Of a stretch of DNA of 64,000 nt, positions 1-64,000 are shown in pieces (position 1 is the stretch's first letter; each line of letters starts with the position of its first letter). The notes under the pieces are model-generated. The model was not told the origin of the DNA, ran no database searches, and saw only the letters and a list, made by a program, of their open reading frames with translations. Position numbers and translations under genes: made by a program. The DNA comes from a virus. Location of the stretch: positions 1 to 64,000 of the IMG/VR virus record IMGVR_UViG_3300047334_000093; one strand, 5' to 3'.

Positions 1-881
1 GGCTTCGGTTCACGGGGTGCTTTTTCAGGCGTGACCGAAATAGAAACTCTATACCCATTGCCAGAAGCGCGCTTGTAGTCTCCCATCAATGCCCGTAAAC
101 GATTTTTTTCCAAGTCTTCGTGTTTAACAGCGTCTTTCCGAACTTCTGCCCATTTTAACATCTCGGCGCATATTTCAGAAAACTCGTTGTTGGTGCTAAG
201 ATCAAGCTCTTCGTCATACAAGACCGGATACACCGATTTCAAAACCGCCGTGGCGCTTTCGGACGCATCCACGGCAGGCGGCTTTCCATCTTCAATGGAC
301 TGCCAAAAGTCTTTTACGCGACGACGAATTTCAGAAATGAGTTTCGGCCGTACCTTATAGCGGTATATGTTGAGCTTATTGCCTCCGATCAGACACGCAA
401 CCGCGCCCCACGAATACCCCGTGCATCCAGCTTGGTGCATAAACTGCAGTAAAATGTGCATGGGCGGTTCCTCATCCGTCCATGTATTTTTGTGCTGCAG
501 CCAATCTGAGTTCTTGACCTCAAGTAACCCTGGGCCGTTGCAATCCTCATCATTTTCGCCTGGCGCATCAATGATATAATCTAGCGTGCAGCCCATGCCG
601 TTAGTCGTCGGATCAGTAACGTATCCGCCCTTGCGGATCGTCCATCCTTCTTGTTCCGCTGCGGCATTTGCAATAGCGGCTTCAAGCCGTAACCCCCATT
701 GGATGCGCTCGCCTTCAACTTTTGGCGGTGGCGCTAACCCGGCCTTGACGTGCCAAAGTGCAAATTTAGAAAGTGCATATGCGGGTTGACAATCAAAAAG
801 CGCGGCGCATTCCGAACCGCCAACGTTAGCGGCGCGAAGCGCGTGCCATTCAGCTTCATTTTCAAATGGGCTGCCGCTCAT
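1..881 (-). CDS. YqaJ-like viral recombinase exonuclease (3' end cut by window edge)
   Basis: Read on the minus strand, the frame stays open from ATG at 881 to the left edge, so the C-terminus is missing. The N-terminal half carries the order of motifs expected of YqaJ/lambda-exonuclease-like nucleases: GGSECAALF near residue 20, TLDYIID around residue 100 and LLEVKNSDW around residue 120. In this fold the Asp, Glu and Lys of the last two bind metal and catalyse 5'-3' resection. Such enzymes supply ssDNA tails to a RecT annealase, and a RecT-like gene lies at the other window end on the same strand. The start overlaps the upstream stop as ATGA, implying coupled translation. Family assignment is by motif reading. 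Confidence 0.85.
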   Translation of the reverse strand, partial: MSGSPFENEAEWHALRAANVGGSECAALFDCQPAYALSKFALWHVKAGLAPPPKVEGERIQWGLRLEAAIANAAAEQEGWTIRKGGYVTDPTTNGMGCTLDYIIDAPGENDEDCNGPGLLEVKNSDWLQHKNTWTDEEPPMHILLQFMHQAGCTGYSWGAVACLIGGNKLNIYRYKVRPKLISEIRRRVKDFWQSIEDGKPPAVDASESATAVLKSVYPVLYDEELDLSTNNEFSEICAEMLKWAEVRKDAVKHEDLEKNRLRALMGDYKRASGNGYRVSISVTPEKAPREPK

Positions 882-1156
882 GCCAGGCCCCAGAACACCC
901 ACCACGGCATCCGGCGCCGCCGCGCAGCTTGTTGCCGCGCGGCTTCTTCATCGTCTTCACGTGCCGCTCTGAGAGCTATCCGGTAGGCCCTAAGCGCGTA
1001 AGCCAGGTCGTGCTCTCCGATGTGAGCAGCGCGCTTAATCCACAACTCCAGCCCATTTTCAACTTCCAGCCGACGATCAGCCGGTAATACGTTTTCGGCC
1101 AGCGCTGGCGACAAGATCGCGTCAATCGTAGCGCGCGGAAATGCGATTACGGTCAT
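878..1156 (-). CDS. Small early protein of unknown function, 92 aa
   Basis: I chose the ATG at 1156 because a purine-rich AAGGAG lies about 10 bases upstream; an earlier in-frame ATG at 1225 would overlap the preceding gene heavily. The protein is Ala/Arg/Glu-rich, mostly helical in appearance, and ends in a short hydrophobic Trp-rich tail (WWVFWG). It overlaps both neighbours by four bases (ATGA), so it is part of the leftward exonuclease operon. No family is recognised. Confidence 0.7.
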   Translation of the reverse strand: MTVIAFPRATIDAILSPALAENVLPADRRLEVENGLELWIKRAAHIGEHDLAYALRAYRIALRAAREDDEEAARQQAARRRRMPWWVFWGLA

Positions 1157-1395
1157 TGGATGGTTTCTCCTTGGCTCGTAATTTTTTCGTTGGCCGCACT
1201 TATGAATGTTTTTGCCGATAAACAAAGTGTTTCGTGCAAAAGCGTAGGCGCGCAGTTTTGCATCACTAATTCAATAAACGAAATCGTAGCAAATACCGAA
1301 CACATGACGGCTTCGCCCTGATCAATGTCTTTTGACACTTTCAGCAAAGCGTTTGCCATCTTGCTTGCAAGGTCGGCGCGTTGTTGATCAGTCAT
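1153..1395 (-). CDS. Small early protein of unknown function, 80 aa
   Basis: This is a single small open frame between two four-base ATGA overlaps in the leftward early operon. It starts MTDQQRADLASKMANALLK and has a hydrophobic middle (CSVFATISFIELVM) that could be an amphipathic helix rather than a true membrane segment. I recognise no family. The tight packing is the main evidence that it is expressed. Confidence 0.65.
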   Translation of the reverse strand: MTDQQRADLASKMANALLKVSKDIDQGEAVMCSVFATISFIELVMQNCAPTLLHETLCLSAKTFISAANEKITSQGETIQ

Positions 1396-1496
1396 TCGAC
1401 AACCCCCCCGTGTTTTTCTATAACTTGCTCGACCAACGAAACCGGAACATTACCGAGCGGATAAAACTTGCGGAAATATGCGTTCACGACGTCCAT
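1392..1496 (-). CDS. 34-aa leftward peptide
   Basis: This short frame starts at ATG 1496 behind an AGGAAG ribosome site and ends in TGA overlapping the next ATG by four bases. The peptide begins MDVVNAYFRKFYPLGN and has no recognised domain. Its coupling to the next gene and its ribosome site support it despite its length. Confidence 0.5.
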   Translation of the reverse strand: MDVVNAYFRKFYPLGNVPVSLVEQVIEKHGGVVE

Positions 1497-1542
1497 ATTG
1501 ACTTCCTAATTTTTAATTCCAGCACAATTCTGCGCAGATGCG

Positions 1543-1559
1543 CGCGGCGAATTGCCGCG
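1543..1559 (-). terminator. GC-rich stem-loop just after the repeat-protein gene
   Basis: Six perfect base pairs (CGCGGC/GCCGCG) flank a five-base loop, directly downstream of the leftward stop at 1560. There is no clear run of U after it, so it is more likely an attenuator, pause or RNA-processing site than a strong intrinsic terminator. Confidence 0.3.
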
Positions 1560-2585
1560 TCATGGCTCACATTCCTCAAAATCTCCGCTATCTTTAAGTT
1601 TGTATGTCGTGTCGGGTTTTATGCCCTCTGGACCACCAACTTTAGCAGTTTTGACCATTTGCAATTGCCATTTATAGTCTTCACCTTGTTTCCATAGCGC
1701 CAATACGATCCACCCATCCACGCTAGCTTTCGCTGTTGATTGAATTCCTAAAGAAGCAGCAATGGCATTCTTCCCGCTAACCGCCGCGTGGCCACTGTAG
1801 CCCGTCGCCGCCGCGTGGCCCCTGTCGCCCGTCGCCGCCGCGTGGCCACTGTAGCCCGTCGCCGCCGCGTGGGCCCTGTCGCCCGTCGCCGCCGCGTGGC
1901 CCCTGTAGCCCGTCGCCGCCGCGTGGCCGCTGTCGCCCGTCGCCGCCGCGTGGCCGCCGTAGCCCGTCGCCGCCGCGTGGGCCCTGTCGCCCGTCGCCGC
2001 CGCGTGGCCGCTGTCGCCCGTCGCCGCCGCGTGGCCCCCGTCGCCCGTCGCCGCCGCGTGGGCCCCGTCGCCCGTCGCCGCCGCGTGGGCCCTGTCGCCC
2101 GTCGCCGCCGCGTGGCCCCTGTAGCCCGTCGCCGCCGCGTGGCCCCTGTCGCCCGTCGCCGCCGCGTGGCCCCTGTAGCCCGTCGCCGCCGCGTGGCCCC
2201 CGTCGCCCGTCGCCGCCGCGTGGCCGCTGTCGCCTTGACCTATATTCCCCTTAGCGGAATTCACAATCCAATCAACAGCGCGTTTGATAATTTCAGGAAG
2301 TTTTATTTCTGCCCGAATAGTTATTTCTGCCGCCGCAATTTTTGTGTCTTCTTCTTCTGCGCGATCAATGGTTCCACGCATTTCAACAGATGCGTAAACG
2401 CTTGTGCTTAATGGATAATAACGAAAAACATCAAGCGGCATTTCAACTGCGTGAAAACCTTCTTTGGTGCACCGAACAACTTTTCCGTCGTGCTCATAAG
2501 TTTTTCCAATCTCAAACTGAAACCCACGGCAGGTCATGTCCTTGTTGAAGCCCTTGATGGCTTCAATTGGCATTTTGTAGTTCAT
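1560..2585 (-). CDS. DUF7666-like protein with 17 nine-residue GHAAATG repeats
   Basis: The 341-aa product has three parts. Residues 1-110 look like the N-terminal domain of a phage/prophage family ([18 protein letters not shown], then [17 protein letters not shown]) that I associate with DUF7666. Residues about 117-270 are 17 tandem copies of a 9-residue unit of the form G-[DY]-x-[GA]-H-A-A-A-T. The C-terminal 60 residues resume an ordinary sequence containing a Trp-rich strand. The regular small-residue repeat with one His per unit suggests a narrow beta-solenoid, possibly binding DNA, metal or another surface; this is inference. Its role is unknown. It overlaps the upstream gene by four bases and lies in the leftward early operon. 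Confidence 0.75.
1779..2237 (-). repeat. Tandem 27-bp coding repeat, 17 units
   Basis: The 27-bp unit encodes G-[DY]-x-[GA]-H-A-A-A-T. Variation is limited to the second, third and fourth codons (Asp/Tyr, then Arg/Ser/Gly, then Gly/Ala). The period is a multiple of three, so copy-number change would keep the frame open. The near identity of units suggests recent expansion or contraction. Confidence 0.95.
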
Positions 2586-2863
2586 GCCAGCGACGCCACA
2601 ACGACGTGATCCGTTACGTCTGCGACCACGACAACCGTGCCGCCGCCAGTGCCAGAAACCAGCACAATGTCCCCAACGGCAAGCATGTCGCGTGCATCGT
2701 CAAAATATCCGACTGACTTAACACCCGCCAAACCATCGGCGCGATAGTGCCACAACGTAAAGCCTTGAGCGTAAGCCAACACGCTCAGGTGCCTTATTCC
2801 AAACGGCACGTTGTGCATAACTTCCTGCGTGATAGCATTTTCGACAGCGCGGTTGCTAGTCAT
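2582..2863 (-). CDS. Small beta-rich phage protein, 93 aa
   Basis: The start at 2863 is preceded by GGGGA at a suitable distance; a longer in-frame start at 2923 would run into the regulatory region. The sequence reads FGIRHLSVLAYAQGFTLWHY early and ends in strand-rich [17 protein letters not shown], with a GYFDDARDMLAVGDIVLVSG block between. This layout resembles small beta-barrel modules often fused to or found near phage surface proteins, but here it is the first gene of the leftward early operon. Function unknown. Confidence 0.65.
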   Translation of the reverse strand: MTSNRAVENAITQEVMHNVPFGIRHLSVLAYAQGFTLWHYRADGLAGVKSVGYFDDARDMLAVGDIVLVSGTGGGTVVVVADVTDHVVVASLA

Positions 2864-2910
2864 TGGTTTTTCCCCGTGTTGGTGAAAATGATGAAACCAC
2901 GCCCGGCTTG

Positions 2911-2943
2911 ATGGGTCAACCATTAAATTGGTGGAAAACCCAT
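2911..2943. promoter_or_regulatory. Imperfect palindrome between divergent early operons (operator candidate)
   Basis: The outer arms ATGGGT and ACCCAT pair perfectly, and an inner ACCA/TGGT pair flanks an AT-rich centre. The site lies in the 125-bp gap between the leftward gene starting at 2863 and the rightward Cro-like gene starting at 2989. That is where a repressor of a divergent switch would bind. The protein that binds it is not known; the adjacent YdaS-like regulator is the obvious candidate. Confidence 0.5.
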
Positions 2944-2953
2944 ATTTTTTCTG

Positions 2954-2982
2954 TTGACGAAATTGTGGCGCTTGTGGATCAT
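2954..2982 (+). promoter_or_regulatory. Sigma70-like promoter for the Cro-like gene, apparently leaderless
   Basis: TTGACG (2954-2959) and GATCAT (2977-2982) are 17 bp apart, matching the -35 and -10 consensus at 5/6 and 4/6 positions. Transcription would start about at 2989, the ATG of the next gene, and no ribosome site precedes that ATG. The promoter at 8999-9027 upstream of the second YdaS-like gene has the same geometry. Confidence 0.5.
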
Positions 2983-2988
2983 GCGGGC

Positions 2989-3192
2989 ATGGACATCAAG
3001 GACATCATATCAGCCGGCGGCGGGGCGTCTAAGTTAGCTCGCGCGGTCGGGAGAACTCCCGCTAGCGTCGCGCAATGGAAACGTGTGCCGCGTGAGCTAA
3101 TTGCAAAAGTCTCAAGCGTTACGGGCATTTCGCGCGAAAAAATAGCGCCGGATGTTTTTGCGGAGTTGCCGGCAAAAGAGGAAAAAGTATGA
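2989..3192 (+). CDS. Cro/YdaS-like DNA-binding regulator
   Basis: The 67-aa protein begins MDIKDIISAGGGASKLARAVG and continues through TPASVAQWKRVP, the helix-turn-helix pattern of YdaS/Cro-like repressors (a GGxxxLAxxLG helix, then SVxQW recognition). Position and size fit a Cro-type switch protein controlling the divergent promoters beside it. An upstream in-frame ATG at 2911 lies in the palindrome, so I prefer 2989, which coincides with the predicted transcription start. The stop overlaps the next start (ATGA). Confidence 0.75.
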   Translation: MDIKDIISAGGGASKLARAVGRTPASVAQWKRVPRELIAKVSSVTGISREKIAPDVFAELPAKEEKV

Positions 3193-3497
3193 GCACATAC
3201 GCAAATCTTCACCCCGCCAGTCAGGTTCTGATGTGGGCGTTTGACCGCACGATGGGGGCACCGGAAGAACGGCAGGAAAAAGCTGAGCGCTTAGCGCAAT
3301 GGATAATGACGTGGCGGCCAAGTGATCCACCGAAAAAGGCTGTTTACAACCCTGCTGAATCGCTGGAGGAATTTATTAGGGCGCTAGATCAGGTGACTCA
3401 GTCTAGGCTGTCAACGCTTGCGGAAACGATTAACAGCTGCGATGGTGAACAAAAAATGCGCAAGCAGGCCATTATTGACTTAGCGTTAAACACGTGA
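3189..3497 (+). CDS. Early protein of unknown function, 102 aa
   Basis: It is translationally coupled to the Cro-like gene by a four-base overlap. The sequence is helical and charged (PEERQEKAERLAQWIMTWRP, later SLEEFIRALDQVT), with no membrane segment and no recognised domain. As the second gene of the rightward early operon it may be a host-takeover or regulatory accessory factor, but nothing in the sequence shows this. Confidence 0.6.
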   Translation: MSTYANLHPASQVLMWAFDRTMGAPEERQEKAERLAQWIMTWRPSDPPKKAVYNPAESLEEFIRALDQVTQSRLSTLAETINSCDGEQKMRKQAIIDLALNT

Positions 3498-3540
3498 GTT
3501 CATTATCACCAAAATTCAGTGATTTTTTGCAGAGGGAAAA

Positions 3541-3798
3541 ATGGGCACCCGAGAAAAATACTTTGATTGGCCGGCCAACCCTTGGGCAATTGAGCTTATA
3601 AAAACAGAGTGGGCAAAAGGCACGCCAGCAAAAAATATTGCCGAAATGATCGGCGTGAGCAACTCCGCAGTTTTGAGCAAGGCACGCTACTGGGGTTTAA
3701 AAGCTCGGCCGCGCGGCTGCAAACCGGGTGCAATGCCAAAGGGCCTGCAAAACTATGTGGAGCGCAAAAAAGCTCAGAAAGAAGGAGCGCAGCTTTGA
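3541..3798 (+). CDS. GcrA-like helix-turn-helix protein, short form
   Basis: The 85-aa product carries a GcrA-type N-terminal domain: W-x5-IELIKTEWAKGTPAKNIAEMIGVSNSAVLSKARYWGL in outline, with the spacing of the GcrA DNA-binding helices. GcrA is an alphaproteobacterial cell-cycle regulator that binds sigma70-RNA polymerase and responds to CcrM methylation. This copy ends in a basic tail and lacks the GcrA C-terminal Cys region. The stop TGA overlaps the TTG start of a second, fuller GcrA-like gene. Assignment is by motif only. Confidence 0.65.
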   Translation: MGTREKYFDWPANPWAIELIKTEWAKGTPAKNIAEMIGVSNSAVLSKARYWGLKARPRGCKPGAMPKGLQNYVERKKAQKEGAQL

Positions 3799-4220
3799 AG
3801 CCGTTTAGCTGGGACAACGAAGCAATTTTGAACCTCACGCGGTTATGGACTGAAGGACACACGTGTGTGGCTATAGCAAAAGCAATCGGCGTTTCAAAAT
3901 GTGCGGTTGTTGGCAAAGCACATCGGCTTAAATTGACTTCGCGGCCAAGTCCAATTCAGAGCGGATTGGGTAAACGGCCCGAAGCAATGGCACGGCCTAA
4001 AAAAGCGCCGATTATTTTGCCAGTTACGACGGCAAATTTTTCCCTAATTCGCACACGTAAAAACGAACCATGTTGCTATGCCACCGAAACTGGCGTTGAC
4101 GTGCCGGGGAAGAGGTGGAAATATTGCAACGAACCAACTAGCAATGGTCCATATTGCGCAAAGCACTCAGAAAAAATGTATGTGTCAAAAACACCAACTT
4201 TAAGGAGCGGTTATGTATAA
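3795..4220 (+). CDS. GcrA-like regulator with C-terminal Cys motif
   Basis: Starting at TTG 3795, behind GAAGGAGCG and overlapping the previous stop, the 141-aa product shows an N-terminal GcrA helix-turn-helix (SWDNEAILNLTRLWTEG, then VAIAKAIGVSKCAVVGKAHR). Its C-terminal segment holds EPCCYATETG and KYCNEPTSNGPYCAKHS. The latter matches the C-terminal Cys/His signature I know from GcrA (CGKP..PGKPYCAEH). In cells GcrA docks onto sigma70 and directs transcription at methylated promoters. A phage copy could redirect host RNA polymerase or mimic the cell-cycle state. Low-level similarity to the gene before it suggests duplication and divergence. Confidence 0.75.
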   Translation: MKPFSWDNEAILNLTRLWTEGHTCVAIAKAIGVSKCAVVGKAHRLKLTSRPSPIQSGLGKRPEAMARPKKAPIILPVTTANFSLIRTRKNEPCCYATETGVDVPGKRWKYCNEPTSNGPYCAKHSEKMYVSKTPTLRSGYV

Positions 4221-4356
4221 ATGGACTGCTATACTCGGCATATGGTTTGTTGTCAGCACCATATTTGCGCTTCTTATCGCTAAAATAATCAAGCGACGAG
4301 TTGAAAATCAAATCGTTTTGGCGTGGGACGAAGAATCAACACGCAATCTGCGTTAA
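4213..4356 (+). CDS. 47-aa single-pass membrane peptide
   Basis: A good ribosome site (AAGGAGCGG) precedes ATG 4213. Residues 5-28 form one membrane helix (WTAILGIWFVVSTIFALLIA), followed by a basic stop-transfer KIIKRR and an acidic cytoplasmic tail. Such early phage membrane peptides may be superinfection-exclusion or host-modifying factors, but this one has no recognised family. Confidence 0.6.
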   Translation: MYKWTAILGIWFVVSTIFALLIAKIIKRRVENQIVLAWDEESTRNLR

Positions 4357-4368
4357 TAGGATTATAAA

Positions 4369-4989
4369 ATGTCTTGGACTCCAATTACTCCGATTGATAC
4401 CCGAATTCGTCACGTCGTTAAGGCAAAGTTGCGGGTTTCTGCTCAAAAGCAAAATGCCAAACGATTTTTGTCTGTTATAATTTTTCCAGAAAAGATCGAC
4501 GAGGTTCTCGCGTGGTGGAAACCTGGAGCGCGTGTCGACGCTTTTATCGGGCAAGACGCGCACACAGGGCGGATTAAAATTGAAGTAAAAAGCGCTGGTC
4601 CGCATCGGTTGTCAAAAACCAACGGCACTGGCACCGCGTGTTGTTTGCGGGTGCCGGTGTTTGAGTGGATTGATGCCGAGGCGCACGAAACCGAACTTGT
4701 CGGGTTAGATTACGACGGCAGTTGGTTGGAATTCCAGTTGCCAGAATGGGCACGAAAACCCGTCGCCGTAAGCGCCTACGATTTGGGAAAGCGGCTTGCT
4801 GAAAAGCCCTTTGCACCAGTGCGGGAACTTGAGAAAGCATTTGCTGGTCGGCCAGAACCGATTGTTGATCCCACCGCGCCAATAGTGGTCGCGCCAAAAC
4901 CGGCGCAAAAAAAAGGCTTCCAAATGTCCGCAATGGAGGGACCTGACCCAATGGTTGAGGCAAAAATCGCCAACGTGCGCCAGCCGTGA
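4369..4989 (+). CDS. Conserved-looking early protein of unknown function, 206 aa
   Basis: The N-terminal ~110 residues look beta-rich and compact (WTPITPIDTRIRHVVKAKLR; LAWWKPGARVDAFIGQD; RVPVFEW). A Pro/Ala-rich linker and a charged tail follow. Proteins with this WTPI...WKPG layout are, to my recollection, common hypothetical genes in alphaproteobacterial phages. No catalytic motif is visible. It overlaps the next gene by four bases (GTGA). Confidence 0.65.
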   Translation: MSWTPITPIDTRIRHVVKAKLRVSAQKQNAKRFLSVIIFPEKIDEVLAWWKPGARVDAFIGQDAHTGRIKIEVKSAGPHRLSKTNGTGTACCLRVPVFEWIDAEAHETELVGLDYDGSWLEFQLPEWARKPVAVSAYDLGKRLAEKPFAPVRELEKAFAGRPEPIVDPTAPIVVAPKPAQKKGFQMSAMEGPDPMVEAKIANVRQP

Positions 4990-5243
4990 GGGGAAATCCA
5001 GAAACCAATGCCCGCACCAAGGTTTTGATGCGGGCGGTTGGTCCGCGCGTTCGTCAGGCCCGAAAACGCATGGGCATGACGATGCACGCTCTTGCTGAGC
5101 AGTGCGGCGTCACCAATCAAACAATTCAGCGCATTGAGGCCGGGATATGCTCGCCATCTCTCGGGCTCGTTCCGGTATTGTGCGCGGAGTTGCGGGTGCC
5201 GGCGGACTGGTTGCTCGGCACGGCGATCGTTGATGCAGACTAA
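4986..5243 (+). CDS. XRE-family helix-turn-helix regulator
   Basis: The 85-aa protein has a classical Cro/C1 HTH: VRQARKRMGMTMHALAEQ, then GVTNQTIQRIEAG and a closing LRVPADWLLG helix. The start is GTG 4986, overlapping the previous stop. It is the third small DNA-binding protein in this early operon and could be a repressor or activator of an early or middle promoter. Confidence 0.75.
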   Translation: MRGNPETNARTKVLMRAVGPRVRQARKRMGMTMHALAEQCGVTNQTIQRIEAGICSPSLGLVPVLCAELRVPADWLLGTAIVDAD

Positions 5244-5436
5244 GGTGACTTTGGCTTTGCCGATTGGCGAACCGGCAAACGATATTCCGCCTCCGAAATG
5301 CGATATCTGCGGAACGGATTGTCCAAACGAATGGGCGTGGGTACAAGCAACAAGTCACGCGCAGGCGCGGTTTTGCATCCCATGCTGGCAGATTGAAGTT
5401 TTGCCGCACATGCTGGGAGAAAAACACCGTGGCTGA
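5233..5436 (+). CDS. Small zinc-ribbon-like protein, 67 aa
   Basis: Two Cys pairs, CDICGTDC and CIPCW, are placed about 27 residues apart, the arrangement of a small zinc ribbon. The start at ATG 5233 overlaps the XRE gene, and the stop overlaps the GTG of the GapR-like gene. It could act as an adaptor or nucleic-acid-binding protein; the function is not evident. Confidence 0.6.
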   Translation: MQTKVTLALPIGEPANDIPPPKCDICGTDCPNEWAWVQATSHAQARFCIPCWQIEVLPHMLGEKHRG

Positions 5437-5707
5437 TCAGCAACTTGTCTCCATCGTCGACCGAATCGTGCGGTTAATGGAAGAAAAGAAATCCCTACAG
5501 GACGACATCAAGGACATTTACGCCGAGGCAAAAAGCGCAGGCCACGAGGTTAAGGCGTTGCGGGTTGTCGTTAAGCGTCGGATGGAAACGGCCGACCAGC
5601 ACGCCAAGCGAAAACTGGTCGAAGATGTCGTGGAGCTCATGGAAGCGCAGCTCGGAGATTTTAAAACAAGCGAGCTTGGCAAAGCGGCTTTGCGAAGTGT
5701 GGCGTAA
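5429..5707 (+). CDS. gapR-like: GapR/DUF2312 family nucleoid-associated protein
   Basis: From GTG 5429 (GGGAG upstream) the 92-aa product matches the DUF2312/GapR pattern: RIVRLMEEKKSLQDDIKDIY, AEAKSAGHEVKALRVVVKRR and a helical tail. GapR is an essential alphaproteobacterial protein that clamps overtwisted AT-rich DNA ahead of moving replication or transcription complexes and helps topoisomerases. A phage copy, encoded beside GcrA-like regulators, may protect or steer transcription and replication of the phage genome. The last ~20 residues are longer than I expect for the family. Confidence 0.8.
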   Translation: MADQQLVSIVDRIVRLMEEKKSLQDDIKDIYAEAKSAGHEVKALRVVVKRRMETADQHAKRKLVEDVVELMEAQLGDFKTSELGKAALRSVA

Positions 5708-6219
5708 TGGCGATACTGCCGGAACACCGTTTGCAATCGGCCGGCGTGCAATGGCTGCGCCGATGGATACCACCGCCCGGGATGGTTTGGAGCGTCGACT
5801 GGCCCTGGCGCAATCAGGGCGGCGTGGTCGACGGAAGCATTCTCAAATCTCGCGGCGTGAGCGCCGACGTGCATGATACGCACTTTTTGCTTAAAGGCAT
5901 GTTTCGCACGATAGAATGGAAATACGGAGATGGGCGGCCGAGCGCTGGACAAAAACATTTCGGCGTCGGACTGCGGATGAACGGCGGAGATTGGCGGGCG
6001 TGCTGGCTAGTGGAGGATGCCTGCGCTTGGCTGCTTGACGAATGGGCGCTTCCAAAATCAGCCGCGCTACACGCCATGGAGCTTGATGCTAAATGGCAGG
6101 CGGCAATACCGGGTGGTGCAGAAAAACCGCCTGGCGTAGCCACGAGAGCAAGAGCAATGCTGTTTACCGAAACCGAGTTAGCGTTGCAGGAAAAACTCAA
6201 TGAAGCGCTTCCCTTCTAA
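5707..6219 (+). CDS. VRR-NUC-like nuclease
   Basis: The 170-aa product begins with EHRLQSAGVQWLRRW and contains FRTIEWKYGDGRPSAGQKHF at about residues 66-85. This is the ExK...Q signature of VRR-NUC nucleases, here IEWK with the conserved Gln after a Ser. A helix reading ACWLVEDACAWLLDEW follows, as in that fold. VRR-NUC enzymes of phages cut branched or Holliday-junction DNA. The ATG overlaps the previous TAA. The acidic residue normally preceding the ExK motif is plausibly D in VHDTHF. Family call by motif. Confidence 0.65.
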   Translation: MAILPEHRLQSAGVQWLRRWIPPPGMVWSVDWPWRNQGGVVDGSILKSRGVSADVHDTHFLLKGMFRTIEWKYGDGRPSAGQKHFGVGLRMNGGDWRACWLVEDACAWLLDEWALPKSAALHAMELDAKWQAAIPGGAEKPPGVATRARAMLFTETELALQEKLNEALPF

Positions 6220-6358
6220 ATCCGTGCGCAGTGGAAAATACATTGTAAAGCGGCCCAGCACGGCCGAAACGAAACTAGGCAATCGCATTAGCCTGTTGAT
6301 GTGCGGAGTTCCGGAAGAACGGATTGCGGAAATTTTGAAAAAGCCCGTTACCAAGTAA
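6200..6358 (+). CDS. 52-aa basic peptide with a helix-turn-helix-like tail
   Basis: ATG 6200 lies inside the end of the nuclease gene. The basic N-terminus (MKRFPSKSVRSGKYIVKRP) is followed by TKLGNRISLLMCGVPEERIA, which could be a small HTH. The gene ends six bases before the hairpin that marks the tnpB element, so the element inserted just after, or slightly altered, its 3' end. Confidence 0.5.
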   Translation: MKRFPSKSVRSGKYIVKRPSTAETKLGNRISLLMCGVPEERIAEILKKPVTK

Positions 6359-6363
6359 ACGAA

Positions 6364-7580
6364 CCGTCAGCTAAAGCAGACGGCTTTGCTCTACAACATT
6401 TAAGCTGCGAGCATTTCAGGATGGTTTACTGCACCCCTTGCGAGGATAGCCCGTTGTCGGATCACCCTCGCTGCGTTCAAGTCGGCATTCGCTTCGTGCG
6501 AACAGCCGATGCATTGGAAGGTTCCTTGGTTGGGGCGGTTGCGCTTGTCGATACAGCCACATTCGGCGCACTGCCGAGATGTGTTGCGCGGATCAATGCA
6601 GACCAGCGGGACACCAGCGAGCCGCGCCTTATAAGCACAGAACTCGCCAAGCTGCCCGAAGCCCCAGTTGCCAAGCCGTGCTCGTTGGTCGCTACCTCTG
6701 GCCGAGACCCGTTTGCGGATGCCTTTCAAATTTTCAAGGACCAATCCGCGCCCGGTGCGTTGAGCTTTACCGACAAGCACCTTCGAAATGATGTGGTTTT
6801 GTGCGGTTTGATATCTCCGTTGTTTGCCGGCAAGTTTCTTCAGTCGGCGCTTCGCGGCGCGCGTGCCGCACTTCTGCAAGCCGCGACGGCGCTTTTGGAT
6901 GCGTTGTCGGCGCTTCTCAATCTTAGAGCCAGAGTATGTAATGCCATCGCTGTCGGACGCCAATTGCACGATGCCGAGATCAACGCCGAGCCAGTCTTCG
7001 GCTTTGAACTTATCGGTCTCGGGCACATCGCAAGTAGCGTTTAAGAACCATTTGCCCCGCACGAGGCAGAGGTCGACTTCGCCCTTCCTGTAAACCATCA
7101 AACGCCGCTGATGTTCGCCCATGACGATATCGATTGTAATCCGGCCCTCAACGGTCCAAAGGTTCACACGACCGTCTTTGGTGAACCGGATGATCCGATC
7201 GTCGTAAGGCTGGGCGGCGTCGGGCCGAAACACCGGAGCAACATCACTGTTAACCTTGAACGCGTCCGCAACCTTAGCGATCGACCGAACCGACGCTTGA
7301 GCGGTCAAGCCGAACCGCTCTTTAAGAGCCGCGTATCCGAACTTGTGGAGATGGAATTGCCGAAAAGTTTGACTGTCGAACCCCATTTGCCCAAGCCAAG
7401 TGCACGCCGCGTTGCACCGATTAAGCGTGGCCGTCAACACGGCAGCTTGCTCGGGCGTCGGCAGAATTTTGAGGGCGGCGACCAGCTTCATTCTTCATAT
7501 ATAGACGAAACGGGTGTATCAGTGCAAGAGCTAAACGCTGCCGATTTTCTCGCTATCCCTCCGCTGCCTAAAGGCAGCGG
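6364..7580 (-). mobile_element. IS200/IS605-type element carrying tnpB only
   Basis: Two 20-bp hairpins flank the tnpB gene at 6364-6383 and 7561-7580. Read in the tnpB direction both have the form CCG-4 nt-CTTTAG-4 nt-CGG, with the same central CTTTAG and perfect outer pairing but different inner bases. Subterminal hairpins of this kind are the recognition ends of IS200/IS605 elements. No tnpA is present, so mobility would depend on a transposase supplied elsewhere. The element is about 1.2 kb and lies antisense in the rightward early operon. Confidence 0.75.
6400..7491 (-). CDS. tnpB: TnpB-type RNA-guided nuclease of an IS605-like element
   Basis: The 363-aa protein has a complete TnpB layout. 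It starts with an N-terminal ALKILPTPEQAAVL, followed by RuvC-I GVDLG with Asp171, RuvC-II LVLENLKGI with Glu253, a zinc finger with Cys308/311 and Cys327/330, and RuvC-III ADLNAA with Asp337. Known TnpB proteins use an RNA made from the 3' end of their own gene and the element's right end to cut the empty donor site. Here that RNA would run leftward past 6364, with the guide taken from sequence near 6340-6364. Catalytic residues are intact, so activity is plausible. It is antisense to the surrounding operon. Confidence 0.9.
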   Translation of the reverse strand: MKLVAALKILPTPEQAAVLTATLNRCNAACTWLGQMGFDSQTFRQFHLHKFGYAALKERFGLTAQASVRSIAKVADAFKVNSDVAPVFRPDAAQPYDDRIIRFTKDGRVNLWTVEGRITIDIVMGEHQRRLMVYRKGEVDLCLVRGKWFLNATCDVPETDKFKAEDWLGVDLGIVQLASDSDGITYSGSKIEKRRQRIQKRRRGLQKCGTRAAKRRLKKLAGKQRRYQTAQNHIISKVLVGKAQRTGRGLVLENLKGIRKRVSARGSDQRARLGNWGFGQLGEFCAYKARLAGVPLVCIDPRNTSRQCAECGCIDKRNRPNQGTFQCIGCSHEANADLNAARVIRQRAILARGAVNHPEMLAA

Positions 7581-7598
7581 TTTCGCGCGGAGGAACAT

Positions 7599-7931
7599 AT
7601 GAACCGCCCCGCGCCACCACTGAAACATTGGGGCACGCTTACGCTCACGCGCAACCCTGATCGCACATACGTCGGAAGCGGCACGATGCACGGCATGACA
7701 TATTGCGCCGAACTGGCGCCGGGTTTGTGGCTGCGCTTTTGGCATCAGGACAGCGGCCAATATGGCCGGGGGCGCATCGAAAGGCAGCTTGAGAAATTCG
7801 ACTGGGGATACGGTTGCGCCGCAACGCTAGACGGTTTTCCGTATATCGTCGCGGCGTTTTTCCGAGGCGGAAACGTCGTGGTGGAGATGTGGGCAGAACC
7901 GCCGTTGCAGTGTTTGCATTCGGAAGAGTAA
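7599..7931 (+). CDS. Early protein of unknown function, 110 aa
   Basis: The ATG at 7599 follows GGAGGA inside the tail of the left hairpin of the tnpB element, so folding of that hairpin could affect its translation. The protein is rich in aromatic residues and Gly (HWGTLTLTRNPDRTYVGSG; LWLRFWHQDSGQYGRG) and looks like a small beta-sandwich. No family is recognised. Its 3' end meets the leftward gene at 7933 with no gap. Confidence 0.55.
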   Translation: MNRPAPPLKHWGTLTLTRNPDRTYVGSGTMHGMTYCAELAPGLWLRFWHQDSGQYGRGRIERQLEKFDWGYGCAATLDGFPYIVAAFFRGGNVVVEMWAEPPLQCLHSEE

Positions 7932-7932
7932 A

Positions 7933-8319
7933 TTAAAGGACTCGTTCAAACCGCATCAGCTCGCGGTTGTTTTTAGGCTCAACGCGCCGCACTAACCCGC
8001 GCTCAATCAGCCGAGCAAGTGAAGATCGCGCGATTTCTTGATACCGCGTACCGCCGCGCGCCCGTGGCTCGTCTTCGCCACGCCGCATGGCGCAAATGGC
8101 ATCCGCGATGTCAATCAGCGTCATCGGATCGCGGTAGGTCGACAGTATCTCTAAGATTTGCGTGCCAGTCGTGCGGCGCGCTGCGCCAAGCCGAGTTGGC
8201 GCCTCATAACCCTCCGCGCCTATGTGGCCCAAAGCTGCCTCAACGGCCTGCCGAGCCATCTGCAGGGCCGCCAGCGCGTCCGTGAGGGCGCTGGCGGCGG
8301 GCGATACCGTGACAGTCAT
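7933..8319 (-). CDS. Winged-helix-like protein, 128 aa
   Basis: The N-terminal half is helical and Ala-rich; the C-terminal half reads TGTQILEILSTYRDPMTLIDIADAICAM in outline, then SSLARLIERGLVRRV. This is the typical helix-helix-recognition helix-wing pattern of a winged HTH that senses or binds DNA. It is the distal gene of the short leftward unit controlled from the 8874-9033 region. Exact family not recognised. Confidence 0.6.
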   Translation of the reverse strand: MTVTVSPAASALTDALAALQMARQAVEAALGHIGAEGYEAPTRLGAARRTTGTQILEILSTYRDPMTLIDIADAICAMRRGEDEPRARGGTRYQEIARSSLARLIERGLVRRVEPKNNRELMRFERVL

Positions 8320-8330
8320 TTTTGTTTCTC

Positions 8331-8873
8331 TTAAGCTTTTACGATGTAAAAATCAGGACGTTCATATTCGTTGTGTTCTAAAACATATGGTTCGTCCTCC
8401 GAATATAATTCTTCAATCGCTTCAATCGCTTCAATCGCTTTAATCGCTTCAATCGCTTTAATCGCTTTAATCGCCTCGGCTGATCCGTCAAACGTCGGTG
8501 CATCATCCCAATCGTAACCGCCAAACATGCGGAATTTATCGCCATTGCCGCAGCTATCTTGCATGTGGTGATGAACCAAAATCTTGACGGCTCCGGCAAA
8601 ATTATCGCCTACTTCAACGATTCCCTCTTTCCCCATAACGGCAACCTGCTCAAGCCATGACGCAAGGTCTTGCTCATCGGCAGATGTGTCGCCAATGGCG
8701 TAGTGCGTTTTAGCGTTATTGCCATACGCGATGGCGCATTTTCCATCGTCAAAATTCCACGCCTCGACAAACCCATAATTTTGGCCAGATGCAGACGTAA
8801 ATTCCGAATCTGAATCAACTTCTTTAAACCGCATTGCGCGGACAATGATTTCAGCTTTTTCTGCGTCGGTCAT
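8331..8873 (-). CDS. Leftward protein with AIK/AIE tripeptide repeats, 180 aa
   Basis: The N-terminal ~130 residues look globular (TSASGQNYGFVEAWNFDDGK; AIAYGNNAKTHYAIGDTSAD). A run of tripeptides alternating AIK and AIE follows, encoded by 9-bp repeats, then an acidic tail. The repeat segment should form a charged helix or coiled coil. The gene is first behind the strong leftward promoter at 8901-8929. No family is recognised; the HHHMQD stretch might bind metal, which is speculation. Confidence 0.6.
   Translation of the reverse strand: MTDAEKAEIIVRAMRFKEVDSDSEFTSASGQNYGFVEAWNFDDGKCAIAYGNNAKTHYAIGDTSADEQDLASWLEQVAVMGKEGIVEVGDNFAGAVKILVHHHMQDSCGNGDKFRMFGGYDWDDAPTFDGSAEAIKAIKAIEAIKAIEAIEAIEELYSEDEPYVLEHNEYERPDFYIVKA
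8412..8474 (-). repeat. Seven tandem 9-bp repeats inside the 8331-8873 gene
   Basis: Seven units of TT[C/T]AATCGC run head to tail, each coding for Ala-Ile-Lys or Ala-Ile-Glu on the minus strand. The period keeps the frame, so slippage would only lengthen or shorten a helical linker. Confidence 0.9.
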
Positions 8874-8886
8874 GGTGGTTATCCTC

Positions 8887-8929
8887 GGTTGATGGATTAA
8901 CCATAATCCTCACGAGGATGCGCTGTCAA
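8887..8929 (-). promoter_or_regulatory. Leftward promoter with two embedded palindromes
   Basis: On the minus strand a perfect TTGACA (plus 8924-8929) is followed, 17-18 bp on, by TTATGG/TATGGT (plus 8900-8906). The palindrome ATCCTCACGAGGAT (8906-8919, six-base arms) sits exactly between them. A second near-palindrome, GGTTGATGGATTAACC (8887-8902), overlaps the -10 and start region. This is the expected layout of a repressed phage promoter; the likely ligand is the YdaS-like protein at 9034 or the winged-helix protein at 7933. Confidence 0.6.
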
Positions 8930-8998
8930 CCTATATCCGCGCATTCGCGAGGATTTTTTTGCGTCTCGGGTGTCGCAAAGTTGGGGCGCCGGGTGCGG

Positions 8999-9027
8999 TT
9001 GACGTCGAATTAAGGCTGCGTTAGATA
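8999..9027 (+). promoter_or_regulatory. Rightward promoter for the second YdaS-like gene, apparently leaderless
   Basis: TTGACG (8999-9004) and TAGATA (9022-9027) are spaced 17 bp apart. The predicted start falls at about 9034, the ATG of the next gene, with no room for a ribosome site. The -35 sequence and spacing repeat those at 2954-2982. Confidence 0.5.
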
Positions 9028-9033
9028 TTTTGC

Positions 9034-9261
9034 ATGGCAAACGATCGAGACCGCACCGTCAATATAGCAATTGATGCCGCTGGCGGAATAGCGGCTTTAG
9101 CGAACCTTTGTGGAGTTTCAGCGCCTGCAATATACCATTGGCGCTTTGTCCCGCCATGGCACATGCGGCGCATTTCAGAGGCAACCGGGTTGCCGTTTGA
9201 TCAACTGGTACCGCGAATGAGCGCCAGTCCGTATAGCAAACGCGATCAAGACGTTTGCTGA
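9034..9261 (+). CDS. Second Cro/YdaS-like DNA-binding regulator
   Basis: The 75-aa product contains AIDAAGGIAALANLCG, then SAPAIYHWRFVPPWHMRR and ATGLPFDQLVP, the HTH pattern of YdaS/Cro-like regulators. It lies opposite the leftward gene at 8873, with the promoter-operator cluster between them, and leads the replication genes. It resembles the product of 2989-3192 in fold but not closely in sequence, suggesting two switches with separate operators. Confidence 0.75.
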   Translation: MANDRDRTVNIAIDAAGGIAALANLCGVSAPAIYHWRFVPPWHMRRISEATGLPFDQLVPRMSASPYSKRDQDVC

Positions 9262-9295
9262 TTTTTGTCTGAACCATTTTTCGGGAGTCGATGCA

Positions 9296-9610
9296 ATGGC
9301 GGCAATGGCGGTGACATTGATGGAATGGCGCGCGCTTAACAAAAACAGTTTGCGCGGATTTGCAAAAGTGCGGCTCGGGAAAGCGCTGATCTTAAAAGAC
9401 GTTGCCGTTCACTACTCAAACGGCAAAACCTGGGCAATGGCGCCGGCAAAGCCTATTATCAATCCTGACGGAGTTGCAAAAAAAGACGATCGCGGCAAAA
9501 TTCAATACGTTCCGATTATTGAATGGTTTGATCGCGATATGGCGCAGTCGTTTTCGGATGGTGTCGTGGCGGCGGTTTTGGCCGAGTATCCGTCTGCCCT
9601 ACAGGCATGA
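9296..9610 (+). CDS. Small protein upstream of the primase-like gene, 104 aa
   Basis: A GGGAG lies about 9 bases before ATG 9296; a second in-frame ATG at 9305 is possible. The sequence runs LNKNSLRGFAKVRLGKALIL, then VHYSNGKTWAMAPAKP and VPIIEWFDRDM. It looks like a small beta-rich domain commonly found next to phage replication genes, with a faint SpoVG-like feel that I would not rely on. Its stop is one base from the next ATG, so it is cotranscribed with the primase-like gene. Confidence 0.55.
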   Translation: MAAMAVTLMEWRALNKNSLRGFAKVRLGKALILKDVAVHYSNGKTWAMAPAKPIINPDGVAKKDDRGKIQYVPIIEWFDRDMAQSFSDGVVAAVLAEYPSALQA

Positions 9611-9611
9611 A

Positions 9612-10616
9612 ATGTCAGAAACCATCACGGTGTTGCAATGTGCCGAAGGTATCCGTCTCGCAAAGTACGTTCCGGCTGAGGGCAAGATATCCGATTATGA
9701 TTGCGCCCGCACCTACGCGGCGGCTGAGGTCCGCGTTTCCGACCTGACGGCGATTCGCGAGCGCTTGATCAGCCTATCCCGCAAGCCGCGATGCTGTGTC
9801 GTACGCGGCGCTCTAATCAACGGGCCTCGGGTAGAAAAAACGCGGCGCTTGCTGATTCCAGACAGCAAGACCGGCGACGCAGCAACGATTCGGTCTACGC
9901 CGCGGCGTTGGCTTGCGCTTGATCTTGACGGCGTTCCGCTGTCCGATGGCATCCCGCATCGAGACGTCTCGGCGTGTGCCAGGGAGGCCGTGGGGGCGCT
10001 GCCAGAAGCGTTCGGCGATGTCCGGTGTATCGCGCAGGCGACGGCGTCGCACGGACTCAAACCCGGCGCCAGGCTGCGGTTGTGGTATTGGTTAGACCGC
10101 CCTGTGTCTGACGACGAGCTACGTCGTTGGCTGGCCGCCTATCCGGTCGACCGGGCGGTGTTTGTCCCGTCCCAGCCGATCTACACGGCCGCACCGATTT
10201 TTGAGATGCCGGAGCGCGATCCGGTTCCGAACCGCATTGTTGATATTCCGGGCTCGCCATACGTCATCACACCATCGGCCGTTGCTTTGGCTCCCGCTCC
10301 GCGAAATGCACCCAAGCCGATACCGCTCAAGACCGATACGCACGCTCAACGCTACGCTTACGCGGCCATGCAGGGAGCTTTGATGCGGATAAGCGGCGCC
10401 GGCAAGGACAACCGGCACAAGACGTGTTTGCGCGAGGCAATCGGGTTGACGCGGCTCGTAGAGGCCGGATTGGTTTCGCGCACACAAGTGACTGAGTTGC
10501 TGGCGGGCGCGATTGCGATGGCGGGAAAAGACCCAAGTGAGGGCGAGCGCATTGCCGCGTGGGGGCTAGCGCACCCGAGCAACGCACCTTTGCCGGAAAG
10601 CATAGCGCGTGGATGA
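9612..10616 (+). CDS. Primase/polymerase-like replication protein
   Basis: From ATG 9612 the 334-aa protein carries RRWLALDLDGVPL near residue 97, an Asp pair on a strand as in archaeo-eukaryotic primase/PrimPol domains. A GARLRLWYWLDRPVSDDEL segment follows about 60 residues on, matching the second half of the fold as found in phage bifunctional primase/polymerases. A helical C-terminal domain follows. It overlaps the helicase gene by eight bases, so the two probably make a primase-helicase pair. The exact subfamily would need a profile search. Confidence 0.65.
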   Translation: MSETITVLQCAEGIRLAKYVPAEGKISDYDCARTYAAAEVRVSDLTAIRERLISLSRKPRCCVVRGALINGPRVEKTRRLLIPDSKTGDAATIRSTPRRWLALDLDGVPLSDGIPHRDVSACAREAVGALPEAFGDVRCIAQATASHGLKPGARLRLWYWLDRPVSDDELRRWLAAYPVDRAVFVPSQPIYTAAPIFEMPERDPVPNRIVDIPGSPYVITPSAVALAPAPRNAPKPIPLKTDTHAQRYAYAAMQGALMRISGAGKDNRHKTCLREAIGLTRLVEAGLVSRTQVTELLAGAIAMAGKDPSEGERIAAWGLAHPSNAPLPESIARG

Positions 10617-12411
10617 TGCCGAGGGTGCCGAAATCGAACGGGGTTTTTCCGTGTCGACCATGCTGTTGGTTGCCAGATTGGCAAAAATGTCTCCAATCGA
10701 ATATGCGCAATGTAAGGCCGAATATGCAAAAAATGTAGGCGTCAAAGTATCGGACTTAGACAAAGAGGTTCGAGAATATAGAAAACTTCACATTTTAGCT
10801 TATAAAAAATCTATTGCCAGCACCGTTGATCGTGAAAATGGTAAGCCGGTTATTCGGGTTTTGTCCGGCAACCGACATGGGGCAGCCGATGATGGCCTGC
10901 GGGCCTTAGTGTCGGCAAATGTTGAAATTTATCAGCGCGATAAAACGTTGGTCCGAGCCATCCTGACAAAAGCCAAAGCAGCTAACGGCGATGTCGTTGA
11001 AGTGCCGGGTATCGTTCCGGTGACGTTACCGATTCTGGCAAGAGAGCTCGGGAAGGCGGCAGAATGGGAACGCCTTACGGCTGAGGGTGATATCGTCAGG
11101 ATTGATCCTCCCAAGGATGTTGTGGAGCAAATATTTTCCATGACGGGCGAATGGCCGTTCCGGCCTCTATCTGGTGTAATCGGTACACCGACGTTGCGGC
11201 CCGATGGATCAATCCTTGCCACGCCGGGATACGATGATGCTACCGGGTTGGTGTTGCTGTCTAGCCTGACGTTGCCGCCCATACCAGCCGCTCCAACGAA
11301 ATTGGAAGCCGCTGCGGCACTCGCGACCCTGACGGATTTACTAGATGAATTTCCGTTTGAGATAGGCGTTGGCGATAATCAAGACCTTTCAAAATCAGTC
11401 GCCGTTTCGATGATCTTGACGACGGTCTTGCGCGGCGCCCTTTTGCCTGCGGTCCCGATGCACATCGTAACGGCGCCACAGCCCGGCACAGGGAAGTCGT
11501 ATCTTTTAGACATTGCAGCCGTTATCGCGACTGGCGAACGGTGTCCCGTCATTGCGGTCGCGCCAAAAGAGGAGGAAACGGAAAAACGCCTTGCCGGCGC
11601 GGCCCTGAGTGGCCTGTCCATAATTGCGCTGGACAACGTAAGCGACACCCTAAAGGGCGATTTTCTCGCCCAGGTTACGGAACGGCCGATTTTACAAATT
11701 CGCGCTTTAGGCGGTTCCGCCATTACCCGCATCGCCAATACGTTTACGGTTTTTGCCAACGGCAACAACGTATCGGCTACGGCCGACCTGGTTCGGCGCA
11801 CTTTGCGGTGCGGCCTTGACGCGGATGTGGAAAACCCAGAGGAACGGGAGTTTACCGAAGACCCGTTGGCCAAGGTTTTGGCCGACAGGGGCAAATACGT
11901 TGCCGCCTGCCTGACGATCGCCAGGGCATTCCTGAGCGATCCTGAGGCCAAGAGGTGCCGGAGGCTGCCAAGCTTCCCGGCTTGGTCCGATCTGGTCCGT
12001 AGCGCCCTTGTGTGGCTTACCTGGCCCGATCCGGTTGCGTCGATGGACATGAGCCGGGCCGAAGACCCTACCCGCCAGGCAAGGGCAGATATGTTTTCCG
12101 CCATGCGGGACTGTTTCGGAACAGGGCTGCCTGGCGCCACCACTGCCGAGATTATCGCAAAGGCGAATGAGACAAACGACATGCTGCCAGGGGTTGCACT
12201 AAATGCCGAGCTCAAAGAGGCCGTCATGGCGATCTCGCGCGACCGGCAAAAAAACCTCATAGACCCCGATCGGCTGGGTAAGTGGCTCCGAAGCTCACTC
12301 AATATGCGATCAGGAAACCTTAAGTTGTTGATAAATCGTCAGAACGTTAAAAAGCCTAGGTGGTATGTCGTGGAATCGTATGGCGCTCAAGGAGGGGGGA
12401 TGAGGGGATGA
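10609..12411 (+). CDS. Replicative helicase-like P-loop ATPase, 600 aa
   Basis: The start is GTG 10609, inside the end of the primase-like gene. The protein has a Walker A TAPQPGTGKSYLL at about residues 286-298 and a Walker B-like LSIIALDN about 50 residues later. A conserved ANTFTVFANGNN segment with downstream LVRRTLRCGLD looks like the sensor-1/arginine-finger region of hexameric AAA+/SF3-type helicases. The N-terminal 250 residues and the C-terminal 150 are unrecognised. It should unwind phage DNA at the fork. No DNA polymerase gene is visible, so host polymerase is likely used. Confidence 0.7.
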   Translation: MDDAEGAEIERGFSVSTMLLVARLAKMSPIEYAQCKAEYAKNVGVKVSDLDKEVREYRKLHILAYKKSIASTVDRENGKPVIRVLSGNRHGAADDGLRALVSANVEIYQRDKTLVRAILTKAKAANGDVVEVPGIVPVTLPILARELGKAAEWERLTAEGDIVRIDPPKDVVEQIFSMTGEWPFRPLSGVIGTPTLRPDGSILATPGYDDATGLVLLSSLTLPPIPAAPTKLEAAAALATLTDLLDEFPFEIGVGDNQDLSKSVAVSMILTTVLRGALLPAVPMHIVTAPQPGTGKSYLLDIAAVIATGERCPVIAVAPKEEETEKRLAGAALSGLSIIALDNVSDTLKGDFLAQVTERPILQIRALGGSAITRIANTFTVFANGNNVSATADLVRRTLRCGLDADVENPEEREFTEDPLAKVLADRGKYVAACLTIARAFLSDPEAKRCRRLPSFPAWSDLVRSALVWLTWPDPVASMDMSRAEDPTRQARADMFSAMRDCFGTGLPGATTAEIIAKANETNDMLPGVALNAELKEAVMAISRDRQKNLIDPDRLGKWLRSSLNMRSGNLKLLINRQNVKKPRWYVVESYGAQGGGMRG

Positions 12412-12542
12412 GGGGGGATGTTTCACCCGTCCCCTATACGCGTACCCACATATGCGATTATATTACGTTGTGTAAGATTATTCACATATTGGTTTTCTCC
12501 CGCGTAGCTAGTAGAATATCCCCTTCATCCCCTCATCCCCCC
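12394..12542. repeat. Large inverted repeat with GGGGATGA iterons around an AT-rich centre
   Basis: The arms 12394-12415 and 12520-12542 pair over a perfect 18-bp core (GGGGGGATGAGGGGATGA and its complement) and then mostly match for a few bases more. Each arm is built of direct GGGGATGA-type units. The 104-bp centre includes an AT-rich stretch (TATATTACGTTGTG). The left arm contains the helicase stop codon. Iterons plus an AT-rich centre right after the replication genes suggest a replication origin; a strong terminator or protein-binding site is the alternative. Confidence 0.6.
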
Positions 12543-12858
12543 TTGGAAAGCGCTTCCAACCTTCGGCTGCTATGGGGCAACGGCGAAAAATGGATTTGCC
12601 GATTAGGGAGGCGCCCCCATGGGCTGATCAATCGGTTTTGCTGATGCGAATGAGGCTAACGATCAGTTTTCTTGATTTTGCCGCGCGTGCGGTAGCTACA
12701 ACGGCGCACTACGCGGTTGTATTACGGCAACGCACTACAGAAATGTGCGCGTCTTCATGGCGGGGCGTACGTCGACCGAGCAGGATACCACACGTTTGCA
12801 CGGCTTAGGAGGCGGCCTGAACGGCTTTGGGGTTTGCGCGGTATTGGAGTGCTGGAAA
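12412..12858. other. 447-bp stretch without a convincing gene
   Basis: It contains most of the large inverted repeat and a 15-bp palindrome-like TGGAAAGCGCTTCCA at 12544-12558. Several short frames (for example plus 12572-12808) lack a ribosome site and have improbable composition. A short Cys-pair reading (FCRACG) appears near 12677 but has no start codon. I call this a non-coding control or origin region. Confidence 0.5.
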
Positions 12859-13152
12859 ATGGAAAAAGCGGCTGTGGAGCGTTCTGAGGCTGATGAAATG
12901 GCAAATGCGGTTGCCATCGGTGTTTGTTTGGGCAAGCGGGGCAGACCCGCGGCTGGTGAAATGCGTCCGCAGACGGTAACCGGCCTCATAGGCCGCTTAG
13001 AGGCCGCTGGCCGGATTTTGGGTTACGCCCCGCGGCCAGACCGGGGAGGATCGCGGCCGCGGGGCTTTTGTCCGGTGGGGTCACGACTTCCACCGGTCGG
13101 CCAGCGCCTGTGGAGGCTGCCATGCGGGGCGGAGTATATGCGCGGCCGGTGA
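12859..13152 (+). CDS. Doubtful 97-aa frame after the presumed origin
   Basis: ATG 12859 follows GGAG at about 9 bases and the frame is open to 13152. The first 60 residues look protein-like (MEKAAVERSEADEMANAVAI; VTGLIGRLEAAGRI); the rest is Arg/Gly/Pro-rich and reads like non-coding GC-rich DNA. It could be a short regulatory protein or nothing. It faces the leftward gene ending at 13167. Confidence 0.3.
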   Translation: MEKAAVERSEADEMANAVAIGVCLGKRGRPAAGEMRPQTVTGLIGRLEAAGRILGYAPRPDRGGSRPRGFCPVGSRLPPVGQRLWRLPCGAEYMRGR

Positions 13153-13166
13153 TGCCGCGCAAGCTA

Positions 13167-13472
13167 TTATACCGCGCAATCCATCTGATCTTCCCGCGCT
13201 TGCTCGTCGGCGCGCTCTTGCTGAGCTGCCTCGGCAAACCACGCTCGGATGGTCGCGATTTCCGCTTCGGTCAGCGGCGTGAAATACTTTTTGTCCCGCT
13301 CCACGATGTCGATGTCGTGGATCACGTGCTCCCACTCGTCGGCACACCCGGGCTCCTCCCACGTAGCGCGATAACCGCGCGCGATGAGTTTTGAGTAAAA
13401 ATCGACTTGGACCTCAAGGTAGTCCGCATCGTCGGCCGTGGGGCGGATGAGCTCATATGTGAGATACATCAC
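13167..13472 (-). CDS. Leftward small protein, 101 aa
   Basis: The acidic, mostly helical product begins MMYLTYELIRPTADDADYLE and ends with a Gln/Glu/Arg-rich coiled-coil-like helix. The start overlaps the upstream stop by four bases. No domain is recognised. With its upstream neighbours it makes a short leftward unit between the presumed origin and the rightward late block. Confidence 0.6.
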   Translation of the reverse strand: MMYLTYELIRPTADDADYLEVQVDFYSKLIARGYRATWEEPGCADEWEHVIHDIDIVERDKKYFTPLTEAEIATIRAWFAEAAQQERADEQAREDQMDCAV

Positions 13473-13756
13473 ACCTCATCCTGATCGCGGTCAATGACAT
13501 CGGCCACCCCATCCACGATTTGCCACGCGCAATCGCCGCCGCGCGCCTCGACCAGCGCCGCAAGCGCGTCAGTGCACGGCGTGGTGCGGAGCGTTGTGGC
13601 GCGCATCCACAAGCCAAGCTGCTCGGTGCTGTCATCGTCGTCGCTCAGCAGGTGGATGTGAGCGGCGCCGAGTTCGCGGTGTGCGTTGATCCGGCTGTCA
13701 GTGCCGTTGGCGCCGAGGCCGTAAATCAGATCGTCGGTGTGGGTGATGTAAGGCAT
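13469..13756 (-). CDS. Leftward small protein, 95 aa
   Basis: The product begins MPYITHTDDLIYGLGANGTD and contains HIHLLSDDDDSTEQLG. Its ribosome site lies in a leader, GGAGACCACG just before the ATG, that is repeated almost exactly before the gene at 13790-13975. No family is recognised. Confidence 0.6.
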   Translation of the reverse strand: MPYITHTDDLIYGLGANGTDSRINAHRELGAAHIHLLSDDDDSTEQLGLWMRATTLRTTPCTDALAALVEARGGDCAWQIVDGVADVIDRDQDEV

Positions 13757-13789
13757 TTTCGTGGTCTCCAGTGTTGATGACTACACTTA

Positions 13790-13975
13790 TCAGGCTTTGT
13801 TTACGGTTTCCCAATACGGGAGATATTCGCCATAAACAAAAAAAATTTCATATGTAACGTTTGTTTTTTCATGAATTTGTAGCAAATCAATGCAAGCTTG
13901 TTCAGCTTCCTCGAATGTTTTGAAACCCTGATCATCAAAGTATGTTACGAACATTTCCGTGTTTTCCGTTGGCAT
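13790..13975 (-). CDS. Leftward small protein, 61 aa
   Basis: The acidic peptide (MFVTYFDDQGFKTFEEAEQA, ending EYLPYWETVNKA) has aromatic-rich strands and one helix. It shares the GGAGACCACG leader with the next gene downstream. Function unknown; the size and acidity would fit a protein-mimicking or host-factor-binding early product, but that is only a thought. Confidence 0.6.
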   Translation of the reverse strand: MPTENTEMFVTYFDDQGFKTFEEAEQACIDLLQIHEKTNVTYEIFFVYGEYLPYWETVNKA

Positions 13976-14005
13976 TTGCGTGGTCTCCCGTGTTGAGTTT
14001 ATGCC

Positions 14006-14020
14006 GGGGCAAATTGCCCC
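14006..14020. promoter_or_regulatory. 15-bp palindrome upstream of the 13975 start
   Basis: GGGGCAAATTGCCCC has perfect seven-base arms around one A. It lies in the 75-bp gap between two leftward genes, just ahead of the leader of the 61-aa gene. On the minus strand a TAGTAT hexamer precedes it by about 9 bases, so it may be an operator at a leftward transcription start, or a terminator stem of the gene ending at 14051. Confidence 0.4.
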
Positions 14021-14050
14021 AGCTTTGATACTAGCCGCAAAACCCCCCGT

Positions 14051-14182
14051 TTAGTCTTCGACGTCTACCTCGTAAACGTCATCAGCGATAAAAAGGGGCA
14101 CGACAGAAACAGTCGCGCCGACAGCCTCGGCCGCAATGATAAAATCGACGGCGTCATCGTGGTCGGCGAAGGTGAGGGTCAT
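14051..14182 (-). CDS. 43-aa acidic peptide
   Basis: ATG 14182 follows GGAGC by a short spacer. The peptide MTLTFADHDDAVDFIIAAEA plus an acidic C-terminus (VYEVDVED) looks like a compact beta-alpha-beta unit. It is the first gene of the leftward unit that diverges from the rightward late block. No family is recognised. Confidence 0.5.
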   Translation of the reverse strand: MTLTFADHDDAVDFIIAAEAVGATVSVVPLFIADDVYEVDVED

Positions 14183-14289
14183 TGGAAGCTCCGTGTCTAC
14201 CCGGCGGTATTGCTCGGTTGATGACGCATCTTACCACATACGCAGGACACGTCAAGCGTGTTCGGAAAAGTTTTTTGCTAATTTAGGTG

Positions 14290-14318
14290 TTGCAATCGGT
14301 GTTTGGATGGATTATACA
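14290..14318 (+). promoter_or_regulatory. Candidate promoter for the long rightward late block
   Basis: TTGCAA (14290-14295) and TATACA (14313-14318) are 17 bp apart, in the 163-bp divergent gap and 28 bp before the ATG at 14346. No better promoter is visible before the terminase genes, because nearly every gene from 14346 to 27000 overlaps or abuts the next. It may therefore drive the regulators, the NusG-like gene and the late genes. Confidence 0.45.
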
Positions 14319-14345
14319 TATGGATGTCAGCAAACGGGGAAAATC

Positions 14346-14585
14346 ATGACTGTTGATTGGCAGCCAATCGAAACCGCACCAAAAGATCAAAAAATTTATT
14401 TGATGTTTTGGCGCGATGGGGCTTTTGATGTCGGCAGCTATTGCGCAGACAAATATGCCAAAAACCCGAAACCGTATTGGAACTCGTGGAAAATCCAACT
14501 CGGAATAACGTGGATGCGTAAAAACGTGCCAACCCATTGGGCGCCGTTTCCGCAAGGTCCTAACGTGTCAACGCCCCGGCCATGA
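14346..14585 (+). CDS. DUF551-like small protein, 79 aa
   Basis: From ATG 14346 (GGGGA upstream) the protein begins MTVDWQPIETAPKDQKIYLM and ends with PTHWAPFPQGP. The opening WQPIETAPKDG-like and closing PTHWMPLPxPP-like motifs are the hallmark of short DUF551-type phage proteins. It is the first gene of the late block. Biochemical role unknown. Confidence 0.7.
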   Translation: MTVDWQPIETAPKDQKIYLMFWRDGAFDVGSYCADKYAKNPKPYWNSWKIQLGITWMRKNVPTHWAPFPQGPNVSTPRP

Positions 14586-14616
14586 ACGGCCGGGTTTCCG
14601 CCAAAGGAGAATTTTG

Positions 14617-15066
14617 ATGAACAGGCCCTCTCCGCGCAAACCGCTGGATTTTGATAGGCAGGTGGCTGCCAAGCTTGTTGAGATTCGCGTCAATGCCGGT
14701 GTTTCGCTGCAAAAAATGGCCGCCGCGTTAGGGCTTTCTTTTCAGCAGATGCAAAAATACGAGAGGGCGGAGACGCGGATTTCGTGCGGGCGCCTGCAGG
14801 AGATCGCGCAATTTTTAAACGTTCCGATCACCGATTTTTTCGCAAACCCGGGCAAGTCAGACGATGCGAGGCTAGAGGAAAAGCGCGCGCTGCTGGAGCT
14901 GACGCGCGCGTTCTGGGGGCTCAAAACTCACACCGCGCGGCTCGCCGTGGTGGCGGTCGTTAAGGCCATGGCGGGCGAAGAAAAAGAGCAGTCGGCGATT
15001 GACAAGGGCGCGACGGATAATTTAATAAATTGCACCACAACAACTGATATAGAGCATCATGACTGA
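14617..15066 (+). CDS. XRE-family regulator of alphaproteobacterial type
   Basis: ATG 14617 is seven bases after GGAG; an upstream TTG at 14614 is less likely. Residues about 16-75 form an HTH_XRE domain: LVEIRVNAGVSLQKMAAALG, then SFQQMQKYERAETRIS and LQEIAQFLNVPITDFF. This version is very common in Alphaproteobacteria. The C-terminal half is helical and may dimerise. It precedes and overlaps the MucR-like gene, so both probably regulate this block or the divergent one. Confidence 0.8.
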   Translation: MNRPSPRKPLDFDRQVAAKLVEIRVNAGVSLQKMAAALGLSFQQMQKYERAETRISCGRLQEIAQFLNVPITDFFANPGKSDDARLEEKRALLELTRAFWGLKTHTARLAVVAVVKAMAGEEKEQSAIDKGATDNLINCTTTTDIEHHD

Positions 15067-15505
15067 TATTGTTGATTTGACGGCGCAGGTCGTTTCTGCA
15101 TATGTATCGCATAACGCGGTGCCACGTGAGGACGTCCCGGCGTTTATCCGAGCCGTTTATGCCGCGTTGTCCCCTGAGGTGCCAAAAGCTGCGCCGCGTG
15201 GCGAACCAGCTGTTGATCCAAAAGAGTCAGTGTTTGACGACGTGATTATCAGCCTGGAGGACGGTAAACCCTACAAAACGCTAAAACGGCATCTCACGGC
15301 GCTCGGGATGACGCCAGAGCAGTATCGCGCCAAATGGGATTTGCCTCCGGCGTATCCGATGATAGCGCCAAATTACTCAGAAAAGCGCAGCGCCTTGGCC
15401 AAAACGGCGGGGCTCGGGAAAAAGTCAGATGTTGCGCAAACAACCGAACAGGACGGCACCGTAACGACGATTAGGCCGCGTGGGCGGCCGAGGAAGGTGG
15501 CGTGA
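15059..15505 (+). CDS. MucR/Ros-family regulator lacking the zinc cysteines
   Basis: The 148-aa protein follows the MucR/Ros template from end to end: VVSAYVSHNAVPREDVPAFI at the N-terminus, SLEDGKPYKTLKRHLTALGM, TPEQYRAKWDLP, then YPMIAPNYSEKRSALAKTAG. Ros-type proteins normally begin the finger with a Cys pair (CLxC or CLED); here the first position is Ser and no Cys is present, so the domain must fold without zinc or be altered. Zinc-independent Ros homologues are known in Mesorhizobium. MucR proteins bind AT-rich promoter DNA in Alphaproteobacteria. The stop is followed closely by another HTH gene. Confidence 0.85.
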   Translation: MTDIVDLTAQVVSAYVSHNAVPREDVPAFIRAVYAALSPEVPKAAPRGEPAVDPKESVFDDVIISLEDGKPYKTLKRHLTALGMTPEQYRAKWDLPPAYPMIAPNYSEKRSALAKTAGLGKKSDVAQTTEQDGTVTTIRPRGRPRKVA

Positions 15506-15536
15506 TGGAGCGGCGCGATTGCGTGAGGCTCGCCGA

Positions 15537-15818
15537 GTGAGCCGTCGCCCGATCGCGTGGACGCCCGAGATGCTCGAAACCCTCCGCGACATGCGCGAGC
15601 GCGGATATTCAATGGAGCGGTGCGCCGAGCGGGTCGGTGTTTACGTTGCGGGAGTAGAACGCAAATGTCGCGAACTAGGTCTTAATGCGCGACGACATCG
15701 AGGGAGTTTAAGCGGTGAGCGCACCGTCGCGTTCGGGCTGGACAAATTTCCGCCGGGGCGGATGGATTTCTGGGAACGAGAGCGGGTTAAGCGGGCTGCG
15801 GGGGATTTGCAAGTATGA
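15537..15818 (+). CDS. Helix-turn-helix protein of GcrA-like/Myb-like pattern
   Basis: The preferred start is GTG 15537. The protein opens WTPEMLETLRDMRERG, then MERCAERVGVYVAGVERKCR, the two-helix plus recognition-helix pattern also seen in GcrA N-termini and SANT/Myb-like domains. The C-terminal part is basic and unstructured-looking. A longer reading from 15480 would overlap the MucR gene. It overlaps the next gene by four bases. Confidence 0.55.
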   Translation: MSRRPIAWTPEMLETLRDMRERGYSMERCAERVGVYVAGVERKCRELGLNARRHRGSLSGERTVAFGLDKFPPGRMDFWERERVKRAAGDLQV

Positions 15819-16039
15819 CTGCCGAGCTTACCATCGACCAAATCATCGCGTGGGTAAGAGAAAAAGCGTCCGGCCGCACCAGATACGTCGGCATGGAAAC
15901 ACATTGGGACGAGCGTTTAGTCGCCGAAATTGACCGGTTGCGCAATTTGCTTGTTGCATCAAACGACGAAGCTATAAATGCGCAGGCTCAGGTAAAGGAA
16001 CTGAAAAACGAAGTGGAAGGCCATGGGCGCGGCAGATGA
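15815..16039 (+). CDS. Coiled-coil small protein, 74 aa
   Basis: The 74-aa product starts MTAELTIDQIIAWVREKASG and has a long heptad-like helix (LVAEIDRLRNLLVASNDEAI, then QVKELKNEVEG). No enzyme or membrane motif is visible. It overlaps the HTH gene as ATGA and is part of the pre-terminase gene series. Confidence 0.6.
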   Translation: MTAELTIDQIIAWVREKASGRTRYVGMETHWDERLVAEIDRLRNLLVASNDEAINAQAQVKELKNEVEGHGRGR

Positions 16040-16060
16040 TGATGACGAGCGGCAGTTTTG

Positions 16061-16453
16061 ATGATTCGCATTGTTTTTGCCGCTATGGTGTTGGCACCGA
16101 TTGTAGCTCATGCAGCGCCGCCAGCACTGGGTTCTGACGATGACATTGCACTCAGCCCCTATGCCGATTGGATACAGGGCCAGACTGGCCATTACGGCGG
16201 CCTGTGTTGCTCGCTAGCAGACTGCCGGGCGGTAGAGTGGCGGCAACGCAAAGGCCACGTTGAGGCGTTGATCACGCGATCAGACAGCCGCGGGTTTGAC
16301 AAGTTTCCCGAAGCACCGAACGCCTGGTTGTCGGTACCGGATGTCGTGATCAAACGCGAGGGCAATCCGACCGGGGTAGCGATTGCCTGCTGGAGCGCAT
16401 ATCGGACGCAAGACGGTGGGTTTTACTGCTTTTTTCTGCCCGACTTGACGTGA
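16061..16453 (+). CDS. Secreted Cys-containing protein, 130 aa
   Basis: The N-terminus MIRIVFAAMVLAPIVAHA is a standard Sec signal with cleavage expected after AHA. The mature part holds five Cys (CC and C early, then IACW and YCFF), consistent with periplasmic disulphides. Similar short secreted proteins with CC..C near the N-terminus are common in alphaproteobacterial genomes and phages. A phage product exported to the periplasm could block DNA entry of other phages or alter the envelope. It sits just upstream of the NusG-like gene. Confidence 0.65.
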   Translation: MIRIVFAAMVLAPIVAHAAPPALGSDDDIALSPYADWIQGQTGHYGGLCCSLADCRAVEWRQRKGHVEALITRSDSRGFDKFPEAPNAWLSVPDVVIKREGNPTGVAIACWSAYRTQDGGFYCFFLPDLT

Positions 16454-16480
16454 GACAAAAACTAAGCTAGATGGGAATTT

Positions 16481-17089
16481 ATGCCAAATTCGGAGCCGGA
16501 CTCGCGCTGCGAGCCTGATGGTGGAACTTTTCTGCCTTGGTATGTTGTCCAAACAAATCCTGGCAAGGAAATTGCTGTTTGGAAGCGTTTGCTTGATTTT
16601 CAGTGCTATGTGCCGATGGAAGTAAAATGGCGCGTAGTATTGAAGAATGGTCGTCCGGTTTTCGAAAATGGCATTCGTAAAACCGAAGAAGTAAAGAAGC
16701 CTTTTTTTCTTCGATATCTTTTCGTGTCTTTTGATGTTGATGCAAACAATTGGACTAAAATATTTTACACGGAAGATGTTTCGCGTTTGTTTTGCCACTA
16801 TTGCGGTGATCGCCCCATACCGTTGCGGTTGCCTATGGGGTATGTTGAAGGATTGCAACGTCGCGGTCGATCTGGCGACGGTTTTATTGACCTTGATGCT
16901 GAGCGTCGTGGTCATATGCCTGACCCAAATTGGCTTGTTGGGTCGACCGTCACCATCAAGGAAGGTTCGTTTGCTGGGTATGATGCAGTCATTCTGGCAA
17001 ACGACGTGGATCGAGTGACAATGCTGTTTAGCTTGTTTGGGCGTGAAACTAAACTTGAAATGGCGCTTTCTGCCGTGGATGTGCGATAA
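16481..17089 (+). CDS. nusG-like: NusG-family transcription elongation/antitermination protein
   Basis: The 202-aa protein has both NusG domains. The NGN domain (about 19-128) opens WYVVQTNPGKEIAVWKRLL, continues with RYLFVSFDVD, and reaches the GDRPIPL...VEGLQ helix. The KOW domain (about 153-200) reads GSTVTIKEGSFAGYDAVI, then LFSLFGRETKLEM. NusG and its paralogues RfaH and LoaP ride on RNA polymerase, suppress pausing, and in specialised paralogues relieve termination over long operons. The gene ends at the ATG of the small terminase, at the head of about 42 kb of co-directional late genes. Inference: it is the phage's own late antiterminator. It carries an unusual insertion after the first strands (KNGRPVFENGIRKTE). 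Confidence 0.88.
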   Translation: MPNSEPDSRCEPDGGTFLPWYVVQTNPGKEIAVWKRLLDFQCYVPMEVKWRVVLKNGRPVFENGIRKTEEVKKPFFLRYLFVSFDVDANNWTKIFYTEDVSRLFCHYCGDRPIPLRLPMGYVEGLQRRGRSGDGFIDLDAERRGHMPDPNWLVGSTVTIKEGSFAGYDAVILANDVDRVTMLFSLFGRETKLEMALSAVDVR

Positions 17090-17565
17090 TGGCCGGCCGG
17101 CCGAAGCGTTCAGTGCTTGCTGGAAAATCGGATAAACCGCAGACCTGTGGAACTCGCAAAGGCCGAGGCGTGGGTTGGGGTGGTTCGGCCAATGGTGGCG
17201 GAAATCGCCCTGCAGAGCCAAACACCGCTGAAAAACCAGTAAAAAAGCTCGGCGTAAAACATGATCCTTTTAGCGCCGAATGGCGAGATGCTCAGTTAGC
17301 CAACCACTACCTCCGGCTTGCAGACTTTGCCGAGGATGAAGAAAACGACAAAATGCTGCGCATGACGGCGGGCGAACGGTTGAGTGATCGCATTGAAGGT
17401 AAACCGGTACAAAAGCAAGAAATCACCGGCAAGGACGGCGGCGCCATTCAGACCGAAACGGTCAATTGGGCCGCGCTTTCGACTGAAGAACTTCGAGCCG
17501 TTGAGCGAGCCTACCGGGCTGCTATGTTGATGAAAGACACGGGCGATGCCGCGGAACTGGATTAA
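17089..17565 (+). CDS. Small terminase subunit (probable)
   Basis: The 158-aa protein begins MAGRPKRSVLAGKSDKP, a basic N-terminus, followed by a Gly-rich linker and a helical domain (AQLANHYLRLADFAEDEEND; MTAGERLSDRIEGKPVQKQE). The IEGKP...QK pattern and position directly before the large terminase fit a small terminase that recognises packaging sites. Its start overlaps the NusG stop. Identification is mainly by context. Confidence 0.65.
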   Translation: MAGRPKRSVLAGKSDKPQTCGTRKGRGVGWGGSANGGGNRPAEPNTAEKPVKKLGVKHDPFSAEWRDAQLANHYLRLADFAEDEENDKMLRMTAGERLSDRIEGKPVQKQEITGKDGGAIQTETVNWAALSTEELRAVERAYRAAMLMKDTGDAAELD

Positions 17566-17725
17566 ATCGGCTGTCGGCAAAAAGGGTGCGCTACATAAAG
17601 AGCTTGGTGTGCCGATGGGTGACAAAATCCCAGCAAAGACCTTAGCTAAAGCGGCAAGGTCGAACAACCCAATTGAGGCCAAGCGCGCCAAATTAGCGGA
17701 AACGCTTAAAGGTTTTAAGAAGTAG
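17546..17725 (+). CDS. 59-aa basic phage protein between the terminase genes
   Basis: ATG 17546 lies inside the end of the small terminase gene and the frame runs to TAG 17723-17725, three bases before the large terminase start. The sequence WIKSAVGKKGALHKELGVP...KIPAKTLAKAA matches a short basic protein I recognise from many tailed phages (KKGALHxxLGIPxGxKIP). Its function is not established; abundance of Lys suggests nucleic-acid binding. Confidence 0.75.
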   Translation: MPRNWIKSAVGKKGALHKELGVPMGDKIPAKTLAKAARSNNPIEAKRAKLAETLKGFKK

Positions 17726-17728
17726 TCG

Positions 17729-19237
17729 GTGCTTCTGCCATCTCTGCGCCACTACGGTGAAATTCGCAAAAACCTTGCTGAACGGCATCTGATTGATTTT
17801 GTGCGTCTTATGTGGCCGGCAGTAGAGCCGTCTAACCCGATGGTTGAGGGCTGGACCTTAGACGCGATTGCGGATCATCTTGAGGCGGTTGAAAGTGGTC
17901 AGATCAAACGATTGCTGATCAATGTGCCGCCGGGGTTTTCGAAGTCTCTAATCACCAACGTATTTTTCCCAGCTTGGATATGGGGGCCTCGGGGCAACCC
18001 TTCGGCGCGCTTCATAAATGCTTCTTATTCGTCTTCTCTAACGGAGCGAGACAACGTAAGGTTTGGTCAAGTAATACATTCTCCGGAATATATAAAATTC
18101 TGGGGTGGTGAATTTGAAGCTGGTTATTCCAGAGTAAAGCTAGAGAATAGTCGTACAGGTTGGAAGCTAGCTACTTCGGTGGGAGGCGTGGGTACTGGGG
18201 AACGCGGGGATTTTTTCCTATGCGATGATCCAAATTCGGTAAAGGAGGTAGATTCTGAGGCGGTTCGGGAATCAACGAACCAATGGTGGCGCGAGGTTGT
18301 GCCGACTCGGTTGAGTATACCGTCTGAAAGCGCTATTGTTGTCATTCAACAGCGCACTCATGAACAAGACGTGAGCGGTATCACGTTGGCGGGCGACATG
18401 GGGTATGAGCATCTCATGATCCCTATGCGGTATGACAGCAAGCGGCATTGCACCACGTCTATCGGCTGGTCTGATCCACGTTCCGTTGACGGCGATCTTT
18501 GTTGGCCAGAGCGGTTTCCAGAGAAAGAAGTCCATCAGCTTGAACGTATTCTCGGCCCGTTCGCAACGGCGGGACAGCTTCAGCAGTCTCCTTCACCCAG
18601 AGGCGGCGGGATTGTTAAGCAAGACTGGATAGGGTTGTGGGACTTTCCCCAATATCCGCCGTTTGAGTATCTGGTCGCAAGCCTTGATACCGCGTTGACA
18701 AGCAAGCAAGAAAACGACTACTCGGCTTGCGTCGTGTTGGGGCTTTACCGCGACGATTACGGCAACCCCAAGGTCATGATCGTCTACGCCTGGCAGGAAC
18801 GATTAGAATTTCACGATTTGCTGTTTCGCGTGGCTGAGACTTGCAAGAAATATCACATTGACAAACTACTTATTGAAGCCAAGACGGCCGGGCACTCGAT
18901 CGAGCAAGAGATGCGCCGAACATACAAGGATCGGAGTTTCGGCATTGAGTTTTATAACCCAACGGGCGAAGGCGATAAGGTTTCGCGCGTCTATGCCACC
19001 CAATGGATTTACTCGGACGGTATCGTGACGGCGCCGGATAAGGTATGGGCGCAGATGACGATTGATGCGTTGTGCGCTTTTCCGCGTGGCGCGCATGATG
19101 ATCTTGTGGACGCCATGACGCAAGGGATGCAGCATCTTCGCCGCGTTGGGTTGGCATTGCGGCGCGAAGAGCAAGCGACCGAATATGGCCGTGAGATTAC
19201 GCTGCAAGACAAACAAACGGCGCTTTATCCGGTCTGA
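17729..19237 (+). CDS. terL: Large terminase subunit (packaging ATPase and nuclease)
   Basis: The 502-aa protein has a variant Walker A (VPPGFSKS, residues 66-73), Walker B DFFLCDD (161-167), and RNase-H-like nuclease residues: Asp320 in SLDTALT, Glu383 in LLIEAKTAGHS and HDDLVD at 456-461. This complete set identifies the motor that cuts and pumps DNA into the prohead. Translation starts at GTG 17729. The stop overlaps the portal ATG, as is usual for packaging genes. Confidence 0.95.
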   Translation: MLLPSLRHYGEIRKNLAERHLIDFVRLMWPAVEPSNPMVEGWTLDAIADHLEAVESGQIKRLLINVPPGFSKSLITNVFFPAWIWGPRGNPSARFINASYSSSLTERDNVRFGQVIHSPEYIKFWGGEFEAGYSRVKLENSRTGWKLATSVGGVGTGERGDFFLCDDPNSVKEVDSEAVRESTNQWWREVVPTRLSIPSESAIVVIQQRTHEQDVSGITLAGDMGYEHLMIPMRYDSKRHCTTSIGWSDPRSVDGDLCWPERFPEKEVHQLERILGPFATAGQLQQSPSPRGGGIVKQDWIGLWDFPQYPPFEYLVASLDTALTSKQENDYSACVVLGLYRDDYGNPKVMIVYAWQERLEFHDLLFRVAETCKKYHIDKLLIEAKTAGHSIEQEMRRTYKDRSFGIEFYNPTGEGDKVSRVYATQWIYSDGIVTAPDKVWAQMTIDALCAFPRGAHDDLVDAMTQGMQHLRRVGLALRREEQATEYGREITLQDKQTALYPV

Positions 19238-21498
19238 TGTCCGCTTCTCTTTCGGCCTTAGCAAATAACGGGTTTATCCGCCAACTTCTACCTGATCCGA
19301 CAGACTTGCCCGCAATGGACGTTGAACCGGAGGACGACACATCTCCGGTCTCGGTTGATCCCGAAACGGGCGCCATTACGGTTGAGGATGGTGATGGCGG
19401 CGTTGTTATCAATTTCAATCCCAAACCTGAACCAAAAGAATCAAAGAATTTTAGCGATAATCTCGCGGAATTAATTGATGATATGGAGCTTGGTCGGATT
19501 GCCAACGATCTTCTGACCGGCATTTCGGCAGACGACGATAGCCGCCGCGAATGGTTAGAGACGCGCGCTCGCGGGCTTGAGATGTTGGGCATGAAGCTTG
19601 AGGCCCCGCGGGCTGGAGCGTCTGGTGACAGCGCTCCGATGGAGGGGATGAGCACGGTTCGCCACCCGTTGCTCATGGAGGCGTCTCTCAGATTTCAGGC
19701 GAACGCCCGATCCGAGATGTTGCCCACTGATGGACCGGTTAAGATTAAAAATTGGTCTGAGGCCAATGACGAACTTGCCGAAGCGCTTGAGCGCGATCTC
19801 AACAAATATCTGACCAGCACGGCAACCGAGTATTATCCCGACACTGACCAAATGCTTTTTGTGATCGGTTTTGGGGGCTCTGGGTTCAAGAAAGGTTACG
19901 CCTGCCCGATTCGGCGCCGTCCGGTGCTGGAGAGCATTGATGCAAAAGACGTGATTGTCAGCGAAGGCGCGACCGATCTCCGCAACGCTCCGCGGGTTAC
20001 GCATCGGATTGCGATGCGGACTTCAATGGTCAAGCGGATGCAGATTGCTGGCGTTTATCGCGACGTGGACATTGGCCAAGCAAATCAGTTGGCTGATGAG
20101 GTCGATGAGACAAACGCTGATATTCAAGGTATTGCCGCGGTTCCAACTCGGCCGGAAGATCAAGACCACACCATATATGAGTGTTATTGTGAACTTGATA
20201 TATCGGGGTTTGAGCACAAAAAGGGATTGCCGCTTCCCTATCGTGTAACGCTGGATCGTGACAGCCAAACGATCCTTGAAATCAGGCGCAATTGGGATGA
20301 AGAAGACCCGATGTGCTTGGGTAAAATGCCGCTTATTCGGTGGACGTATGTGCCATACGGACTTTACGGCATTGGACTTGTTCATATCCTCGGAAATACG
20401 ACCAACGCCCTGACGGCAGCGCTGCGCGAGATGCTTGACGCTGGCATGTATGCCAATTTCCCCGGCGCGCTGGTCAGCGAAGACGGCGGACGGCAAAAAA
20501 CGGCAAACATTCGCGTGCCTCCTGGCGGCTTGGCGCAAATTCAGACGGGTGGCAAAAAGCTCAGCGATGTCGTGGCGCCGCTGCCATATAAGGATGTTTC
20601 CTCGGGTTTGATGGCGCTTTGCCAACACATCGAAGAGATGGGTCAGCGGCTGGGCGGAACGGCAGAACTGCAGGTCGGTGAAGGCCGCGCAGATGTTCCG
20701 GTCGGTACCATGCTGGCCACGATCGAACAAGCTACGAAGGTGCAGGACAGCGTTCATAAGCGCCTTCATGCCGCCCAGGCCGAAGAATTTCAGCTTCTCA
20801 AAAGCTTGTTTCGCGAAGACCCGGAAGCGTTTTGGCGGTTTAACAAGCGCCCCGCTCGGCAGTGGGACGAAGCTACGTTTTTACATGCGCTAGATAATTG
20901 CGATTTTGTGCCGATGAGCGATCCAAATACGCCGTCGCACATGCACCGACTTATGAAAGCCACGGCATTGTTGCAATTGGCTCAAGCGGCGCCGCAATAT
21001 TTTGATGTCCCTGCCGTGATCAAGAAAGCCATGGGGATGGCCGGGATATCGGACATTGATAGCTTGATGGCGCCGCCCGGCGCCGCACCACCACAACCTC
21101 CCAACCCGCAAGTTATTGCCGCCCAGACCAAATTGCAGATTGCTCAGATGGACAATGCGCGCGCGCAACAAGACCAGCAACAGGCTGCGCAGCAAGCCGA
21201 GATACAACGTCAGTTTGAAGCTCAGCAGAATGCTCAAAAAGCTCAAATTGAAATGGCTAAGCTTAAAATTGATCAGCAGCGTGCTCAAATTGATGCGCAG
21301 AACAACGCAGGCGATTATCAGGTGCAGGTCGCGCAGCTTGGCCTGCAAGCTCAAGATGTGCAGATGGGTCACGCCATGACGGCACATCAAACGGCAACCG
21401 AAACGATGCACCAAAATGCCGATCGCGAGCAGCGCACGGCGCTGGCTCAACTGCAAGCCAAGGCGGCTGCCAAGGCAAAACCAAAGGCACCGAAATGA
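19237..21498 (+). CDS. P22-like portal protein
   Basis: The 753-aa product directly after the terminase contains IGFGGSGFKKGYACPIRR and later MGQRLGGTAELQVGEGRADV, features of the long P22-type portal family that forms the 12-mer DNA channel. The last ~150 residues are an extremely Gln/Ala-rich helix (AQQDQQQAAQQAEIQRQFEA), which corresponds to the C-terminal barrel of P22-like portals. The stop overlaps the next start. Confidence 0.85.
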   Translation: MSASLSALANNGFIRQLLPDPTDLPAMDVEPEDDTSPVSVDPETGAITVEDGDGGVVINFNPKPEPKESKNFSDNLAELIDDMELGRIANDLLTGISADDDSRREWLETRARGLEMLGMKLEAPRAGASGDSAPMEGMSTVRHPLLMEASLRFQANARSEMLPTDGPVKIKNWSEANDELAEALERDLNKYLTSTATEYYPDTDQMLFVIGFGGSGFKKGYACPIRRRPVLESIDAKDVIVSEGATDLRNAPRVTHRIAMRTSMVKRMQIAGVYRDVDIGQANQLADEVDETNADIQGIAAVPTRPEDQDHTIYECYCELDISGFEHKKGLPLPYRVTLDRDSQTILEIRRNWDEEDPMCLGKMPLIRWTYVPYGLYGIGLVHILGNTTNALTAALREMLDAGMYANFPGALVSEDGGRQKTANIRVPPGGLAQIQTGGKKLSDVVAPLPYKDVSSGLMALCQHIEEMGQRLGGTAELQVGEGRADVPVGTMLATIEQATKVQDSVHKRLHAAQAEEFQLLKSLFREDPEAFWRFNKRPARQWDEATFLHALDNCDFVPMSDPNTPSHMHRLMKATALLQLAQAAPQYFDVPAVIKKAMGMAGISDIDSLMAPPGAAPPQPPNPQVIAAQTKLQIAQMDNARAQQDQQQAAQQAEIQRQFEAQQNAQKAQIEMAKLKIDQQRAQIDAQNNAGDYQVQVAQLGLQAQDVQMGHAMTAHQTATETMHQNADREQRTALAQLQAKAAAKAKPKAPK

Positions 21499-21932
21499 AA
21501 ACCAAATACGCACAGCCCAAAAAAATCACCGACATAACGGCGAAGAAGACTGTCATGGGTAACGGCAAAACCAAACCTGTGATGAATTCTGACGGTACGG
21601 CGCCGGCCGCGCGAATGGATCGAGCGCCGCGGGCTGCGGGGGGCAGAACGCCGAAAGGAAAGACGACCGTCAATGTCATTGTAGCACCGCAGGGAGGGGG
21701 TCAGCCTGCGGCGCCAATGGCAATGCCGCCAGGTGGCGCTCCTCCAATGGTTCCGCAGCGGCCGCTTATGCCGCCCGCTGCGCCTGCGCCCGGGGCGATG
21801 CCGCCACCAGGTATGGGCACACCGCCGCCTGGGATGATGGCCCGCAAAACAGGAGGTCGCGTCAATATGGATGCTGGCGCTGGCGGCGGGTTAGGGCGAT
21901 TGGAAAAAATCAAAGCTGAACGCGGCAAATGA
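21495..21932 (+). CDS. Pro/Gly-rich head-region protein with a GGRV motif
   Basis: The 145-aa protein has a basic N-terminus, a long low-complexity middle of Pro, Met and Gly (PPGGAPPMVPQRPLMPPAAP) and a C-terminal KTGGRVNMDAGAGGG motif. The same GGR[V/I/L] signature recurs in the genes at 25811 and 36564. Low complexity suggests a flexible linker or scaffold-associated protein. No family is recognised; position between portal and GroES-like genes implies a head role. Confidence 0.6.
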   Translation: MKTKYAQPKKITDITAKKTVMGNGKTKPVMNSDGTAPAARMDRAPRAAGGRTPKGKTTVNVIVAPQGGGQPAAPMAMPPGGAPPMVPQRPLMPPAAPAPGAMPPPGMGTPPPGMMARKTGGRVNMDAGAGGGLGRLEKIKAERGK

Positions 21933-22129
21933 TCGGATTCGAATCTCGGTTTCGCGAGCTTCTTGAGGAAATCGCCGAAGTTGAGGCTGAACGAATTGCT
22001 GGCAATGCTATGGGCATAGAAGAACCAACATTGTACCAGATCGGCCACGCATCTGGCCGTTATTACGCGCTGAGAACTATCGTCCCACAACTTTGCGCAG
22101 AGATCGAAAAACAACTACAACGGAGCTAA
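21929..22129 (+). CDS. Small head-region protein, 66 aa
   Basis: The entirely helical product (ELLEEIAEVEAERIAGNAMG; YYALRTIVPQLCAEIEKQLQ) overlaps the gene before it by four bases. No family is recognised. A size of 66 residues and the location suggest an assembly cofactor. Confidence 0.6.
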   Translation: MIGFESRFRELLEEIAEVEAERIAGNAMGIEEPTLYQIGHASGRYYALRTIVPQLCAEIEKQLQRS

Positions 22130-22133
22130 CACA

Positions 22134-22523
22134 ATGGCTTTGGCAGCCATGCACTTATCTGACCCGGCGGACGGGTTGCGGAATAAAGTAGGATCGCTGA
22201 AAGGTTTTGAGCTTTTTCATAATCAGGTTCTAGTCGCGACCTATTTTCGACCCGAGAAATCAAAGGGCGGTATTTTCCTTCCCGAACAAGTTGCAAAAGG
22301 TGATCGGTTTGAGGGTAAGGTCGGACTTGTGCTTATGACAGGCCCTGCGGCGTTCTTGGACGATGCCAATTTTGCCTTTCACGGCGTCAAGGTGCATGAA
22401 GGCGAATGGGCCGTGTATCGACCGTCTGATGGTTGGGAATGCGAAATCAACGGTCAGTTATGCCGAATTTTGTCGGATAGCAACATCAAAGGTCGGGTTG
22501 CGCATCCCGACATGGTGTTCTGA
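22134..22523 (+). CDS. GroES-like phage co-chaperonin
   Basis: The 129-aa protein has the GroES fold pattern: FELFHNQVLVATYFRPEKSK, GGIFLPEQV as the mobile loop, FEGKVGLVLMTGP, then VHEGEWAVYRPSDGWECEI. Phage GroES analogues such as T4 gp31 replace host GroES so that the chaperonin can fold the capsid protein. The position between portal and capsid genes fits. The start follows CGGAGC. Confidence 0.8.
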   Translation: MALAAMHLSDPADGLRNKVGSLKGFELFHNQVLVATYFRPEKSKGGIFLPEQVAKGDRFEGKVGLVLMTGPAAFLDDANFAFHGVKVHEGEWAVYRPSDGWECEINGQLCRILSDSNIKGRVAHPDMVF

Positions 22524-22756
22524 TGGATACGATTCATTCATTGGTAGACACTGCTTATGCTGCGTCATATCGCCCTGGCGAAAAAACAGCGCTGATTACA
22601 AATCTGACGGCATTGTTGAAATCTGATTCAACACAAATGGATTTGGCCAATCAGCTCGTTGCTTCAATGGTTGGCATTCCAACGGAGCGGTGCGTCATAA
22701 CAGCCGCCAAACTTTCAGTTCTTCGTTCCGCGATTGCAGGAGCGCAAAATGGCTGA
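22523..22756 (+). CDS. Small head-region protein, 77 aa
   Basis: It is helical (HSLVDTAYAASYRPGEKTAL; LANQLVASMVGIPTERC) and overlaps the GroES-like stop as TGATG. No domain is recognised. Its end overlaps the scaffold start. Confidence 0.6.
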   Translation: MDTIHSLVDTAYAASYRPGEKTALITNLTALLKSDSTQMDLANQLVASMVGIPTERCVITAAKLSVLRSAIAGAQNG

Positions 22757-23675
22757 AGAAGAACTCCTGATCGAAGATGGAGAAACCATTGAGGTTGAAC
22801 TTCCGTCTGCAGAAGCCAAAGAGGCGCCGGTTGTCGTTACGCAAGACGACGGCATAGCAGAACTTAAAAAGCAGCTTGAAGAAGCGAAACAACAAGCTGA
22901 AGTTGAAAAAAGAGCACGCGAAGCTGCCGAACTTCGAGCCAAATCAAGTGACCAGCAAGCAATTCAGTTTCGCTCGGCGGCCGAACAATCGCAGTATGAA
23001 ACAGTCGTTCGGGCGCTTGATCAGCATCAAGCCCAGGCTGATATCATTGAAGCCCGACTTACTAAAGCCATGGAATCTGGAGATTACGTTGCGGCTGCAA
23101 AAGCGCAACGCGAGCAATCCGCCATGCAGGCAAGAATTATTCAGCTTGAAAACGGCAAACTTGGCTTAGAGCAAAAACGCAATCAGCCTGCTGAGCGTAC
23201 AGTTGATCCGATAGAGGCACAACTTGCTCAATTTTCAGGGCCAACACGGGACTGGTTAAGAAGTCACCCGGATGTTTTGACAAATCCCGAACAGGGTCAG
23301 CTCGCAGCCTCGGCAGATATTAAGGCAAAGCGGGCTGGATATCAGCCAGACACGACGGAATATTTTGCTTTTGTCGAACGTGAGCTCGGATATGCGCAAC
23401 CAATGGAACCAGCAAAACCCCGTGCGGCGCCAATCCCCGCTGCCCCGCCGTCTCGCGAAACATCACCGCGTCAGGCATCATCAGGCGGCATGGGTTTGAC
23501 GCCCGATCAAGCTCGGCACGCTGCATCTATTGGCATTCAGGTCAACGGAAACACAGTGCGGTTAAACGCGAAAGCGCGGGCAAATGCCGAAACATGTGGA
23601 CTTAGCGATGCCGATTATGCCAAGGCCGCACTGGCTGATATCCGCGACGGTCGTATTTCCGATAGGATAAATTAA
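22749..23675 (+). CDS. Capsid scaffold protein (probable)
   Basis: ATG 22749 follows CAGGAG. The 308-aa product has an acidic N-terminus (AEEELLIEDGETIEVELP) and a very long charged coiled coil (LKKQLEEAKQQAEVEKRARE). A Pro-rich segment and a C-terminal domain (SIGIQVNGNTVRLNAKARAN) follow. The extended helical, acidic layout just before the capsid genes is typical of scaffolding proteins, which are assembled inside the prohead and then leave. The C-terminal basic region would contact the coat protein. Confidence 0.75.
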   Translation: MAEEELLIEDGETIEVELPSAEAKEAPVVVTQDDGIAELKKQLEEAKQQAEVEKRAREAAELRAKSSDQQAIQFRSAAEQSQYETVVRALDQHQAQADIIEARLTKAMESGDYVAAAKAQREQSAMQARIIQLENGKLGLEQKRNQPAERTVDPIEAQLAQFSGPTRDWLRSHPDVLTNPEQGQLAASADIKAKRAGYQPDTTEYFAFVERELGYAQPMEPAKPRAAPIPAAPPSRETSPRQASSGGMGLTPDQARHAASIGIQVNGNTVRLNAKARANAETCGLSDADYAKAALADIRDGRISDRIN

Positions 23676-23676
23676 G

Positions 23677-24138
23677 ATGCCGCATGAACCACAAAGAACG
23701 CCTATGCGAAGCAGCGCCCCGGTCGTGGACCGGCTTGAACGTCGCAGCAATCGAGACCAATGGGCGTTTGATATTCCGAAGCACAAAATTCCCGAGGGAA
23801 CGTCATACGAGTTTAAGGCAACTCATATTTTGAATGAACCCAATACTACCCATATGATGGGGCTTGCTTTGGATCATTGGCGCCCGGTTCCGGCTGGGCG
23901 ACACCCTGAGTTGGTGCCGCCTGGCACTGATCCGACATCTCCGTTGGTGGTCAAAAATATGACCCTAATGGAGCGGCCTCAATATTTGACCGATGAAGCG
24001 CGCGCCGAAGATCACCGAAACGCGCTGGAACCGGTAAATACGATGCGGCAAAAACTTGGTGAAAAAGTCGTTGATGCCGGCGGCATTCAGATCAACAAAC
24101 TGCATCGTTCCATGGAACGATCTGAAATACCCGATTAA
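23677..24138 (+). CDS. Head-region protein of unknown function, 153 aa
   Basis: The protein has a basic N-terminus with RSNRDQWAFDIPKHKIPEGT and a Pro-rich middle (LDHWRPVPAGRHPELVPPGT). It ends in a helical, charged tail. It immediately follows the scaffold gene. I recognise no family; a capsid accessory role is inferred from position. Confidence 0.6.
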   Translation: MPHEPQRTPMRSSAPVVDRLERRSNRDQWAFDIPKHKIPEGTSYEFKATHILNEPNTTHMMGLALDHWRPVPAGRHPELVPPGTDPTSPLVVKNMTLMERPQYLTDEARAEDHRNALEPVNTMRQKLGEKVVDAGGIQINKLHRSMERSEIPD

Positions 24139-24183
24139 ACGCTTGCGCCACAACTAAAGTTGTTGTAGCGCCATCAATTCGGT

Positions 24184-24200
24184 CTCTGCACGGCGCAGAG
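24184..24200 (+). terminator. Stem-loop in the gap before the decorator and capsid genes
   Basis: A six-base stem (CTCTGC/GCAGAG) with a five-base loop is followed by a moderately T-rich sequence. It lies in the only large gap (127 bp) in the head gene cluster. It may be an RNA stabiliser or attenuator upstream of the abundant capsid mRNAs rather than a real terminator. Confidence 0.3.
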
Positions 24201-24265
24201 GCTTTGATTTCATTGGTTCCTCTTGGCAATGGATGCCTGGATGGCGCTGATAGAAGGCTTGCGCC

Positions 24266-24853
24266 GTGGCAAACACACTCGCTCCATATGGCTTTATGCC
24301 GATCCGTCGCCAAGATGGCGCGGCTTGGACTAACAATTTAAGCGCTCGAAATTTAGCAAATTCATACAATACGCCTCTTTATCGAGGCGACGTTTTGGTT
24401 TCTCTAGGCAGCGGCTATGTCGCTCAGGCAACGCCTGGCACGACCCAGGTGGCAGGAATTTTTATGGGTTGTCGTTACCTGAGTTTGTCTCAAGGGCATT
24501 CGCTTTGGTTGCCGTTCTTTTCTGGGAACGGCGACGTTAATACGAATTCAGTGATTGACGTTTTCATGGTTGATGATCCTTCTGTCCTGTTCAAAGTGCA
24601 ATGTAACGGCGGCCCCGTAACGCAGGCAAACATTGGCAACAATGCTAATTTTGCGATCGGAACCGGTTCGTCCGGAACTGGTCTAAGTGGCGCAACTTTA
24701 GATGTTTCGACAATTGCCACAACGGCCACGTTGCCGTTTAGGATTGTTAGGCTCGTCACAAGTGTGGAAAACGGCGGCGACCCAACCACGGCATATAACG
24801 AAGTTGAGGTTGCATTTAACAATCAGGACTTCAAGTCCTTAACGGGCATTTAA
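24266..24853 (+). CDS. Capsid decoration/cement-type protein (probable)
   Basis: Starting at GTG 24266, the 195-aa product reads MANTLAPYGFMPIRRQDGAA, then YRGDVLVSLGSGYVAQATPG and GIFMGCRYLSLSQ. This is a layout I associate with small beta-rich head proteins encoded just before the coat protein in podoviruses. A VFMVDDPSVLFKVQ strand pair and a Gly/Thr-rich C-terminus follow. It probably coats or stabilises the capsid, but this rests on position and recall of the family, not on a named domain. Confidence 0.65.
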   Translation: MANTLAPYGFMPIRRQDGAAWTNNLSARNLANSYNTPLYRGDVLVSLGSGYVAQATPGTTQVAGIFMGCRYLSLSQGHSLWLPFFSGNGDVNTNSVIDVFMVDDPSVLFKVQCNGGPVTQANIGNNANFAIGTGSSGTGLSGATLDVSTIATTATLPFRIVRLVTSVENGGDPTTAYNEVEVAFNNQDFKSLTGI

Positions 24854-24866
24854 GGAGTTCTGACAT

Positions 24867-25778
24867 ATGCCAGTTTCACTCGTATCAATCCGCAATGAGT
24901 TGTTGCCTGGTTTGCGCGACGTATATGGGAAATACACGCAAATTCCGCAACAGTGGCCCCAGATGTTTAAATCTGGCAAGTCCAAAATGGCGTTTGAGCG
25001 TTCGACCGAAATGCGCTTTCTCGGATACGCGCAGATTAAGAACGAGGGCCAAGCAACCACGACGGATAACAATGCTGGAGAGCGCTATCTTTATAACCAA
25101 GAACACCAAGAAATTGGTCTCGGTTATGCGGTAACGCGTAAAGCCATTGATGACAACCTATACAAGCAGCAGTTTAACCCGTCAAACCTTGGCTTGCAAA
25201 ATTCGTTTGTGCAGACAAAGGAAATTTACGGCGCAAACGTCTACAATACTGCGAACGTCTACAACCCAATGGTTGGTGGCGATGGGCAACCGCTTTGCAG
25301 CACCGTGCACCCGATTGACGGCAACGTTGTGGCAAACACCCCGACCGTGCAGGTCGACCTAAGCGAAACGTCACTGCTTAATGCTCAAATTTCAATCAGG
25401 ACAAATTACCGCGACGCAGCTGGCCTGAAGATTTATGCTCGGGCGGAAAAACTTATCATTCCTCCCGCGCTTGAGCCAGTGGCGATCCGGCTGTTGAAAA
25501 CAGTTTTGCGTCCCGGCACGCCAGACAACGACGTGAACGCCATTCTGTCTACAGCTGGCGGACTTTCCGATTATTTGGTGTGCGACTATCTCACATCTCC
25601 GTTTTCTTGGTTTATCAAAACCAACATTGACGGACTTCTTTATCTCGAACGTATTCCATTTGAAATGGATATGCAGGTCGATTATGACACCGACAATCTA
25701 AAAGTTAAAGGATACGAGCGTTATTCCTTTTCCTACTTCAACTGGCGCTCCATTTGGGGAAGTTTTCCCACCAGCTGA
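24867..25778 (+). CDS. Major capsid protein
   Basis: The 303-aa protein has an excellent ribosome site (AAGGAG) and contains FERSTEMRFLGYAQIKNEGQ, a GYAVTRKAIDDNLYKQQF segment and the closing YERYSFSYFNWRSIWG. Together these resemble the Mu gpT-like/HK97-fold coat protein branch. Position after the scaffold and decorator genes supports it. No N-terminal delta domain is visible, consistent with use of a separate scaffold. Confidence 0.8.
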   Translation: MPVSLVSIRNELLPGLRDVYGKYTQIPQQWPQMFKSGKSKMAFERSTEMRFLGYAQIKNEGQATTTDNNAGERYLYNQEHQEIGLGYAVTRKAIDDNLYKQQFNPSNLGLQNSFVQTKEIYGANVYNTANVYNPMVGGDGQPLCSTVHPIDGNVVANTPTVQVDLSETSLLNAQISIRTNYRDAAGLKIYARAEKLIIPPALEPVAIRLLKTVLRPGTPDNDVNAILSTAGGLSDYLVCDYLTSPFSWFIKTNIDGLLYLERIPFEMDMQVDYDTDNLKVKGYERYSFSYFNWRSIWGSFPTS

Positions 25779-25810
25779 TAAGCGCAAAATCGGCTTAAAA
25801 GGGATTTGTT

Positions 25811-26059
25811 ATGAAAATGGTTGCGGGCCGCGGCGGCGCGGAATGGAAAAAAGACAGGGTTTCGAGCAATTCTCGAAAAGAAACGGCGAAAGCAGCTGAT
25901 ATCAAAACTGACGGCTATAAGCGGGGTGGCCGGATTGGCAAAGAGGTGGAAATGGCGGGCGAGAAAATGAAAGCAAACCTTTCTCGTCCCGGCCGCAAAA
26001 TGGGTGGTCGCGTCGGTTGCGAAGACTCTCCGCTTTCCGGCGCTTCTAAGATTACCTGA
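25811..26059 (+). CDS. Basic 82-aa protein with two GGR[V/I] motifs
   Basis: The highly basic protein carries KRGGRIGKEVEMAGE and RKMGGRVGCEDS, two copies of the GGR[V/I] signature also seen in the genes at 21495 and 36564. The charge suggests interaction with packaged DNA or with acidic virion parts. A ribosome site is weak. Its stop overlaps the next start as TGATG. Confidence 0.65.
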   Translation: MKMVAGRGGAEWKKDRVSSNSRKETAKAADIKTDGYKRGGRIGKEVEMAGEKMKANLSRPGRKMGGRVGCEDSPLSGASKIT

Positions 26060-26382
26060 TGCCTAATGCCAGGTATCAGACCATTACGGCCGTGGGGAGT
26101 TACCCGGTCGCGCTAGATTGGCGCGGCACCCCACCGGCTACCTCCATTCAGGTGGCCGTCACGGGCGGCTCTGGCACATATGGGCTTCAATGGACGCTGG
26201 ATGATCTAAACACGACGGCCACGCCGCGGTGGGTGAACGATAACGGCATTCCGCCTGGCACAACTGCCGCCAGCGCTGTATCGTTTCAAAACTTTCCTGC
26301 TGCTTGGTTGCAGCTTGTCGTGACATCCGCGATCGGCCTTACGCTTGAGTTTAAAGTGTTGGAATCGACACAACATAGCTGA
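26059..26382 (+). CDS. Small beta-sandwich virion protein, 107 aa
   Basis: The Gly/Thr-rich strand pattern (YPVALDWRGTPPATSIQVAV; GGSGTYGLQWTLDDLN; AWLQLVVTSAIGLTLEFKVL) suggests a compact beta-sandwich, as in capsid decoration or head-tail joining proteins. It lies between the capsid and connector genes with overlapping ends. No named family. Confidence 0.6.
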   Translation: MPNARYQTITAVGSYPVALDWRGTPPATSIQVAVTGGSGTYGLQWTLDDLNTTATPRWVNDNGIPPGTTAASAVSFQNFPAAWLQLVVTSAIGLTLEFKVLESTQHS

Positions 26383-27074
26383 TGTCCGGAACATCAAATT
26401 CCTACGCATTTCAACTTTCTCTTGGTGAAATTTCCCAGCAAGCTTTGGGGCGGATTGGATTACCGCGCGGTGAAATTTCAGCGCATCATGTGCGCGATGC
26501 GGAAATTCTGGGAAATCTAATATTATCTGAATGGAGCAATCAGGAGCCTAATCTTTGGCTTGTTGACACGCAAGTTGTTCCGCTTGTCGTCGGACAAGCC
26601 GTTTATGTTGTGCCTCCGACGACTATAAATATTTTGGATGCATACGTTACTTTGAATGCCGGCACCGCGTATGCCCAAGACCTGATAATTATGCCATTAA
26701 GCCGCAGCGATTATGCGGCGATGCCAAACAAAATGCTTCCAGGCCGCACCTCTCAGTTCTGGTATGATCGTTTGATTGCGCCAACCATTACGCTCTGGCC
26801 TGTTCCAAATTTGCAAAATTTTATTTTGACGTATTATCGTACGCGGCGCGCCCAGGATGCCGTGATGGCTAACGCCGATACGGTCGAATTGCCTTACCGG
26901 TTTATGGACGCTTACGTGGCTGAAATGGCAGCTCGATTGGCCATCACGTATGCGCCAGAAAAAGCCGGGCCTTTGGCCGTTGCGGCTGCGGCGGCTTATC
27001 AGAAAGCGTCTAACCAAGACGTTGAGGACGTTCCGATTTACATTTCTCCTTCTCTTTCTGGTTATTATCGTTGA
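26382..27074 (+). CDS. Head-tail adaptor (P22 gp4-like) protein
   Basis: The 230-aa product starts with SLGEISQQALGRIGLPRGEI. It goes on to LGNLILSEWSNQEPNLWLVD, PLVVGQAVYVVPPTTINILD and LPYRFMDAYVAEMAARLAIT. This helical-then-beta order is what I know from tail accessory/adaptor proteins that seal the portal in short-tailed phages. The stop overlaps the next TTG. Confidence 0.7.
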   Translation: MSGTSNSYAFQLSLGEISQQALGRIGLPRGEISAHHVRDAEILGNLILSEWSNQEPNLWLVDTQVVPLVVGQAVYVVPPTTINILDAYVTLNAGTAYAQDLIIMPLSRSDYAAMPNKMLPGRTSQFWYDRLIAPTITLWPVPNLQNFILTYYRTRRAQDAVMANADTVELPYRFMDAYVAEMAARLAITYAPEKAGPLAVAAAAAYQKASNQDVEDVPIYISPSLSGYYR

Positions 27075-27781
27075 GCTGGCGGCCTCACAGTCGGGCACGA
27101 GTGCGAGCTTCAGCGCCTACGGCATGGGCGGTTTGTGACCGTTGTGGGTTTACTTACAATCACGAAAATCTTGAGTGGCAATTCGAATATGCAGGGTCTC
27201 GGTTAGTCAACCGCCGCATATTGGTTTGTCAAACTTGCGTCGACGTTCCGCAAGAACAAAACAAACCAATACGCCTTCCGCCCGATCCGGTTCCGGTTCG
27301 TGATCCTAGGCCAGACCTTTATGCGCCCATGATGCCGTATATCGTGACGGACGATCGGGGCTCAGAACTTTACGATAGCAACGGTTCGCTTCAGACCGTT
27401 ATCGGAAATACGCCTATCACGACATCTAGGTTTGTCGGAGATGCCATTTTGACTGACACGAGTGGTGATTTTTTAACTGACACAAATGGGCTATTTCTTA
27501 ATGTGCCAGGCCAATACGTGAGTCCTGTTGCGGCTTTGGCGGGAACACCGACGATTCAACAAGTTAAAGTGGGGCAAGTAATCTTGGCTTCTCCGGTGTT
27601 TCCAACGCTCGGACCGGGAGACCCTTACAACCACGTCACGCGTGGCGATGGTGGCGGCATGGGGGTTCCGACACCGCCAACGCAACCGTGGCCAGGACGA
27701 TCCTTGAACGCGTTGCTTGATACCGGAACGAGCCCGATGCGGGACACGACCGGCGCTATTGTGTTCGACATACCGGATTAA
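27071..27781 (+). CDS. Virion-region protein with an N-terminal zinc ribbon
   Basis: The apparent start is TTG 27071, overlapping the adaptor stop, with no clear ribosome site. Residues about 21-58 contain AVCDRCGFTYNHENLEWQFE and a second CQTC pair, a zinc ribbon. PIRLPPDPVPVRDPRP follows. This ribbon plus PPDP pattern is a frequent podovirus connector-region protein of unknown role. The C-terminal half is beta-rich. Confidence 0.7.
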   Translation: MSWRPHSRARVRASAPTAWAVCDRCGFTYNHENLEWQFEYAGSRLVNRRILVCQTCVDVPQEQNKPIRLPPDPVPVRDPRPDLYAPMMPYIVTDDRGSELYDSNGSLQTVIGNTPITTSRFVGDAILTDTSGDFLTDTNGLFLNVPGQYVSPVAALAGTPTIQQVKVGQVILASPVFPTLGPGDPYNHVTRGDGGGMGVPTPPTQPWPGRSLNALLDTGTSPMRDTTGAIVFDIPD

Positions 27782-27787
27782 GCGCCA

Positions 27788-28282
27788 ATGCCCCAATTTG
27801 ATCTTTACCCTCAGGCGACATCTCTGACGGGAAATGAAATTTTCCTAATAGCTCAAAATAACAATTCGGCAAACTGCACGCTTCGACAAATTGCCAATGT
27901 AATTCCCAACATTCAAGGCCCGGGCGTTTTGGTCGGTTCAGGCGTGACGGCAGGCGCAACAAGCGTCATAATTCCAAATTTGCCACAAGTGCCACTCCAG
28001 ACTTCTTCATATCGGGTTACGGGGCAGTTTAATGGCCAAAGTGAAACGACCGGCGACCTTGTTAGCTTTGATTTTTCTGCTCTTTACAAACGCATTGGAA
28101 CAGGAAACCTGACGTTAGTTGGAACATACAACTCTAGCCAGTTTTATGCCGATTTGTCTGTTGCGCCCGCTACGGTCACGACTACGACTGGCGGTGGCAA
28201 CGCGCCACTGATTAGTGTCAATGGCGTGTCTGGAATTTCGATTGATTGGAACTGGACTCTTCAAATTGTCCAAGGTGTATAA
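27788..28282 (+). CDS. Beta-rich virion-region protein, 164 aa
   Basis: The sequence opens DLYPQATSLTGNEIFLIAQN, then CTLRQIANVIP, followed by Gly/Thr/Val-rich strands. The opening motif occurs at the start of many phage structural modules that sit at the tip of stalks. There are no signal or membrane segments. Function inferred as virion structural. Confidence 0.6.
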   Translation: MPQFDLYPQATSLTGNEIFLIAQNNNSANCTLRQIANVIPNIQGPGVLVGSGVTAGATSVIIPNLPQVPLQTSSYRVTGQFNGQSETTGDLVSFDFSALYKRIGTGNLTLVGTYNSSQFYADLSVAPATVTTTTGGGNAPLISVNGVSGISIDWNWTLQIVQGV

Positions 28283-28283
28283 A

Positions 28284-28358
28284 ATGAAATTGCGGCTTTG
28301 TTTTATTGCAGTTTCGTTGCTGCTTGGCGCCGCTGCGCAAACGGTGCTGGAAACGTGA
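28284..28358 (+). CDS. 24-aa signal-peptide-like mini-ORF coupled to the next gene
   Basis: ATG 28284 begins two bases after the previous stop. The peptide MKLRLCFIAVSLLLGAAAQT... is a complete Sec signal shape with a Lys/Arg start, hydrophobic core and AAAQ cleavage site. TGA (28356-28358) overlaps the GTG (28355) that begins the next gene with a second signal-like sequence. It may be a leader peptide for coupling, or the remains of a broken secreted gene. Confidence 0.4.
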   Translation: MKLRLCFIAVSLLLGAAAQTVLET

Positions 28359-29767
28359 AATTCCGTTGGGTCATTTTGGCATCTTCGGCACTGCTCGCCG
28401 CGGCGGGGCCGATTAACCCTTACCAGGTGGTTATTGGCACAACCGCCGGCACCCTGGCGGCGGGAAACGACAGTCGGTTTAGTGCACCAACCATCACGGG
28501 AGGCAGCATAAATGGCACTCCTATTGGTTCTTCTGCGCCGTCAACTGGTTCATTTTCGACCTTAAATGCAACGGGCGGTGGCACTTTAGCGAATGAAACC
28601 TTAACTTCGCCAACCATTAATTCTTCGACCATTAATTCTTCGACCATTACAAACATGACCGAGAACAACACCGGTCAGATGTATCAAAACAACGGCGCAC
28701 ACATTTTTCGCTATGGCGATCGAGCCTTTATCGGCGCGGCATCGGACAACCCGGCAAATAGCAATCGCTCGCAAACGCCAACCGATTGGCTGACGGCGTT
28801 GATGCAAAGCACACCAATTGGAGGATATCCGGTTTACGGAGCGCAAACTGCATCGCTATCCCGCTACGGTGCCATCGGCTTGCTGGGCGCATCTCAGGCG
28901 TCTGACAGCCAGGCACAGTCTGGTCTGCTCGGCTACACGCCAGCCGCCATCGGTGTAGCGGCGTGGGGCATCAACGACGACACCACGACCGGCTCCACCG
29001 CCGTATCGGCGTGGGGGTTTTACGGAGAAGGTTGGGCCAAAGGCTCGTCTTATCGGCCGGCATTCGCCGCAGAGTTTGAAGCCGACCGGTTCGGCACATT
29101 ACCGACCGGCACAACCAATCCCTACGCGACTAACGTCGGTGGCGGAGCTTATGGGCTTCAAATTGGGTCGGGTGGCGGACAGAGTTCGGGGACTGTGGAT
29201 GCACAGGGCGCCATCGTGGTGGTCAGCAACCCGAACGCCTATCAGACGGGCCTTACGTTTGGGTCGACTGCAATAACGGGCACGAACGGCAACGACAACG
29301 GCTACGGCGAAGCAATTGGGCTGGCGAAAAACCAGGCCATCGCATGGCACACGCCAGAAACGACAGGCGGCGTGACGGGCGGCACAACAGGAGCATTGAT
29401 CCGCTCCACCGTTACGCTCGGCGCCGACGCTTCCAGGATGGAATTTCAAAATGCTGGCGTGGTGTTCAGCAACGCGTCCGGGTTACAGATTTTCAGCATT
29501 TCGAATTCTTCGGGACCGACCAATACGCTGCAAATTCAATCAGGCGCCAGCACACAGGCGGCGGGGATTTATGTGATTGAAGGTTCTGGCGGCAGCGCGA
29601 ACCTGGGGCTTTATCCGGCCAGTGGTGGCGAATTAATCTTAAGCTCTTCTGTAACGCCTACCAGCACAACCGCTGCTTTAATACCTGCTTACGGATTTAT
29701 GCACATAAATGTCAATGGCACTGAAATGAGAATCCCTCTATTTTCACCCACCCAAGCAGGGGGGTAA
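28355..29767 (+). CDS. Tail fibre-like protein with an N-terminal signal-like sequence
   Basis: GTG 28355 gives MKFRWVILASSALLAAAGPI, a signal-like start. The remaining ~450 residues are Ser/Thr/Gly-rich. They contain the stalk-type motifs PTITGGSINGTPIGSSAPST and SPTINSSTINSSTITN, then a globular part with GLLGASQASDSQAQSGLLGY. Repeats such as PTITGGSINGTPIG are typical of trimeric tail fibres. The signal-like start is unexpected for a virion protein assembled in the cytoplasm. Confidence 0.65.
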   Translation: MKFRWVILASSALLAAAGPINPYQVVIGTTAGTLAAGNDSRFSAPTITGGSINGTPIGSSAPSTGSFSTLNATGGGTLANETLTSPTINSSTINSSTITNMTENNTGQMYQNNGAHIFRYGDRAFIGAASDNPANSNRSQTPTDWLTALMQSTPIGGYPVYGAQTASLSRYGAIGLLGASQASDSQAQSGLLGYTPAAIGVAAWGINDDTTTGSTAVSAWGFYGEGWAKGSSYRPAFAAEFEADRFGTLPTGTTNPYATNVGGGAYGLQIGSGGGQSSGTVDAQGAIVVVSNPNAYQTGLTFGSTAITGTNGNDNGYGEAIGLAKNQAIAWHTPETTGGVTGGTTGALIRSTVTLGADASRMEFQNAGVVFSNASGLQIFSISNSSGPTNTLQIQSGASTQAAGIYVIEGSGGSANLGLYPASGGELILSSSVTPTSTTAALIPAYGFMHINVNGTEMRIPLFSPTQAGG

Positions 29768-29772
29768 TTTTT

Positions 29773-31881
29773 ATGATAAAAATATTGTTTTTGTTAATTT
29801 TAACAGTTACTCCCGCGTTAGCTCAAACAAACCCTAATTTTGGTTCTACGACTCAAACGTCTCAGAGCAATCTTAACACGGCTTTTTCAATAAAATCTGA
29901 TCTTTCGACCACAACCGGAAGCGTTACAAATTTAGCAGCTCTACAAGCTCTTCCGGCCGGACAATTTCCTAGCGTATTTCGGCAAGATGCCGCGACCACA
30001 TATGCGTGGAGTAGTACTCAATGCTCAATCACGGGCTCGCCCAATGTGACAGGCGGCATCCGTGGCGACAATGGTTTTCAGGTAGCCCCAGCAACAGGCA
30101 CAGGTTGCTGGATTGCACAAGTCAATAACGCGCCAATTTCCATCACTTTGTGGGGCGCCGATCGCACGGGGGGCGTGGATGTTATCCCGCAACTCACAGC
30201 GGCTTGCTCTATTCTTCCTGGACGCACTTTTTACTTTCCGTCTGGCGTGTATTTTGTCAATTCTTCTTACAACCAAACCAACGTTTGCAACGTCATTGGT
30301 GACAAAGGCGCAGAAACCAACCCATTGTCGCTGACAAACCAAGGGACGTGGTTCAACATAACCAACCCGGCCATTACGCCTTTCATGTTCGGCACAGGCG
30401 CGGCTGGGTCGCGGTGGGCAAACTTCAGCGTGTCGCAAGCGCAGCCTGCACCGTCAACCTTTACCGGCAGCATTTCTGGGACAACCCTCACGGTGCCTGG
30501 TATCGTTACGGGGCCGGCGCTTGCCGTTGGGATGTATCTCGGCGGGACTGGCGGCACTGCCATCCCCGCTGGGACTTACATTTCCGCCGTCAACAGCAGC
30601 ACGTCCTACACGCTGACCTACGCGGCGGCTACGACGTTGACGATCGGAACTGAGTCGATGTCGGCATGGAAGCCAACATTATATAACAGTTCTATATTCC
30701 AAATTTCTAATGTATATGGAGGCCCATCATTTGATAATATAATGTTTTATGGAGTTTATAGAGGATTTTCTATATATAACTCAGGGCGTTCTAACATAAG
30801 AAACGTAAGCGGCCAGTTTTTTAATACAGGAATTTATTACGATAATGACCAAGATACCAGCTTTGTTGATAATTTCAAAGTTTGGCCTTTTTGGAGTGTT
30901 GACCCATCGGTTGTTTCCTATTCGCAATACAACGGAGATGCGATTGTTTCCGGCAGACACGATACTCCAATGTGGGGAAAAATACACGTTCTTGGGATGA
31001 AAAGTGCTTTGCACTTGGTTTCAACGCCATCCGGCGTCACCAGCGGATTGACGATTGACCAAATAGATGGAGACGACAACCTTTATACTTTGATGGTTGA
31101 TAACAACAACACGACTGCCATGATTGGCAAAATGTATAGCGCTGGCGGCGGTATTCCGAACAGCGAGGTTATTTACATTGGCGGCGCGTTTAACACGATT
31201 GACCTCGGCGAAACTAACATGGGTAATGTTGGGTGTGCAGCCGTGGATGTTTACGGTGCCACGGGTGGCAATATTATTCGCGCGTCTACAATGACGCTGA
31301 CAAACATAAACCAAAATCCAAGTGGCTGCACGCAATCAGCCATTCGGATTATCAACGCAACAACGCCGAATTCATTCACAATGCCGATCCAACCTTCTCT
31401 TTTGAGCTACGCTGGATCAATTTACGCGATTAACAACCAGATTAGCCCATCAACCACAAACGCCGTAATTGATGTGCCGATTACTGCGCCTTGGACCGCG
31501 ACAATCCAAGGCAGCGGCGGCACGGGAACTTCTACATATACTACCAGATATGGTGACTATACGGTCAAAGGTAACCAAGTTACGGTAAACTTTACGATCA
31601 ACATTTCTGGCGCGTTTTCTGGGTATTCCGGAACAATTTCAATTGGTGGGCTTCCGTATTCGGCAGTTGGAACCAGCGCGGGTTATGGATGTCAAATTTA
31701 TTATTACGCTTCTATTACCCCTGCATCAGGCAACACAGGCGTAACTGGAACAATTAGTGCAGGAGGGAGCCAGATCGTTCTCACGTCGGTCGGGGGATCA
31801 ACGGCGCCTTCTCTCATAAACGCTTCGCAAATCGGGTCTAATCCGTCAATTAATGGAACTTGCACTTATATGAGGAATTAA
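29773..31881 (+). CDS. Beta-helix tailspike with Sec signal, 702 aa
   Basis: The start MIKILFLLILTVTPALAQTN is a textbook signal with cleavage after ALA. Then comes a tailspike-like region: ISITLWGADRTGGVDVIPQL (the F-GA-GDGxxDDT-like opening of pectate-lyase spikes), followed by FYFPSGVYFVNSSYNQTNVC and a long repetitive beta-strand ladder. The C-terminus looks like a separate small beta domain. It resembles receptor-binding depolymerase spikes; no catalytic pair can be assigned by eye. Confidence 0.7.
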   Translation: MIKILFLLILTVTPALAQTNPNFGSTTQTSQSNLNTAFSIKSDLSTTTGSVTNLAALQALPAGQFPSVFRQDAATTYAWSSTQCSITGSPNVTGGIRGDNGFQVAPATGTGCWIAQVNNAPISITLWGADRTGGVDVIPQLTAACSILPGRTFYFPSGVYFVNSSYNQTNVCNVIGDKGAETNPLSLTNQGTWFNITNPAITPFMFGTGAAGSRWANFSVSQAQPAPSTFTGSISGTTLTVPGIVTGPALAVGMYLGGTGGTAIPAGTYISAVNSSTSYTLTYAAATTLTIGTESMSAWKPTLYNSSIFQISNVYGGPSFDNIMFYGVYRGFSIYNSGRSNIRNVSGQFFNTGIYYDNDQDTSFVDNFKVWPFWSVDPSVVSYSQYNGDAIVSGRHDTPMWGKIHVLGMKSALHLVSTPSGVTSGLTIDQIDGDDNLYTLMVDNNNTTAMIGKMYSAGGGIPNSEVIYIGGAFNTIDLGETNMGNVGCAAVDVYGATGGNIIRASTMTLTNINQNPSGCTQSAIRIINATTPNSFTMPIQPSLLSYAGSIYAINNQISPSTTNAVIDVPITAPWTATIQGSGGTGTSTYTTRYGDYTVKGNQVTVNFTINISGAFSGYSGTISIGGLPYSAVGTSAGYGCQIYYYASITPASGNTGVTGTISAGGSQIVLTSVGGSTAPSLINASQIGSNPSINGTCTYMRN

Positions 31882-32142
31882 ATGATAAAATTTTCTTTTA
31901 TTAAATTCCGATTATTTTCCATATTATCAGCCCGCCCATGGACCGTGGACATTGCCAGCGGAACCGCTCTTTGTGCTCTCAGTTGGTTTTTCTGGTTCGA
32001 CCCGTTATCCGTCATAAACCGAAGCGCCTATACGTTTTTGGACCGCCTTCAATTCCCATGGCTTGAAGGCGCGATGTTCGTCATTGGCCTCGGCTGGGCA
32101 ATTTCCGAAACTTACAACTGGGTTACAGTTAGTCAAAGCTAA
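31882..32142 (+). CDS. Small membrane protein, paralogue of the 45582 product
   Basis: The 86-aa protein contains SARPWTVDIASGTALCALSW, then hydrophobic WFFWFDPLSVI and a second hydrophobic segment near GAMFVIGLGWAI. The RPWTVDI-SG block is repeated in the protein at 45582. A good GAGGA ribosome site precedes the ATG. Two membrane helices are likely. It could be a holin-like or exclusion protein. Confidence 0.65.
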   Translation: MIKFSFIKFRLFSILSARPWTVDIASGTALCALSWFFWFDPLSVINRSAYTFLDRLQFPWLEGAMFVIGLGWAISETYNWVTVSQS

Positions 32143-32153
32143 GGTTTAGTAAA

Positions 32154-32417
32154 ATGAAAAAATTAATCTTTGTTTTTACAATAATTTCAAGCTCTGCTTT
32201 TGCACAATCATCTCAAACAGAAATAACACTAAAATTGTCTCAAGAAGAATTGGGAATTATAGGGCAATCATTAGATGCAATGCCTTATGGAAAAGTTGCG
32301 CCGTTGTTAGAAAAACTTCGTTTGCAAATTTATCCACAACTTAATGCATCCAAACTCACAGATTTAACCACAAAAAAATCTGATGTAAATCCGGAAAAAC
32401 CTAAGGAAGCGCCATGA
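32154..32417 (+). CDS. Secreted small protein, 87 aa
   Basis: MKKLIFVFTIISSSAFAQSS is a Sec signal with cleavage after AFA. The mature part is a helical domain (KLSQEELGIIGQSLDAMPYG, LLEKLRLQIYPQLN) with a Lys/Pro-rich tail. I have seen similar short signal-bearing proteins in phages of Alphaproteobacteria. The role is unknown; it overlaps the adaptor gene by four bases. Confidence 0.6.
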   Translation: MKKLIFVFTIISSSAFAQSSQTEITLKLSQEELGIIGQSLDAMPYGKVAPLLEKLRLQIYPQLNASKLTDLTTKKSDVNPEKPKEAP

Positions 32418-33136
32418 ACTACGGCGATTACACGGCATGGCTGACTGCTTTTGCGGCGGAAAACAACGTGGATGCCGTGTTTATGAACACGGCTATTCCG
32501 CGCATTATCGATTATGCCGAGCAACGCATCTATCGCGAGCTTGATCTCCTTGAAACCCGCGTTCGCGATATTAGCAGCAGCACGACGGCCAACAGCCGGA
32601 ACTTCACGGTTCCGGCGCAGATTGTGGTAGTCGAAGGCGTCAACATCGCCACACCGGCCGGCTCGACGCCTGACTCTGGCACACGCAATCAGTTAACCCC
32701 AACAACGCGAGATTTTTTGGATGCCGTGTATCCAAATTCATCGATTGTCGGTGTGCCAAAGTTTTTTGCCATGGTTGAGCAAAATCTTATGCTCTTTGGC
32801 CCGGCGGCCGATCAGGCTTATACTGTTGAAGTCATCGGAACATTCCGGCCCGCACCGTTGTCGTCTACCAATTCGACAACGTTTCTTAGCCTTTACCTGC
32901 CTGACCTTTTCATGGCAGCATCCATGATTTTTACAAGCGGTTACCAAAAAAACTTTTCAGCTATTTCCGATACGCCGGCCGCAAGTCAGACTTGGGAAGC
33001 GCAATACCAACACCTTCTCAAATCTGCTTACACCGAGGAAGCTCGAAAGAAATGGACCGGTTTAGCATGGCGTTCTAGGTACCCTGATCCGACGCAGACT
33101 ATTACGCCCGAGCCGGCGGGGAATATGCCGCGGTAA
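32414..33136 (+). CDS. Phage adaptor protein of podovirus connector type
   Basis: The 240-aa product opens MNYGDYTAWLTAFAAENNVD, then IPRIIDYAEQRIYRELDLLE and QLTPTTRDFLDAVYP. This pattern is recognisable from a connector/adaptor family that accompanies the phage stabilisation protein in these phages. It lies directly before that gene. It likely forms a ring below the portal. Confidence 0.75.
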   Translation: MNYGDYTAWLTAFAAENNVDAVFMNTAIPRIIDYAEQRIYRELDLLETRVRDISSSTTANSRNFTVPAQIVVVEGVNIATPAGSTPDSGTRNQLTPTTRDFLDAVYPNSSIVGVPKFFAMVEQNLMLFGPAADQAYTVEVIGTFRPAPLSSTNSTTFLSLYLPDLFMAASMIFTSGYQKNFSAISDTPAASQTWEAQYQHLLKSAYTEEARKKWTGLAWRSRYPDPTQTITPEPAGNMPR

Positions 33137-33142
33137 CGTTTC

Positions 33143-35077
33143 GTGCCAATTTCAAAGATTACGCTGGCGCCAGGCATTAATGTTGAAAAAACGCAGCAGC
33201 TTAATGAAGGAACGTGGTCATTTTCTGATCGGATACGCTGGCGCGACGGGTTGCCGGAGCCGATCGGCGGCTGGGTGCAGTATTATCCAACGGCGTTACC
33301 GCAAACAATCCGATCCTTGCACGCATGGCAAGCCATAAATGGTATAGAATATCTCGCTGCCGCCGGGACAAGTTTTGTCGGTGTTTTGACTAGCGGAACG
33401 CTTATGTCAATTGGTCCAAGCGGTCAAACTGACAGCATACCGACAACTCAAATAAGTTGTGTTTCTGGTGGAAATTTAGTTGAGTTTTCTGATTCTGGGT
33501 TGGTTTCTTCGGTTGGTGATTATATCAATTTTGTCACGCCAGTGACTTTTGTAGGGGCCGGGTATCCGCTCGTTTCTGGAGTTTATGAGATAACGTCAAT
33601 TGCACCATCAATTCCTGTTCAAAATATATTTTCAACTACAAATACTTTTTTGAGTTCTACCAGTGCAACACTTCCCACATTTTCTACCACATCTGGCAGC
33701 GCAACCGTAACGATAGCATTTGCAACCAATGCCTATTCGGTTGGAGAACAATTTACTGTTGCGCCTGCCCTTTCGGTTGGTGGCCTTACTCTTTCGGGCG
33801 CTTATACGATCCAATCAATTAACGCGCTTGTCGGCTTTACCATAAACGCCGCATTCGCCGCGACTTCTACCGCAACAGCAACGCTTAATGGTGGGAACGC
33901 ACAAATCCAATATCTTAGCCGCGGCGCAAACCTCGTGACTGGTGCGTTCTGGACCATGGACAACTGGGGAGAGATTTTGTTGCTTTGCCCGAATGGCGGC
34001 ACGATCTACCAATGGTCTCCTGAAAACGGTGGTCTCCCTGCACAACCGATCGGTACAGCTCCGGCGCTTAATGGCGGCATTTTTGTCGCCATGCCGGAAC
34101 AGATTTGCGTCGCGTGGGGCTCAACCGGCACAGGCGGAACGACAGACCCGCTGTTGGTTAGATGGTCGGACGTAAACGACTATACCGATTGGACACCGAC
34201 CATAACAAATCAAGCTGGAAGTCAGCGCATCCCAACCGGAAGTAAAGTTAAGGGCGCTATTCAGGCAGCAAACCAAGCTTTTATTTTTACTGATATTGAC
34301 GTTTATGCAATGTCTTACGTGGGGTCTACTTTTGTTTTTGGATTTAATAAACTGGCTGATGGTTGTGGTCTGGTGGGGCCGTTTGCCGTTGGGGCGTTGT
34401 TTGGTCAAGTTTTTTGGATGGGAATCGGACAATTTTTTGTTTACAATTCTGCTGGCGTTCAGCCGATGGCTTGTCCGATTTGGGATGTCGTCTATCAGCA
34501 GCTTGACACGAGCAATCTTCAAAAAATTCACTGCGGAATAAACTCGAAATTCAACGAGGTTTGGTGGTTTTATCCGTCTACCAGTGGAAGCGGTGAGGTC
34601 GACAGCTATATAAAAATTAACATGCTTGAGCAAGCATGGGATTACGGCACTGTAGCTCGCACAGCTTGGGTCGACCAGTCGGTTCTTGGTTCCCCGATCG
34701 GCGCAGCGCCTGGTGGCATTCTTTATCAACATGAGACCGGCACGACGGCCAACGGTAGTTTGATAGGTGAATATGTCGAAAGCGGCGCTATTCAGATTTC
34801 CGAGGGCGATGATATCGTTTTTGTAGACTGGGTTTTGCCAGATTTTAAATGGGGTCTGTACGGAACATCCCCGTCTACAACCGTAACGATTACGCCAAAA
34901 GGCTGGATGTATGCCAGCGATACCCCAACCGTATTCGGACCTTATAACGTTCAGCAATCAACGCAATTCTTTAACCCCCGCATTCGCGCTCGCACCATTT
35001 CTGTCCGACTCAACGGCAACGGATATTGGCGCATGGGTTCAATTCGATATCGCGCCGCTCCAGATGGCAAGATGTAA
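33143..35077 (+). CDS. Phage stabilisation/tail hub protein, 644 aa
   Basis: From GTG 33143 the protein begins MPISKITLAPGINVEKTQQL, then DRIRWRDGLPEPIGGWVQY and SLHAWQAINGIEYLAAAGTS. This is a strong signature of the P22 gp10-like packaged-DNA stabilisation protein in podoviruses. The rest is mostly beta-propeller-like with Gly/Thr-rich strands. It follows the adaptor gene and likely plugs the tail machine. Confidence 0.85.
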   Translation: MPISKITLAPGINVEKTQQLNEGTWSFSDRIRWRDGLPEPIGGWVQYYPTALPQTIRSLHAWQAINGIEYLAAAGTSFVGVLTSGTLMSIGPSGQTDSIPTTQISCVSGGNLVEFSDSGLVSSVGDYINFVTPVTFVGAGYPLVSGVYEITSIAPSIPVQNIFSTTNTFLSSTSATLPTFSTTSGSATVTIAFATNAYSVGEQFTVAPALSVGGLTLSGAYTIQSINALVGFTINAAFAATSTATATLNGGNAQIQYLSRGANLVTGAFWTMDNWGEILLLCPNGGTIYQWSPENGGLPAQPIGTAPALNGGIFVAMPEQICVAWGSTGTGGTTDPLLVRWSDVNDYTDWTPTITNQAGSQRIPTGSKVKGAIQAANQAFIFTDIDVYAMSYVGSTFVFGFNKLADGCGLVGPFAVGALFGQVFWMGIGQFFVYNSAGVQPMACPIWDVVYQQLDTSNLQKIHCGINSKFNEVWWFYPSTSGSGEVDSYIKINMLEQAWDYGTVARTAWVDQSVLGSPIGAAPGGILYQHETGTTANGSLIGEYVESGAIQISEGDDIVFVDWVLPDFKWGLYGTSPSTTVTITPKGWMYASDTPTVFGPYNVQQSTQFFNPRIRARTISVRLNGNGYWRMGSIRYRAAPDGKM

Positions 35078-35460
35078 TGAGCGGAACCGGGGGAGGGTTT
35101 TCAGATATAGTAACAATTCTGAAAAACCTAAATCAGAACATATCGGTTTTAAATTCGAATTTGACAAAAATAGCCTCAGTTATTCCTGGGATTGCAAATG
35201 TTTCTGATGTTCAAATTCAATCCTTTCTTGGAACGACCAATTCAAGCGGGCAATTTTCTGTAACGTTTCCTGTTGTATTTTCAGCAGCACCAACGGTCGT
35301 GACTTCAAACGGCGATTCTGCATCTGGCGAAGGTGAGACGGTGACGCCTTTAAAAAGTAGCATCACAACCACGGGTTTTACGGCACAATGGGCCACTGCC
35401 GTTGGCACCCCAACGGCTAGCGGCCAAGTTCGGCGCGTCAATTATGTGGCGGCGGCATGA
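35077..35460 (+). CDS. Small virion-region protein with a beta C-terminal domain, 127 aa
   Basis: The start overlaps the previous stop as TAATG. A short coiled coil (DIVTILKNLNQNISVLNSNL) is followed by a beta-rich domain with SGQFSVTFPVVFSAAPTVVT and GTPTASGQVRRVNYVAAA. Helical stem plus beta head is common in small tail or receptor-binding accessory proteins. Confidence 0.65.
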   Translation: MSGTGGGFSDIVTILKNLNQNISVLNSNLTKIASVIPGIANVSDVQIQSFLGTTNSSGQFSVTFPVVFSAAPTVVTSNGDSASGEGETVTPLKSSITTTGFTAQWATAVGTPTASGQVRRVNYVAAA

Positions 35461-36059
35461 CGCTCTTTGCCACGATGCCCGGTATTGCCCACCGCGGCGG
35501 CCCGCCGCGTATAGCGCATCCTATGCCGCACGCTGGCTTTGGTTCTCTTGGGCGCCAACACTTTGCCTCTGGGGGCACAACGTCGCCTGGCGTTCCGTTC
35601 AACCAAGGCTTATTGCATTCTGTTGTTCCGGGGCGTACCGACAAGTTGCCTGTTGACCTGCCGAACGGCGCCTATGTGCTTCCGGCTGACGTGGTTTCAG
35701 GCATCGGAGAAGGCAACACGACGGCTGGCGCGTCGATCCTTGACGGGATGTTCAGCGGAGCTCCTCACGGCGAAACCCGAGGGCCACACAACGCCATGCA
35801 GGCGCAGGTCAACCGAGGGTATGGGCCGCCCATGGCGCCTCCATCATATCAAATGGCTGCCGGTGGTGTTGTGGCTCATGAACCTCGCGCCAAGATCATT
35901 GCAGCCGGTGGCGAGTATGTTGTGCACCCCGATGCAGTGGCACGCATCGGCCACGGCGACATAAAAAAAGGCCACGACATCCTTGACGCTTTCGTCAAGC
36001 ATGTCCGCAACCGGACGGTGAAGACAATGCAAAAATTGCCGGGACCGAAGAAAAAGTGA
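35457..36059 (+). CDS. Virion-associated protein with a repeated IGxG pattern, 200 aa
   Basis: The 200-aa product has two recurring blocks: GAYVLPADVVSGIGEGNTTA and, about 90 residues later, GGEYVVHPDAVARIGHGDIK, each with a Tyr-Val core and an IGxG turn. This is a common hypothetical family in podoviral genomes near the internal virion proteins. A basic C-terminus ends in GPKKK. The stop overlaps the next GTG. Confidence 0.65.
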   Translation: MTLFATMPGIAHRGGPPRIAHPMPHAGFGSLGRQHFASGGTTSPGVPFNQGLLHSVVPGRTDKLPVDLPNGAYVLPADVVSGIGEGNTTAGASILDGMFSGAPHGETRGPHNAMQAQVNRGYGPPMAPPSYQMAAGGVVAHEPRAKIIAAGGEYVVHPDAVARIGHGDIKKGHDILDAFVKHVRNRTVKTMQKLPGPKKK

Positions 36060-36571
36060 CAGACACGCAATCCATCGTCCGCATCGGCACAATGGACGAT
36101 TGGGCATCCATGCTGGAGTTGCTTGACCTCATGTATGAGGAAAACAGCATCGTCAGTAAAAGCCAGGAAAAGATTGAGCAAGTTTTGCGTCGCGGGCTTA
36201 ATCGTGATGGCGCCATTGTGGGCGTCATAGGTGCGCACGATCACATAGAGGCCAGTATTGGTTTGTTTGCGCATCAGTATTGGTATTCCGATGATTATCA
36301 CATTGAAGACCATTGGTGTTTTGTTCATCCCAAGTTTCGGCAACCCGGAAAGGGTGGTGGAAATCGTCCAAGTTATGCGCGCCAATTGTGCAAGTTTGCG
36401 AAGAAATGCGCTCTTGATCTTGACATTCCGTTGCTGATTGGCGTGCTCTCCAGCCACCGAACCGAAGCAAAGGTTAACCTGTATCGGCGCAATTTTGCCG
36501 AGGCTGGAGCTGGGTTTGTTTTTAACGTGAAGCACGGCTCGTTCGTGGAAGCTCCACATAATCATGGGTAA
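36056..36571 (+). CDS. GNAT-family acetyltransferase
   Basis: The GTG 36056 start overlaps the previous stop. The 171-aa product has the GNAT layout: RIGTMDDWASMLELLDLMYE, DHWCFVHPKFRQ with an extended beta bulge, then YARQLCKFAKKCALDLDIPL and LLIGVLSSHRTEAKVNLYRR. Phage GNATs of this type sit within structural clusters of alphaproteobacterial podoviruses; their substrate is unknown. The acetyl-CoA loop (RQPGKGGGNR) is longer and Gly-rich compared with classic R/QxxGxG/A. It overlaps the 1399-aa gene by eight bases. Confidence 0.7.
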   Translation: MTDTQSIVRIGTMDDWASMLELLDLMYEENSIVSKSQEKIEQVLRRGLNRDGAIVGVIGAHDHIEASIGLFAHQYWYSDDYHIEDHWCFVHPKFRQPGKGGGNRPSYARQLCKFAKKCALDLDIPLLIGVLSSHRTEAKVNLYRRNFAEAGAGFVFNVKHGSFVEAPHNHG

Positions 36572-39500
36572 GGGGTCTGGCAGCACCAACACAGTCACGC
36601 AAAATAGCGCGCCGCCACAGGCATATCAAAACGCTTATGCGGTTGCGAACCAAAATGCTGCTGCAGCAGCCGCTCTGCCTTATAACCAATATCCTGGGCA
36701 ACTTGTTGCCAATCAGTCTCCAGATCAAACGGCAGCTTACCAAACCATCGCGAACGCCCAGGGCACCGCGACACCGTTTTTAAACACAGCATCGCAACTT
36801 TCCGCCCAGGCTGCCAATACGGGCTCTCAATATTCGGCACAAGCCGCCAACACGGCAAATTCGGCCGGGCAAGCTTCTTTGGCGGCAGCTTCGCCATACA
36901 ATCAGGCCGCGGCGTCTTATTTATCGCAAGGCGCTTCCCCGATATCGTCAACGGCTATCCAAGGGTATGAAAACCCATACACGCAATCCGTCGTCAACGC
37001 ATCCACGGCTGAAATAGGCCAGCAGAATGCTCAACAGCAACAGCAGGTGCTCGGGAATGCAATTGCGCAAGGCGCGCTCGGTGGCGATCGAGTGGGGCTA
37101 GCTCAATCTGCTTTGGCAAACCAACAAGACCTTGCAGAGAATCAAACTATTGCTGGACTCAATCAGTCAAATTACAACCAAGCGCTTGCGGCCGCTCAAT
37201 CTGACGCTACTCGGCAAATTCAGAGCGGATCAATGTTTTCGACCCTTGGTTCAAACGTCGGATCGCAATATCTCCAGGCCGGCCAAGCAGCCTCAAACGC
37301 AGACCTTCAAGCCGGCCAGCTTGGTGCAAACACAAGTTTGCAGGCTGGAAATCAAATAGGAAACATCGGCGCATCGGCGCAAAGCAACTTGCTTTCCGGT
37401 GCGTCAGCTCAGTTGCAAGCTGGGCAGCTTCAGCAACAGCAACAGCAAAACCAAATCAACGCGGCCTATCAGCAGTATACGCAAGCGCAACAATATCCGT
37501 TCCAAGATGCTCAGTATTACGCCAACATTGCCGAGGGCCTCGGCACCGCATCAGGCGGAACGTCTAGCACGACATCGCCCGGCCCGAGCACGGCATCGCA
37601 AGTTGCGGGCCTCGGCCTAACGGGAATCGGAGCTTACGGTCTAGCAAGTAATTCGGGGCTTACAAGTGGGCTTGGAAGCTTGTTTGGTTCTGGTGCTTCT
37701 ACAGGCGCCGGTTGGGATGCACTTACGACTGCCGGCACAACTGCAGCCGATTCAGGAGGTGTTGCGGCAGGTGCTAGCGCAGCTTGGGACGCGCTTGCAA
37801 CATTAGCGGCGCGTGGGGGACGCGTTAAACGTGCTTTTGGAGGAATGACCGGCTGGTCGCCTAACCAGTCTCAACAACAACCCTCAGCGGCTCAATCTTA
37901 CCAATCTCAGCTTCGAGCTTTTGATCCGTTTGAAAACGGGCTTTACGCGGCAGCGACAGGACAAGCGTCCCCGACACAATCCATGTCTCAGCCAGCTATG
38001 CAAAGTTCTGGACAACAACAAAACCCGTTTGGGATTAGTTTTTCGCAAAACTCTCCATCTCCGCAGATTAGCGCGCCTCAAGTGGGTTACACGCCGAACA
38101 ACCAATGGCAGGGCGCAAGCTATCAAACGCCCCAGCTTTCTTTTCCCAATTCGGGGTGGGCTTTTAACGGCAATCTTCCCAACTCGACGTCTTCCATTGC
38201 TTATAACCGCGGAGGGCGTCTAGGTTTTGATGTCGGAGGAGCTGCGACTAATGCTGGGGCAACGGAAAGCCTGCCTTTTCAGCAACAATCTGGGTTAGCA
38301 TTGCTGCCAAACATTTATAGCTACATTCCAACTGGACAAACAAATCGTGGTGCTGGGCCGCCTCATGCACCTCAGCAAACTCAAAGCGTGAACCCTAACC
38401 CGCTTTCAACCGTGGCACCTGGCCTGTCAATGCTGAAAAGTATTTTGGCTCCCAGTTCTCAACAACCAGCGCCCATTTCTCAACAAGGCCCCGTTGGATC
38501 AAATTGGGATACCCAGACGGAATCTTATCGTGGCGGCCGTGTTCGACGAGATGCGGGCGGCGCAACGCCCGATGGCAGTGCATTGTCGGAACCTCAGTTT
38601 GAGGCCATGCTGGCTGCACAGCAAAATACAATGACGCCTAGCGATCTTGCTGGGTTGGGGAATATGCCGGTTGTGGCACGCGAAAATATGCCAGGATTGT
38701 TACCGCCCACTGCTACACCGATTACTGCGGCCGCAGTAGGCGACATGAAGGGCGGGCAAAATATGCCTGCAATTAATCAAGGTCATGTTGCACGCGGCAT
38801 CACGAACAACAATCCTTTGAATTTAAAAACAGCACCAGGCCAAGGCACTGTGGGCTCTGATGGGCAATTTGGTCAATATGCGACGCCGGAGGATGGTATT
38901 GCCGCAGCTGCCCGTCAGCTTGCTCTTAACCAATCCCGCGGCCTCACAACACCACGTCAGCTCATTACTGATCCTGTGCACGGATGGGCACCGGCTTCAG
39001 ACGGCAATAATTCCGAAAGTTATATGCGGACTTTGGCACTAAACGGCATTGATCCTGACAAACCTATTGACGTTACCGATCCTTCTCAGGCAGGCCGTTT
39101 AATCGCAAGTATGGGGTTACAAGAAGTGGGTCAACATCTTGACCCAACAACAGTTCAGCGCGGAGTCATGCTTGGACTATCTGGTGCGCCAATGGGCAAT
39201 CAGCCAAGCAAAGTGTACGCGCAGAATGGCAACTATGCCAACGACGCATCGGCGCCCAGCGCAGACTTTGCGCCATTGGTCGATGCTCAGGGCCTTGGCA
39301 AGCTCCAAGCACCACAGATTCAATATCAAGGTCCGCAGCAAGGCGTTAGCGGCCTTGATATGTCGTCGCCGTGGATGGCAGTTCTGCAAGCCGGGTTGGC
39401 CACCATGGGCGGCACAAATCCGCACGCATTGACGAACATCGGCCAGGGTGGTTTGGCTGGTCTTAGCTACGCAGCCCAACAGCAGAAATACCAACAAGAA

Positions 39501-40763
39501 ATTGCGGCGCAACGAAATCAAATCGCGGTGCAAAACGCGGATTTGCAAAACCGCACGGCAATCGCGAACCAGCAAGGCACGGTCGCCAAGGTCAATGCCG
39601 ATCTTGAAGGCAAACGGTTGGCTCAACAAGCGTTACAGCAAAACCGTGAATATGGTTTGCAAAACCAAGAGTTTGGTTTGAAATCGGCAATTGCACAACC
39701 GCAAATCACGCTTGGCACCGCCCGCGCCAACATTTTAACAGGTCAACCGACACAACAATCGTTTTCGCAGTCCGCCGCACCACAAACGTCAAACGACGGA
39801 TATATTGATGTTTCTGGCGGCAATGTTGCAACCGCGCCGTCGTCGGCGCCACCTTCGCAAAATTCCCAAGGCTCGGGTATCATGCTCCCGCCGTTGAGCC
39901 TAGCAAACGGAAACATTCAGCTTCCGGCACAAAGCCCATACGACCGTCAGGCTTCGTTGACGCAGGCCATGAACGATCCAAAAGTCGCGCTTGTGCCTGA
40001 ATTTAAGCCCGGCATTGAGGCGGCGCTGAACCAAGTCAGCGAAGGCATCAAAGCGGGGAAATTCGTTCAACCGGGCGGAGTTTTGGCTGTTCCGGGTGCG
40101 CAGCAAACCGAAGCATCTCAGCAATTTCAAAATCAACTTGCCGAAGGGCAAGGCAAGCAAGCCAACGATATCGTGCAAGCCGCCACCATGGCGGGGCAAG
40201 TACACCAGCGCGTTCAAGAACTTCAGGAAGCTGCGCAGGGGTTCCGCCCCGGCGCCACAGGGCAACTGCGTCAAGAAGCTTCGGCGCGGTTGCTTGATGC
40301 CTATCAGGCGGTCGGGGCAACGCCGCCCGCTTGGGTGCAACAGATGGCAACCAATGCTGATGTCATTGGCAAAATTGGCGGCAACATGACGGCCGATTTG
40401 GTCCGTTCATTGGGCACGCGCGAAGCTGCCGCCGTTTACAATCAGGTGCAAAAATTCAACCCCAATGTAGATATGACATCAGGCGGCTTTGACACGGTTC
40501 TGCGCTCAATTGATCAAGGTGCCTATCGATCAGAAGCGCTTCGAGATTTTCAAGATAAGTGGTTGCAATCGCACTCAAACACCACCGGAATGCAAGCCGC
40601 TTTCGATAAAGAGCAGCCGCCGGCCATGTATGCGTCGCGGGTTATGCCATCAAAAGCCACATCACGCGATCCAAACGCATACAAAAACGGATATTATTAT
40701 ACATTGCCTGATGGCAGCACCGCAATGTGGACGGGCTCGGCATTCCGGCCGGTGACGCAATGA
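36564..40763 (+). CDS. Giant internal virion protein (1399 aa) with a cell-wall hydrolase-like domain
   Basis: This Gln/Ala/Ser-rich protein has helical repeats in its first 400 residues. A Gly-rich region carries GGR motifs (ARGGRVKRAFGGM; NRGGRLGFDVGGA; YRGGRVRRDAGGA). A domain near residues 743-865 starts RGITNNNPLNLKTAPGQG and continues YATPEDGIAAAARQLALNQS. The 'RGIxNNNPxN' start is what I know from phage structural lysozyme-like domains that open peptidoglycan during DNA ejection. The C-terminal 400 residues are helical. As in T7-like phages, it is probably packaged and ejected with the DNA. Confidence 0.75.
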   Translation: MGKGSGSTNTVTQNSAPPQAYQNAYAVANQNAAAAAALPYNQYPGQLVANQSPDQTAAYQTIANAQGTATPFLNTASQLSAQAANTGSQYSAQAANTANSAGQASLAAASPYNQAAASYLSQGASPISSTAIQGYENPYTQSVVNASTAEIGQQNAQQQQQVLGNAIAQGALGGDRVGLAQSALANQQDLAENQTIAGLNQSNYNQALAAAQSDATRQIQSGSMFSTLGSNVGSQYLQAGQAASNADLQAGQLGANTSLQAGNQIGNIGASAQSNLLSGASAQLQAGQLQQQQQQNQINAAYQQYTQAQQYPFQDAQYYANIAEGLGTASGGTSSTTSPGPSTASQVAGLGLTGIGAYGLASNSGLTSGLGSLFGSGASTGAGWDALTTAGTTAADSGGVAAGASAAWDALATLAARGGRVKRAFGGMTGWSPNQSQQQPSAAQSYQSQLRAFDPFENGLYAAATGQASPTQSMSQPAMQSSGQQQNPFGISFSQNSPSPQISAPQVGYTPNNQWQGASYQTPQLSFPNSGWAFNGNLPNSTSSIAYNRGGRLGFDVGGAATNAGATESLPFQQQSGLALLPNIYSYIPTGQTNRGAGPPHAPQQTQSVNPNPLSTVAPGLSMLKSILAPSSQQPAPISQQGPVGSNWDTQTESYRGGRVRRDAGGATPDGSALSEPQFEAMLAAQQNTMTPSDLAGLGNMPVVARENMPGLLPPTATPITAAAVGDMKGGQNMPAINQGHVARGITNNNPLNLKTAPGQGTVGSDGQFGQYATPEDGIAAAARQLALNQSRGLTTPRQLITDPVHGWAPASDGNNSESYMRTLALNGIDPDKPIDVTDPSQAGRLIASMGLQEVGQHLDPTTVQRGVMLGLSGAPMGNQPSKVYAQNGNYANDASAPSADFAPLVDAQGLGKLQAPQIQYQGPQQGVSGLDMSSPWMAVLQAGLATMGGTNPHALTNIGQGGLAGLSYAAQQQKYQQEIAAQRNQIAVQNADLQNRTAIANQQGTVAKVNADLEGKRLAQQALQQNREYGLQNQEFGLKSAIAQPQITLGTARANILTGQPTQQSFSQSAAPQTSNDGYIDVSGGNVATAPSSAPPSQNSQGSGIMLPPLSLANGNIQLPAQSPYDRQASLTQAMNDPKVALVPEFKPGIEAALNQVSEGIKAGKFVQPGGVLAVPGAQQTEASQQFQNQLAEGQGKQANDIVQAATMAGQVHQRVQELQEAAQGFRPGATGQLRQEASARLLDAYQAVGATPPAWVQQMATNADVIGKIGGNMTADLVRSLGTREAAAVYNQVQKFNPNVDMTSGGFDTVLRSIDQGAYRSEALRDFQDKWLQSHSNTTGMQAAFDKEQPPAMYASRVMPSKATSRDPNAYKNGYYYTLPDGSTAMWTGSAFRPVTQ

Positions 40764-43700
40764 CCGATTTGACCTTAGATCAAGTTTTTGGTTCTTCAAA
40801 TCCCTCAACGTTGCCGGCTCAAGCAACGCCATCGCCATCTTTATCTTCTCCTACAGTAGCGGCTCCGCCACCTTCTGCTTCGTCCTTTCAAACGGTTGAA
40901 CCCCATTACGCTGCTGATGGGGAAATGACAAATCTTTCGCCCGCCGATTACGCCAAATTTCAATCTGGCGTTTCTGCCAAAGCGACGCCGGCAATCTCTC
41001 CTTCACTGTCGCAACCGGATCAACCAAACGCTCAACCTGGAGAATTGTCTTTAGATGAAATTTTCAAACTTCCGAATAAAAATTATCAATCAGACAAATG
41101 GGACAATCAGCCACAAGGCTCTGGCCTGTTAGCCAATTTTGCGGCTGGTGCTGGCGACACATTACTTGCCCCGCTAAGCGTTCCAGACCCAGTTAGCACG
41201 TTGGTTAATATGGGAACGCGCGGCATAAATTACCTGACGGGTTCAAACATTCCGCGTATGGAAGACCCGGCTGGGCCAGATAACGAGGTAAAAAAATTTC
41301 TCGGAAAAATTGGCCTCAATCCAGATGACGTAAAGGCCGTCACGCCAAACGAATACGCAATGCGCGGTATTGGTTCTGTGGCGCCGATGGTTGTGGCACC
41401 TTGGGCGATGGCGGGGCAATTGCCGAGCGTTGGCGCAGGATTGGCGGGAGCGGGCCGCGGCGCTTTGATCGGCGCATTTAGCGGGCTCGGACAAGACGCC
41501 GGGCAAAACCTTGCGCCGCCTGGATATGAAGGAATTGGCGGAACGCTTGGCAGCATTGTCGGCGGCGGCATTGGCGATCTCGGTTTATCTGTAACTCAGG
41601 GCTTGGGTCGGATTGCAAAAAATCAAATCAGCGCTCTCGCGCCCGTCACAAAAAGCATGCAGCAACAGCAGGCGGCATTGCGAATTGCCAATAGGGCAAC
41701 CGATCTGCCAAGCGTTTTGGACACGTTGAATGCTGATCCAAACGCCATTACGGTTACGCCAAACCAGCCGCAACTTGTGCCGCGTTCGCTGCCCACCACT
41801 GCGCAACTGACTGGCGACAGAGGGTTGGCAAACCTTGAACGCACGACCGCCGCTGCTAATCCAGCGCCGTTTTTGGCTCGCTATGCTGATCAAAATTCCG
41901 CACGCGTCAACGAATTAGGCAATATTGCACCCAATGGGGCTGACGGCTCAGCAGTTCATGATTACGTAAAAGCACAACTTGCTGATTTGGACGCTCAGCA
42001 TCAAGCGGCGATTAATTCGGCTCAAACTGGCGTTCAGCAAGCCACAGACGCTATTGACGGCAATATGGCACCCGAAGAATATGGCGCCCCTATTCGCGAC
42101 GATGCGCTTTCGCCGGCTCGTCAAGCCGTCAAGGCAAATGAAAATCGCCTTTGGAACTCAATTGACCCAACGGGAAAAGGAAAGCTTGACGTATCGCCTT
42201 TGCCGGACGCATTTAGCCAAATTAAGTCACAAATACCGCAAGCCGAGCAGCTTGGCGCGGGAGAAAGTCATCTCTATTCCACAGTTGCGGATTTTCCTGA
42301 TGTGCAATCATTTCAGGAACTTCGCGGGCTTCGCAGCACCATAACGAACAACATGGCACAAGAGTTAGCCCAAAATGGACGCTCGCCCGCGTACAGGCGC
42401 ATGACGCAAATGCTGGGCGCCGTGGATGACACAATCGGTTCGGCAGTTGATCGGGCTTCGGGAAAGAATTATAACGAATCTGGCGTTCAAAAAGGCGCCA
42501 CGCATAATTCATCAGACGATCAAGCTTACGCTCAAATGTTAGCGGAAGCAGATCAATGGAAAAGAGATAGAATTGCATCCGCCAGAACGCAAATTCAAGC
42601 CAGGGGAAATGTTGGCATCAATCCTCAAGGATTGGACGCTAGCGGATCGAGCGGAGTTTCTTCAGCATCTGGAAGCCAAGGCCAAGCAAGAAACCAACTT
42701 GGAACGGCTCCGGGAAATCAAAGCTTACCGCCAGAGCCAGTAATTCCTGATTGGACGCATGAGCAAACCGCCGCGTATGCCCAGGCGCGCGCCGCAACGG
42801 CGGCCAGAGCGGCGACCTTTGATAGCCCTCGCGTAAACGCTGTCGGCAAAGCGTTACGCCCTGACGGACGGGGCGGTTATATGATGGCTGATGAGCAAGT
42901 GGCATCGCGTTTTTTTAACGGTGGGTCGCGCTCAACCAAAGACTTGCAAGATTTTATGGCAGCCGTTGGCGATAGACCGAGCGCCGTTGCGTTGTTACAA
43001 GATTATGCCGCTTCGACACTTCGAAAAGCGGCCATTAAGGACGATGGAATACTTGACCTTCGTGCGTTCCAAAAATGGAAAGACAGATACCAAGCGCCTC
43101 TGCGGTCATTTCCCGAATTGCAATCGCGTTTTAGGAATGCCGAACAGGCTCAGCATACTTTAGACATCACCCAAGCAGCTTACGCGACAGCGCGAAAAGA
43201 ATTTGAAAACTCCGCAGCTAAGCATTTTTTGGGCGACAAAGAGCCACACGAAGCCATCCAAGCGGCGCTTGCTGGCGGAACGGCAAAAGCTCGGGCTAAC
43301 ATGACTGAACTTGCCCAACGAGTTGCGGACAGCCCCGATGCTCAAGCCGGGCTTCAACGCGCCACTATGGACCATATTTTAAAAAAATACGTTAAACCAG
43401 ACGGCCGCATAGACGGTTTTGCGTTGTCAAAGTTTGTTGATGCCCATCAGGATGCTTTGCGCCCAGTCATGGGCGAGCCAGGGCTCATACGAATTAAAAA
43501 TGTCGTAAAAGATATTGAACGTTCTCAATCAACGCAAGCCGGCGCAAAGCTTGTCGGCTCTAACACTGCGCAAGACATTCTGGGTCATCTATCATCGCAC
43601 GAACCGCAAACTGTTCTCGGTCACATTGCCAATGAAAGTGGACATTTGGCATCAACTGTCGCGATCGAACATGCTCTTGGCATTTCTGGCGTGATCGGCG

Positions 43701-44626
43701 CTTCTATCGGACGCGCATTTGCAAAAATAGGGGTCGCTAAAGTTGATGATTTGGTAACGAAAGCAATGCTTGATCCATCGGTGGCAAAACAACTATTGAC
43801 GAAAATTCCAAAAAGTCCAGGTGCGCAAAAATCATGGATTTTGAATTTATTAAAAGTTGTAAGAAACGATCAAAACAATAACAAAACATTAGACGCAAAA
43901 TTGTATATGTCTTATAATGCTCCGGATAAGCCTCCTATGCCGATAGGCGATTACTATAAATCTGGAGTTCCGACAGATGGCCAAGCGCGTATTGTTGCCA
44001 CCCCCGAGGGGCACGTTCTCTCGGCCCCCACAATTATCGGACGTTCCTCTGTCGGAATACCTGAAAATGCCGTCCAGGAAAAAAGGGCTCTTGAATCCCT
44101 CGGAGAGAGCATCTCTGGCCGACCTGTATCGCCACTTGAGAAAAGTCAGAGACGCAGAGCGTCAGGGGGTTACGATCCCGTCACGGGTGATATACTAATA
44201 AACCCAGACGCTCCTCAAGCTGAGCAAACTCATGCTTTACAGCACGAAATTGGTCATGCGATAGATTATGCGGTAGGTGGGATATCTCAAGATAAAATAA
44301 AAACGGAGTTAAATCGTGTTTATAACACGATGGTCACTGGTCAAGAACGCACAAAAAACTTGACTAGGCCCACCGACTTAAAATATTCACCAAACGAATC
44401 TCCAGGTGAATTGATGGCAGAAGCCATCAAAGCTTATATCCACAACCCAAATTATCTCAAAACTGTTGCACCACGCACGGCAGAAGCAATTAGACGCGCC
44501 GTTAACACGCATCCGCATCTGTCCAAAATCATTCAATTCAATTCCGTAGCCGGCGCTGGACTTGGACTTGGCGCCTTGGGTTCTGGTTATCCATCACAGT
44601 CAGGAGCAAAAAATGCTGCGCCTTGA
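40760..44626 (+). CDS. Giant internal virion protein (1288 aa) with a C-terminal metallopeptidase motif
   Basis: ATG 40760 overlaps the previous stop as ATGA. The N-terminal 250 residues are Pro/Ala/Gln-rich, with LTLDQVF and LSLDEIF short repeats. A Gly-rich membrane-active-looking stretch (GLAGAGRGALIGAFSGLGQD) and a long helical middle follow. Near residue 1161 the protein contains HALQHEIGHAIDYAVGG, a zinc HExxH-type motif (HEIGH). LMAEAIKAYIHNP downstream gives a possible third Glu ligand, as in gluzincin-like domains of phage polyvalent proteins. It may process host or virion proteins after injection. Confidence 0.75.
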   Translation: MTDLTLDQVFGSSNPSTLPAQATPSPSLSSPTVAAPPPSASSFQTVEPHYAADGEMTNLSPADYAKFQSGVSAKATPAISPSLSQPDQPNAQPGELSLDEIFKLPNKNYQSDKWDNQPQGSGLLANFAAGAGDTLLAPLSVPDPVSTLVNMGTRGINYLTGSNIPRMEDPAGPDNEVKKFLGKIGLNPDDVKAVTPNEYAMRGIGSVAPMVVAPWAMAGQLPSVGAGLAGAGRGALIGAFSGLGQDAGQNLAPPGYEGIGGTLGSIVGGGIGDLGLSVTQGLGRIAKNQISALAPVTKSMQQQQAALRIANRATDLPSVLDTLNADPNAITVTPNQPQLVPRSLPTTAQLTGDRGLANLERTTAAANPAPFLARYADQNSARVNELGNIAPNGADGSAVHDYVKAQLADLDAQHQAAINSAQTGVQQATDAIDGNMAPEEYGAPIRDDALSPARQAVKANENRLWNSIDPTGKGKLDVSPLPDAFSQIKSQIPQAEQLGAGESHLYSTVADFPDVQSFQELRGLRSTITNNMAQELAQNGRSPAYRRMTQMLGAVDDTIGSAVDRASGKNYNESGVQKGATHNSSDDQAYAQMLAEADQWKRDRIASARTQIQARGNVGINPQGLDASGSSGVSSASGSQGQARNQLGTAPGNQSLPPEPVIPDWTHEQTAAYAQARAATAARAATFDSPRVNAVGKALRPDGRGGYMMADEQVASRFFNGGSRSTKDLQDFMAAVGDRPSAVALLQDYAASTLRKAAIKDDGILDLRAFQKWKDRYQAPLRSFPELQSRFRNAEQAQHTLDITQAAYATARKEFENSAAKHFLGDKEPHEAIQAALAGGTAKARANMTELAQRVADSPDAQAGLQRATMDHILKKYVKPDGRIDGFALSKFVDAHQDALRPVMGEPGLIRIKNVVKDIERSQSTQAGAKLVGSNTAQDILGHLSSHEPQTVLGHIANESGHLASTVAIEHALGISGVIGASIGRAFAKIGVAKVDDLVTKAMLDPSVAKQLLTKIPKSPGAQKSWILNLLKVVRNDQNNNKTLDAKLYMSYNAPDKPPMPIGDYYKSGVPTDGQARIVATPEGHVLSAPTIIGRSSVGIPENAVQEKRALESLGESISGRPVSPLEKSQRRRASGGYDPVTGDILINPDAPQAEQTHALQHEIGHAIDYAVGGISQDKIKTELNRVYNTMVTGQERTKNLTRPTDLKYSPNESPGELMAEAIKAYIHNPNYLKTVAPRTAEAIRRAVNTHPHLSKIIQFNSVAGAGLGLGALGSGYPSQSGAKNAAP

Positions 44627-44828
44627 AGTCATCTCCTACCTAGATCGCCTTATGAGCGAACCAGACGACAAGCGAGCTGCCGGGTGGGCAATCGTCAAAC
44701 CCACGTTGGAAGCCAACCGCGATCCGGATGGCGAGGAATGGGAACAAATGAATGCGGCAGTGCCGTTAAGGGTTGATCAAGAAACCCAAAACCACGAAAC
44801 TGAAACTCAACAGGAGCATACGACATGA
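44613..44828 (+). CDS. Small acidic protein, 71 aa
   Basis: ATG 44613 follows CAGGAG inside the 3' end of the giant gene. The acidic helical product has no recognised domain (YLDRLMSEPDDKRAAGWAIV). It leads a series of small genes, and its stop overlaps the next start. Confidence 0.55.
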   Translation: MLRLEVISYLDRLMSEPDDKRAAGWAIVKPTLEANRDPDGEEWEQMNAAVPLRVDQETQNHETETQQEHTT

Positions 44829-45169
44829 GCGGCACATCAACGAATAACCTTTCTTTGTCGGTCGGAACGACACCGACTTTAGTTCTCCCGGCTGGGCTTC
44901 CGATTACATATCAGCGCATTATAAACGCTGGCTTGGCGGGAACAAATGGTGTGGCTTGGTGTTCTTATACAAGTAAAAATCCTGCGCCCAATTTGCCAGG
45001 TTCATTCCCACTCGCCCCGTATGGAAACACATTAAATCAACCTTCCGTTGAAGAATTTAGCAATTTCAAAATAATTCCTTCGGGTCCACTTTATGCAGTT
45101 AGCGACGGTGGCAGCAGCGGCAGCGCGCCGGCAATCCTTACTATTGTTGTGGTTTCTAATTCTCGATAA
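44825..45169 (+). CDS. Small beta-rich virion-like protein, 114 aa
   Basis: The Ser/Thr/Gly-rich sequence (TSTNNLSLSVGTTPTLVLPA; INAGLAGTNGVAWCSYTSKN) has the alternating pattern of a compact beta-sandwich. Similar small proteins decorate phage heads or tails. The family is not recognised. Confidence 0.55.
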   Translation: MSGTSTNNLSLSVGTTPTLVLPAGLPITYQRIINAGLAGTNGVAWCSYTSKNPAPNLPGSFPLAPYGNTLNQPSVEEFSNFKIIPSGPLYAVSDGGSSGSAPAILTIVVVSNSR

Positions 45170-45202
45170 CCGCGTTTAAGCCACGTTGGCTTCGGCGTTT
45201 CA

Positions 45203-45601
45203 ATGCGCCTCATTTACCTTCGCAACGGCATCCTTGCCATGCAGGTGCTTTTGACCAGCATCATGGCATGGTGGGGTATTGCGTTGTTGAGGCCCATCAA
45301 TACCTTCGGCTCGTCCTCCAGCTATAGCGAGTTTGTGCGGGTATGGCCGCATAGCGAAACTAAATGGGCTGGGGTATTTTTTATAGCCGCGTTAATCGGT
45401 GTTTTTGGCTTATGGGCGCGCAACCGATGGGCGCGGCTTTGGGCTGCCGTGGTGCTGGTGGCCGCTCATGGTGATCTTGCCTTTATGTCGTGGGGTGGCA
45501 ACGGGGCTTCAACCGGCACCGGCACTTATGCGTTGTTGGCCATATTTGGGTTGTGGCGCATATGGGCGGAAGGGTTAATTTATGAAACCATTATTAAATA
45601 G
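45203..45601 (+). CDS. Four-helix membrane protein, 132 aa
   Basis: Hydrophobic segments occur at about residues 9-29 (GILAMQVLLTSIMAWWGIAL), 54-70, 77-92 and 105-122. The loop after the second contains RNRWARLWAA. It overlaps the next membrane gene, so both are likely made together. It could be a holin or an anti-phage membrane protein; nothing specific is recognised. Confidence 0.6.
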   Translation: MRLIYLRNGILAMQVLLTSIMAWWGIALLRPINTFGSSSSYSEFVRVWPHSETKWAGVFFIAALIGVFGLWARNRWARLWAAVVLVAAHGDLAFMSWGGNGASTGTGTYALLAIFGLWRIWAEGLIYETIIK

Positions 45602-45965
45602 AATATATGTTTCAATTCAACATCGTCCTTGGACAGTTGACATAATTTCTGGCATTCAGATTTTTTCTCTTGGGTTATTTTTTCTTATTGATCCGCTTGC
45701 GATTATAGCTCGACCTGCGTTTTCGTTTCTTAATCATCTTAAACCAAGTGCTCTTTCTTGGGTTATGATGTCGTGTGGAACTCTGCAAATAGTATCTGCT
45801 TTGCTAAATGTTCTTTGGTGGCGCTGGACTATGGCGTTTCTGGTGATGTGGCATTGGTGTTCGTTTGTGTGCGGCGTTTGGGTTGCGGACCGTAATGCTT
45901 CGGCCGTTGTCTTAATGGCGTGCGCGGCGTTGGCGAATGCTTTGATTTTATGCCGGCTCTACTAA
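45582..45965 (+). CDS. Membrane protein, paralogue of the 31882 product
   Basis: The 127-aa protein contains QHRPWTVDIISGIQIFSLGL, matching RPWTVDIASG of the 31882 product, and then DPLAIIARPAFSFLNHLKPS, which again parallels DPLSVINRSAYTFLDRLQFP. It has about four membrane helices. Duplication within the phage is evident, but the role is unknown. The start overlaps the preceding membrane gene. Confidence 0.65.
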   Translation: MKPLLNRIYVSIQHRPWTVDIISGIQIFSLGLFFLIDPLAIIARPAFSFLNHLKPSALSWVMMSCGTLQIVSALLNVLWWRWTMAFLVMWHWCSFVCGVWVADRNASAVVLMACAALANALILCRLY

Positions 45966-45977
45966 GAGAGTCATCTA

Positions 45978-46445
45978 GTGGCAGATGCAAACGGGGGGAA
46001 TGATCTTTGGTCTATCGTTCAACCTTGGGTTCGAGGGCTTTTCGGTCCTTTACTTTTTGGGATCGGCGTTTCGATCAGGTGGTTGTGGGCTGCTCGGAGA
46101 CAACACAAACTTGATGAAGAGCGCATCCGTGATGAAGACGACGCTTACCGGTTACGGGATCGGCAACTTTTGTCGGTAGAGCAACAGGCTGCATTTGCGC
46201 GACTGACGGCAGAGCGCGATAGGCTTGCTGCTGAAGCGCAGGCAGCGAGAGCGGAAACCGAGCGAGCTTGGCGCACCGCCTATGCGGTGCATCGGTGGGC
46301 AGATGAACAAAAGCACGTTGCCAACAACAGGCTTATGCAAATGAGTGTGCAATGGTCGGCAGGACGCGTTGCGCCAGAAATTGTCGCGCCAATGCAGGAT
46401 GTTCCAAGTATTGAATCGTTTGGAATGTCGAAACGTGACGTTTAA
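45978..46445 (+). CDS. Rz/i-spanin-like protein with one membrane helix and a long coiled coil
   Basis: From GTG 45978 the protein has a hydrophobic segment (PLLFGIGVSIRWLWAA) and then a long Glu/Arg/Ala coiled coil (LTAERDRLAAEAQAARAETE). One N-terminal membrane helix plus an extended coiled coil near the endolysin and holin-like genes is the usual look of an inner-membrane spanin. The lipoprotein at 49266 could be its outer-membrane partner. Confidence 0.5.
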   Translation: MADANGGNDLWSIVQPWVRGLFGPLLFGIGVSIRWLWAARRQHKLDEERIRDEDDAYRLRDRQLLSVEQQAAFARLTAERDRLAAEAQAARAETERAWRTAYAVHRWADEQKHVANNRLMQMSVQWSAGRVAPEIVAPMQDVPSIESFGMSKRDV

Positions 46446-46773
46446 ATTAGTATGGACCGATCAAATGCTTGAATTGCTTTTTGATCTTGCGCCTACTGGA
46501 ATGTCATGGGACGATGTAGCTCGGCTTATTGGTGTGTCGCGTCAGGCAGCAAGCGACAAAGCTGCTGAGTTTCCTGAACTTTTGGCAAAGCGTGCCATGG
46601 CAAAAAATCCTGAAATACGGGTGCAACGTCGACCAGCAGAACCATTGCCGCCTGGGCACCCGATCACTTGGGGGCTTATCACCGCCGGGACATCATTGGA
46701 AGGCGCGGCCTATTCTGGCCCGCGGTGGACGTGGGGAACGTTGACGGAAAACACGCTTGTTCGGGGATTTTGA
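46435..46773 (+). CDS. Helix-turn-helix protein beside the endolysin, 112 aa
   Basis: GTG 46435 lies within the preceding gene. The protein reads VWTDQMLELLFDLAPTGMSW, then DVARLIGVSRQAASDKAAEF. This resembles the GcrA N-terminal helix pattern and other small HTH proteins. Its C-terminal half has Gly/Trp-rich strands. It overlaps the endolysin start. A regulatory role in lysis timing is possible but not shown. Confidence 0.5.
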   Translation: MTFKLVWTDQMLELLFDLAPTGMSWDDVARLIGVSRQAASDKAAEFPELLAKRAMAKNPEIRVQRRPAEPLPPGHPITWGLITAGTSLEGAAYSGPRWTWGTLTENTLVRGF

Positions 46774-47336
46774 TGACTGCGGTATTTGATCAGATTTTCA
46801 CAATTTTGGTCGGTGAAGAGGGCGGCTTTGACGCCACGCCGTCTGATCCTGGAAATTGGACCGGCGGCGCAGTGGGGCGCGGTGTTCTGCTTGGCACAAA
46901 CTGGGGCATCTCGGCCGCCGCTTTTCCAAACGAGGACATCAAAAATCTTACGCAAGCGCAAGCAGCAGCGATTTATCTTGCCACATACTGGACGCCATGC
47001 TCGTGCGACAAATTACCTCCTTGTGTGGCTCTAATGGTGTTTGACGCTGCGGTTAACAACGGGTGCACGCGAGCCCGTGAGTGGCTACAAGCGGCGATTG
47101 GGGTGGCGACTGATGGAGTCATAGGGCCGCAAACTTTGTCGGCGCTGGCGACTGGTGTGGCAGCACCGAATGGCGCTACCATGATCGCCGCAGAATTTCT
47201 TGCACGTCGGATTGATTTCATGGCTTGCCTTTCGACATGGTCAACTTTTGGGCTAGGCTGGTCGCGCCGGCTTGCCAGTTTGCCGTATAAAGCGGCTTCT
47301 CTAACAGCGGCTTCACTAAAAATCATAGGTGAGTAA
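46773..47336 (+). CDS. Endolysin, GH108-type muramidase
   Basis: The 187-aa protein begins MTAVFDQIFTILVGEEGGFD, where EEGG holds the catalytic Glu16 of GH108 (usual xEGGxxxxxxDPGGxT). DPGNWTGG follows, then GTNWGISAAAFP. The C-terminal half (ALMVFDAAVNNGCTRAREWL and GVIGPQTLSAL) matches the PG_binding_3 domain. There is no signal sequence, so release needs a holin. The stop overlaps the next ATG. Confidence 0.85.
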   Translation: MTAVFDQIFTILVGEEGGFDATPSDPGNWTGGAVGRGVLLGTNWGISAAAFPNEDIKNLTQAQAAAIYLATYWTPCSCDKLPPCVALMVFDAAVNNGCTRAREWLQAAIGVATDGVIGPQTLSALATGVAAPNGATMIAAEFLARRIDFMACLSTWSTFGLGWSRRLASLPYKAASLTAASLKIIGE

Positions 47337-47422
47337 TGACTACAACCGTTCAAATTTCTGTTCCTAATACGCTGAACGTTAATGTTGAAGTTCGCAGACG
47401 CCCCACCCCAAACCGAAAATAA
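47336..47422 (+). CDS. 28-aa basic peptide
   Basis: TAATG overlap with the endolysin stop and a frame ending TAA at 47420-47422 define MTTTVQISVPNTLNVNVEVR plus a basic tail. It is very short; coupling is the only support. Confidence 0.35.
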   Translation: MTTTVQISVPNTLNVNVEVRRRPTPNRK

Positions 47423-47434
47423 GGCGGCACAATA

Positions 47435-47800
47435 ATGGCCATTAAAACCACCGCGTTAATCAACCAAGCCGTTGCGGATGCAAAAGACCTTCCGCAGCTC
47501 GTAGAGTTTTTGCAAACTGCCAGCCCGCCTCTTGCTGCAGCGCTTGAAACCAAGCCGCTTGCATACAGCAAAACTCCATGGGGGACGTTGGCCGTCGCCG
47601 TAGTGGCTTGGGTGTCCAGCAAGTATGGCCTCGGGCTTGACGCCAACACATGCGCTTTGATCGGCGGCTTTGGTGCTTTAGTTGGGGCTTATGCCATGAG
47701 GGCCATCACGACGGGGGCAATTTCTGGCGTTGTGACGACGCCGCCCGACACAACTGCCACGTCTACAACACCAACTCCGTCTGTCACACCGAAAGCATAG
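47435..47800 (+). CDS. Holin-like membrane protein, 121 aa
   Basis: After a soluble amphipathic N-terminus there are two hydrophobic segments near residues 47-65 (TPWGTLAVAVVAWVSSKYGL) and 69-90 (CALIGGFGALVGAYAMRAIT), followed by a Thr/Pro-rich tail. Placed just after the endolysin, it is a good candidate holin. No specific holin family is recognised. Confidence 0.6.
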   Translation: MAIKTTALINQAVADAKDLPQLVEFLQTASPPLAAALETKPLAYSKTPWGTLAVAVVAWVSSKYGLGLDANTCALIGGFGALVGAYAMRAITTGAISGVVTTPPDTTATSTTPTPSVTPKA

Positions 47801-47804
47801 CGCC

Positions 47805-47960
47805 ATGTCTCTTATCGTCATTATCCTTGTGCTTCTGTTGCTTTTTGGCGGCGGGGGCTTATACGGGGGGGGCTTTGGCCTTGGCCATGGCGCTTACTGG
47901 GGCGGCGGCGGCTTAGGTTTGGTTTTGATCATCATCTTGCTTTTCGTTTTCTTCCGCTAA
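47805..47960 (+). CDS. 51-aa DUF3309-like membrane peptide
   Basis: ATG 47805 starts MSLIVIILVLLLLFGGGGLY, then GGGFGLGHGAYWGGGG and a hydrophobic end LVLIIILLFVFF. Two hydrophobic stretches around a Gly/Tyr-rich loop are the pattern of the small DUF3309-type membrane peptides found in bacteria and phages. It may help in the lysis step. Confidence 0.6.
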   Translation: MSLIVIILVLLLLFGGGGLYGGGFGLGHGAYWGGGGLGLVLIIILLFVFFR

Positions 47961-47961
47961 A

Positions 47962-48291
47962 GTGCCCGATCGTTTCGAAACCGAAGATTTGATGCAAATG
48001 CTTCGGGGCGAATTTCATCACCATATGGAGCCAGTCATGACCGCACTACAGGACTTACAGGCCGCCGTTACGGCGCAAACTTCTGAGATTACCGCTGTCG
48101 TAGCGGCGTTTCAATCCACTACCGCAGCGCTGACTGCCGCCTTGGCCAATAATGACGACGCTGGCGTTGAGGCTGCCGTGGCAACTTTGAACAGCAACAC
48201 CGCAGCGCTGGCGGCATTGCTGCCAACAACGCCAACCCCGGTTGCGCCAACCGGCACTGTCACCAGCGCTGGGACAATTGCGGCCAGCTAA
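47962..48291 (+). CDS. Ala/Thr-rich helical phage protein, 109 aa
   Basis: GTG 47962 starts one base after the previous stop. The product is a long amphipathic helix (ALQDLQAAVTAQTSEITAVV) with a low-complexity Ala/Thr/Pro tail. Similar helical proteins occur beside phage lysis genes. No motif beyond coiled-coil character. Confidence 0.55.
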   Translation: MPDRFETEDLMQMLRGEFHHHMEPVMTALQDLQAAVTAQTSEITAVVAAFQSTTAALTAALANNDDAGVEAAVATLNSNTAALAALLPTTPTPVAPTGTVTSAGTIAAS

Positions 48292-48504
48292 ATGCCAGTT
48301 TTCCACGAGTTTCGCGACCTTATACCGGTCGCGACGCCTCGTGGGCCTGGCGTAGCACTGCTGCTACGCTGTTACGGAATTGAGTCGCACGACATGTGGA
48401 CGGTCGTGATGGACGCGGATGGTTCGGTCTGGACGTTCCAAAACCCAGACATTCGCGTGCAGTTTAATCCGACGCTCGGTCGCGTACCGAAAGAAAAAAA
48501 CTGA
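48292..48504 (+). CDS. Small protein of unknown function, 70 aa
   Basis: The ATG abuts the previous stop. A short beta-rich product with TPRGPGVALLLRCYGIESHD and WTVVMDADGSVWTFQNPDIR shows repeated Trp/Asp strands. The compact fold resembles small phage host-modifying proteins, but no family is recognised. Confidence 0.55.
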   Translation: MPVFHEFRDLIPVATPRGPGVALLLRCYGIESHDMWTVVMDADGSVWTFQNPDIRVQFNPTLGRVPKEKN

Positions 48505-49254
48505 ATGGCACGTCACCTTGGCCGCAAGCCACGCGCTTACGATCAGCGCATCCCGCATTATTCCAGTCTTGTGGCTGGGAGGCGCAAGCTGATTGCGCCA
48601 CCTCCCGTTGCGGTAGATTACACGTCAAAAATGCCTGCTAATTTTGGCCAAATGCTGAACGACTCCCTTGGAGACTGCACGTGCGCGGCGCTCGCCCATG
48701 CCGTGCAGGTTACAAGCTTTGCAAGCGGCTCGGAGATTACGCCACCCGATAATGCCGTTTTGACTTTGTATGAAAGCGCGTGCGGTTACGACCCGGCCGA
48801 TCCGTCAACTGATCAAGGCGGGGTGGAACAGAATGTGCTAAAATACGTCATGGCGAACGGTATCCAGACCGGTGCGGCGCCCGTCACGGTATCGGGTTTT
48901 GTCGAAGTTGACCCACGCAGCATCATTGACCTGCGAAGGGTCATTTATGAATGCGGGTTTGTGTATATCGGCGTTGATTTGCCGACATCGTGGGAAAACA
49001 CGAACCACTGGACAAAAACGCCCGATGAGGCGCCGATCGCTGGTGGCCACGCCATCATTTTGGCCGGGTATGACATGAATGGTTTTACCGGCATTTCTTG
49101 GGGTGAGATCGTTACGGTAGACATCTCTGCAATTTTGCAGCGCTGCGACGAAGCGTACGCCGTCATGCTCAGTACGTGGTTTGAGACAAGCGGCAAGACA
49201 ATTGCCGGGCTGTCGCAATCAGACCTAACGGCGATGATGCAATCTTTAGCTTAA
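48505..49254 (+). CDS. Papain-like cysteine peptidase fold protein
   Basis: The 249-aa protein has NDSLGDCTCAALAHAVQ with Cys58/Cys60, GGHAIILAGYD with His182 and ISWGE with Trp199. Cys, His and the following Asn/Trp-type motif in this order define the C1/papain-like phage enzymes; the exact nucleophile (58 or 60) is uncertain. Such proteins are found in many phages with no known substrate. It lies between the lysis genes and the host-range array. Confidence 0.75.
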   Translation: MARHLGRKPRAYDQRIPHYSSLVAGRRKLIAPPPVAVDYTSKMPANFGQMLNDSLGDCTCAALAHAVQVTSFASGSEITPPDNAVLTLYESACGYDPADPSTDQGGVEQNVLKYVMANGIQTGAAPVTVSGFVEVDPRSIIDLRRVIYECGFVYIGVDLPTSWENTNHWTKTPDEAPIAGGHAIILAGYDMNGFTGISWGEIVTVDISAILQRCDEAYAVMLSTWFETSGKTIAGLSQSDLTAMMQSLA

Positions 49255-49265
49255 AGGAACATACG

Positions 49266-49676
49266 ATGCGTAAAATTTCCATTTTTCTTGGCCTATCGTT
49301 GCTCGCCGGTTGCGCCCTTACGGCCACGCAATCTGCTGCGATCACGAGTGCCGTCACGGCCGCTACGACGCTTGAGACCGATATTGCGACGGACATTCAG
49401 TCCGCAAGCGCAACGGGCGCAATCCCGGCCACCGCTCTTGTTGCCATCAATGCACAACTGACAACGTTGCAGACCGACATCGCAGCTTTATCGGCGGGCA
49501 ACACAACGGCCGCAACGGTCGAGGCAGATGTACAATCTGCCATTATGGATGCCGCACCTTATGTACCGGAAATCGCCGCGCTAATCACCACGGCAGCAAA
49601 AAAAGGTGTCGTGGCGCCGACAAGTGTCATTGCAACGCATTTTGACGCGGCCGAACAAGCACTACACGCGATCTGA
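49266..49676 (+). CDS. Lipoprotein, possible o-spanin, 136 aa
   Basis: A ribosome site AAAGGA precedes ATG 49266. MRKISIFLGLSLLAGCALTA has a lipobox LLAG-C, so it should be lipidated at Cys16. The remainder is Ala/Thr-rich and helical (ITSAVTAATTLETDIATDIQ). The position after lysis genes suggests an outer-membrane spanin partner for the coiled-coil protein at 45978, though it lies 3 kb away. Confidence 0.6.
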   Translation: MRKISIFLGLSLLAGCALTATQSAAITSAVTAATTLETDIATDIQSASATGAIPATALVAINAQLTTLQTDIAALSAGNTTAATVEADVQSAIMDAAPYVPEIAALITTAAKKGVVAPTSVIATHFDAAEQALHAI

Positions 49677-49690
49677 AACAGAGGCCGCAA

Positions 49691-52210
49691 ATGAAAATAA
49701 AAGTTGCATCTGCGGGCCTCTTTGCGTTCATGATTGCTGCAGTATCAGCTCACGCTGCATCGTTGAGTCCCGATAGCCTATATGGTCCAACGACTGGTTC
49801 ATCTGGCGGCTCTGGTCTTGGTTGTGCCAATGGCTCAAACATTAGCGGGTGCGGCTCAATTGCCACGGGCTCGGCACAAAACCGCACGTTGGCCGCTCGT
49901 GCGGCAGATGTCTTTAACCCCAAGAATTTTGGCGCCATTGGTGACGGAAACGTCCATACTATAAGTTCCACGCTCGGTATTACGACCTTAGCTGGTCTCA
50001 CGGGCTATACGGTCAATGGCACGCATCCCTACGCAGGTCTGGGCGCGTCTCCTGTTGGAAATTACGCGGCCCTTCCAGCACTGCAAGCTATGTCTAGCGG
50101 CGCCACCGTTATTCCCATGTATTCGACAGTTTATGTTGGTGGCCCTGGATTTAACAGCGTTTTTGTTGCTTCGGGGAGTACATTTATCCCGGTTGGGTCG
50201 GGAACTGCGGAACGCCAAGCAGGATTTGCTTATACGGTAGGTCAAATATTTTCTAGCGGTGGCACAAGTGGAAATGATAATCTTTATATTATAACTACAG
50301 CGGGAACGACTGCTAATTTTGGCGTAAATCAAACAACGCGTGGATGCGCGACAGATGGCAGTGCAGTATATTGCTATTTGGGTGGAAATTCTGTCGGTAT
50401 GGGCGCGCTTAAGCCTGGAATGCAATGTAGCAATAGTGCTGGAACTATGCCGGCAGGGAGCACGATTGTTACGATTAACCCGGCAGCGCAAGTTATACAA
50501 TTGAATGTCCCAACAACTGGCTCACTTGCTCTAAATGCATCGTTCTCATGTGGTTATAATCTAAACAAAATTGCTGTCGGCGCACAAGTAACAGGGTTCA
50601 ACATTCCGCCTGGAACGACAGTCACAGCAGTTAATAACTATGGCATCAATCAAACAATCACGCTTTCGCAAGGCGTAACGGCGGCTGAAACGGCTTTTAC
50701 GCCGGTTGAGTTTTACAGCCCGTTTACTGATGCGCAAATAGCTAATGCAACGATGGACTGGCTAGGCATTCAAGCAGCCGAGATTGCAGCGGGGGCGAGC
50801 GTCCCAACTGGCACAACAGCACCGAACGGGGGCGGAACGGTTTTTATCCCCAACGGATACTATGTCAATAATCTGGGTATTCAAATACCGCAGGCTAATG
50901 AAGTAGACACTAAGGGCTCAGGTATGGGCTCAACTGTGTTGTATTGGAATGTTGATACAGGCCCAGGCTCATGTTTTCTCAATGACGGGTTTCGTTTGAC
51001 TGGGCTTAATTCCGGGTTTGAAAAATTCAATGTTATTCAAGATTTACAAGTGTTAGGACCGTCAAACCAGCTTACTATGGGTGCCTCCAACGTTTTAGCT
51101 TGTGGTATATCCGTCAATGGTTACAAAAACGTAGATACCGTTCAGGTAAGTCAAACCTTTGCTGGTATAGCAAACAATGGCGGGCAAGGTATCCTCCACA
51201 ACTTAAATATATACCACACTTACTATGGCGTGTATTTCGACATGCCAGACACATACGCGAATTTTGGCGACAACCTTTTTCAAGGTGTGCAGATCAACGG
51301 CGCCACTATGGCTGACGTGGCTTGCAGCGTTTCTTATTGTGATCCTAGCTCAACGTGGACGAGAAGCGGGTTTTTTGCTGCTCCTTATGGTTTTATGACT
51401 GAGACAAACGGGTTGCCAAATTCTCTTGCAGGTAATCGAGGCCTTATCTTCGACCACACAAAATTTGAAAATGTTCAGGCAGAAAATATTGGCCACGCCA
51501 TGATTGGAGACGATAGACCATACGGACAAGCTGTATCACAAGCGTTGGAGACGATTTGGGAGCAATTCGAGCCGTATTGGGGCGCCAATGGAACATTTCA
51601 AATTGCCAATACGTCAACGTCGACCTCACCAAGCGGTGCAATATTTGAAATGGGTTACTGCAACGATTGCGAAATTAAAATCCCGGCCGAAAGTGAACTT
51701 TGGTTGGCTCAGTCAGACGGCGTGATTGATATCCTTTCTACAACAGGATTTAATTTCTTTGGTGATATTGGAACAATTTTGGCTGAAAACACGACCGCCG
51801 CAGTTCTTAGCAACAACATGAATCCAAATAACTGGCGTTTTTTTGCAAGCGGCTGGCAGGGCATAGCCTGCTTCTCGTGCGGGTATTATCCGCTAAATCA
51901 GGTGTTAGCTTATCCTGCGGCGGGAGCTGGAAACATTGCGGCAGCAACCGGCACGGCTGGTGAGCAAGTGGTTGGAATTTCGCAAGGCGCAATAGGCAAT
52001 AATGCCGTTATTGCTACCTCTGGCGTTGCCAACTGTGTTTTAGCCGCCGGAACCAACAACCCGAACGTTCCTCTTACTACAGCAGCAAGCGGAAAATGCA
52101 CCCAGGCTACAGGGTCAAATAGTGCTACGCCATACATCGGTTGGACCAATTACGGAGCGGTTTCGACCGGTTCTATCATACCGGTGCATTTGCGGATCGG
52201 AGGGCTATAA
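49691..52210 (+). CDS. Beta-helix tailspike with Sec signal and SLYG motif, 839 aa
   Basis: MKIKVASAGLFAFMIAAVSA is a Sec signal, cleaved after SAHA. The mature start ASLSPDSLYG is shared with the 54849 product. A tailspike opening follows: DVFNPKNFGAIGDGN, then TMDWLGIQAAEIA and FIPNGYYVNNLGIQIP, as in pectate-lyase-like spikes. The long middle is a strand ladder with Trp-rich and Asn-rich turns. It is paralogous to the product of 56206 (VFNPK-[N/D]-[F/Y]-G and MDWLG). Catalytic residues cannot be assigned. Confidence 0.75.
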   Translation: MKIKVASAGLFAFMIAAVSAHAASLSPDSLYGPTTGSSGGSGLGCANGSNISGCGSIATGSAQNRTLAARAADVFNPKNFGAIGDGNVHTISSTLGITTLAGLTGYTVNGTHPYAGLGASPVGNYAALPALQAMSSGATVIPMYSTVYVGGPGFNSVFVASGSTFIPVGSGTAERQAGFAYTVGQIFSSGGTSGNDNLYIITTAGTTANFGVNQTTRGCATDGSAVYCYLGGNSVGMGALKPGMQCSNSAGTMPAGSTIVTINPAAQVIQLNVPTTGSLALNASFSCGYNLNKIAVGAQVTGFNIPPGTTVTAVNNYGINQTITLSQGVTAAETAFTPVEFYSPFTDAQIANATMDWLGIQAAEIAAGASVPTGTTAPNGGGTVFIPNGYYVNNLGIQIPQANEVDTKGSGMGSTVLYWNVDTGPGSCFLNDGFRLTGLNSGFEKFNVIQDLQVLGPSNQLTMGASNVLACGISVNGYKNVDTVQVSQTFAGIANNGGQGILHNLNIYHTYYGVYFDMPDTYANFGDNLFQGVQINGATMADVACSVSYCDPSSTWTRSGFFAAPYGFMTETNGLPNSLAGNRGLIFDHTKFENVQAENIGHAMIGDDRPYGQAVSQALETIWEQFEPYWGANGTFQIANTSTSTSPSGAIFEMGYCNDCEIKIPAESELWLAQSDGVIDILSTTGFNFFGDIGTILAENTTAAVLSNNMNPNNWRFFASGWQGIACFSCGYYPLNQVLAYPAAGAGNIAAATGTAGEQVVGISQGAIGNNAVIATSGVANCVLAAGTNNPNVPLTTAASGKCTQATGSNSATPYIGWTNYGAVSTGSIIPVHLRIGGL

Positions 52211-52359
52211 TGCGAAATTATGCCATTGTTTTTGCTGCGGTGTTTGCTGCCTTAAGTGGTTCCGCAGAGGCGCAGAGCAGTGGAGCAAACACTGGCGCGG
52301 GTATCCTTGATGGTGCATCTATTATCCTTATTAACCCTGCAGCGATAGGGGGGCCGTGA
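52210..52359 (+). CDS. 49-aa secreted peptide
   Basis: The start overlaps the tailspike stop as TAATG. MRNYAIVFAAVFAALSGSAE has a signal cleaved after AEA. The mature 27 residues start QSSGANTGAGILDGASIIL. It is the smallest exported protein in the host-range array and could interact with the spikes. Unknown function. Confidence 0.55.
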   Translation: MRNYAIVFAAVFAALSGSAEAQSSGANTGAGILDGASIILINPAAIGGP

Positions 52360-52360
52360 C

Positions 52361-53389
52361 ATGCCGTTCCAAACAACAGACCAAGGTGCGGCGGTTCGGA
52401 TTCTTGCTTACGATACAGCGGCTGGGTCGTTCCTTCCCCTCTTTGCATCAAACGGCACGCTTGACGTTACGGGCAGCGGCGGTGGGGGTTCTGGTGGGAC
52501 CGTTACGGTAGCCGGAGGCACGCTGACTGGCATAACCAATACCGTTGCGGTTGCGGGCACCGTCACTATAGCAAATCCCGGCAGCGTTGTCTCTGCAGTA
52601 TCGGTCACTAATTTTCCTAGCACACAAACCGTTGCCGGAACGGTGACAATTGCTAATCCTGGAACTACATCTAGCACTGTTACTATTGCTAATGCCGTGG
52701 CGCTTGCCGCCGGAAGCGCGCAGATTGGCACAGTCGCCCTTGCTGGCGGCACAATTGCGGCAACCGGAACGGTAGCAGTAAACAATTTTCCTAGTACACA
52801 AGCTATTAGCGGCACTCTAACGGGTATAACTAACGGCGTTACCCTCGCTGCCGGCCCCAACAACGTCGGAACCGTAGCGATTGCGGGCGGCGCTTTGACC
52901 GTTGGCGGAACGACCAAGGTTGTTTCAGGTTCGCTCTACAATCTTGGTGGGGGGACAACCTACAGCAACGGCGTTGTGATTGGCTCTTCCGCATCTCCGG
53001 GTGGAAACGGCCTTGTATCGGTAACTGGTGTGTTCCGCGCTGGCGCCACGAGCGGCTTGTTGCAAGACCTGATGTTGTTTACGTCTGACGCGCAAACGAC
53101 CGCGTCGTTTAACAGCCTGATTTTCGCCAACGGACTGCCGACAAGCAGCACCGTGACAGATCACACTACACTAAACGTCTCTTCTGCTGATTTAGCTAAA
53201 GTTCCAAAAGTCGTTCCATTGACCTCGGCGTTTCCGCTTGGCACTGCCACTTCGTTTCAAACTCTTCAGCAAACGCTGCCAGTAATCGCGCCGACCGGAA
53301 CGTTTGATATTGCCTTCGTTCAGACCGGGACTTTTGCGTCCACCAGCACGCAAGACCTGGCTTGGGCGCTGTCGTTCTTGTCGGATTAA
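52361..53389 (+). CDS. Fibre-like protein with NFPSTQ repeats, 342 aa
   Basis: The low-complexity repeat region alternates TVTIANPG- and NFPSTQ-type units (VTNFPSTQTVAGTV; VNNFPSTQAISGTL). A Gly/Ser-rich segment and a C-terminal globular domain (LLQDLMLFTSDAQTTASFNS; FDIAFVQTGTFASTSTQDLA) follow. The repeats predict a thin trimeric stalk. The NFPSTQ unit recurs in the protein at 55188. It lacks an obvious signal sequence, unlike several neighbours. Confidence 0.65.
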   Translation: MPFQTTDQGAAVRILAYDTAAGSFLPLFASNGTLDVTGSGGGGSGGTVTVAGGTLTGITNTVAVAGTVTIANPGSVVSAVSVTNFPSTQTVAGTVTIANPGTTSSTVTIANAVALAAGSAQIGTVALAGGTIAATGTVAVNNFPSTQAISGTLTGITNGVTLAAGPNNVGTVAIAGGALTVGGTTKVVSGSLYNLGGGTTYSNGVVIGSSASPGGNGLVSVTGVFRAGATSGLLQDLMLFTSDAQTTASFNSLIFANGLPTSSTVTDHTTLNVSSADLAKVPKVVPLTSAFPLGTATSFQTLQQTLPVIAPTGTFDIAFVQTGTFASTSTQDLAWALSFLSD

Positions 53390-53395
53390 CGATAT

Positions 53396-54094
53396 ATGCG
53401 ACCTATTTTGATCAATAACCCAAATTCAAATTTGCTAATTGGATCAAAGGGCAAATGGAAATTTGACGAAGGTGTAGGGTCAATTGTTCGCGATAGCAGC
53501 GGCAATGGTTTGGACCTATATTTATCAGGGTCTGCAATATGGAACAAAGGTATTTACGGGAACTCTGTCTTTTTCGTAGAAGCAATGGCTGCGTCTCAAC
53601 AAAAATTTATAATTCCTAGTTCAGGTTTTAGTATGTCATGCTGGTGCAAACCGACTACATCGAGTCAAACGGGTATTATTTTCGCGGCGTGGGTAACTCC
53701 GGCAAATTTTGCATACATACAATTAATAAATTTTTCGGGAAGCGTTCAACTGCGAGTTGGTAAAATTAGCGGAGATTGGTTAACTCTAAGCACAAACGGT
53801 TCAGTTTTGCCGAATAATATTTGGACGCATTTTGCATTTACGTGGAACGGGCAATTAAATAGCAATTCCATGGTTTTATACGTTAATGGTAAAGTCCCCA
53901 CTCAAACTTTTGCACCAGATGCCAGCACGCCAAATCCCGCCGGAACATTGGTGTCTTTGTCTTTTGCAAATGAAATTTCGGCAGGAAACCCCAGTTTTGT
54001 CGGGGGTTTCGACCAGGGCCAAGTTTGGAATCGTGCTTTATCATCTGCCGAAATTTATCAACTCTACGCACTCCAGCCCGGAAACGGCCAATGA
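53396..54094 (+). CDS. LamG-like carbohydrate-binding protein, 232 aa
   Basis: The sequence has a LamG/concanavalin jelly-roll pattern: GKWKFDEGVGSIVRDSSGNG, LDLYLSGSAIWNKGIYGNSV, FSMSCWCKPTT, and WTHFAFTWNGQLNSNSMVLY with a closing QVWNRALSSAEIYQLYA. LamG domains bind sugars or proteins, often on surfaces. Located among tailspikes, it is probably an adhesion subunit or receptor-binding accessory. Confidence 0.75.
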   Translation: MRPILINNPNSNLLIGSKGKWKFDEGVGSIVRDSSGNGLDLYLSGSAIWNKGIYGNSVFFVEAMAASQQKFIIPSSGFSMSCWCKPTTSSQTGIIFAAWVTPANFAYIQLINFSGSVQLRVGKISGDWLTLSTNGSVLPNNIWTHFAFTWNGQLNSNSMVLYVNGKVPTQTFAPDASTPNPAGTLVSLSFANEISAGNPSFVGGFDQGQVWNRALSSAEIYQLYALQPGNGQ

Positions 54095-54621
54095 GCACAT
54101 ACATCTACGCCCCAAACGCCACAGCCCAAGGCGCCCCTTGGACCGCTCCAGTTGGCGTAACGCTAACGGAGGCATGGCCCGCGACGTATGGTGATTGGAT
54201 CGACATCACAGCACTCAGCACGGCGCCCACACCCGGCAGCACATATGCCAACGGCACTTGGACTGCGCCCGTAGCGCCAAGCACAACTCCGACGAATGCA
54301 CAGCTTGCCGCTGCACTTCAAAATGCCGGGCTTACGCTTACATGCACGAGTGATTCAGCGCTGGACGGCGTGTATGCACTCGACACTGCCACGCAGCAAG
54401 CAATCAACGCAACCAGCACATACATCCTCACGAACCCTGGAAAGTTCCCCGGTGGCGCTACGTCCCTCGTGTGGCTTGATGTGGCGGGAACTCCCCGCAC
54501 GTTCACGTCTACCGAGACGTTTCAAGAATATGCGACTGCGACTGCGAATGTGGTGGCAGAGCTTGATCTCTACGCCGCGGGGCAGGGAAGCGCGCCGACG
54601 ATGAGTGTGACGATAGCTTAA
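54091..54621 (+). CDS. DUF4376-like tail protein, 176 aa
   Basis: The start overlaps the previous stop as ATGA. The C-terminal two thirds match the DUF4376 pattern: LDGVYALDTATQQAINATST, YILTNPGKFPGG, TFTSTETFQEYATATANVVA. Phage DUF4376 domains occur in tail fibre assembly and tip proteins. The N-terminus is a Thr/Pro-rich stretch with PATYGDWIDITAL. Confidence 0.7.
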   Translation: MSTYIYAPNATAQGAPWTAPVGVTLTEAWPATYGDWIDITALSTAPTPGSTYANGTWTAPVAPSTTPTNAQLAAALQNAGLTLTCTSDSALDGVYALDTATQQAINATSTYILTNPGKFPGGATSLVWLDVAGTPRTFTSTETFQEYATATANVVAELDLYAAGQGSAPTMSVTIA

Positions 54622-54645
54622 CATTTTCCCCGGCCTAAACGCCGG

Positions 54646-54831
54646 GTGTTTCAGCGAGAATGTACTATCAAAAAACAATTTGCTTTGGCTGGGTTGTGCG
54701 CTGCGTTGGTGGCGCTTCCCGCGCTGGATGAAGCTGCCAGCCTTGACTCAAACAGCCTGCAGTGGCGGCGTAGCGTAGCATCAAATTGGATTTCACCTAA
54801 TTTTTTCCCTACTATCACCTACAATCCGTAA
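54646..54831 (+). CDS. Short signal-bearing protein with an ASL..SL motif
   Basis: The only in-frame start is GTG 54646, which gives an unusual n-region (MFQRECTIKKQ) before the hydrophobic core FALAGLCAALVALPAL. Cleavage near DEA would leave ASLDSNSLQW, which matches the mature start of two neighbours. The remaining ~25 residues look unstructured. It may be a truncated or vestigial member of the SLYG signal family. A ribosome site is unclear. Confidence 0.4.
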   Translation: MFQRECTIKKQFALAGLCAALVALPALDEAASLDSNSLQWRRSVASNWISPNFFPTITYNP

Positions 54832-54848
54832 AGCAACGGAGGAAAAAT

Positions 54849-55184
54849 TTGCGTATTTTTGCTCGAATTAGTTTGCTGTTGGTGCTAATTCCGCTAGCCG
54901 CACACGCGGCAAGTTTGGAAAACGGCTCGCTTTACGGCGGAGAAACAAATGGTTCTGGCGGCGGGTCGTTGCCGGTGTTGCTTGGTGTGGGCGCGCCGGG
55001 GACAAGGGTTGGACAAAATGGGCAAGAATACATCGACACCGCATCCAAAACCATATGGGTTTACGACGTAACCGCTTGGGCGCCCATCTATACCGCATCT
55101 CCCGTCCCGCCGGGCGTAGCGGCCACGCTGGCCTTTAACTCCGCAACAAATAGCGGGCTTCTTTCCATTTTGATGGGGTTCTGA
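54849..55184 (+). CDS. Signal-bearing protein with SLYG motif, 111 aa
   Basis: TTG 54849 follows a strong GGAGG. MRIFARISLLLVLIPLAAHA is the signal, cleaved to ASLENGSLYGGETN. The core GAPGTRVGQNGQEYIDTASK with WVYDVTAWAPIY is the short strand unit seen at the neck of phage stalks. A hydrophobic tail follows. It may link the exported spikes to each other. Confidence 0.6.
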   Translation: MRIFARISLLLVLIPLAAHAASLENGSLYGGETNGSGGGSLPVLLGVGAPGTRVGQNGQEYIDTASKTIWVYDVTAWAPIYTASPVPPGVAATLAFNSATNSGLLSILMGF

Positions 55185-55187
55185 TTC

Positions 55188-56204
55188 ATGCGCAGGTGGC
55201 TCTTGGCTTCGGCTGCAATTTTGATTTCGCTGCCGGCATATGCCGAAACCACTATGACGGTGCTTAACAGTTCTGGCAGCGTGGTCAATATCCCGGCTGA
55301 GACCAGCACGGTTGGCGGGGTGAGCAGTGTGACGCTGCATAGCGTTCCCGAGGTCAGCGGCTCCGCAGTTACGAGCGGCAATCCGCTGCCCACCGCGGAC
55401 AGCGCCGCGGAAGGATCGCTTGCTACGATCGCGACGCAGACCAGCGGGGTTGCCACGGCGGCCAAGCAGGCGACAATCAACGCGGACGGCGGATCGCAAG
55501 TTCATGTGCAAAATTTCCCCAGCACACAAGCCGTAACGGTCAGCGGTACCCCGACTGTTGCTGTCACTACGCTTCCCGCGCTGCCCAACGGGACCAATGC
55601 CATTGGCTCCGTAACCGTGACCAATACACCTAACGTCGCAGTCACGTCGCTGCCAGCGCTGCCCAACGGGACCAACACGATCGGCAACGTCAACATCAAC
55701 GGCACACCATCTGTATCTATCAGCGGCACTGTTCCGGTATCTGGCTCCGTGGCGCTGATGGGCACCCCAAGCGTATCTGTGACATCAACGGTTCTACCGA
55801 CTGGCGCGGCTACGAACGCCAACCAGGGCACGGTAAACACGGTCGGAACCAACACGACCAGCGGAAACCTTCAGGTTATCCAAGGCGCCACCGGCGGCGT
55901 CCCCTTGCCGGTCAGCGGTGCCATAACGGCGACGCCGAGCAGCGTCTCATACGGGTTAATTTCTTGCACAACCACGGCCAGCACGAGCACGCAATGTATG
56001 GCTGGGGGGTCGTTCCCCCACGGGGGCGATATCCTTAATCCTGCCACCGCAACAGCAAATCTGTGCTTTAATTTTGGCTCTGCGGCTAGTGCTTCGAGCC
56101 CATGCTTAGCACCCGGCACCGCTTACCATCTTCCATTCCCCACTGTTCAAGCTCTTAATGTCTACGCTACAGCCGCACAAACCGTCGAAGGATTTGCATA
56201 CTAA
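55188..56204 (+). CDS. Signal-bearing fibre with Thr/Val-rich repeats, 338 aa
   Basis: MRRWLLASAAILISLPAYAE is a Sec signal. The body is a Ser/Thr/Val-rich series of units with NFPSTQAVTVSGTPTVAVTT, and TLPALPNGTNAIGSV repeated as SLPALPNGTNTIGNV. The C-terminus (ISCTTTASTSTQCMAGG) holds Cys residues. The repetitive stalk resembles trimeric fibres and shares NFPSTQ with the product of 52361. Confidence 0.65.
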   Translation: MRRWLLASAAILISLPAYAETTMTVLNSSGSVVNIPAETSTVGGVSSVTLHSVPEVSGSAVTSGNPLPTADSAAEGSLATIATQTSGVATAAKQATINADGGSQVHVQNFPSTQAVTVSGTPTVAVTTLPALPNGTNAIGSVTVTNTPNVAVTSLPALPNGTNTIGNVNINGTPSVSISGTVPVSGSVALMGTPSVSVTSTVLPTGAATNANQGTVNTVGTNTTSGNLQVIQGATGGVPLPVSGAITATPSSVSYGLISCTTTASTSTQCMAGGSFPHGGDILNPATATANLCFNFGSAASASSPCLAPGTAYHLPFPTVQALNVYATAAQTVEGFAY

Positions 56205-56205
56205 T

Positions 56206-59079
56206 ATGAAAAAGATTGTTTCAGCCACGATTGCGGCAATACTCGGTGTCACGCCGGCTTATGCACAGTTCTCAGGTGGCGGCGGATCAGGAGGCGGCGG
56301 TGGCGCGACCATTCCGTCCGTGCCGACTACAACGCCGCTTACCGGCACGGGCTCGGCGGGCAGCGCGCAGGCCGCTACCGGAAGCATGGTGCTGCCTAAC
56401 GGCACAAGTGCAACCACGCAACCGGTCGGAACGAATACCGGCGCGGTGGCGACTACTGCGTTCGTCACCTCGGCTGTAGGGTCCGCAACGCCGGGCTCAA
56501 ACGTCAGCGCTTCAACTGCCACAACGACAGCCGGGAATACTGCGATCACGCTGGCAAACCGGTTCGGTCAGGTTTTCAACCCAAAAGATTACGGTTCTGT
56601 TGGCGACAACGGCGCAACCACACACACGGTCAACAGCAAATTGGGCGTCACGTCCTTGTCGGGACTTGCGGCAGTAAGCGGGTATTCGTGGGTTACAAAT
56701 CCAGTTTACGGGCTGACGTTTTCTCTCTCTAGTAATACGGCGCAGGGCGCGGCGGGGACCACCTTAGCTTATACCCCTATTGCTGCAAGCTCCAGTTATG
56801 CCCCGACCGGGGCAATAGCTGCGAGCTACAATTACGCTGCGAGTAGCAACGTTGTGTTGCCTGGCATGACAGTGAGCAATGGCAGCGGCACGTCCTGCAT
56901 TGCAGCCAACACAACTGTTTCGAGCGTCAATTCGGGAATTGACTTTTCTGTCTATACTCCATTTGCCAGCGCGGCGGGGCAACCGAAAATTAAATTACCA
57001 TTTGTTGGAGGATTGGCAATTGGGATGCCAATTTATACCACGGCTGGTGGTTCTACACCGATAGGGACTATCACCGCTATCAATTCTATGACATATTCAA
57101 CCGCTGCCGCTTCAGCGCTGAATGCCTCATATACTTACGATCAAAACGCTACCATGATGGTCGGTAGCGACATTGCGCCGGTTATAACGTTTTTTCAAAC
57201 TACTGGAGGCAGTAATACAGCTACTCTAAATGCTGGGAGCACACCTACTGTGGGGCAAATTATTGCTCCAACTATAGCGTTTTCTACAAGCGCACTATAC
57301 GGACTTTTGTATCCTCCAGGTACTACTATCACCAATATAAGCGGAACAACTATTACGACAAGCAACCCTGCAAATTTAACTTCTAATAGTGCTTATCAGC
57401 AAGTCTTTGCATTAAGCCCGCCATCCATCACCATTAGTGCAAATCTTAGCTCAGCGATTGCAGTAGGCACACAAATTTTCTTTGGGGGTGTTTCTCAGGT
57501 AGTGCTCAATCAGGCGACTGCATCAGCTTGCCCCGCAAATGCGGCTATAACTTATTCATATTCAACGGGATCGTCTGGAGCTGGCACTGTTGGCGGTCTT
57601 GATATGGATTGGTTAGGTATGCAAAGCGCCGTCATTGGCGCAGCCGCTAGTAATGGTCGCGTAGAAATACCTTCTGGTAATTATACAATGACACGTGGGG
57701 TAACAATACCAACCAACAGCACTAACATATCTATCAATGGGGCAGGTCGTCTATCTACAATATTAAATTATTCAAACGATGAGCCGCGCGGTGCATGTGG
57801 TCTAGGTTCCTATAATCAAATAAATCAATACGGTATTCAAACCGAATACAGTAATTTTAGTTTGTTTGGTCCTGGTGGATTTCTTGTGATTGGCGGTGAA
57901 ACTGCTCAAATGAATGGTTTGTGCATGAATACAGGTGACAACGCTACTGATATGGATATGCGCAGCTTTCATTCAGGTTTTAATATTACAGGCAACCATC
58001 AAAAACTAAACAAAATACAAACTTCATATAACTGGTATGGTATATATATTGATGCTTACAGCAACAACAATGGAGCGCAATATTTTGATTTAGCAGAATT
58101 ACAAGCAGATAATTTCTCAAACTTTGGTTTCCAATGGCAGTCAGGTCTTGATAGTGGGACAATGCAAAATGTTCATTTTGGAAGAACTCCTAGAGGCTTT
58201 TATAAAGAAGGCGCTCCCTATGGTCAAATTGCTGCTGGATGGTTAACTAATTACTCATTCAAATTTATTTCTTCAGAAGCTATTGGGAATGAAGCTATTT
58301 TTGGAGAAAATGGTAGTCCCCGTACTGGAGTGGGTGATCTTATAGATAATAATACGTTTATTTCCAGTAGTCTTTCGCTTAGTCCTAGCGCTGGTTTTAT
58401 TATGCCGACTTTAACATTAAACGCCCTTATTACTTCAGGAGAAATAAAAGAAAACGTGTTTTTAAATAGCGATATGGATGGTGGAGGACTTCAGGGAACA
58501 TTAACAGACGTCACAGAATTAGCTACCTGTGCCGTAATATGTGGTGGTGCATTCCCGTCAGTTTGGAATAATTCAACTATTGGTGAGAATATGTTCATAG
58601 GTGATCTTTCAGTAAATAATATGGTTACCAATCCAGGGCAACCTTACAATTCTATTTACAAATCATCAGCGCTTTCTGCGAATGGTATGCAAAAAAATAC
58701 TTTTGAATCATCAAGCCAATTTGGTGAATTTGCACCTATAGGTGTACCAGTTTCTCCTGGTATGATTATGCAATTCTATCCAGATTATGCGGGATCAGCT
58801 ACACAACCATACACTGCTGGTGGTGTTGTTATGGGCGTAGCTAATAGCGGGACTGGCTCGGGCTCAACATGGTCTCATGCAGGAACGGTCGCTGTTGTTC
58901 GCAAAGGTCACGCCTCTGTGAACTATACGAACGAAAGTAATAGCCCGATCCATGCTGTTGTGAGTTCGACTACACCCACTTCTGCTACCACATCGGCAGC
59001 ATCAGATGCTACTTCTGTCGTGGTCGGTGTTTGGGTGGGCAACAACAGCGGAGATATTTACGTCAATCCGTCGCCGTAA
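56206..59079 (+). CDS. Beta-helix tailspike with Sec signal, 957 aa
   Basis: ATG 56206 gives MKKIVSATIAAILGVTPAYA, cleaved before QFSGGGG. A poly-Gly linker and a neck precede the spike opening QVFNPKDYGSVGDNGATTHT and VGGLDMDWLGMQSAVIG. A long strand ladder (NISINGAGRLSTILNYSN; MNGLCMNTGDNATDMDMRSF) ends in a small domain. Its paralogue is at 49691. An earlier ATG at 56158 would overlap the preceding gene. Signal plus spike again suggests export or an unusual anchor domain. Confidence 0.75.
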   Translation: MKKIVSATIAAILGVTPAYAQFSGGGGSGGGGGATIPSVPTTTPLTGTGSAGSAQAATGSMVLPNGTSATTQPVGTNTGAVATTAFVTSAVGSATPGSNVSASTATTTAGNTAITLANRFGQVFNPKDYGSVGDNGATTHTVNSKLGVTSLSGLAAVSGYSWVTNPVYGLTFSLSSNTAQGAAGTTLAYTPIAASSSYAPTGAIAASYNYAASSNVVLPGMTVSNGSGTSCIAANTTVSSVNSGIDFSVYTPFASAAGQPKIKLPFVGGLAIGMPIYTTAGGSTPIGTITAINSMTYSTAAASALNASYTYDQNATMMVGSDIAPVITFFQTTGGSNTATLNAGSTPTVGQIIAPTIAFSTSALYGLLYPPGTTITNISGTTITTSNPANLTSNSAYQQVFALSPPSITISANLSSAIAVGTQIFFGGVSQVVLNQATASACPANAAITYSYSTGSSGAGTVGGLDMDWLGMQSAVIGAAASNGRVEIPSGNYTMTRGVTIPTNSTNISINGAGRLSTILNYSNDEPRGACGLGSYNQINQYGIQTEYSNFSLFGPGGFLVIGGETAQMNGLCMNTGDNATDMDMRSFHSGFNITGNHQKLNKIQTSYNWYGIYIDAYSNNNGAQYFDLAELQADNFSNFGFQWQSGLDSGTMQNVHFGRTPRGFYKEGAPYGQIAAGWLTNYSFKFISSEAIGNEAIFGENGSPRTGVGDLIDNNTFISSSLSLSPSAGFIMPTLTLNALITSGEIKENVFLNSDMDGGGLQGTLTDVTELATCAVICGGAFPSVWNNSTIGENMFIGDLSVNNMVTNPGQPYNSIYKSSALSANGMQKNTFESSSQFGEFAPIGVPVSPGMIMQFYPDYAGSATQPYTAGGVVMGVANSGTGSGSTWSHAGTVAVVRKGHASVNYTNESNSPIHAVVSSTTPTSATTSAASDATSVVVGVWVGNNSGDIYVNPSP

Positions 59080-59085
59080 CGTGCG

Positions 59086-59117
59086 CCGCCAAGATGATAC
59101 CACAATCAGCTTGGCGG
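59086..59117. terminator. Hairpin between converging operons (bidirectional terminator candidate)
   Basis: CCGCCAAG (59086-59093) and CTTGGCGG (59110-59117) pair over eight bases with a 16-nt loop, seven bases after the late block's last stop codon. There is no long U-run on either side, so it may be moderate or Rho-assisted. Confidence 0.45.
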
Positions 59118-59132
59118 GTGTCGCATCTAATT

Positions 59133-59579
59133 TCAAACGCCTGTGCTGCCGAACCCTCCCTCGCCGCGCTCGGTCTCGTCCAAGCTCGTTACCTCGTGCC
59201 ATGTTGCCCGCACGACAGGCGCGAGCACGGCTTGGGCGATCCGCATTCCGCGCTTTACGACAAACCAAGCGGCGCTGAAATTGGTCAGCATGACCATCAC
59301 TTCCCCGCGGTAGTCTTCATCAATCGTTCCGGGGCTGTTCGCGACGGTAACGCTGTCGTTAAACACTAGGCCGGACCGAGGTCGAATTTGCAGTTCGTAG
59401 CCTTTGGGAATTGCGATCTTCAAGCCGGTCGGGATTAACACGCGATCATCCGGCGAAATATGGTATTCGTCGTTGATCGCGGCGTACAGGTCCATACCCG
59501 CAGCGCCGGCAGTCGCGTAGCTCGGCAGCGGCAAGCCCTCGGCGTGCGGGAGGCGGACAACTTTGATGGGGATTGTCAT
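59133..59579 (-). CDS. dut: dUTPase
   Basis: From ATG 59579 the 148-aa protein carries all five dUTPase motifs: AGAAGMDLYA, RPRSGLVFND, NSPGTIDEDYRGEV with the catalytic Asp, RGMRIAQ and the C-terminal GEGGFGSTG P-loop-like segment. It hydrolyses dUTP to dUMP, limiting uracil in phage DNA. An earlier in-frame start at 59612 is less likely. It is the last gene of the leftward block. Confidence 0.95.
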   Translation of the reverse strand: MTIPIKVVRLPHAEGLPLPSYATAGAAGMDLYAAINDEYHISPDDRVLIPTGLKIAIPKGYELQIRPRSGLVFNDSVTVANSPGTIDEDYRGEVMVMLTNFSAAWFVVKRGMRIAQAVLAPVVRATWHEVTSLDETERGEGGFGSTGV

Positions 59580-59630
59580 GAATTTTCTTTCGGTTTGGGT
59601 CCGCGAAACCATCGATTGCAGACAGATTTA

Positions 59631-60698
59631 CTACTCCAAAGTCGAATAGTCGGCCGGTCTGGCCCACATTTCGTGCAAAGATTCCTGCTTTGGGGCCTGC
59701 GCGATTTTGAGACAGGGCGGCGAATACCAGACGCATTCCTTGTCGGTCGTAGTGCCGCCGGAATAGGTCAGCCGGCCGCGATTCCATTCGACCGCTTCCC
59801 ACTCGGGAAGGTCATAGTCGCCGCGATGACCGCAGAGCGCGATGCGAAGGTGCCCGTTCTCTCGCGCCCACTTTTCGACCTCATCGGCAACGGGAGAACC
59901 GCCGCCGTACAGCCGTTCGTAGGCCCGGTAAGGCGGGTCAAGAAAAATGGCCGTGTCATCCCCGCCAAAATGATTATTGAGGCAGCGCGACCAGTCGCCG
60001 TGGACGATGCGGACGCGCTCCAATCGGTCAGCGAGCTTGTGCAGCCAACGCCATGCCGTTCGGCCACCGGAGGTCAGCAGCGCGCCTTCGCCCATCCCGG
60101 CGTCACTGGCGTGCGGAACCTTCCCTATCGCCTGTACGCCCCTCCCGGCGGAGGTGGCGTGCGGAACCTGACCTATCGCCTGTACGCCCATCCCGGCGTT
60201 ACTGGCGTCGTCACCTTCCCTATCGCCTGTACGCCCCTCCCGGCGGAGGTGGCGTGCGGAACCTGACCTATCCCATTCACACCAGCCGGAGCCAATCCAG
60301 CAGCATTGTCCCCACAGCCACCAGCCCGCCACCTTGGCGTCACCCGGCCAGTCCGGGTCCTGCAATGCGCCACCGACGCGCTCCCGCTGCGCCATCAGCC
60401 ATCCGTGCCGCCCGCCAAGGTCAATATGCGACACGGGATAGTCGGCAGCTTCGGCAACGGCCGCCGGTTGATTTTTCACGGCCCGCCAGAAATTCGCAAT
60501 GAACCCGCTCGCATCGCATACGACCTCAAGCGCCGCAGGGCGCGGCGCGGCAAGCAACACGGCAGCCGAACCGCAGAACGGTTCAATGTATTGAGACGGA
60601 GACCCGAGCCGAGTCCAAACGTCGGCCGCAACTGACCGCTTCCCGCCGAAGTACGGAAAGGGTGCCAAAAGTGCCTCAGTTTTAGGCAAGGGAACCAT
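59631..60698 (-). CDS. D12-class (Dam-like) DNA adenine methyltransferase with a repeat insertion
   Basis: The protein begins MVPLPKTEALLAPFPYFGGK, the AdoMet-binding opening of Dam-type enzymes. It continues with QYIEPFCGSAAVLLA and ends with TAIFLDPPYRAY, the DPPY catalytic motif. An alternative GTG start at 60731 adds 11 residues. Between these, about residues 140-205, a Gly/Ala/Arg-rich stretch is encoded by 48-bp tandem repeats; this falls in the target-recognition region. Dam-like phage enzymes protect the genome or set GcrA/CcrM-type methylation signals. GC content is higher here than in the late block. Confidence 0.8.
   Translation of the reverse strand: MVPLPKTEALLAPFPYFGGKRSVAADVWTRLGSPSQYIEPFCGSAAVLLAAPRPAALEVVCDASGFIANFWRAVKNQPAAVAEAADYPVSHIDLGGRHGWLMAQRERVGGALQDPDWPGDAKVAGWWLWGQCCWIGSGWCEWDRSGSARHLRREGRTGDREGDDASNAGMGVQAIGQVPHATSAGRGVQAIGKVPHASDAGMGEGALLTSGGRTAWRWLHKLADRLERVRIVHGDWSRCLNNHFGGDDTAIFLDPPYRAYERLYGGGSPVADEVEKWARENGHLRIALCGHRGDYDLPEWEAVEWNRGRLTYSGGTTTDKECVWYSPPCLKIAQAPKQESLHEMWARPADYSTLE
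60091..60281 (-). repeat. Four ~48-bp repeats in the methyltransferase gene, one unit one base short
   Basis: Units at 60091-60138, 60139-60186, 60187-60233 and 60234-60281 alternate between two types. The third is 47 bp, which shifts the frame of the units on either side of it relative to each other. The frame stays open because both phases avoid stop codons. Confidence 0.9.
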
Positions 60699-60771
60699 CC
60701 ACCTCATTCGCCAGTCGCACGCACTCGGCACGTAGGCGCAACAGTAGGGAGATAGGATCGGTTTGGGTCAT
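60682..60771 (-). CDS. 29-aa peptide coupled to the methyltransferase
   Basis: ATG 60771 overlaps the previous stop by four bases and the frame ends TAA at 60682-60684, inside the methyltransferase start region. MTQTDPISLLLRLRAECVRL is a short helix. It may serve mainly to couple translation. Confidence 0.4.
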   Translation of the reverse strand: MTQTDPISLLLRLRAECVRLANEVDGSLA

Positions 60772-61217
60772 GCGGCAAATCGCTCCAGCACAATCAAGCC
60801 TCCTTTGGTCCGGCCGCATCGGTGCCAACCCGCCCGAATGAAGCAATAGCCTGGACAGGTGCCCCGCACTGCCTCCGCACGGACGTAGGTGTAATGCCTT
60901 TCACCAGGCCAGCAGTAATCAGCGATTGCGTCAGCCTGTCTGATAAGCTCACTGGCCTTGTGCGGACCTTCGTTTCGGAAGAAGGCGCAGTTGATGCCTT
61001 GCTGGCCGCTGGCGTCAATGAACCGTCGCCAGAGAAAAGCAGCGTCTGCTCTCTCGGTGCGCAAGACGATTTTTTCGCCGGGACCGCCGAAGAGAGTTCG
61101 CTTCCTACCGTCTTTATATCGGTAGCAGGAGTAATGTCTCTCGTAGAGACCGAGGCACGATGCATCGCCATCTTTCGTGAGATACCACAGAGCATCTGCC
61201 CTTGTTTCATCGGTCAT
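60768..61217 (-). CDS. Conserved phage protein of unknown function, 149 aa
   Basis: From ATG 61217 the product reads LWYLTKDGDASCLGLYERHY, then RTLFGGPGEKIVLRTERADA, GINCAFFRNEGPHKASELIR and TCPGYCFIRAGWHRCGRTKG. This is a hypothetical family I recognise from many phages and mobile elements (RNEG...PGYCF..AGW). No catalytic function is known. It overlaps both neighbours by four bases. Confidence 0.7.
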   Translation of the reverse strand: MTDETRADALWYLTKDGDASCLGLYERHYSCYRYKDGRKRTLFGGPGEKIVLRTERADAAFLWRRFIDASGQQGINCAFFRNEGPHKASELIRQADAIADYCWPGERHYTYVRAEAVRGTCPGYCFIRAGWHRCGRTKGGLIVLERFAA

Positions 61218-61477
61218 GGCTGCGGCATCCGTTCGGGGTTTCCACACGCACTGCACTTGCGCCACGTAACGGGCGATCCGAGGCCGATAGCATCCACGTT
61301 GAGTTCCCATCCGGTGGTTTCGCAATAGTGGCAGTTCTTTGCCGGTTCCTGCTGGGCCGGGCAATCGCACCATTCGCGACCGCAGTTCTGCGGGTAGCGG
61401 CACGGAATGCGCTCCATCACTACGCGCTTGTGTCGCTGGTCGCCGGAGCGCTCGGCTATGCGGTCCCAGGCGCTCAT
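61214..61477 (-). CDS. Small Cys-rich zinc-finger-like protein, 87 aa
   Basis: The start is ATG 61477. Cys pairs occur in RYPQNCGREWCDCPAQ, CHYCE and KCSACGNP, enough for two zinc sites. Such proteins often bind nucleic acid or partner proteins. It overlaps both neighbours by four bases. No named family. Confidence 0.55.
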   Translation of the reverse strand: MSAWDRIAERSGDQRHKRVVMERIPCRYPQNCGREWCDCPAQQEPAKNCHYCETTGWELNVDAIGLGSPVTWRKCSACGNPERMPQP

Positions 61478-61800
61478 TCTTCGCGTTCCAACAGCAACAG
61501 CGCATCTCGCACTTTCTGCAACGTGTCGGCGCGAGCGTCGTCCGGCGTGCAATCCTCTGGCGTTTCTCCCATGATGCACGACATCGCTTGAATCAGCGCA
61601 TCCCGAACCACGTCGGGCTTCGGAACCACGAGCAAGCCCTTTGTGTAAAGCATTCTTATTACCCGGATATCAACTTCGACCAACTGAGTATCGTCGTCGT
61701 CGGTGCTGCCGCTTAGGCGCTGAATGGCAATAGTCTCATCATTTCCGCCTCGGTCGACGTTGAAACTGCCGTCACTATACATGCGCGCATAACGGCGCAT
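61474..61800 (-). CDS. Acidic protein of unknown function, 108 aa
   Basis: ATG 61800 follows GAAGG at a usable distance. The acidic product (RYARMYSDGSFNVDRGGNDE; TLQKVRDALLLLEREE) has a short strand region and a long C-terminal helix. Its start lies only 22 bases after the stop of the TnpB-like gene. No family is recognised. Confidence 0.55.
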   Translation of the reverse strand: MRRYARMYSDGSFNVDRGGNDETIAIQRLSGSTDDDDTQLVEVDIRVIRMLYTKGLLVVPKPDVVRDALIQAMSCIMGETPEDCTPDDARADTLQKVRDALLLLEREE

Positions 61801-61822
61801 GGGGCCTTCGCGCTTATTGCTT

Positions 61823-63055
61823 TCACTCACGGGAAAACCCGCCAGCGACCGCAACATTCGAAGGTGGCCCGCCGTGACTAGACCGGACGGATGCCCGATC
61901 CCCGCCACGAACGGCAGAGCCTCGCTTTCGGCGGGTGTCCCCGCCCGGTTCGGGCAACGCTTGCCCTACCGCGCCGCTCAGAATCACCCGAGCGGCCGCC
62001 ACGTCGCGGTCAAGCACCGCGCCGCAGCCATCGCAGGCCCACGTCCGAACGGACAGGGCGAGCTTCCCGCCGACGTGGCCGCAGTCCGGGCAGACACCCG
62101 TGCTGCGCACGAAGCGGCCGTGGACATGCCACGACCGCCCCGCCCACGCGGCCTTGTAGCGCAGCACCCGAAGGAAGGTGCCCAGCCCGGCGTCGGCCAG
62201 CGAACCCGCCATGCGGGTGCGCATCAGGCCACGCAGGCTCAAATCTTCAATGGCAAAGCCGCTGTAGCTATCGACGAGCTTCCGCGTCGCCTTGTGCATC
62301 GCGTCTTTCCGGGCGTCTCCTACCGCCCTGTGTGTGCGGCCCAGCCGGGCTACGGTGCGCTTGCGGTTCACGCTGCCCTTGCGCCGCCGATCACGCTCTC
62401 GGTTCAGTCGCCGAAGCCGCTTGGCGGCCTTGCGGGCAAGACGTGGGTGCGCAATCCGCGTGCCGTCGCTCAGGGTCGCCAGGTGCAGCAACCCGCCGTC
62501 GATCCCCACCATGGGCAACGCCGGTTCGGCATAGACCTTCGGCGCAGCTTCAAACTGGATGGAAACATGCCAGCCATTTGGCTCTTGCGTCACGGCCACC
62601 TGCTTCATGTCCGCGCCAACCGGCAAAGCCATGCCGCGCACGCGCAGCCAGCCAATATTCGGCAGGCGAATACGGCCCGGTTCAACACGGACCTCGCGGC
62701 CAACAAACGAAAACGCATCGGACCTGTCGGCGTATTTCTTGAACCGAGGGAAGCCCCGCCGCGCGCTGCCCTTGCTCTTGGCGCAGTCGCGCAACGCGCG
62801 GTCAAGTTTCTGCACGGTCATCTGAGCGGCGCGATGCGGCAGTCCGGCAAGCCGTGGATCGGTTTTCAACAGCGCGGGCAGCTGCGCCGACATTTCGGCG
62901 TAGAAGACAAACTTGCCTTCGGCCTCGTAGCGGGCGGCGTTCTCGGCCACGAACAGGTTCCAGACTGCGCGGCACTGGCCGCCGATCCGCGCGACCGCTG
63001 CCAGCCCGCCGCCGTAGAGCTTGCCCTTCGTCGCCTGAATCACGGGACCGCTCAC
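61823..63055 (-). CDS. TnpB-family nuclease embedded in the leftward operon
   Basis: The GTG at 63055 overlaps the upstream stop as GTGA, which gives a 410-aa protein. It contains RuvC-I VGIDGG (Asp186), RuvC-II AIEDLSLRG (Glu270), a zinc finger with Cys322/325 and Cys341/344, and RuvC-III LDRDVAAAR (Asp351). These are the TnpB catalytic and zinc residues. The N-terminus differs from usual (ATKGKLYGGGLAAVARIGGQ where others have a YPT.EQ motif), and the C-terminal 50 residues are Gly/Arg-rich. No subterminal hairpin or TnpA is seen. Overlap with the gene before it and a 22-base gap to the next suggest a resident, possibly domesticated, gene. The coding GC is much higher than in the late block. 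Confidence 0.8.
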   Translation of the reverse strand: MSGPVIQATKGKLYGGGLAAVARIGGQCRAVWNLFVAENAARYEAEGKFVFYAEMSAQLPALLKTDPRLAGLPHRAAQMTVQKLDRALRDCAKSKGSARRGFPRFKKYADRSDAFSFVGREVRVEPGRIRLPNIGWLRVRGMALPVGADMKQVAVTQEPNGWHVSIQFEAAPKVYAEPALPMVGIDGGLLHLATLSDGTRIAHPRLARKAAKRLRRLNRERDRRRKGSVNRKRTVARLGRTHRAVGDARKDAMHKATRKLVDSYSGFAIEDLSLRGLMRTRMAGSLADAGLGTFLRVLRYKAAWAGRSWHVHGRFVRSTGVCPDCGHVGGKLALSVRTWACDGCGAVLDRDVAAARVILSGAVGQALPEPGGDTRRKRGSAVRGGDRASVRSSHGGPPSNVAVAGGFSRE

Positions 63056-63174
63056 GCGAATAGGTCCGCCAGCCGGAGGCGCCCATGCTGACCAATCAGG
63101 CACCGCGCGATGCGCTCGCCAACATCCTTCGACCCCCGCCGCCGCTGCCAGCATTTTAAATGGTGGGTTGTCAT
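63052..63174 (-). CDS. 40-aa leftward peptide linking two overlaps
   Basis: ATG 63174 overlaps the stop of the methyltransferase fragment and TGA 63052-63054 overlaps the GTG of the TnpB-family gene. The basic peptide reads MTTHHLKCWQRRRGSKDVGE, then RIARCLIGQHGRL. It looks like a normal small phage gene. Its intact coupling argues against simple transposon disruption. Confidence 0.55.
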   Translation of the reverse strand: MTTHHLKCWQRRRGSKDVGERIARCLIGQHGRLRLADLFA

Positions 63175-63263
63175 GACTTCCCCATTAAAGCTTCACGTTC
63201 CAAAATCGCATACCCGATCAATTGCGCGATTTGCGGGACGATGGTATTGCCCGTGGCTTCGGT
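63171..63263 (-). pseudogene. C-terminal fragment of a DNA cytosine-5 methyltransferase
   Basis: A 30-codon open stretch without a start reads TEATGNTIVPQIAQLIGYAI and ends normally. The GNxIVPQ...IG.AI pattern is the C-terminal motif X region of C5 methyltransferases (usually GNAVVPQVA). An in-frame TGA sits two codons upstream and the rest of the enzyme is absent. I read it as a remnant of a deleted methyltransferase gene whose stop overlap with the next gene survived. Confidence 0.6.
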
Positions 63264-63272
63264 TCAACATGC

Positions 63273-63449
63273 TTATTTTCCATTCCTCAAATCTGCCAAC
63301 GCCATCGTGAGATCAAGCGAGGCGCGCTTTAACGCCGCCGATTGGCGCCCGTATTCGACTTCACCACGATCGGTTCGCTTGCACGATTTTGCCAGTTTCT
63401 CAAAACGCTTTGCGTGAGAAAGCGCGGCCTGTAACGTCTCGTATTTCAT
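63273..63449 (-). CDS. 58-aa leftward peptide
   Basis: ATG 63449 overlaps the RecT stop by four bases. The basic helical product (MKYETLQAALSHAKRFEKLA; EYGRQSAALKRASLDLTMAL) has no recognised domain. It follows RecT in the recombination operon. Confidence 0.6.
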   Translation of the reverse strand: MKYETLQAALSHAKRFEKLAKSCKRTDRGEVEYGRQSAALKRASLDLTMALADLRNGK

Positions 63450-64000
63450 GCCCGGCGCTCCATATCAACCTTTTCGCTTGCCGGCACAACTTCGGCATCA
63501 GGGATATCCAACCCCATTTCAAGCGCATCAAGCCGATTTGTTGGCGCTTCCAATCCCGATACGTCGCTGTTTTGTGCCAACATGTTAACGCCTTGTGATG
63601 TTTCCGGCTGAGCGTCAATCGTTGGAGCTTCAACGGATCGATTTACAAAATCTTGAGTTTCGGCATCCATCGGAAGCCATTTGGAAAGCCGTCTAATAGC
63701 AGATTTTAAATACATTTCTTCGCGCCAGTCTAGCCACGGACCATAAGGATTGCCTTGTTTGTCTTTTGATCGACTGACATTGGCAATTTTATCAAGCTCG
63801 CTTACCGGAAGCACCCGCCATTGTTTTGTGCCGTCTTTTAGCGTAGCGATCGCGTAAGCGCCAAGCACACGGCCTGGCTCACTTTTCCAAGTCGGTACAT
63901 GTCGAAGCATTTCTTCCGTGCCTTCAATCCATTCAAACACATCGTTTTCATGGACTATGTTGGCTGCAATTTTGATAATTTGCCCGCTGTTCCGAAGGCG
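63446..64000 (-). CDS. recT-like: RecT-family single-strand annealing protein (5' end cut by window edge)
   Basis: The open frame continues to the right edge, so the N-terminus is missing. The readable 184 residues include VFEWIEGTEEMLRHVP, then PGRVLGAYAIATLKDGTKQW and the RecT signature WREEMYLKSAIRRLSKWLP. A Ser/Asp-rich tail follows. RecT anneals resected strands made by a partner exonuclease; the YqaJ-like gene at the left edge is the likely partner if the genome is circular. It is coupled to the next gene by a four-base overlap. Confidence 0.88.
   Translation of the reverse strand, partial: RLRNSGQIIKIAANIVHENDVFEWIEGTEEMLRHVPTWKSEPGRVLGAYAIATLKDGTKQWRVLPVSELDKIANVSRSKDKQGNPYGPWLDWREEMYLKSAIRRLSKWLPMDAETQDFVNRSVEAPTIDAQPETSQGVNMLAQNSDVSGLEAPTNRLDALEMGLDIPDAEVVPASEKVDMERRA

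What the first reader, a model, noticed from the sequence alone, without database searches (positions are those of the whole stretch)
61823..63055. TnpB-family nuclease built into an overlapping early operon with no transposon ends
The GTG start overlaps the preceding stop, the next gene starts 22 bases after its end, and I find no terminal hairpins like those of the other tnpB in this genome. Catalytic Asp-Glu-Asp and zinc Cys residues are all present. This looks like a TnpB protein kept as a phage gene, perhaps as an RNA-guided weapon against host or rival DNA, or as a regulator. Its guide RNA, if any, would be encoded near the 3' end of the gene (about 61780-61900).
Basis: partly seen in the sequence, partly recalled or inferred. 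Interest (0 to 1): 0.85.

Follow-up and report, generated by a model that had tools for sequence, protein, structure and literature searches.

The report
TnpB remnant of an IS1595 transposon
A gene for an RNA-guided DNA cutter (TnpB) in this phage is not an original phage gene but the surviving half of a transposon of the IS1595 family, a kind of jumping gene not known from the literature I could search to carry TnpB; it has lost its transposase but kept the intact nuclease and the conserved guide-RNA region.

Summary
The TnpB gene at 61823-63055 (-) is real, full length and catalytically intact. "No transposon ends" is half wrong. Relatives at 59-87% identity in other viral contigs and two Acetobacteraceae-family genomes show its origin: it is the second gene of an IS1595-family (DDE, ISXO2-like) transposon with terminal inverted repeats (TIRs) and 8-bp target duplications. 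The window keeps the last ~26 transposase codons (63132-63052), tnpB and the right TIR (61830-61809); the left TIR and the rest of the transposase are gone. The start-stop overlap that suggested a phage operon is the transposon's own coupling. The gene's 3' end plus right TIR form a conserved, covarying RNA with suppressed synonymous change, as expected for a guide (omega) RNA ending at the transposon edge; the guide would read the next phage gene's start. In six copies with a left end, the flank carries CGNNCA just before the 8-bp duplication position, on that side only: where a TnpB target-adjacent motif must lie. Four phage-borne copies lost the transposase with four different left break points. 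Best reading: an RNA-guided retention/homing nuclease recruited by a DDE transposon. I found no IS1595-TnpB pairing in the literature held. Targeting is untested.

The parts
61823..63055 (-). tnpB, 410 aa RNA-guided nuclease, RuvC triad D186/E270/D351, zinc cysteines 322/325/341/344
   Evidence: body dN/dS 0.12-0.15 against the three nearest homologues
63052..63132 (-). remnant: last ~26 codons and stop of an IS1595-family (DDE) transposase; the stop overlaps the tnpB start
   Evidence: tblastn with the L003 transposase, 73% over 26 aa, E=7.7e-7; full-length transposase precedes tnpB in L003, L004, L006, L007, L040
61809..61830 (-). right terminal inverted repeat of the transposon (GTGAGTGAAAGCAATAAGCGCG)
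   Evidence: shared right end then divergence in window, L003, L005, L006, L008, L046, L047; inverted copy at the left end of L003/L004/L006/L007/L046
61809..61930 (-). predicted omega-RNA 3' scaffold overlapping the tnpB 3' end and running to the transposon edge
   Evidence: fold z=-3.6; covariation on 7 copies, 90.8% cells paired vs 27-46% slid, 8 double-change cells, 0/500 shuffles; dS falls from 0.79 to 0.16 in the last 39 codons, window vs L003
61789..61808 (-). predicted guide (AAGGCCCCATGCGCCGTTAT), the flank right after the transposon end, covering the start of the next phage gene; inferred
   Evidence: position by analogy with known TnpBs; no second match with CA prefix within 3 mismatches in the window
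61474..61800 (-). downstream phage gene (108 aa, unknown), start overlapped by the predicted guide; context only
   Evidence: no relatives found

Best explanation
The locus is a left-truncated copy of an IS1595-family DDE transposon whose second gene is tnpB. In complete copies the order is left TIR, ISXO2-like transposase, tnpB (start overlapping or abutting the transposase stop), right TIR, with 8-bp target duplications. The 3' end of the tnpB message together with the right TIR forms the omega-RNA scaffold, and the bases just outside the right TIR (8-bp duplication, then flank) are the guide. On an allele without the transposon the guide sequence is preceded by a CGNNCA-type motif, which would act as the target-adjacent motif; on the occupied allele it is preceded by the transposon end (..CG), so it would not be cut. 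TnpB would therefore cleave empty alleles and drive recombinational copying of the occupied allele, as described for IS605/IS607 TnpBs. In this phage the transposase and left TIR have been lost but the nuclease, scaffold and guide are intact, so the unit could still act as a homing or retention nuclease against sister phages lacking it. Shown by sequence: origin, ends, RNA conservation, intact active site, purifying selection among homologues, one-sided flank motif. Inferred: RNA production, guide boundary, motif use, cleavage, homing.
For: DNA homology with relatives has sharp limits at about window 63118 and 61808. Relatives have a full transposase (DDE_Tnp_IS1595 E=1.1e-36, NF033547 E=2e-53) directly before tnpB and inverted terminal repeats. 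L040 sits at a cysD/cysN junction (read from its sequence) with a perfect 8-bp duplication TTAAAAGT (confirmed by a script search); L003 has ATCATCTG. Transposase and TnpB diverge together (57-72% and 66-83%), so the pairing is old. RNA: covariation and structure, suppressed synonymous change only in the 3' 39 codons. Motif CGNNCA at -14,-13,-10,-9 from the left end in 6/6 insertions, none on the right; 4 or more invariant columns in about 5e-6 of random placements. Active site mapped to ISDra2. TAM = preferred insertion motif, and copying onto the empty strand, are described for IS TnpB in PMC11870625.
Against: No empty-site relative of this phage was found, so the guide/empty-allele match cannot be checked here. 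Only L003 and L040 have an exact 8-bp duplication; L006 and L046 have left and right flanks that do not match. The motif rests on six sites, and could be the transposase's own preference. Control on IS1595 elements without tnpB: one only (ISPepr2, no CGNNCA). No expression or cleavage data. The window copy can no longer transpose by itself, so it could be a young neutral remnant.
Confidence: 0.75

Rival explanations
1. Neutral relic: the phage picked up the IS, lost part of it, and the nuclease is intact only because the loss is recent; nothing selects for it.
For: Transposase and left TIR are gone; complete copies also sit in other viral contigs, so insertion and decay are expected; the right end lies only 14 nt past the stop, so its survival with tnpB is partly passive.
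Against: Body dN/dS of the transposase-less copies is not raised (window-L003 0.117, L005-L003 0.078, against L003-L006 0.148) and the RNA region is as conserved as in complete elements. Four phage-borne copies lost the transposase with different left break points.
Confidence: 0.3
2. Domesticated phage gene: kept for a phage function such as attack on rival phages or host plasmids, or RNA-guided regulation like TldR.
For: Transposase lost in four phages while tnpB or its right end stays; position among early genes (RecT, dUTPase, methyltransferase).
Against: No related phage with the gene at the same place was found; the guide is just the local flank; RuvC residues intact, unlike TldR; each phage copy sits at a different site.
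Confidence: 0.12
3. Ordinary IS200/IS605 or IS607 tnpB with ends missed by eye.
For: TnpB protein itself is of this superfamily (guided_TnpB above cut-off; IS200 and IS607 specific models below cut-off).
Against: No Y1 transposase or serine recombinase in the phage record; relatives have a DDE transposase, TIRs and 8-bp duplications, which IS200/IS605 elements lack (established knowledge).
Confidence: 0.03

Closest known systems
ISDra2 TnpB (IS200/IS605), RNA-guided nuclease (PMC8612924)
   Same: protein family; RuvC D-E-D and zinc cysteines align residue by residue; RNA scaffold at the 3' end of the gene running to the element's right end; guide from the flank (the latter two inferred here)
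   Different: carried by a DDE IS1595-family transposon with TIRs and 8-bp duplications, not a Y1 transposon; left-flank motif CGNNCA instead of TTGAT (the latter from general knowledge); RNA scaffold end is the right TIR
IS1595 / ISXO2-like insertion sequences (Pfam PF12762, NCBIfam NF033547)
   Same: transposase family, TIRs, 8-bp target duplication in complete relatives
   Different: 28 other IS1595-type loci in sampled Acetobacteraceae lack a tnpB of this kind; the window copy has lost the transposase
TldR, phage-encoded TnpB-derived RNA-guided regulators (PMC13418256)
   Same: TnpB-derived protein in a phage, away from a transposase
   Different: TldR is nuclease-dead (general knowledge) and regulates flagellin; here the nuclease triad is intact and the guide is the local flank
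Fanzor1 in eukaryotic DDE transposons (PMC10711439)
   Same: RNA-guided TnpB relative carried by a DDE transposon
   Different: eukaryotic, divergent protein; this is bacterial/phage and an ordinary-size TnpB

Membership tests
TnpB RNA-guided nuclease | OrfB_IS605 and TNB domains, RuvC D-E-D, zinc cysteines | tested here: met
TnpB RNA-guided nuclease | omega-RNA encoded at the 3' end of the gene | tested here: met
   at sequence level: conserved covarying structure and low synonymous rate; transcription not tested
TnpB RNA-guided nuclease | TAM next to the guide on the empty site | tested here: inconclusive
   CGNNCA in 6/6 left flanks of relatives, exact duplication in two; not testable in the window copy, whose left side is lost
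TnpB RNA-guided nuclease | RNA-guided DNA cleavage | not testable with these tools
   needs biochemistry
IS200/IS605 element | Y1 TnpA, no TIRs, no target duplication | tested here: not met
IS607 element | serine recombinase TnpA | tested here: not met
   for the window phage; relatives carry a DDE transposase
IS1595 transposon (origin) | DDE_Tnp_IS1595 transposase next to tnpB | tested here: met
   in relatives; only the last ~26 codons remain in the window, the catalytic domain is absent
IS1595 transposon (origin) | TIRs and 8-bp target duplication | tested here: met
   L040 and L003 complete; window has the right TIR only
IS1595 transposon (window copy as an autonomous element) | own transposase and both ends | tested here: not met
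TldR | inactive RuvC | tested here: not met
   triad intact
domesticated phage gene | kept at the same place in related phages | tested here: inconclusive
   no close relatives of this phage found

The most novel reading that the evidence does not exclude
A DDE transposon family has recruited an RNA-guided TnpB whose guide RNA ends in the transposon's own terminal inverted repeat and whose TAM is the transposon's one-sided insertion motif (CGNNCA), so that TnpB protects or copies a DDE transposon; phages then repeatedly shed the transposase and keep the TnpB-RNA unit as a transposase-free homing nuclease.
Probability: 0.4. Interest if true: 0.8.

Novelty: new variant of a known kind. Interest (0 to 1): 0.6.

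Why it matters
In bacteria TnpB is described in the papers found here as part of IS200/IS605 and IS607 elements. A stable, old pairing with a DDE transposon having inverted repeats and target duplications would show that RNA-guided retention is a portable module that works with quite different transposition chemistry, as seen for eukaryotic Fanzor1. The one-sided insertion motif where a TAM must be makes the idea directly testable, and the transposase-free phage copies offer a natural case for asking whether TnpB alone can act as a homing endonuclease.

Tried and rejected
Empty site of this phage: scans with RecT, terminase and the downstream protein in viral contigs, and an 8-kb DNA search in phages, gave no close relative; same for L047 and L005 flanks. 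Second copies of the right-flank octamer upstream of the truncated copies: none convincing; L005 has an 11-base repeat about 430 bases upstream that I could not interpret. Target-site control with 28 other IS1595 loci failed because ends could not be identified; ISPepr2 gave one control. More members: class, order and family genome surveys found only two genomes. Right-end and left-end pattern scans in viral contigs mostly gave chance hits. Rfam: no family match (only a sub-threshold chance hit). Structure prediction was not run because the sequence match to solved TnpB is clear. A weapon reading was considered and set aside for lack of any non-self guide match in the window; host genomes were not searched for the guide.

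Full report
OBSERVATION. The ORF at 61823-63055 on the minus strand is real: 410 aa, GTG start overlapping an upstream TGA, next ATG 22 bases after its stop. It is a TnpB: OrfB_IS605 and TNB domains, NCBIfam guided_TnpB well above cut-off, ISDra2 TnpB as nearest natural solved structure. D186, E270 and D351 fall on ISDra2 D191, E278 and D361, and four zinc cysteines are in place.

TRANSPOSON ENDS. A scan of viral contigs found five relatives at 82-87% identity and one at 59%; the genome scan found one of the five again in Crenalkalicoccus roseus, whose gene reads in two frames; a family survey added a 67% relative, L040. DNA similarity to L003, L004 and L006 starts and stops at the same two places, about window 63118 and 61808. 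On the left, the relatives continue into a complete ORF that is an IS1595-family transposase (DDE_Tnp_IS1595 E=1.1e-36, NF033547 E=2e-53); the window keeps its last ~26 codons only. On the right, window, L003, L005, L006, L008, L046 and L047 share ...AAAGCAATAANCNCG and then diverge; this is an inverted copy of the left end GGGAATTATTGCTTTT... in L003 and L004, with close variants in L006, L007 and L046. L040 shows the complete element: GGTTCCTATTGACATAACGCATT ... AATGCGTTATGTCCGTAATCGCG between two copies of TTAAAAGT, at a cysD/cysN junction (TIR and duplication confirmed). L003 has ATCATCTG on both sides. So the window holds a right end and lacks a left end. The start-stop overlap is the transposon's own: TGATG in L003, GTGA in L006, ATGA in L040.

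PAIRING. Transposase and TnpB identities fall together among L003, L006, L007 and L040. In about 300 Acetobacteraceae-family genomes, 30 IS1595-type transposase loci were retrieved; only the two of this clade have a tnpB of this kind in the flank. The clade is rare: two of 299 family genomes, and no further genome in the order and class samples.

GUIDE RNA. The last ~120 nt before the transposon edge fold better than shuffles in the window copy (z -3.6), less clearly in the others (z -0.35 to -2.7). A shared structure of four helices on seven copies has 90.8% of cells paired against 27-46% when slid, and 8 cells with compensatory double changes (0/500 shuffles reach it). Between window and L003 synonymous divergence is 0.79 in the body of tnpB but 0.16 in the last 39 codons, where dN/dS rises to about 0.9: the signature of a constraint on RNA, not protein. 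The right TIR is the 3' arm of the last hairpin, so the guide should start at 61808. TnpB is known to process its own mRNA into the guide RNA (PMC10278001, title and abstract).

FLANK MOTIF. Six copies keep a left end: L003, L004, L006, L007, L046, L040. All six have CG at -14,-13 and CA at -10,-9 from the left end, that is CGNNCA immediately 5' of the 8-bp duplication position; four or more invariant columns in a 20-nt block occurred in about 5e-6 of 200,000 random placements; the right flanks have no invariant column. This is where a TnpB TAM has to be if the guide begins at the right TIR. DDE insertion would be expected to leave a roughly symmetric target, so the asymmetry suggests a role of TnpB or of ordered ends; six sites are too few to decide. 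L006 and L046 do not show matching duplications. One IS1595 element without tnpB, ISPepr2, has an 8-bp duplication but not the motif.

TRANSPOSASE-FREE COPIES. Besides the window, L005 (85-kb virus; no transposase remnant, tnpB starts in the stop of a small upstream gene), L008 (about 20 nt of remnant) and L047 (76-kb virus; remnant RLRELFA-stop, tnpB N-terminus joined to what reads as the end of an IS607 recombinase and another tnpB, right end kept) lack transposase and left TIR with four different left break points. Body dN/dS is not raised in the window or L005. This favours retention of the TnpB-RNA unit, though all were found through tnpB, so survival of tnpB is built into the sample, and the right end is close enough to the gene to be carried along.

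FUNCTION. The predicted guide covers the start of the next phage gene and has no second match with a CA prefix in the window. This fits self-versus-empty-allele targeting, as in the IS gene-drive model (PMC11870625), and gives no support to a weapon or regulator.

LITERATURE. Searches for IS1595 with TnpB, DDE with TnpB, and phage-encoded TnpB found no description of this pairing in the held library; the main classification paper of TnpB diversity is not held, so priority cannot be claimed.

Noticed in passing
window 6400-7491 (-): A second, only distantly related TnpB (27% identity over part) with hairpins on both sides (CCGCTGCCTTTAGGCAGCGG upstream, AGCCGTC...GACGGTT downstream, read), as in a transposase-less IS605-type element; also similar to part of a Cas12f2 model.
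   Followed up: partly
L047 4980-6470: Chimera in a phage tail-gene region: IS1595-type tnpB N-terminus joined to an apparent IS607 recombinase C-terminus and another tnpB, with the IS1595 right end and terminal hairpin retained; looks like a nuclease swap between two transposon families.
   Followed up: partly
L046 4800-5583: Internally deleted derivative of the element with both TIRs kept, next to a terminase-like gene; a possible non-autonomous copy.
   Followed up: partly
L005 about 7574: An 11-base repeat (CCCGATCTTGA) of the sequence just outside the right end lies about 430 bases upstream of tnpB; unexplained.
   Followed up: no
window 3609-4220 (+): Phage-encoded GcrA-type cell-cycle regulator (Pfam E=3e-13), suggesting an alphaproteobacterial host.
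   Followed up: no
window 16481-17089 (+): Phage-encoded NusG-domain protein (Pfam E=1.6e-13) just upstream of the terminase.
   Followed up: no
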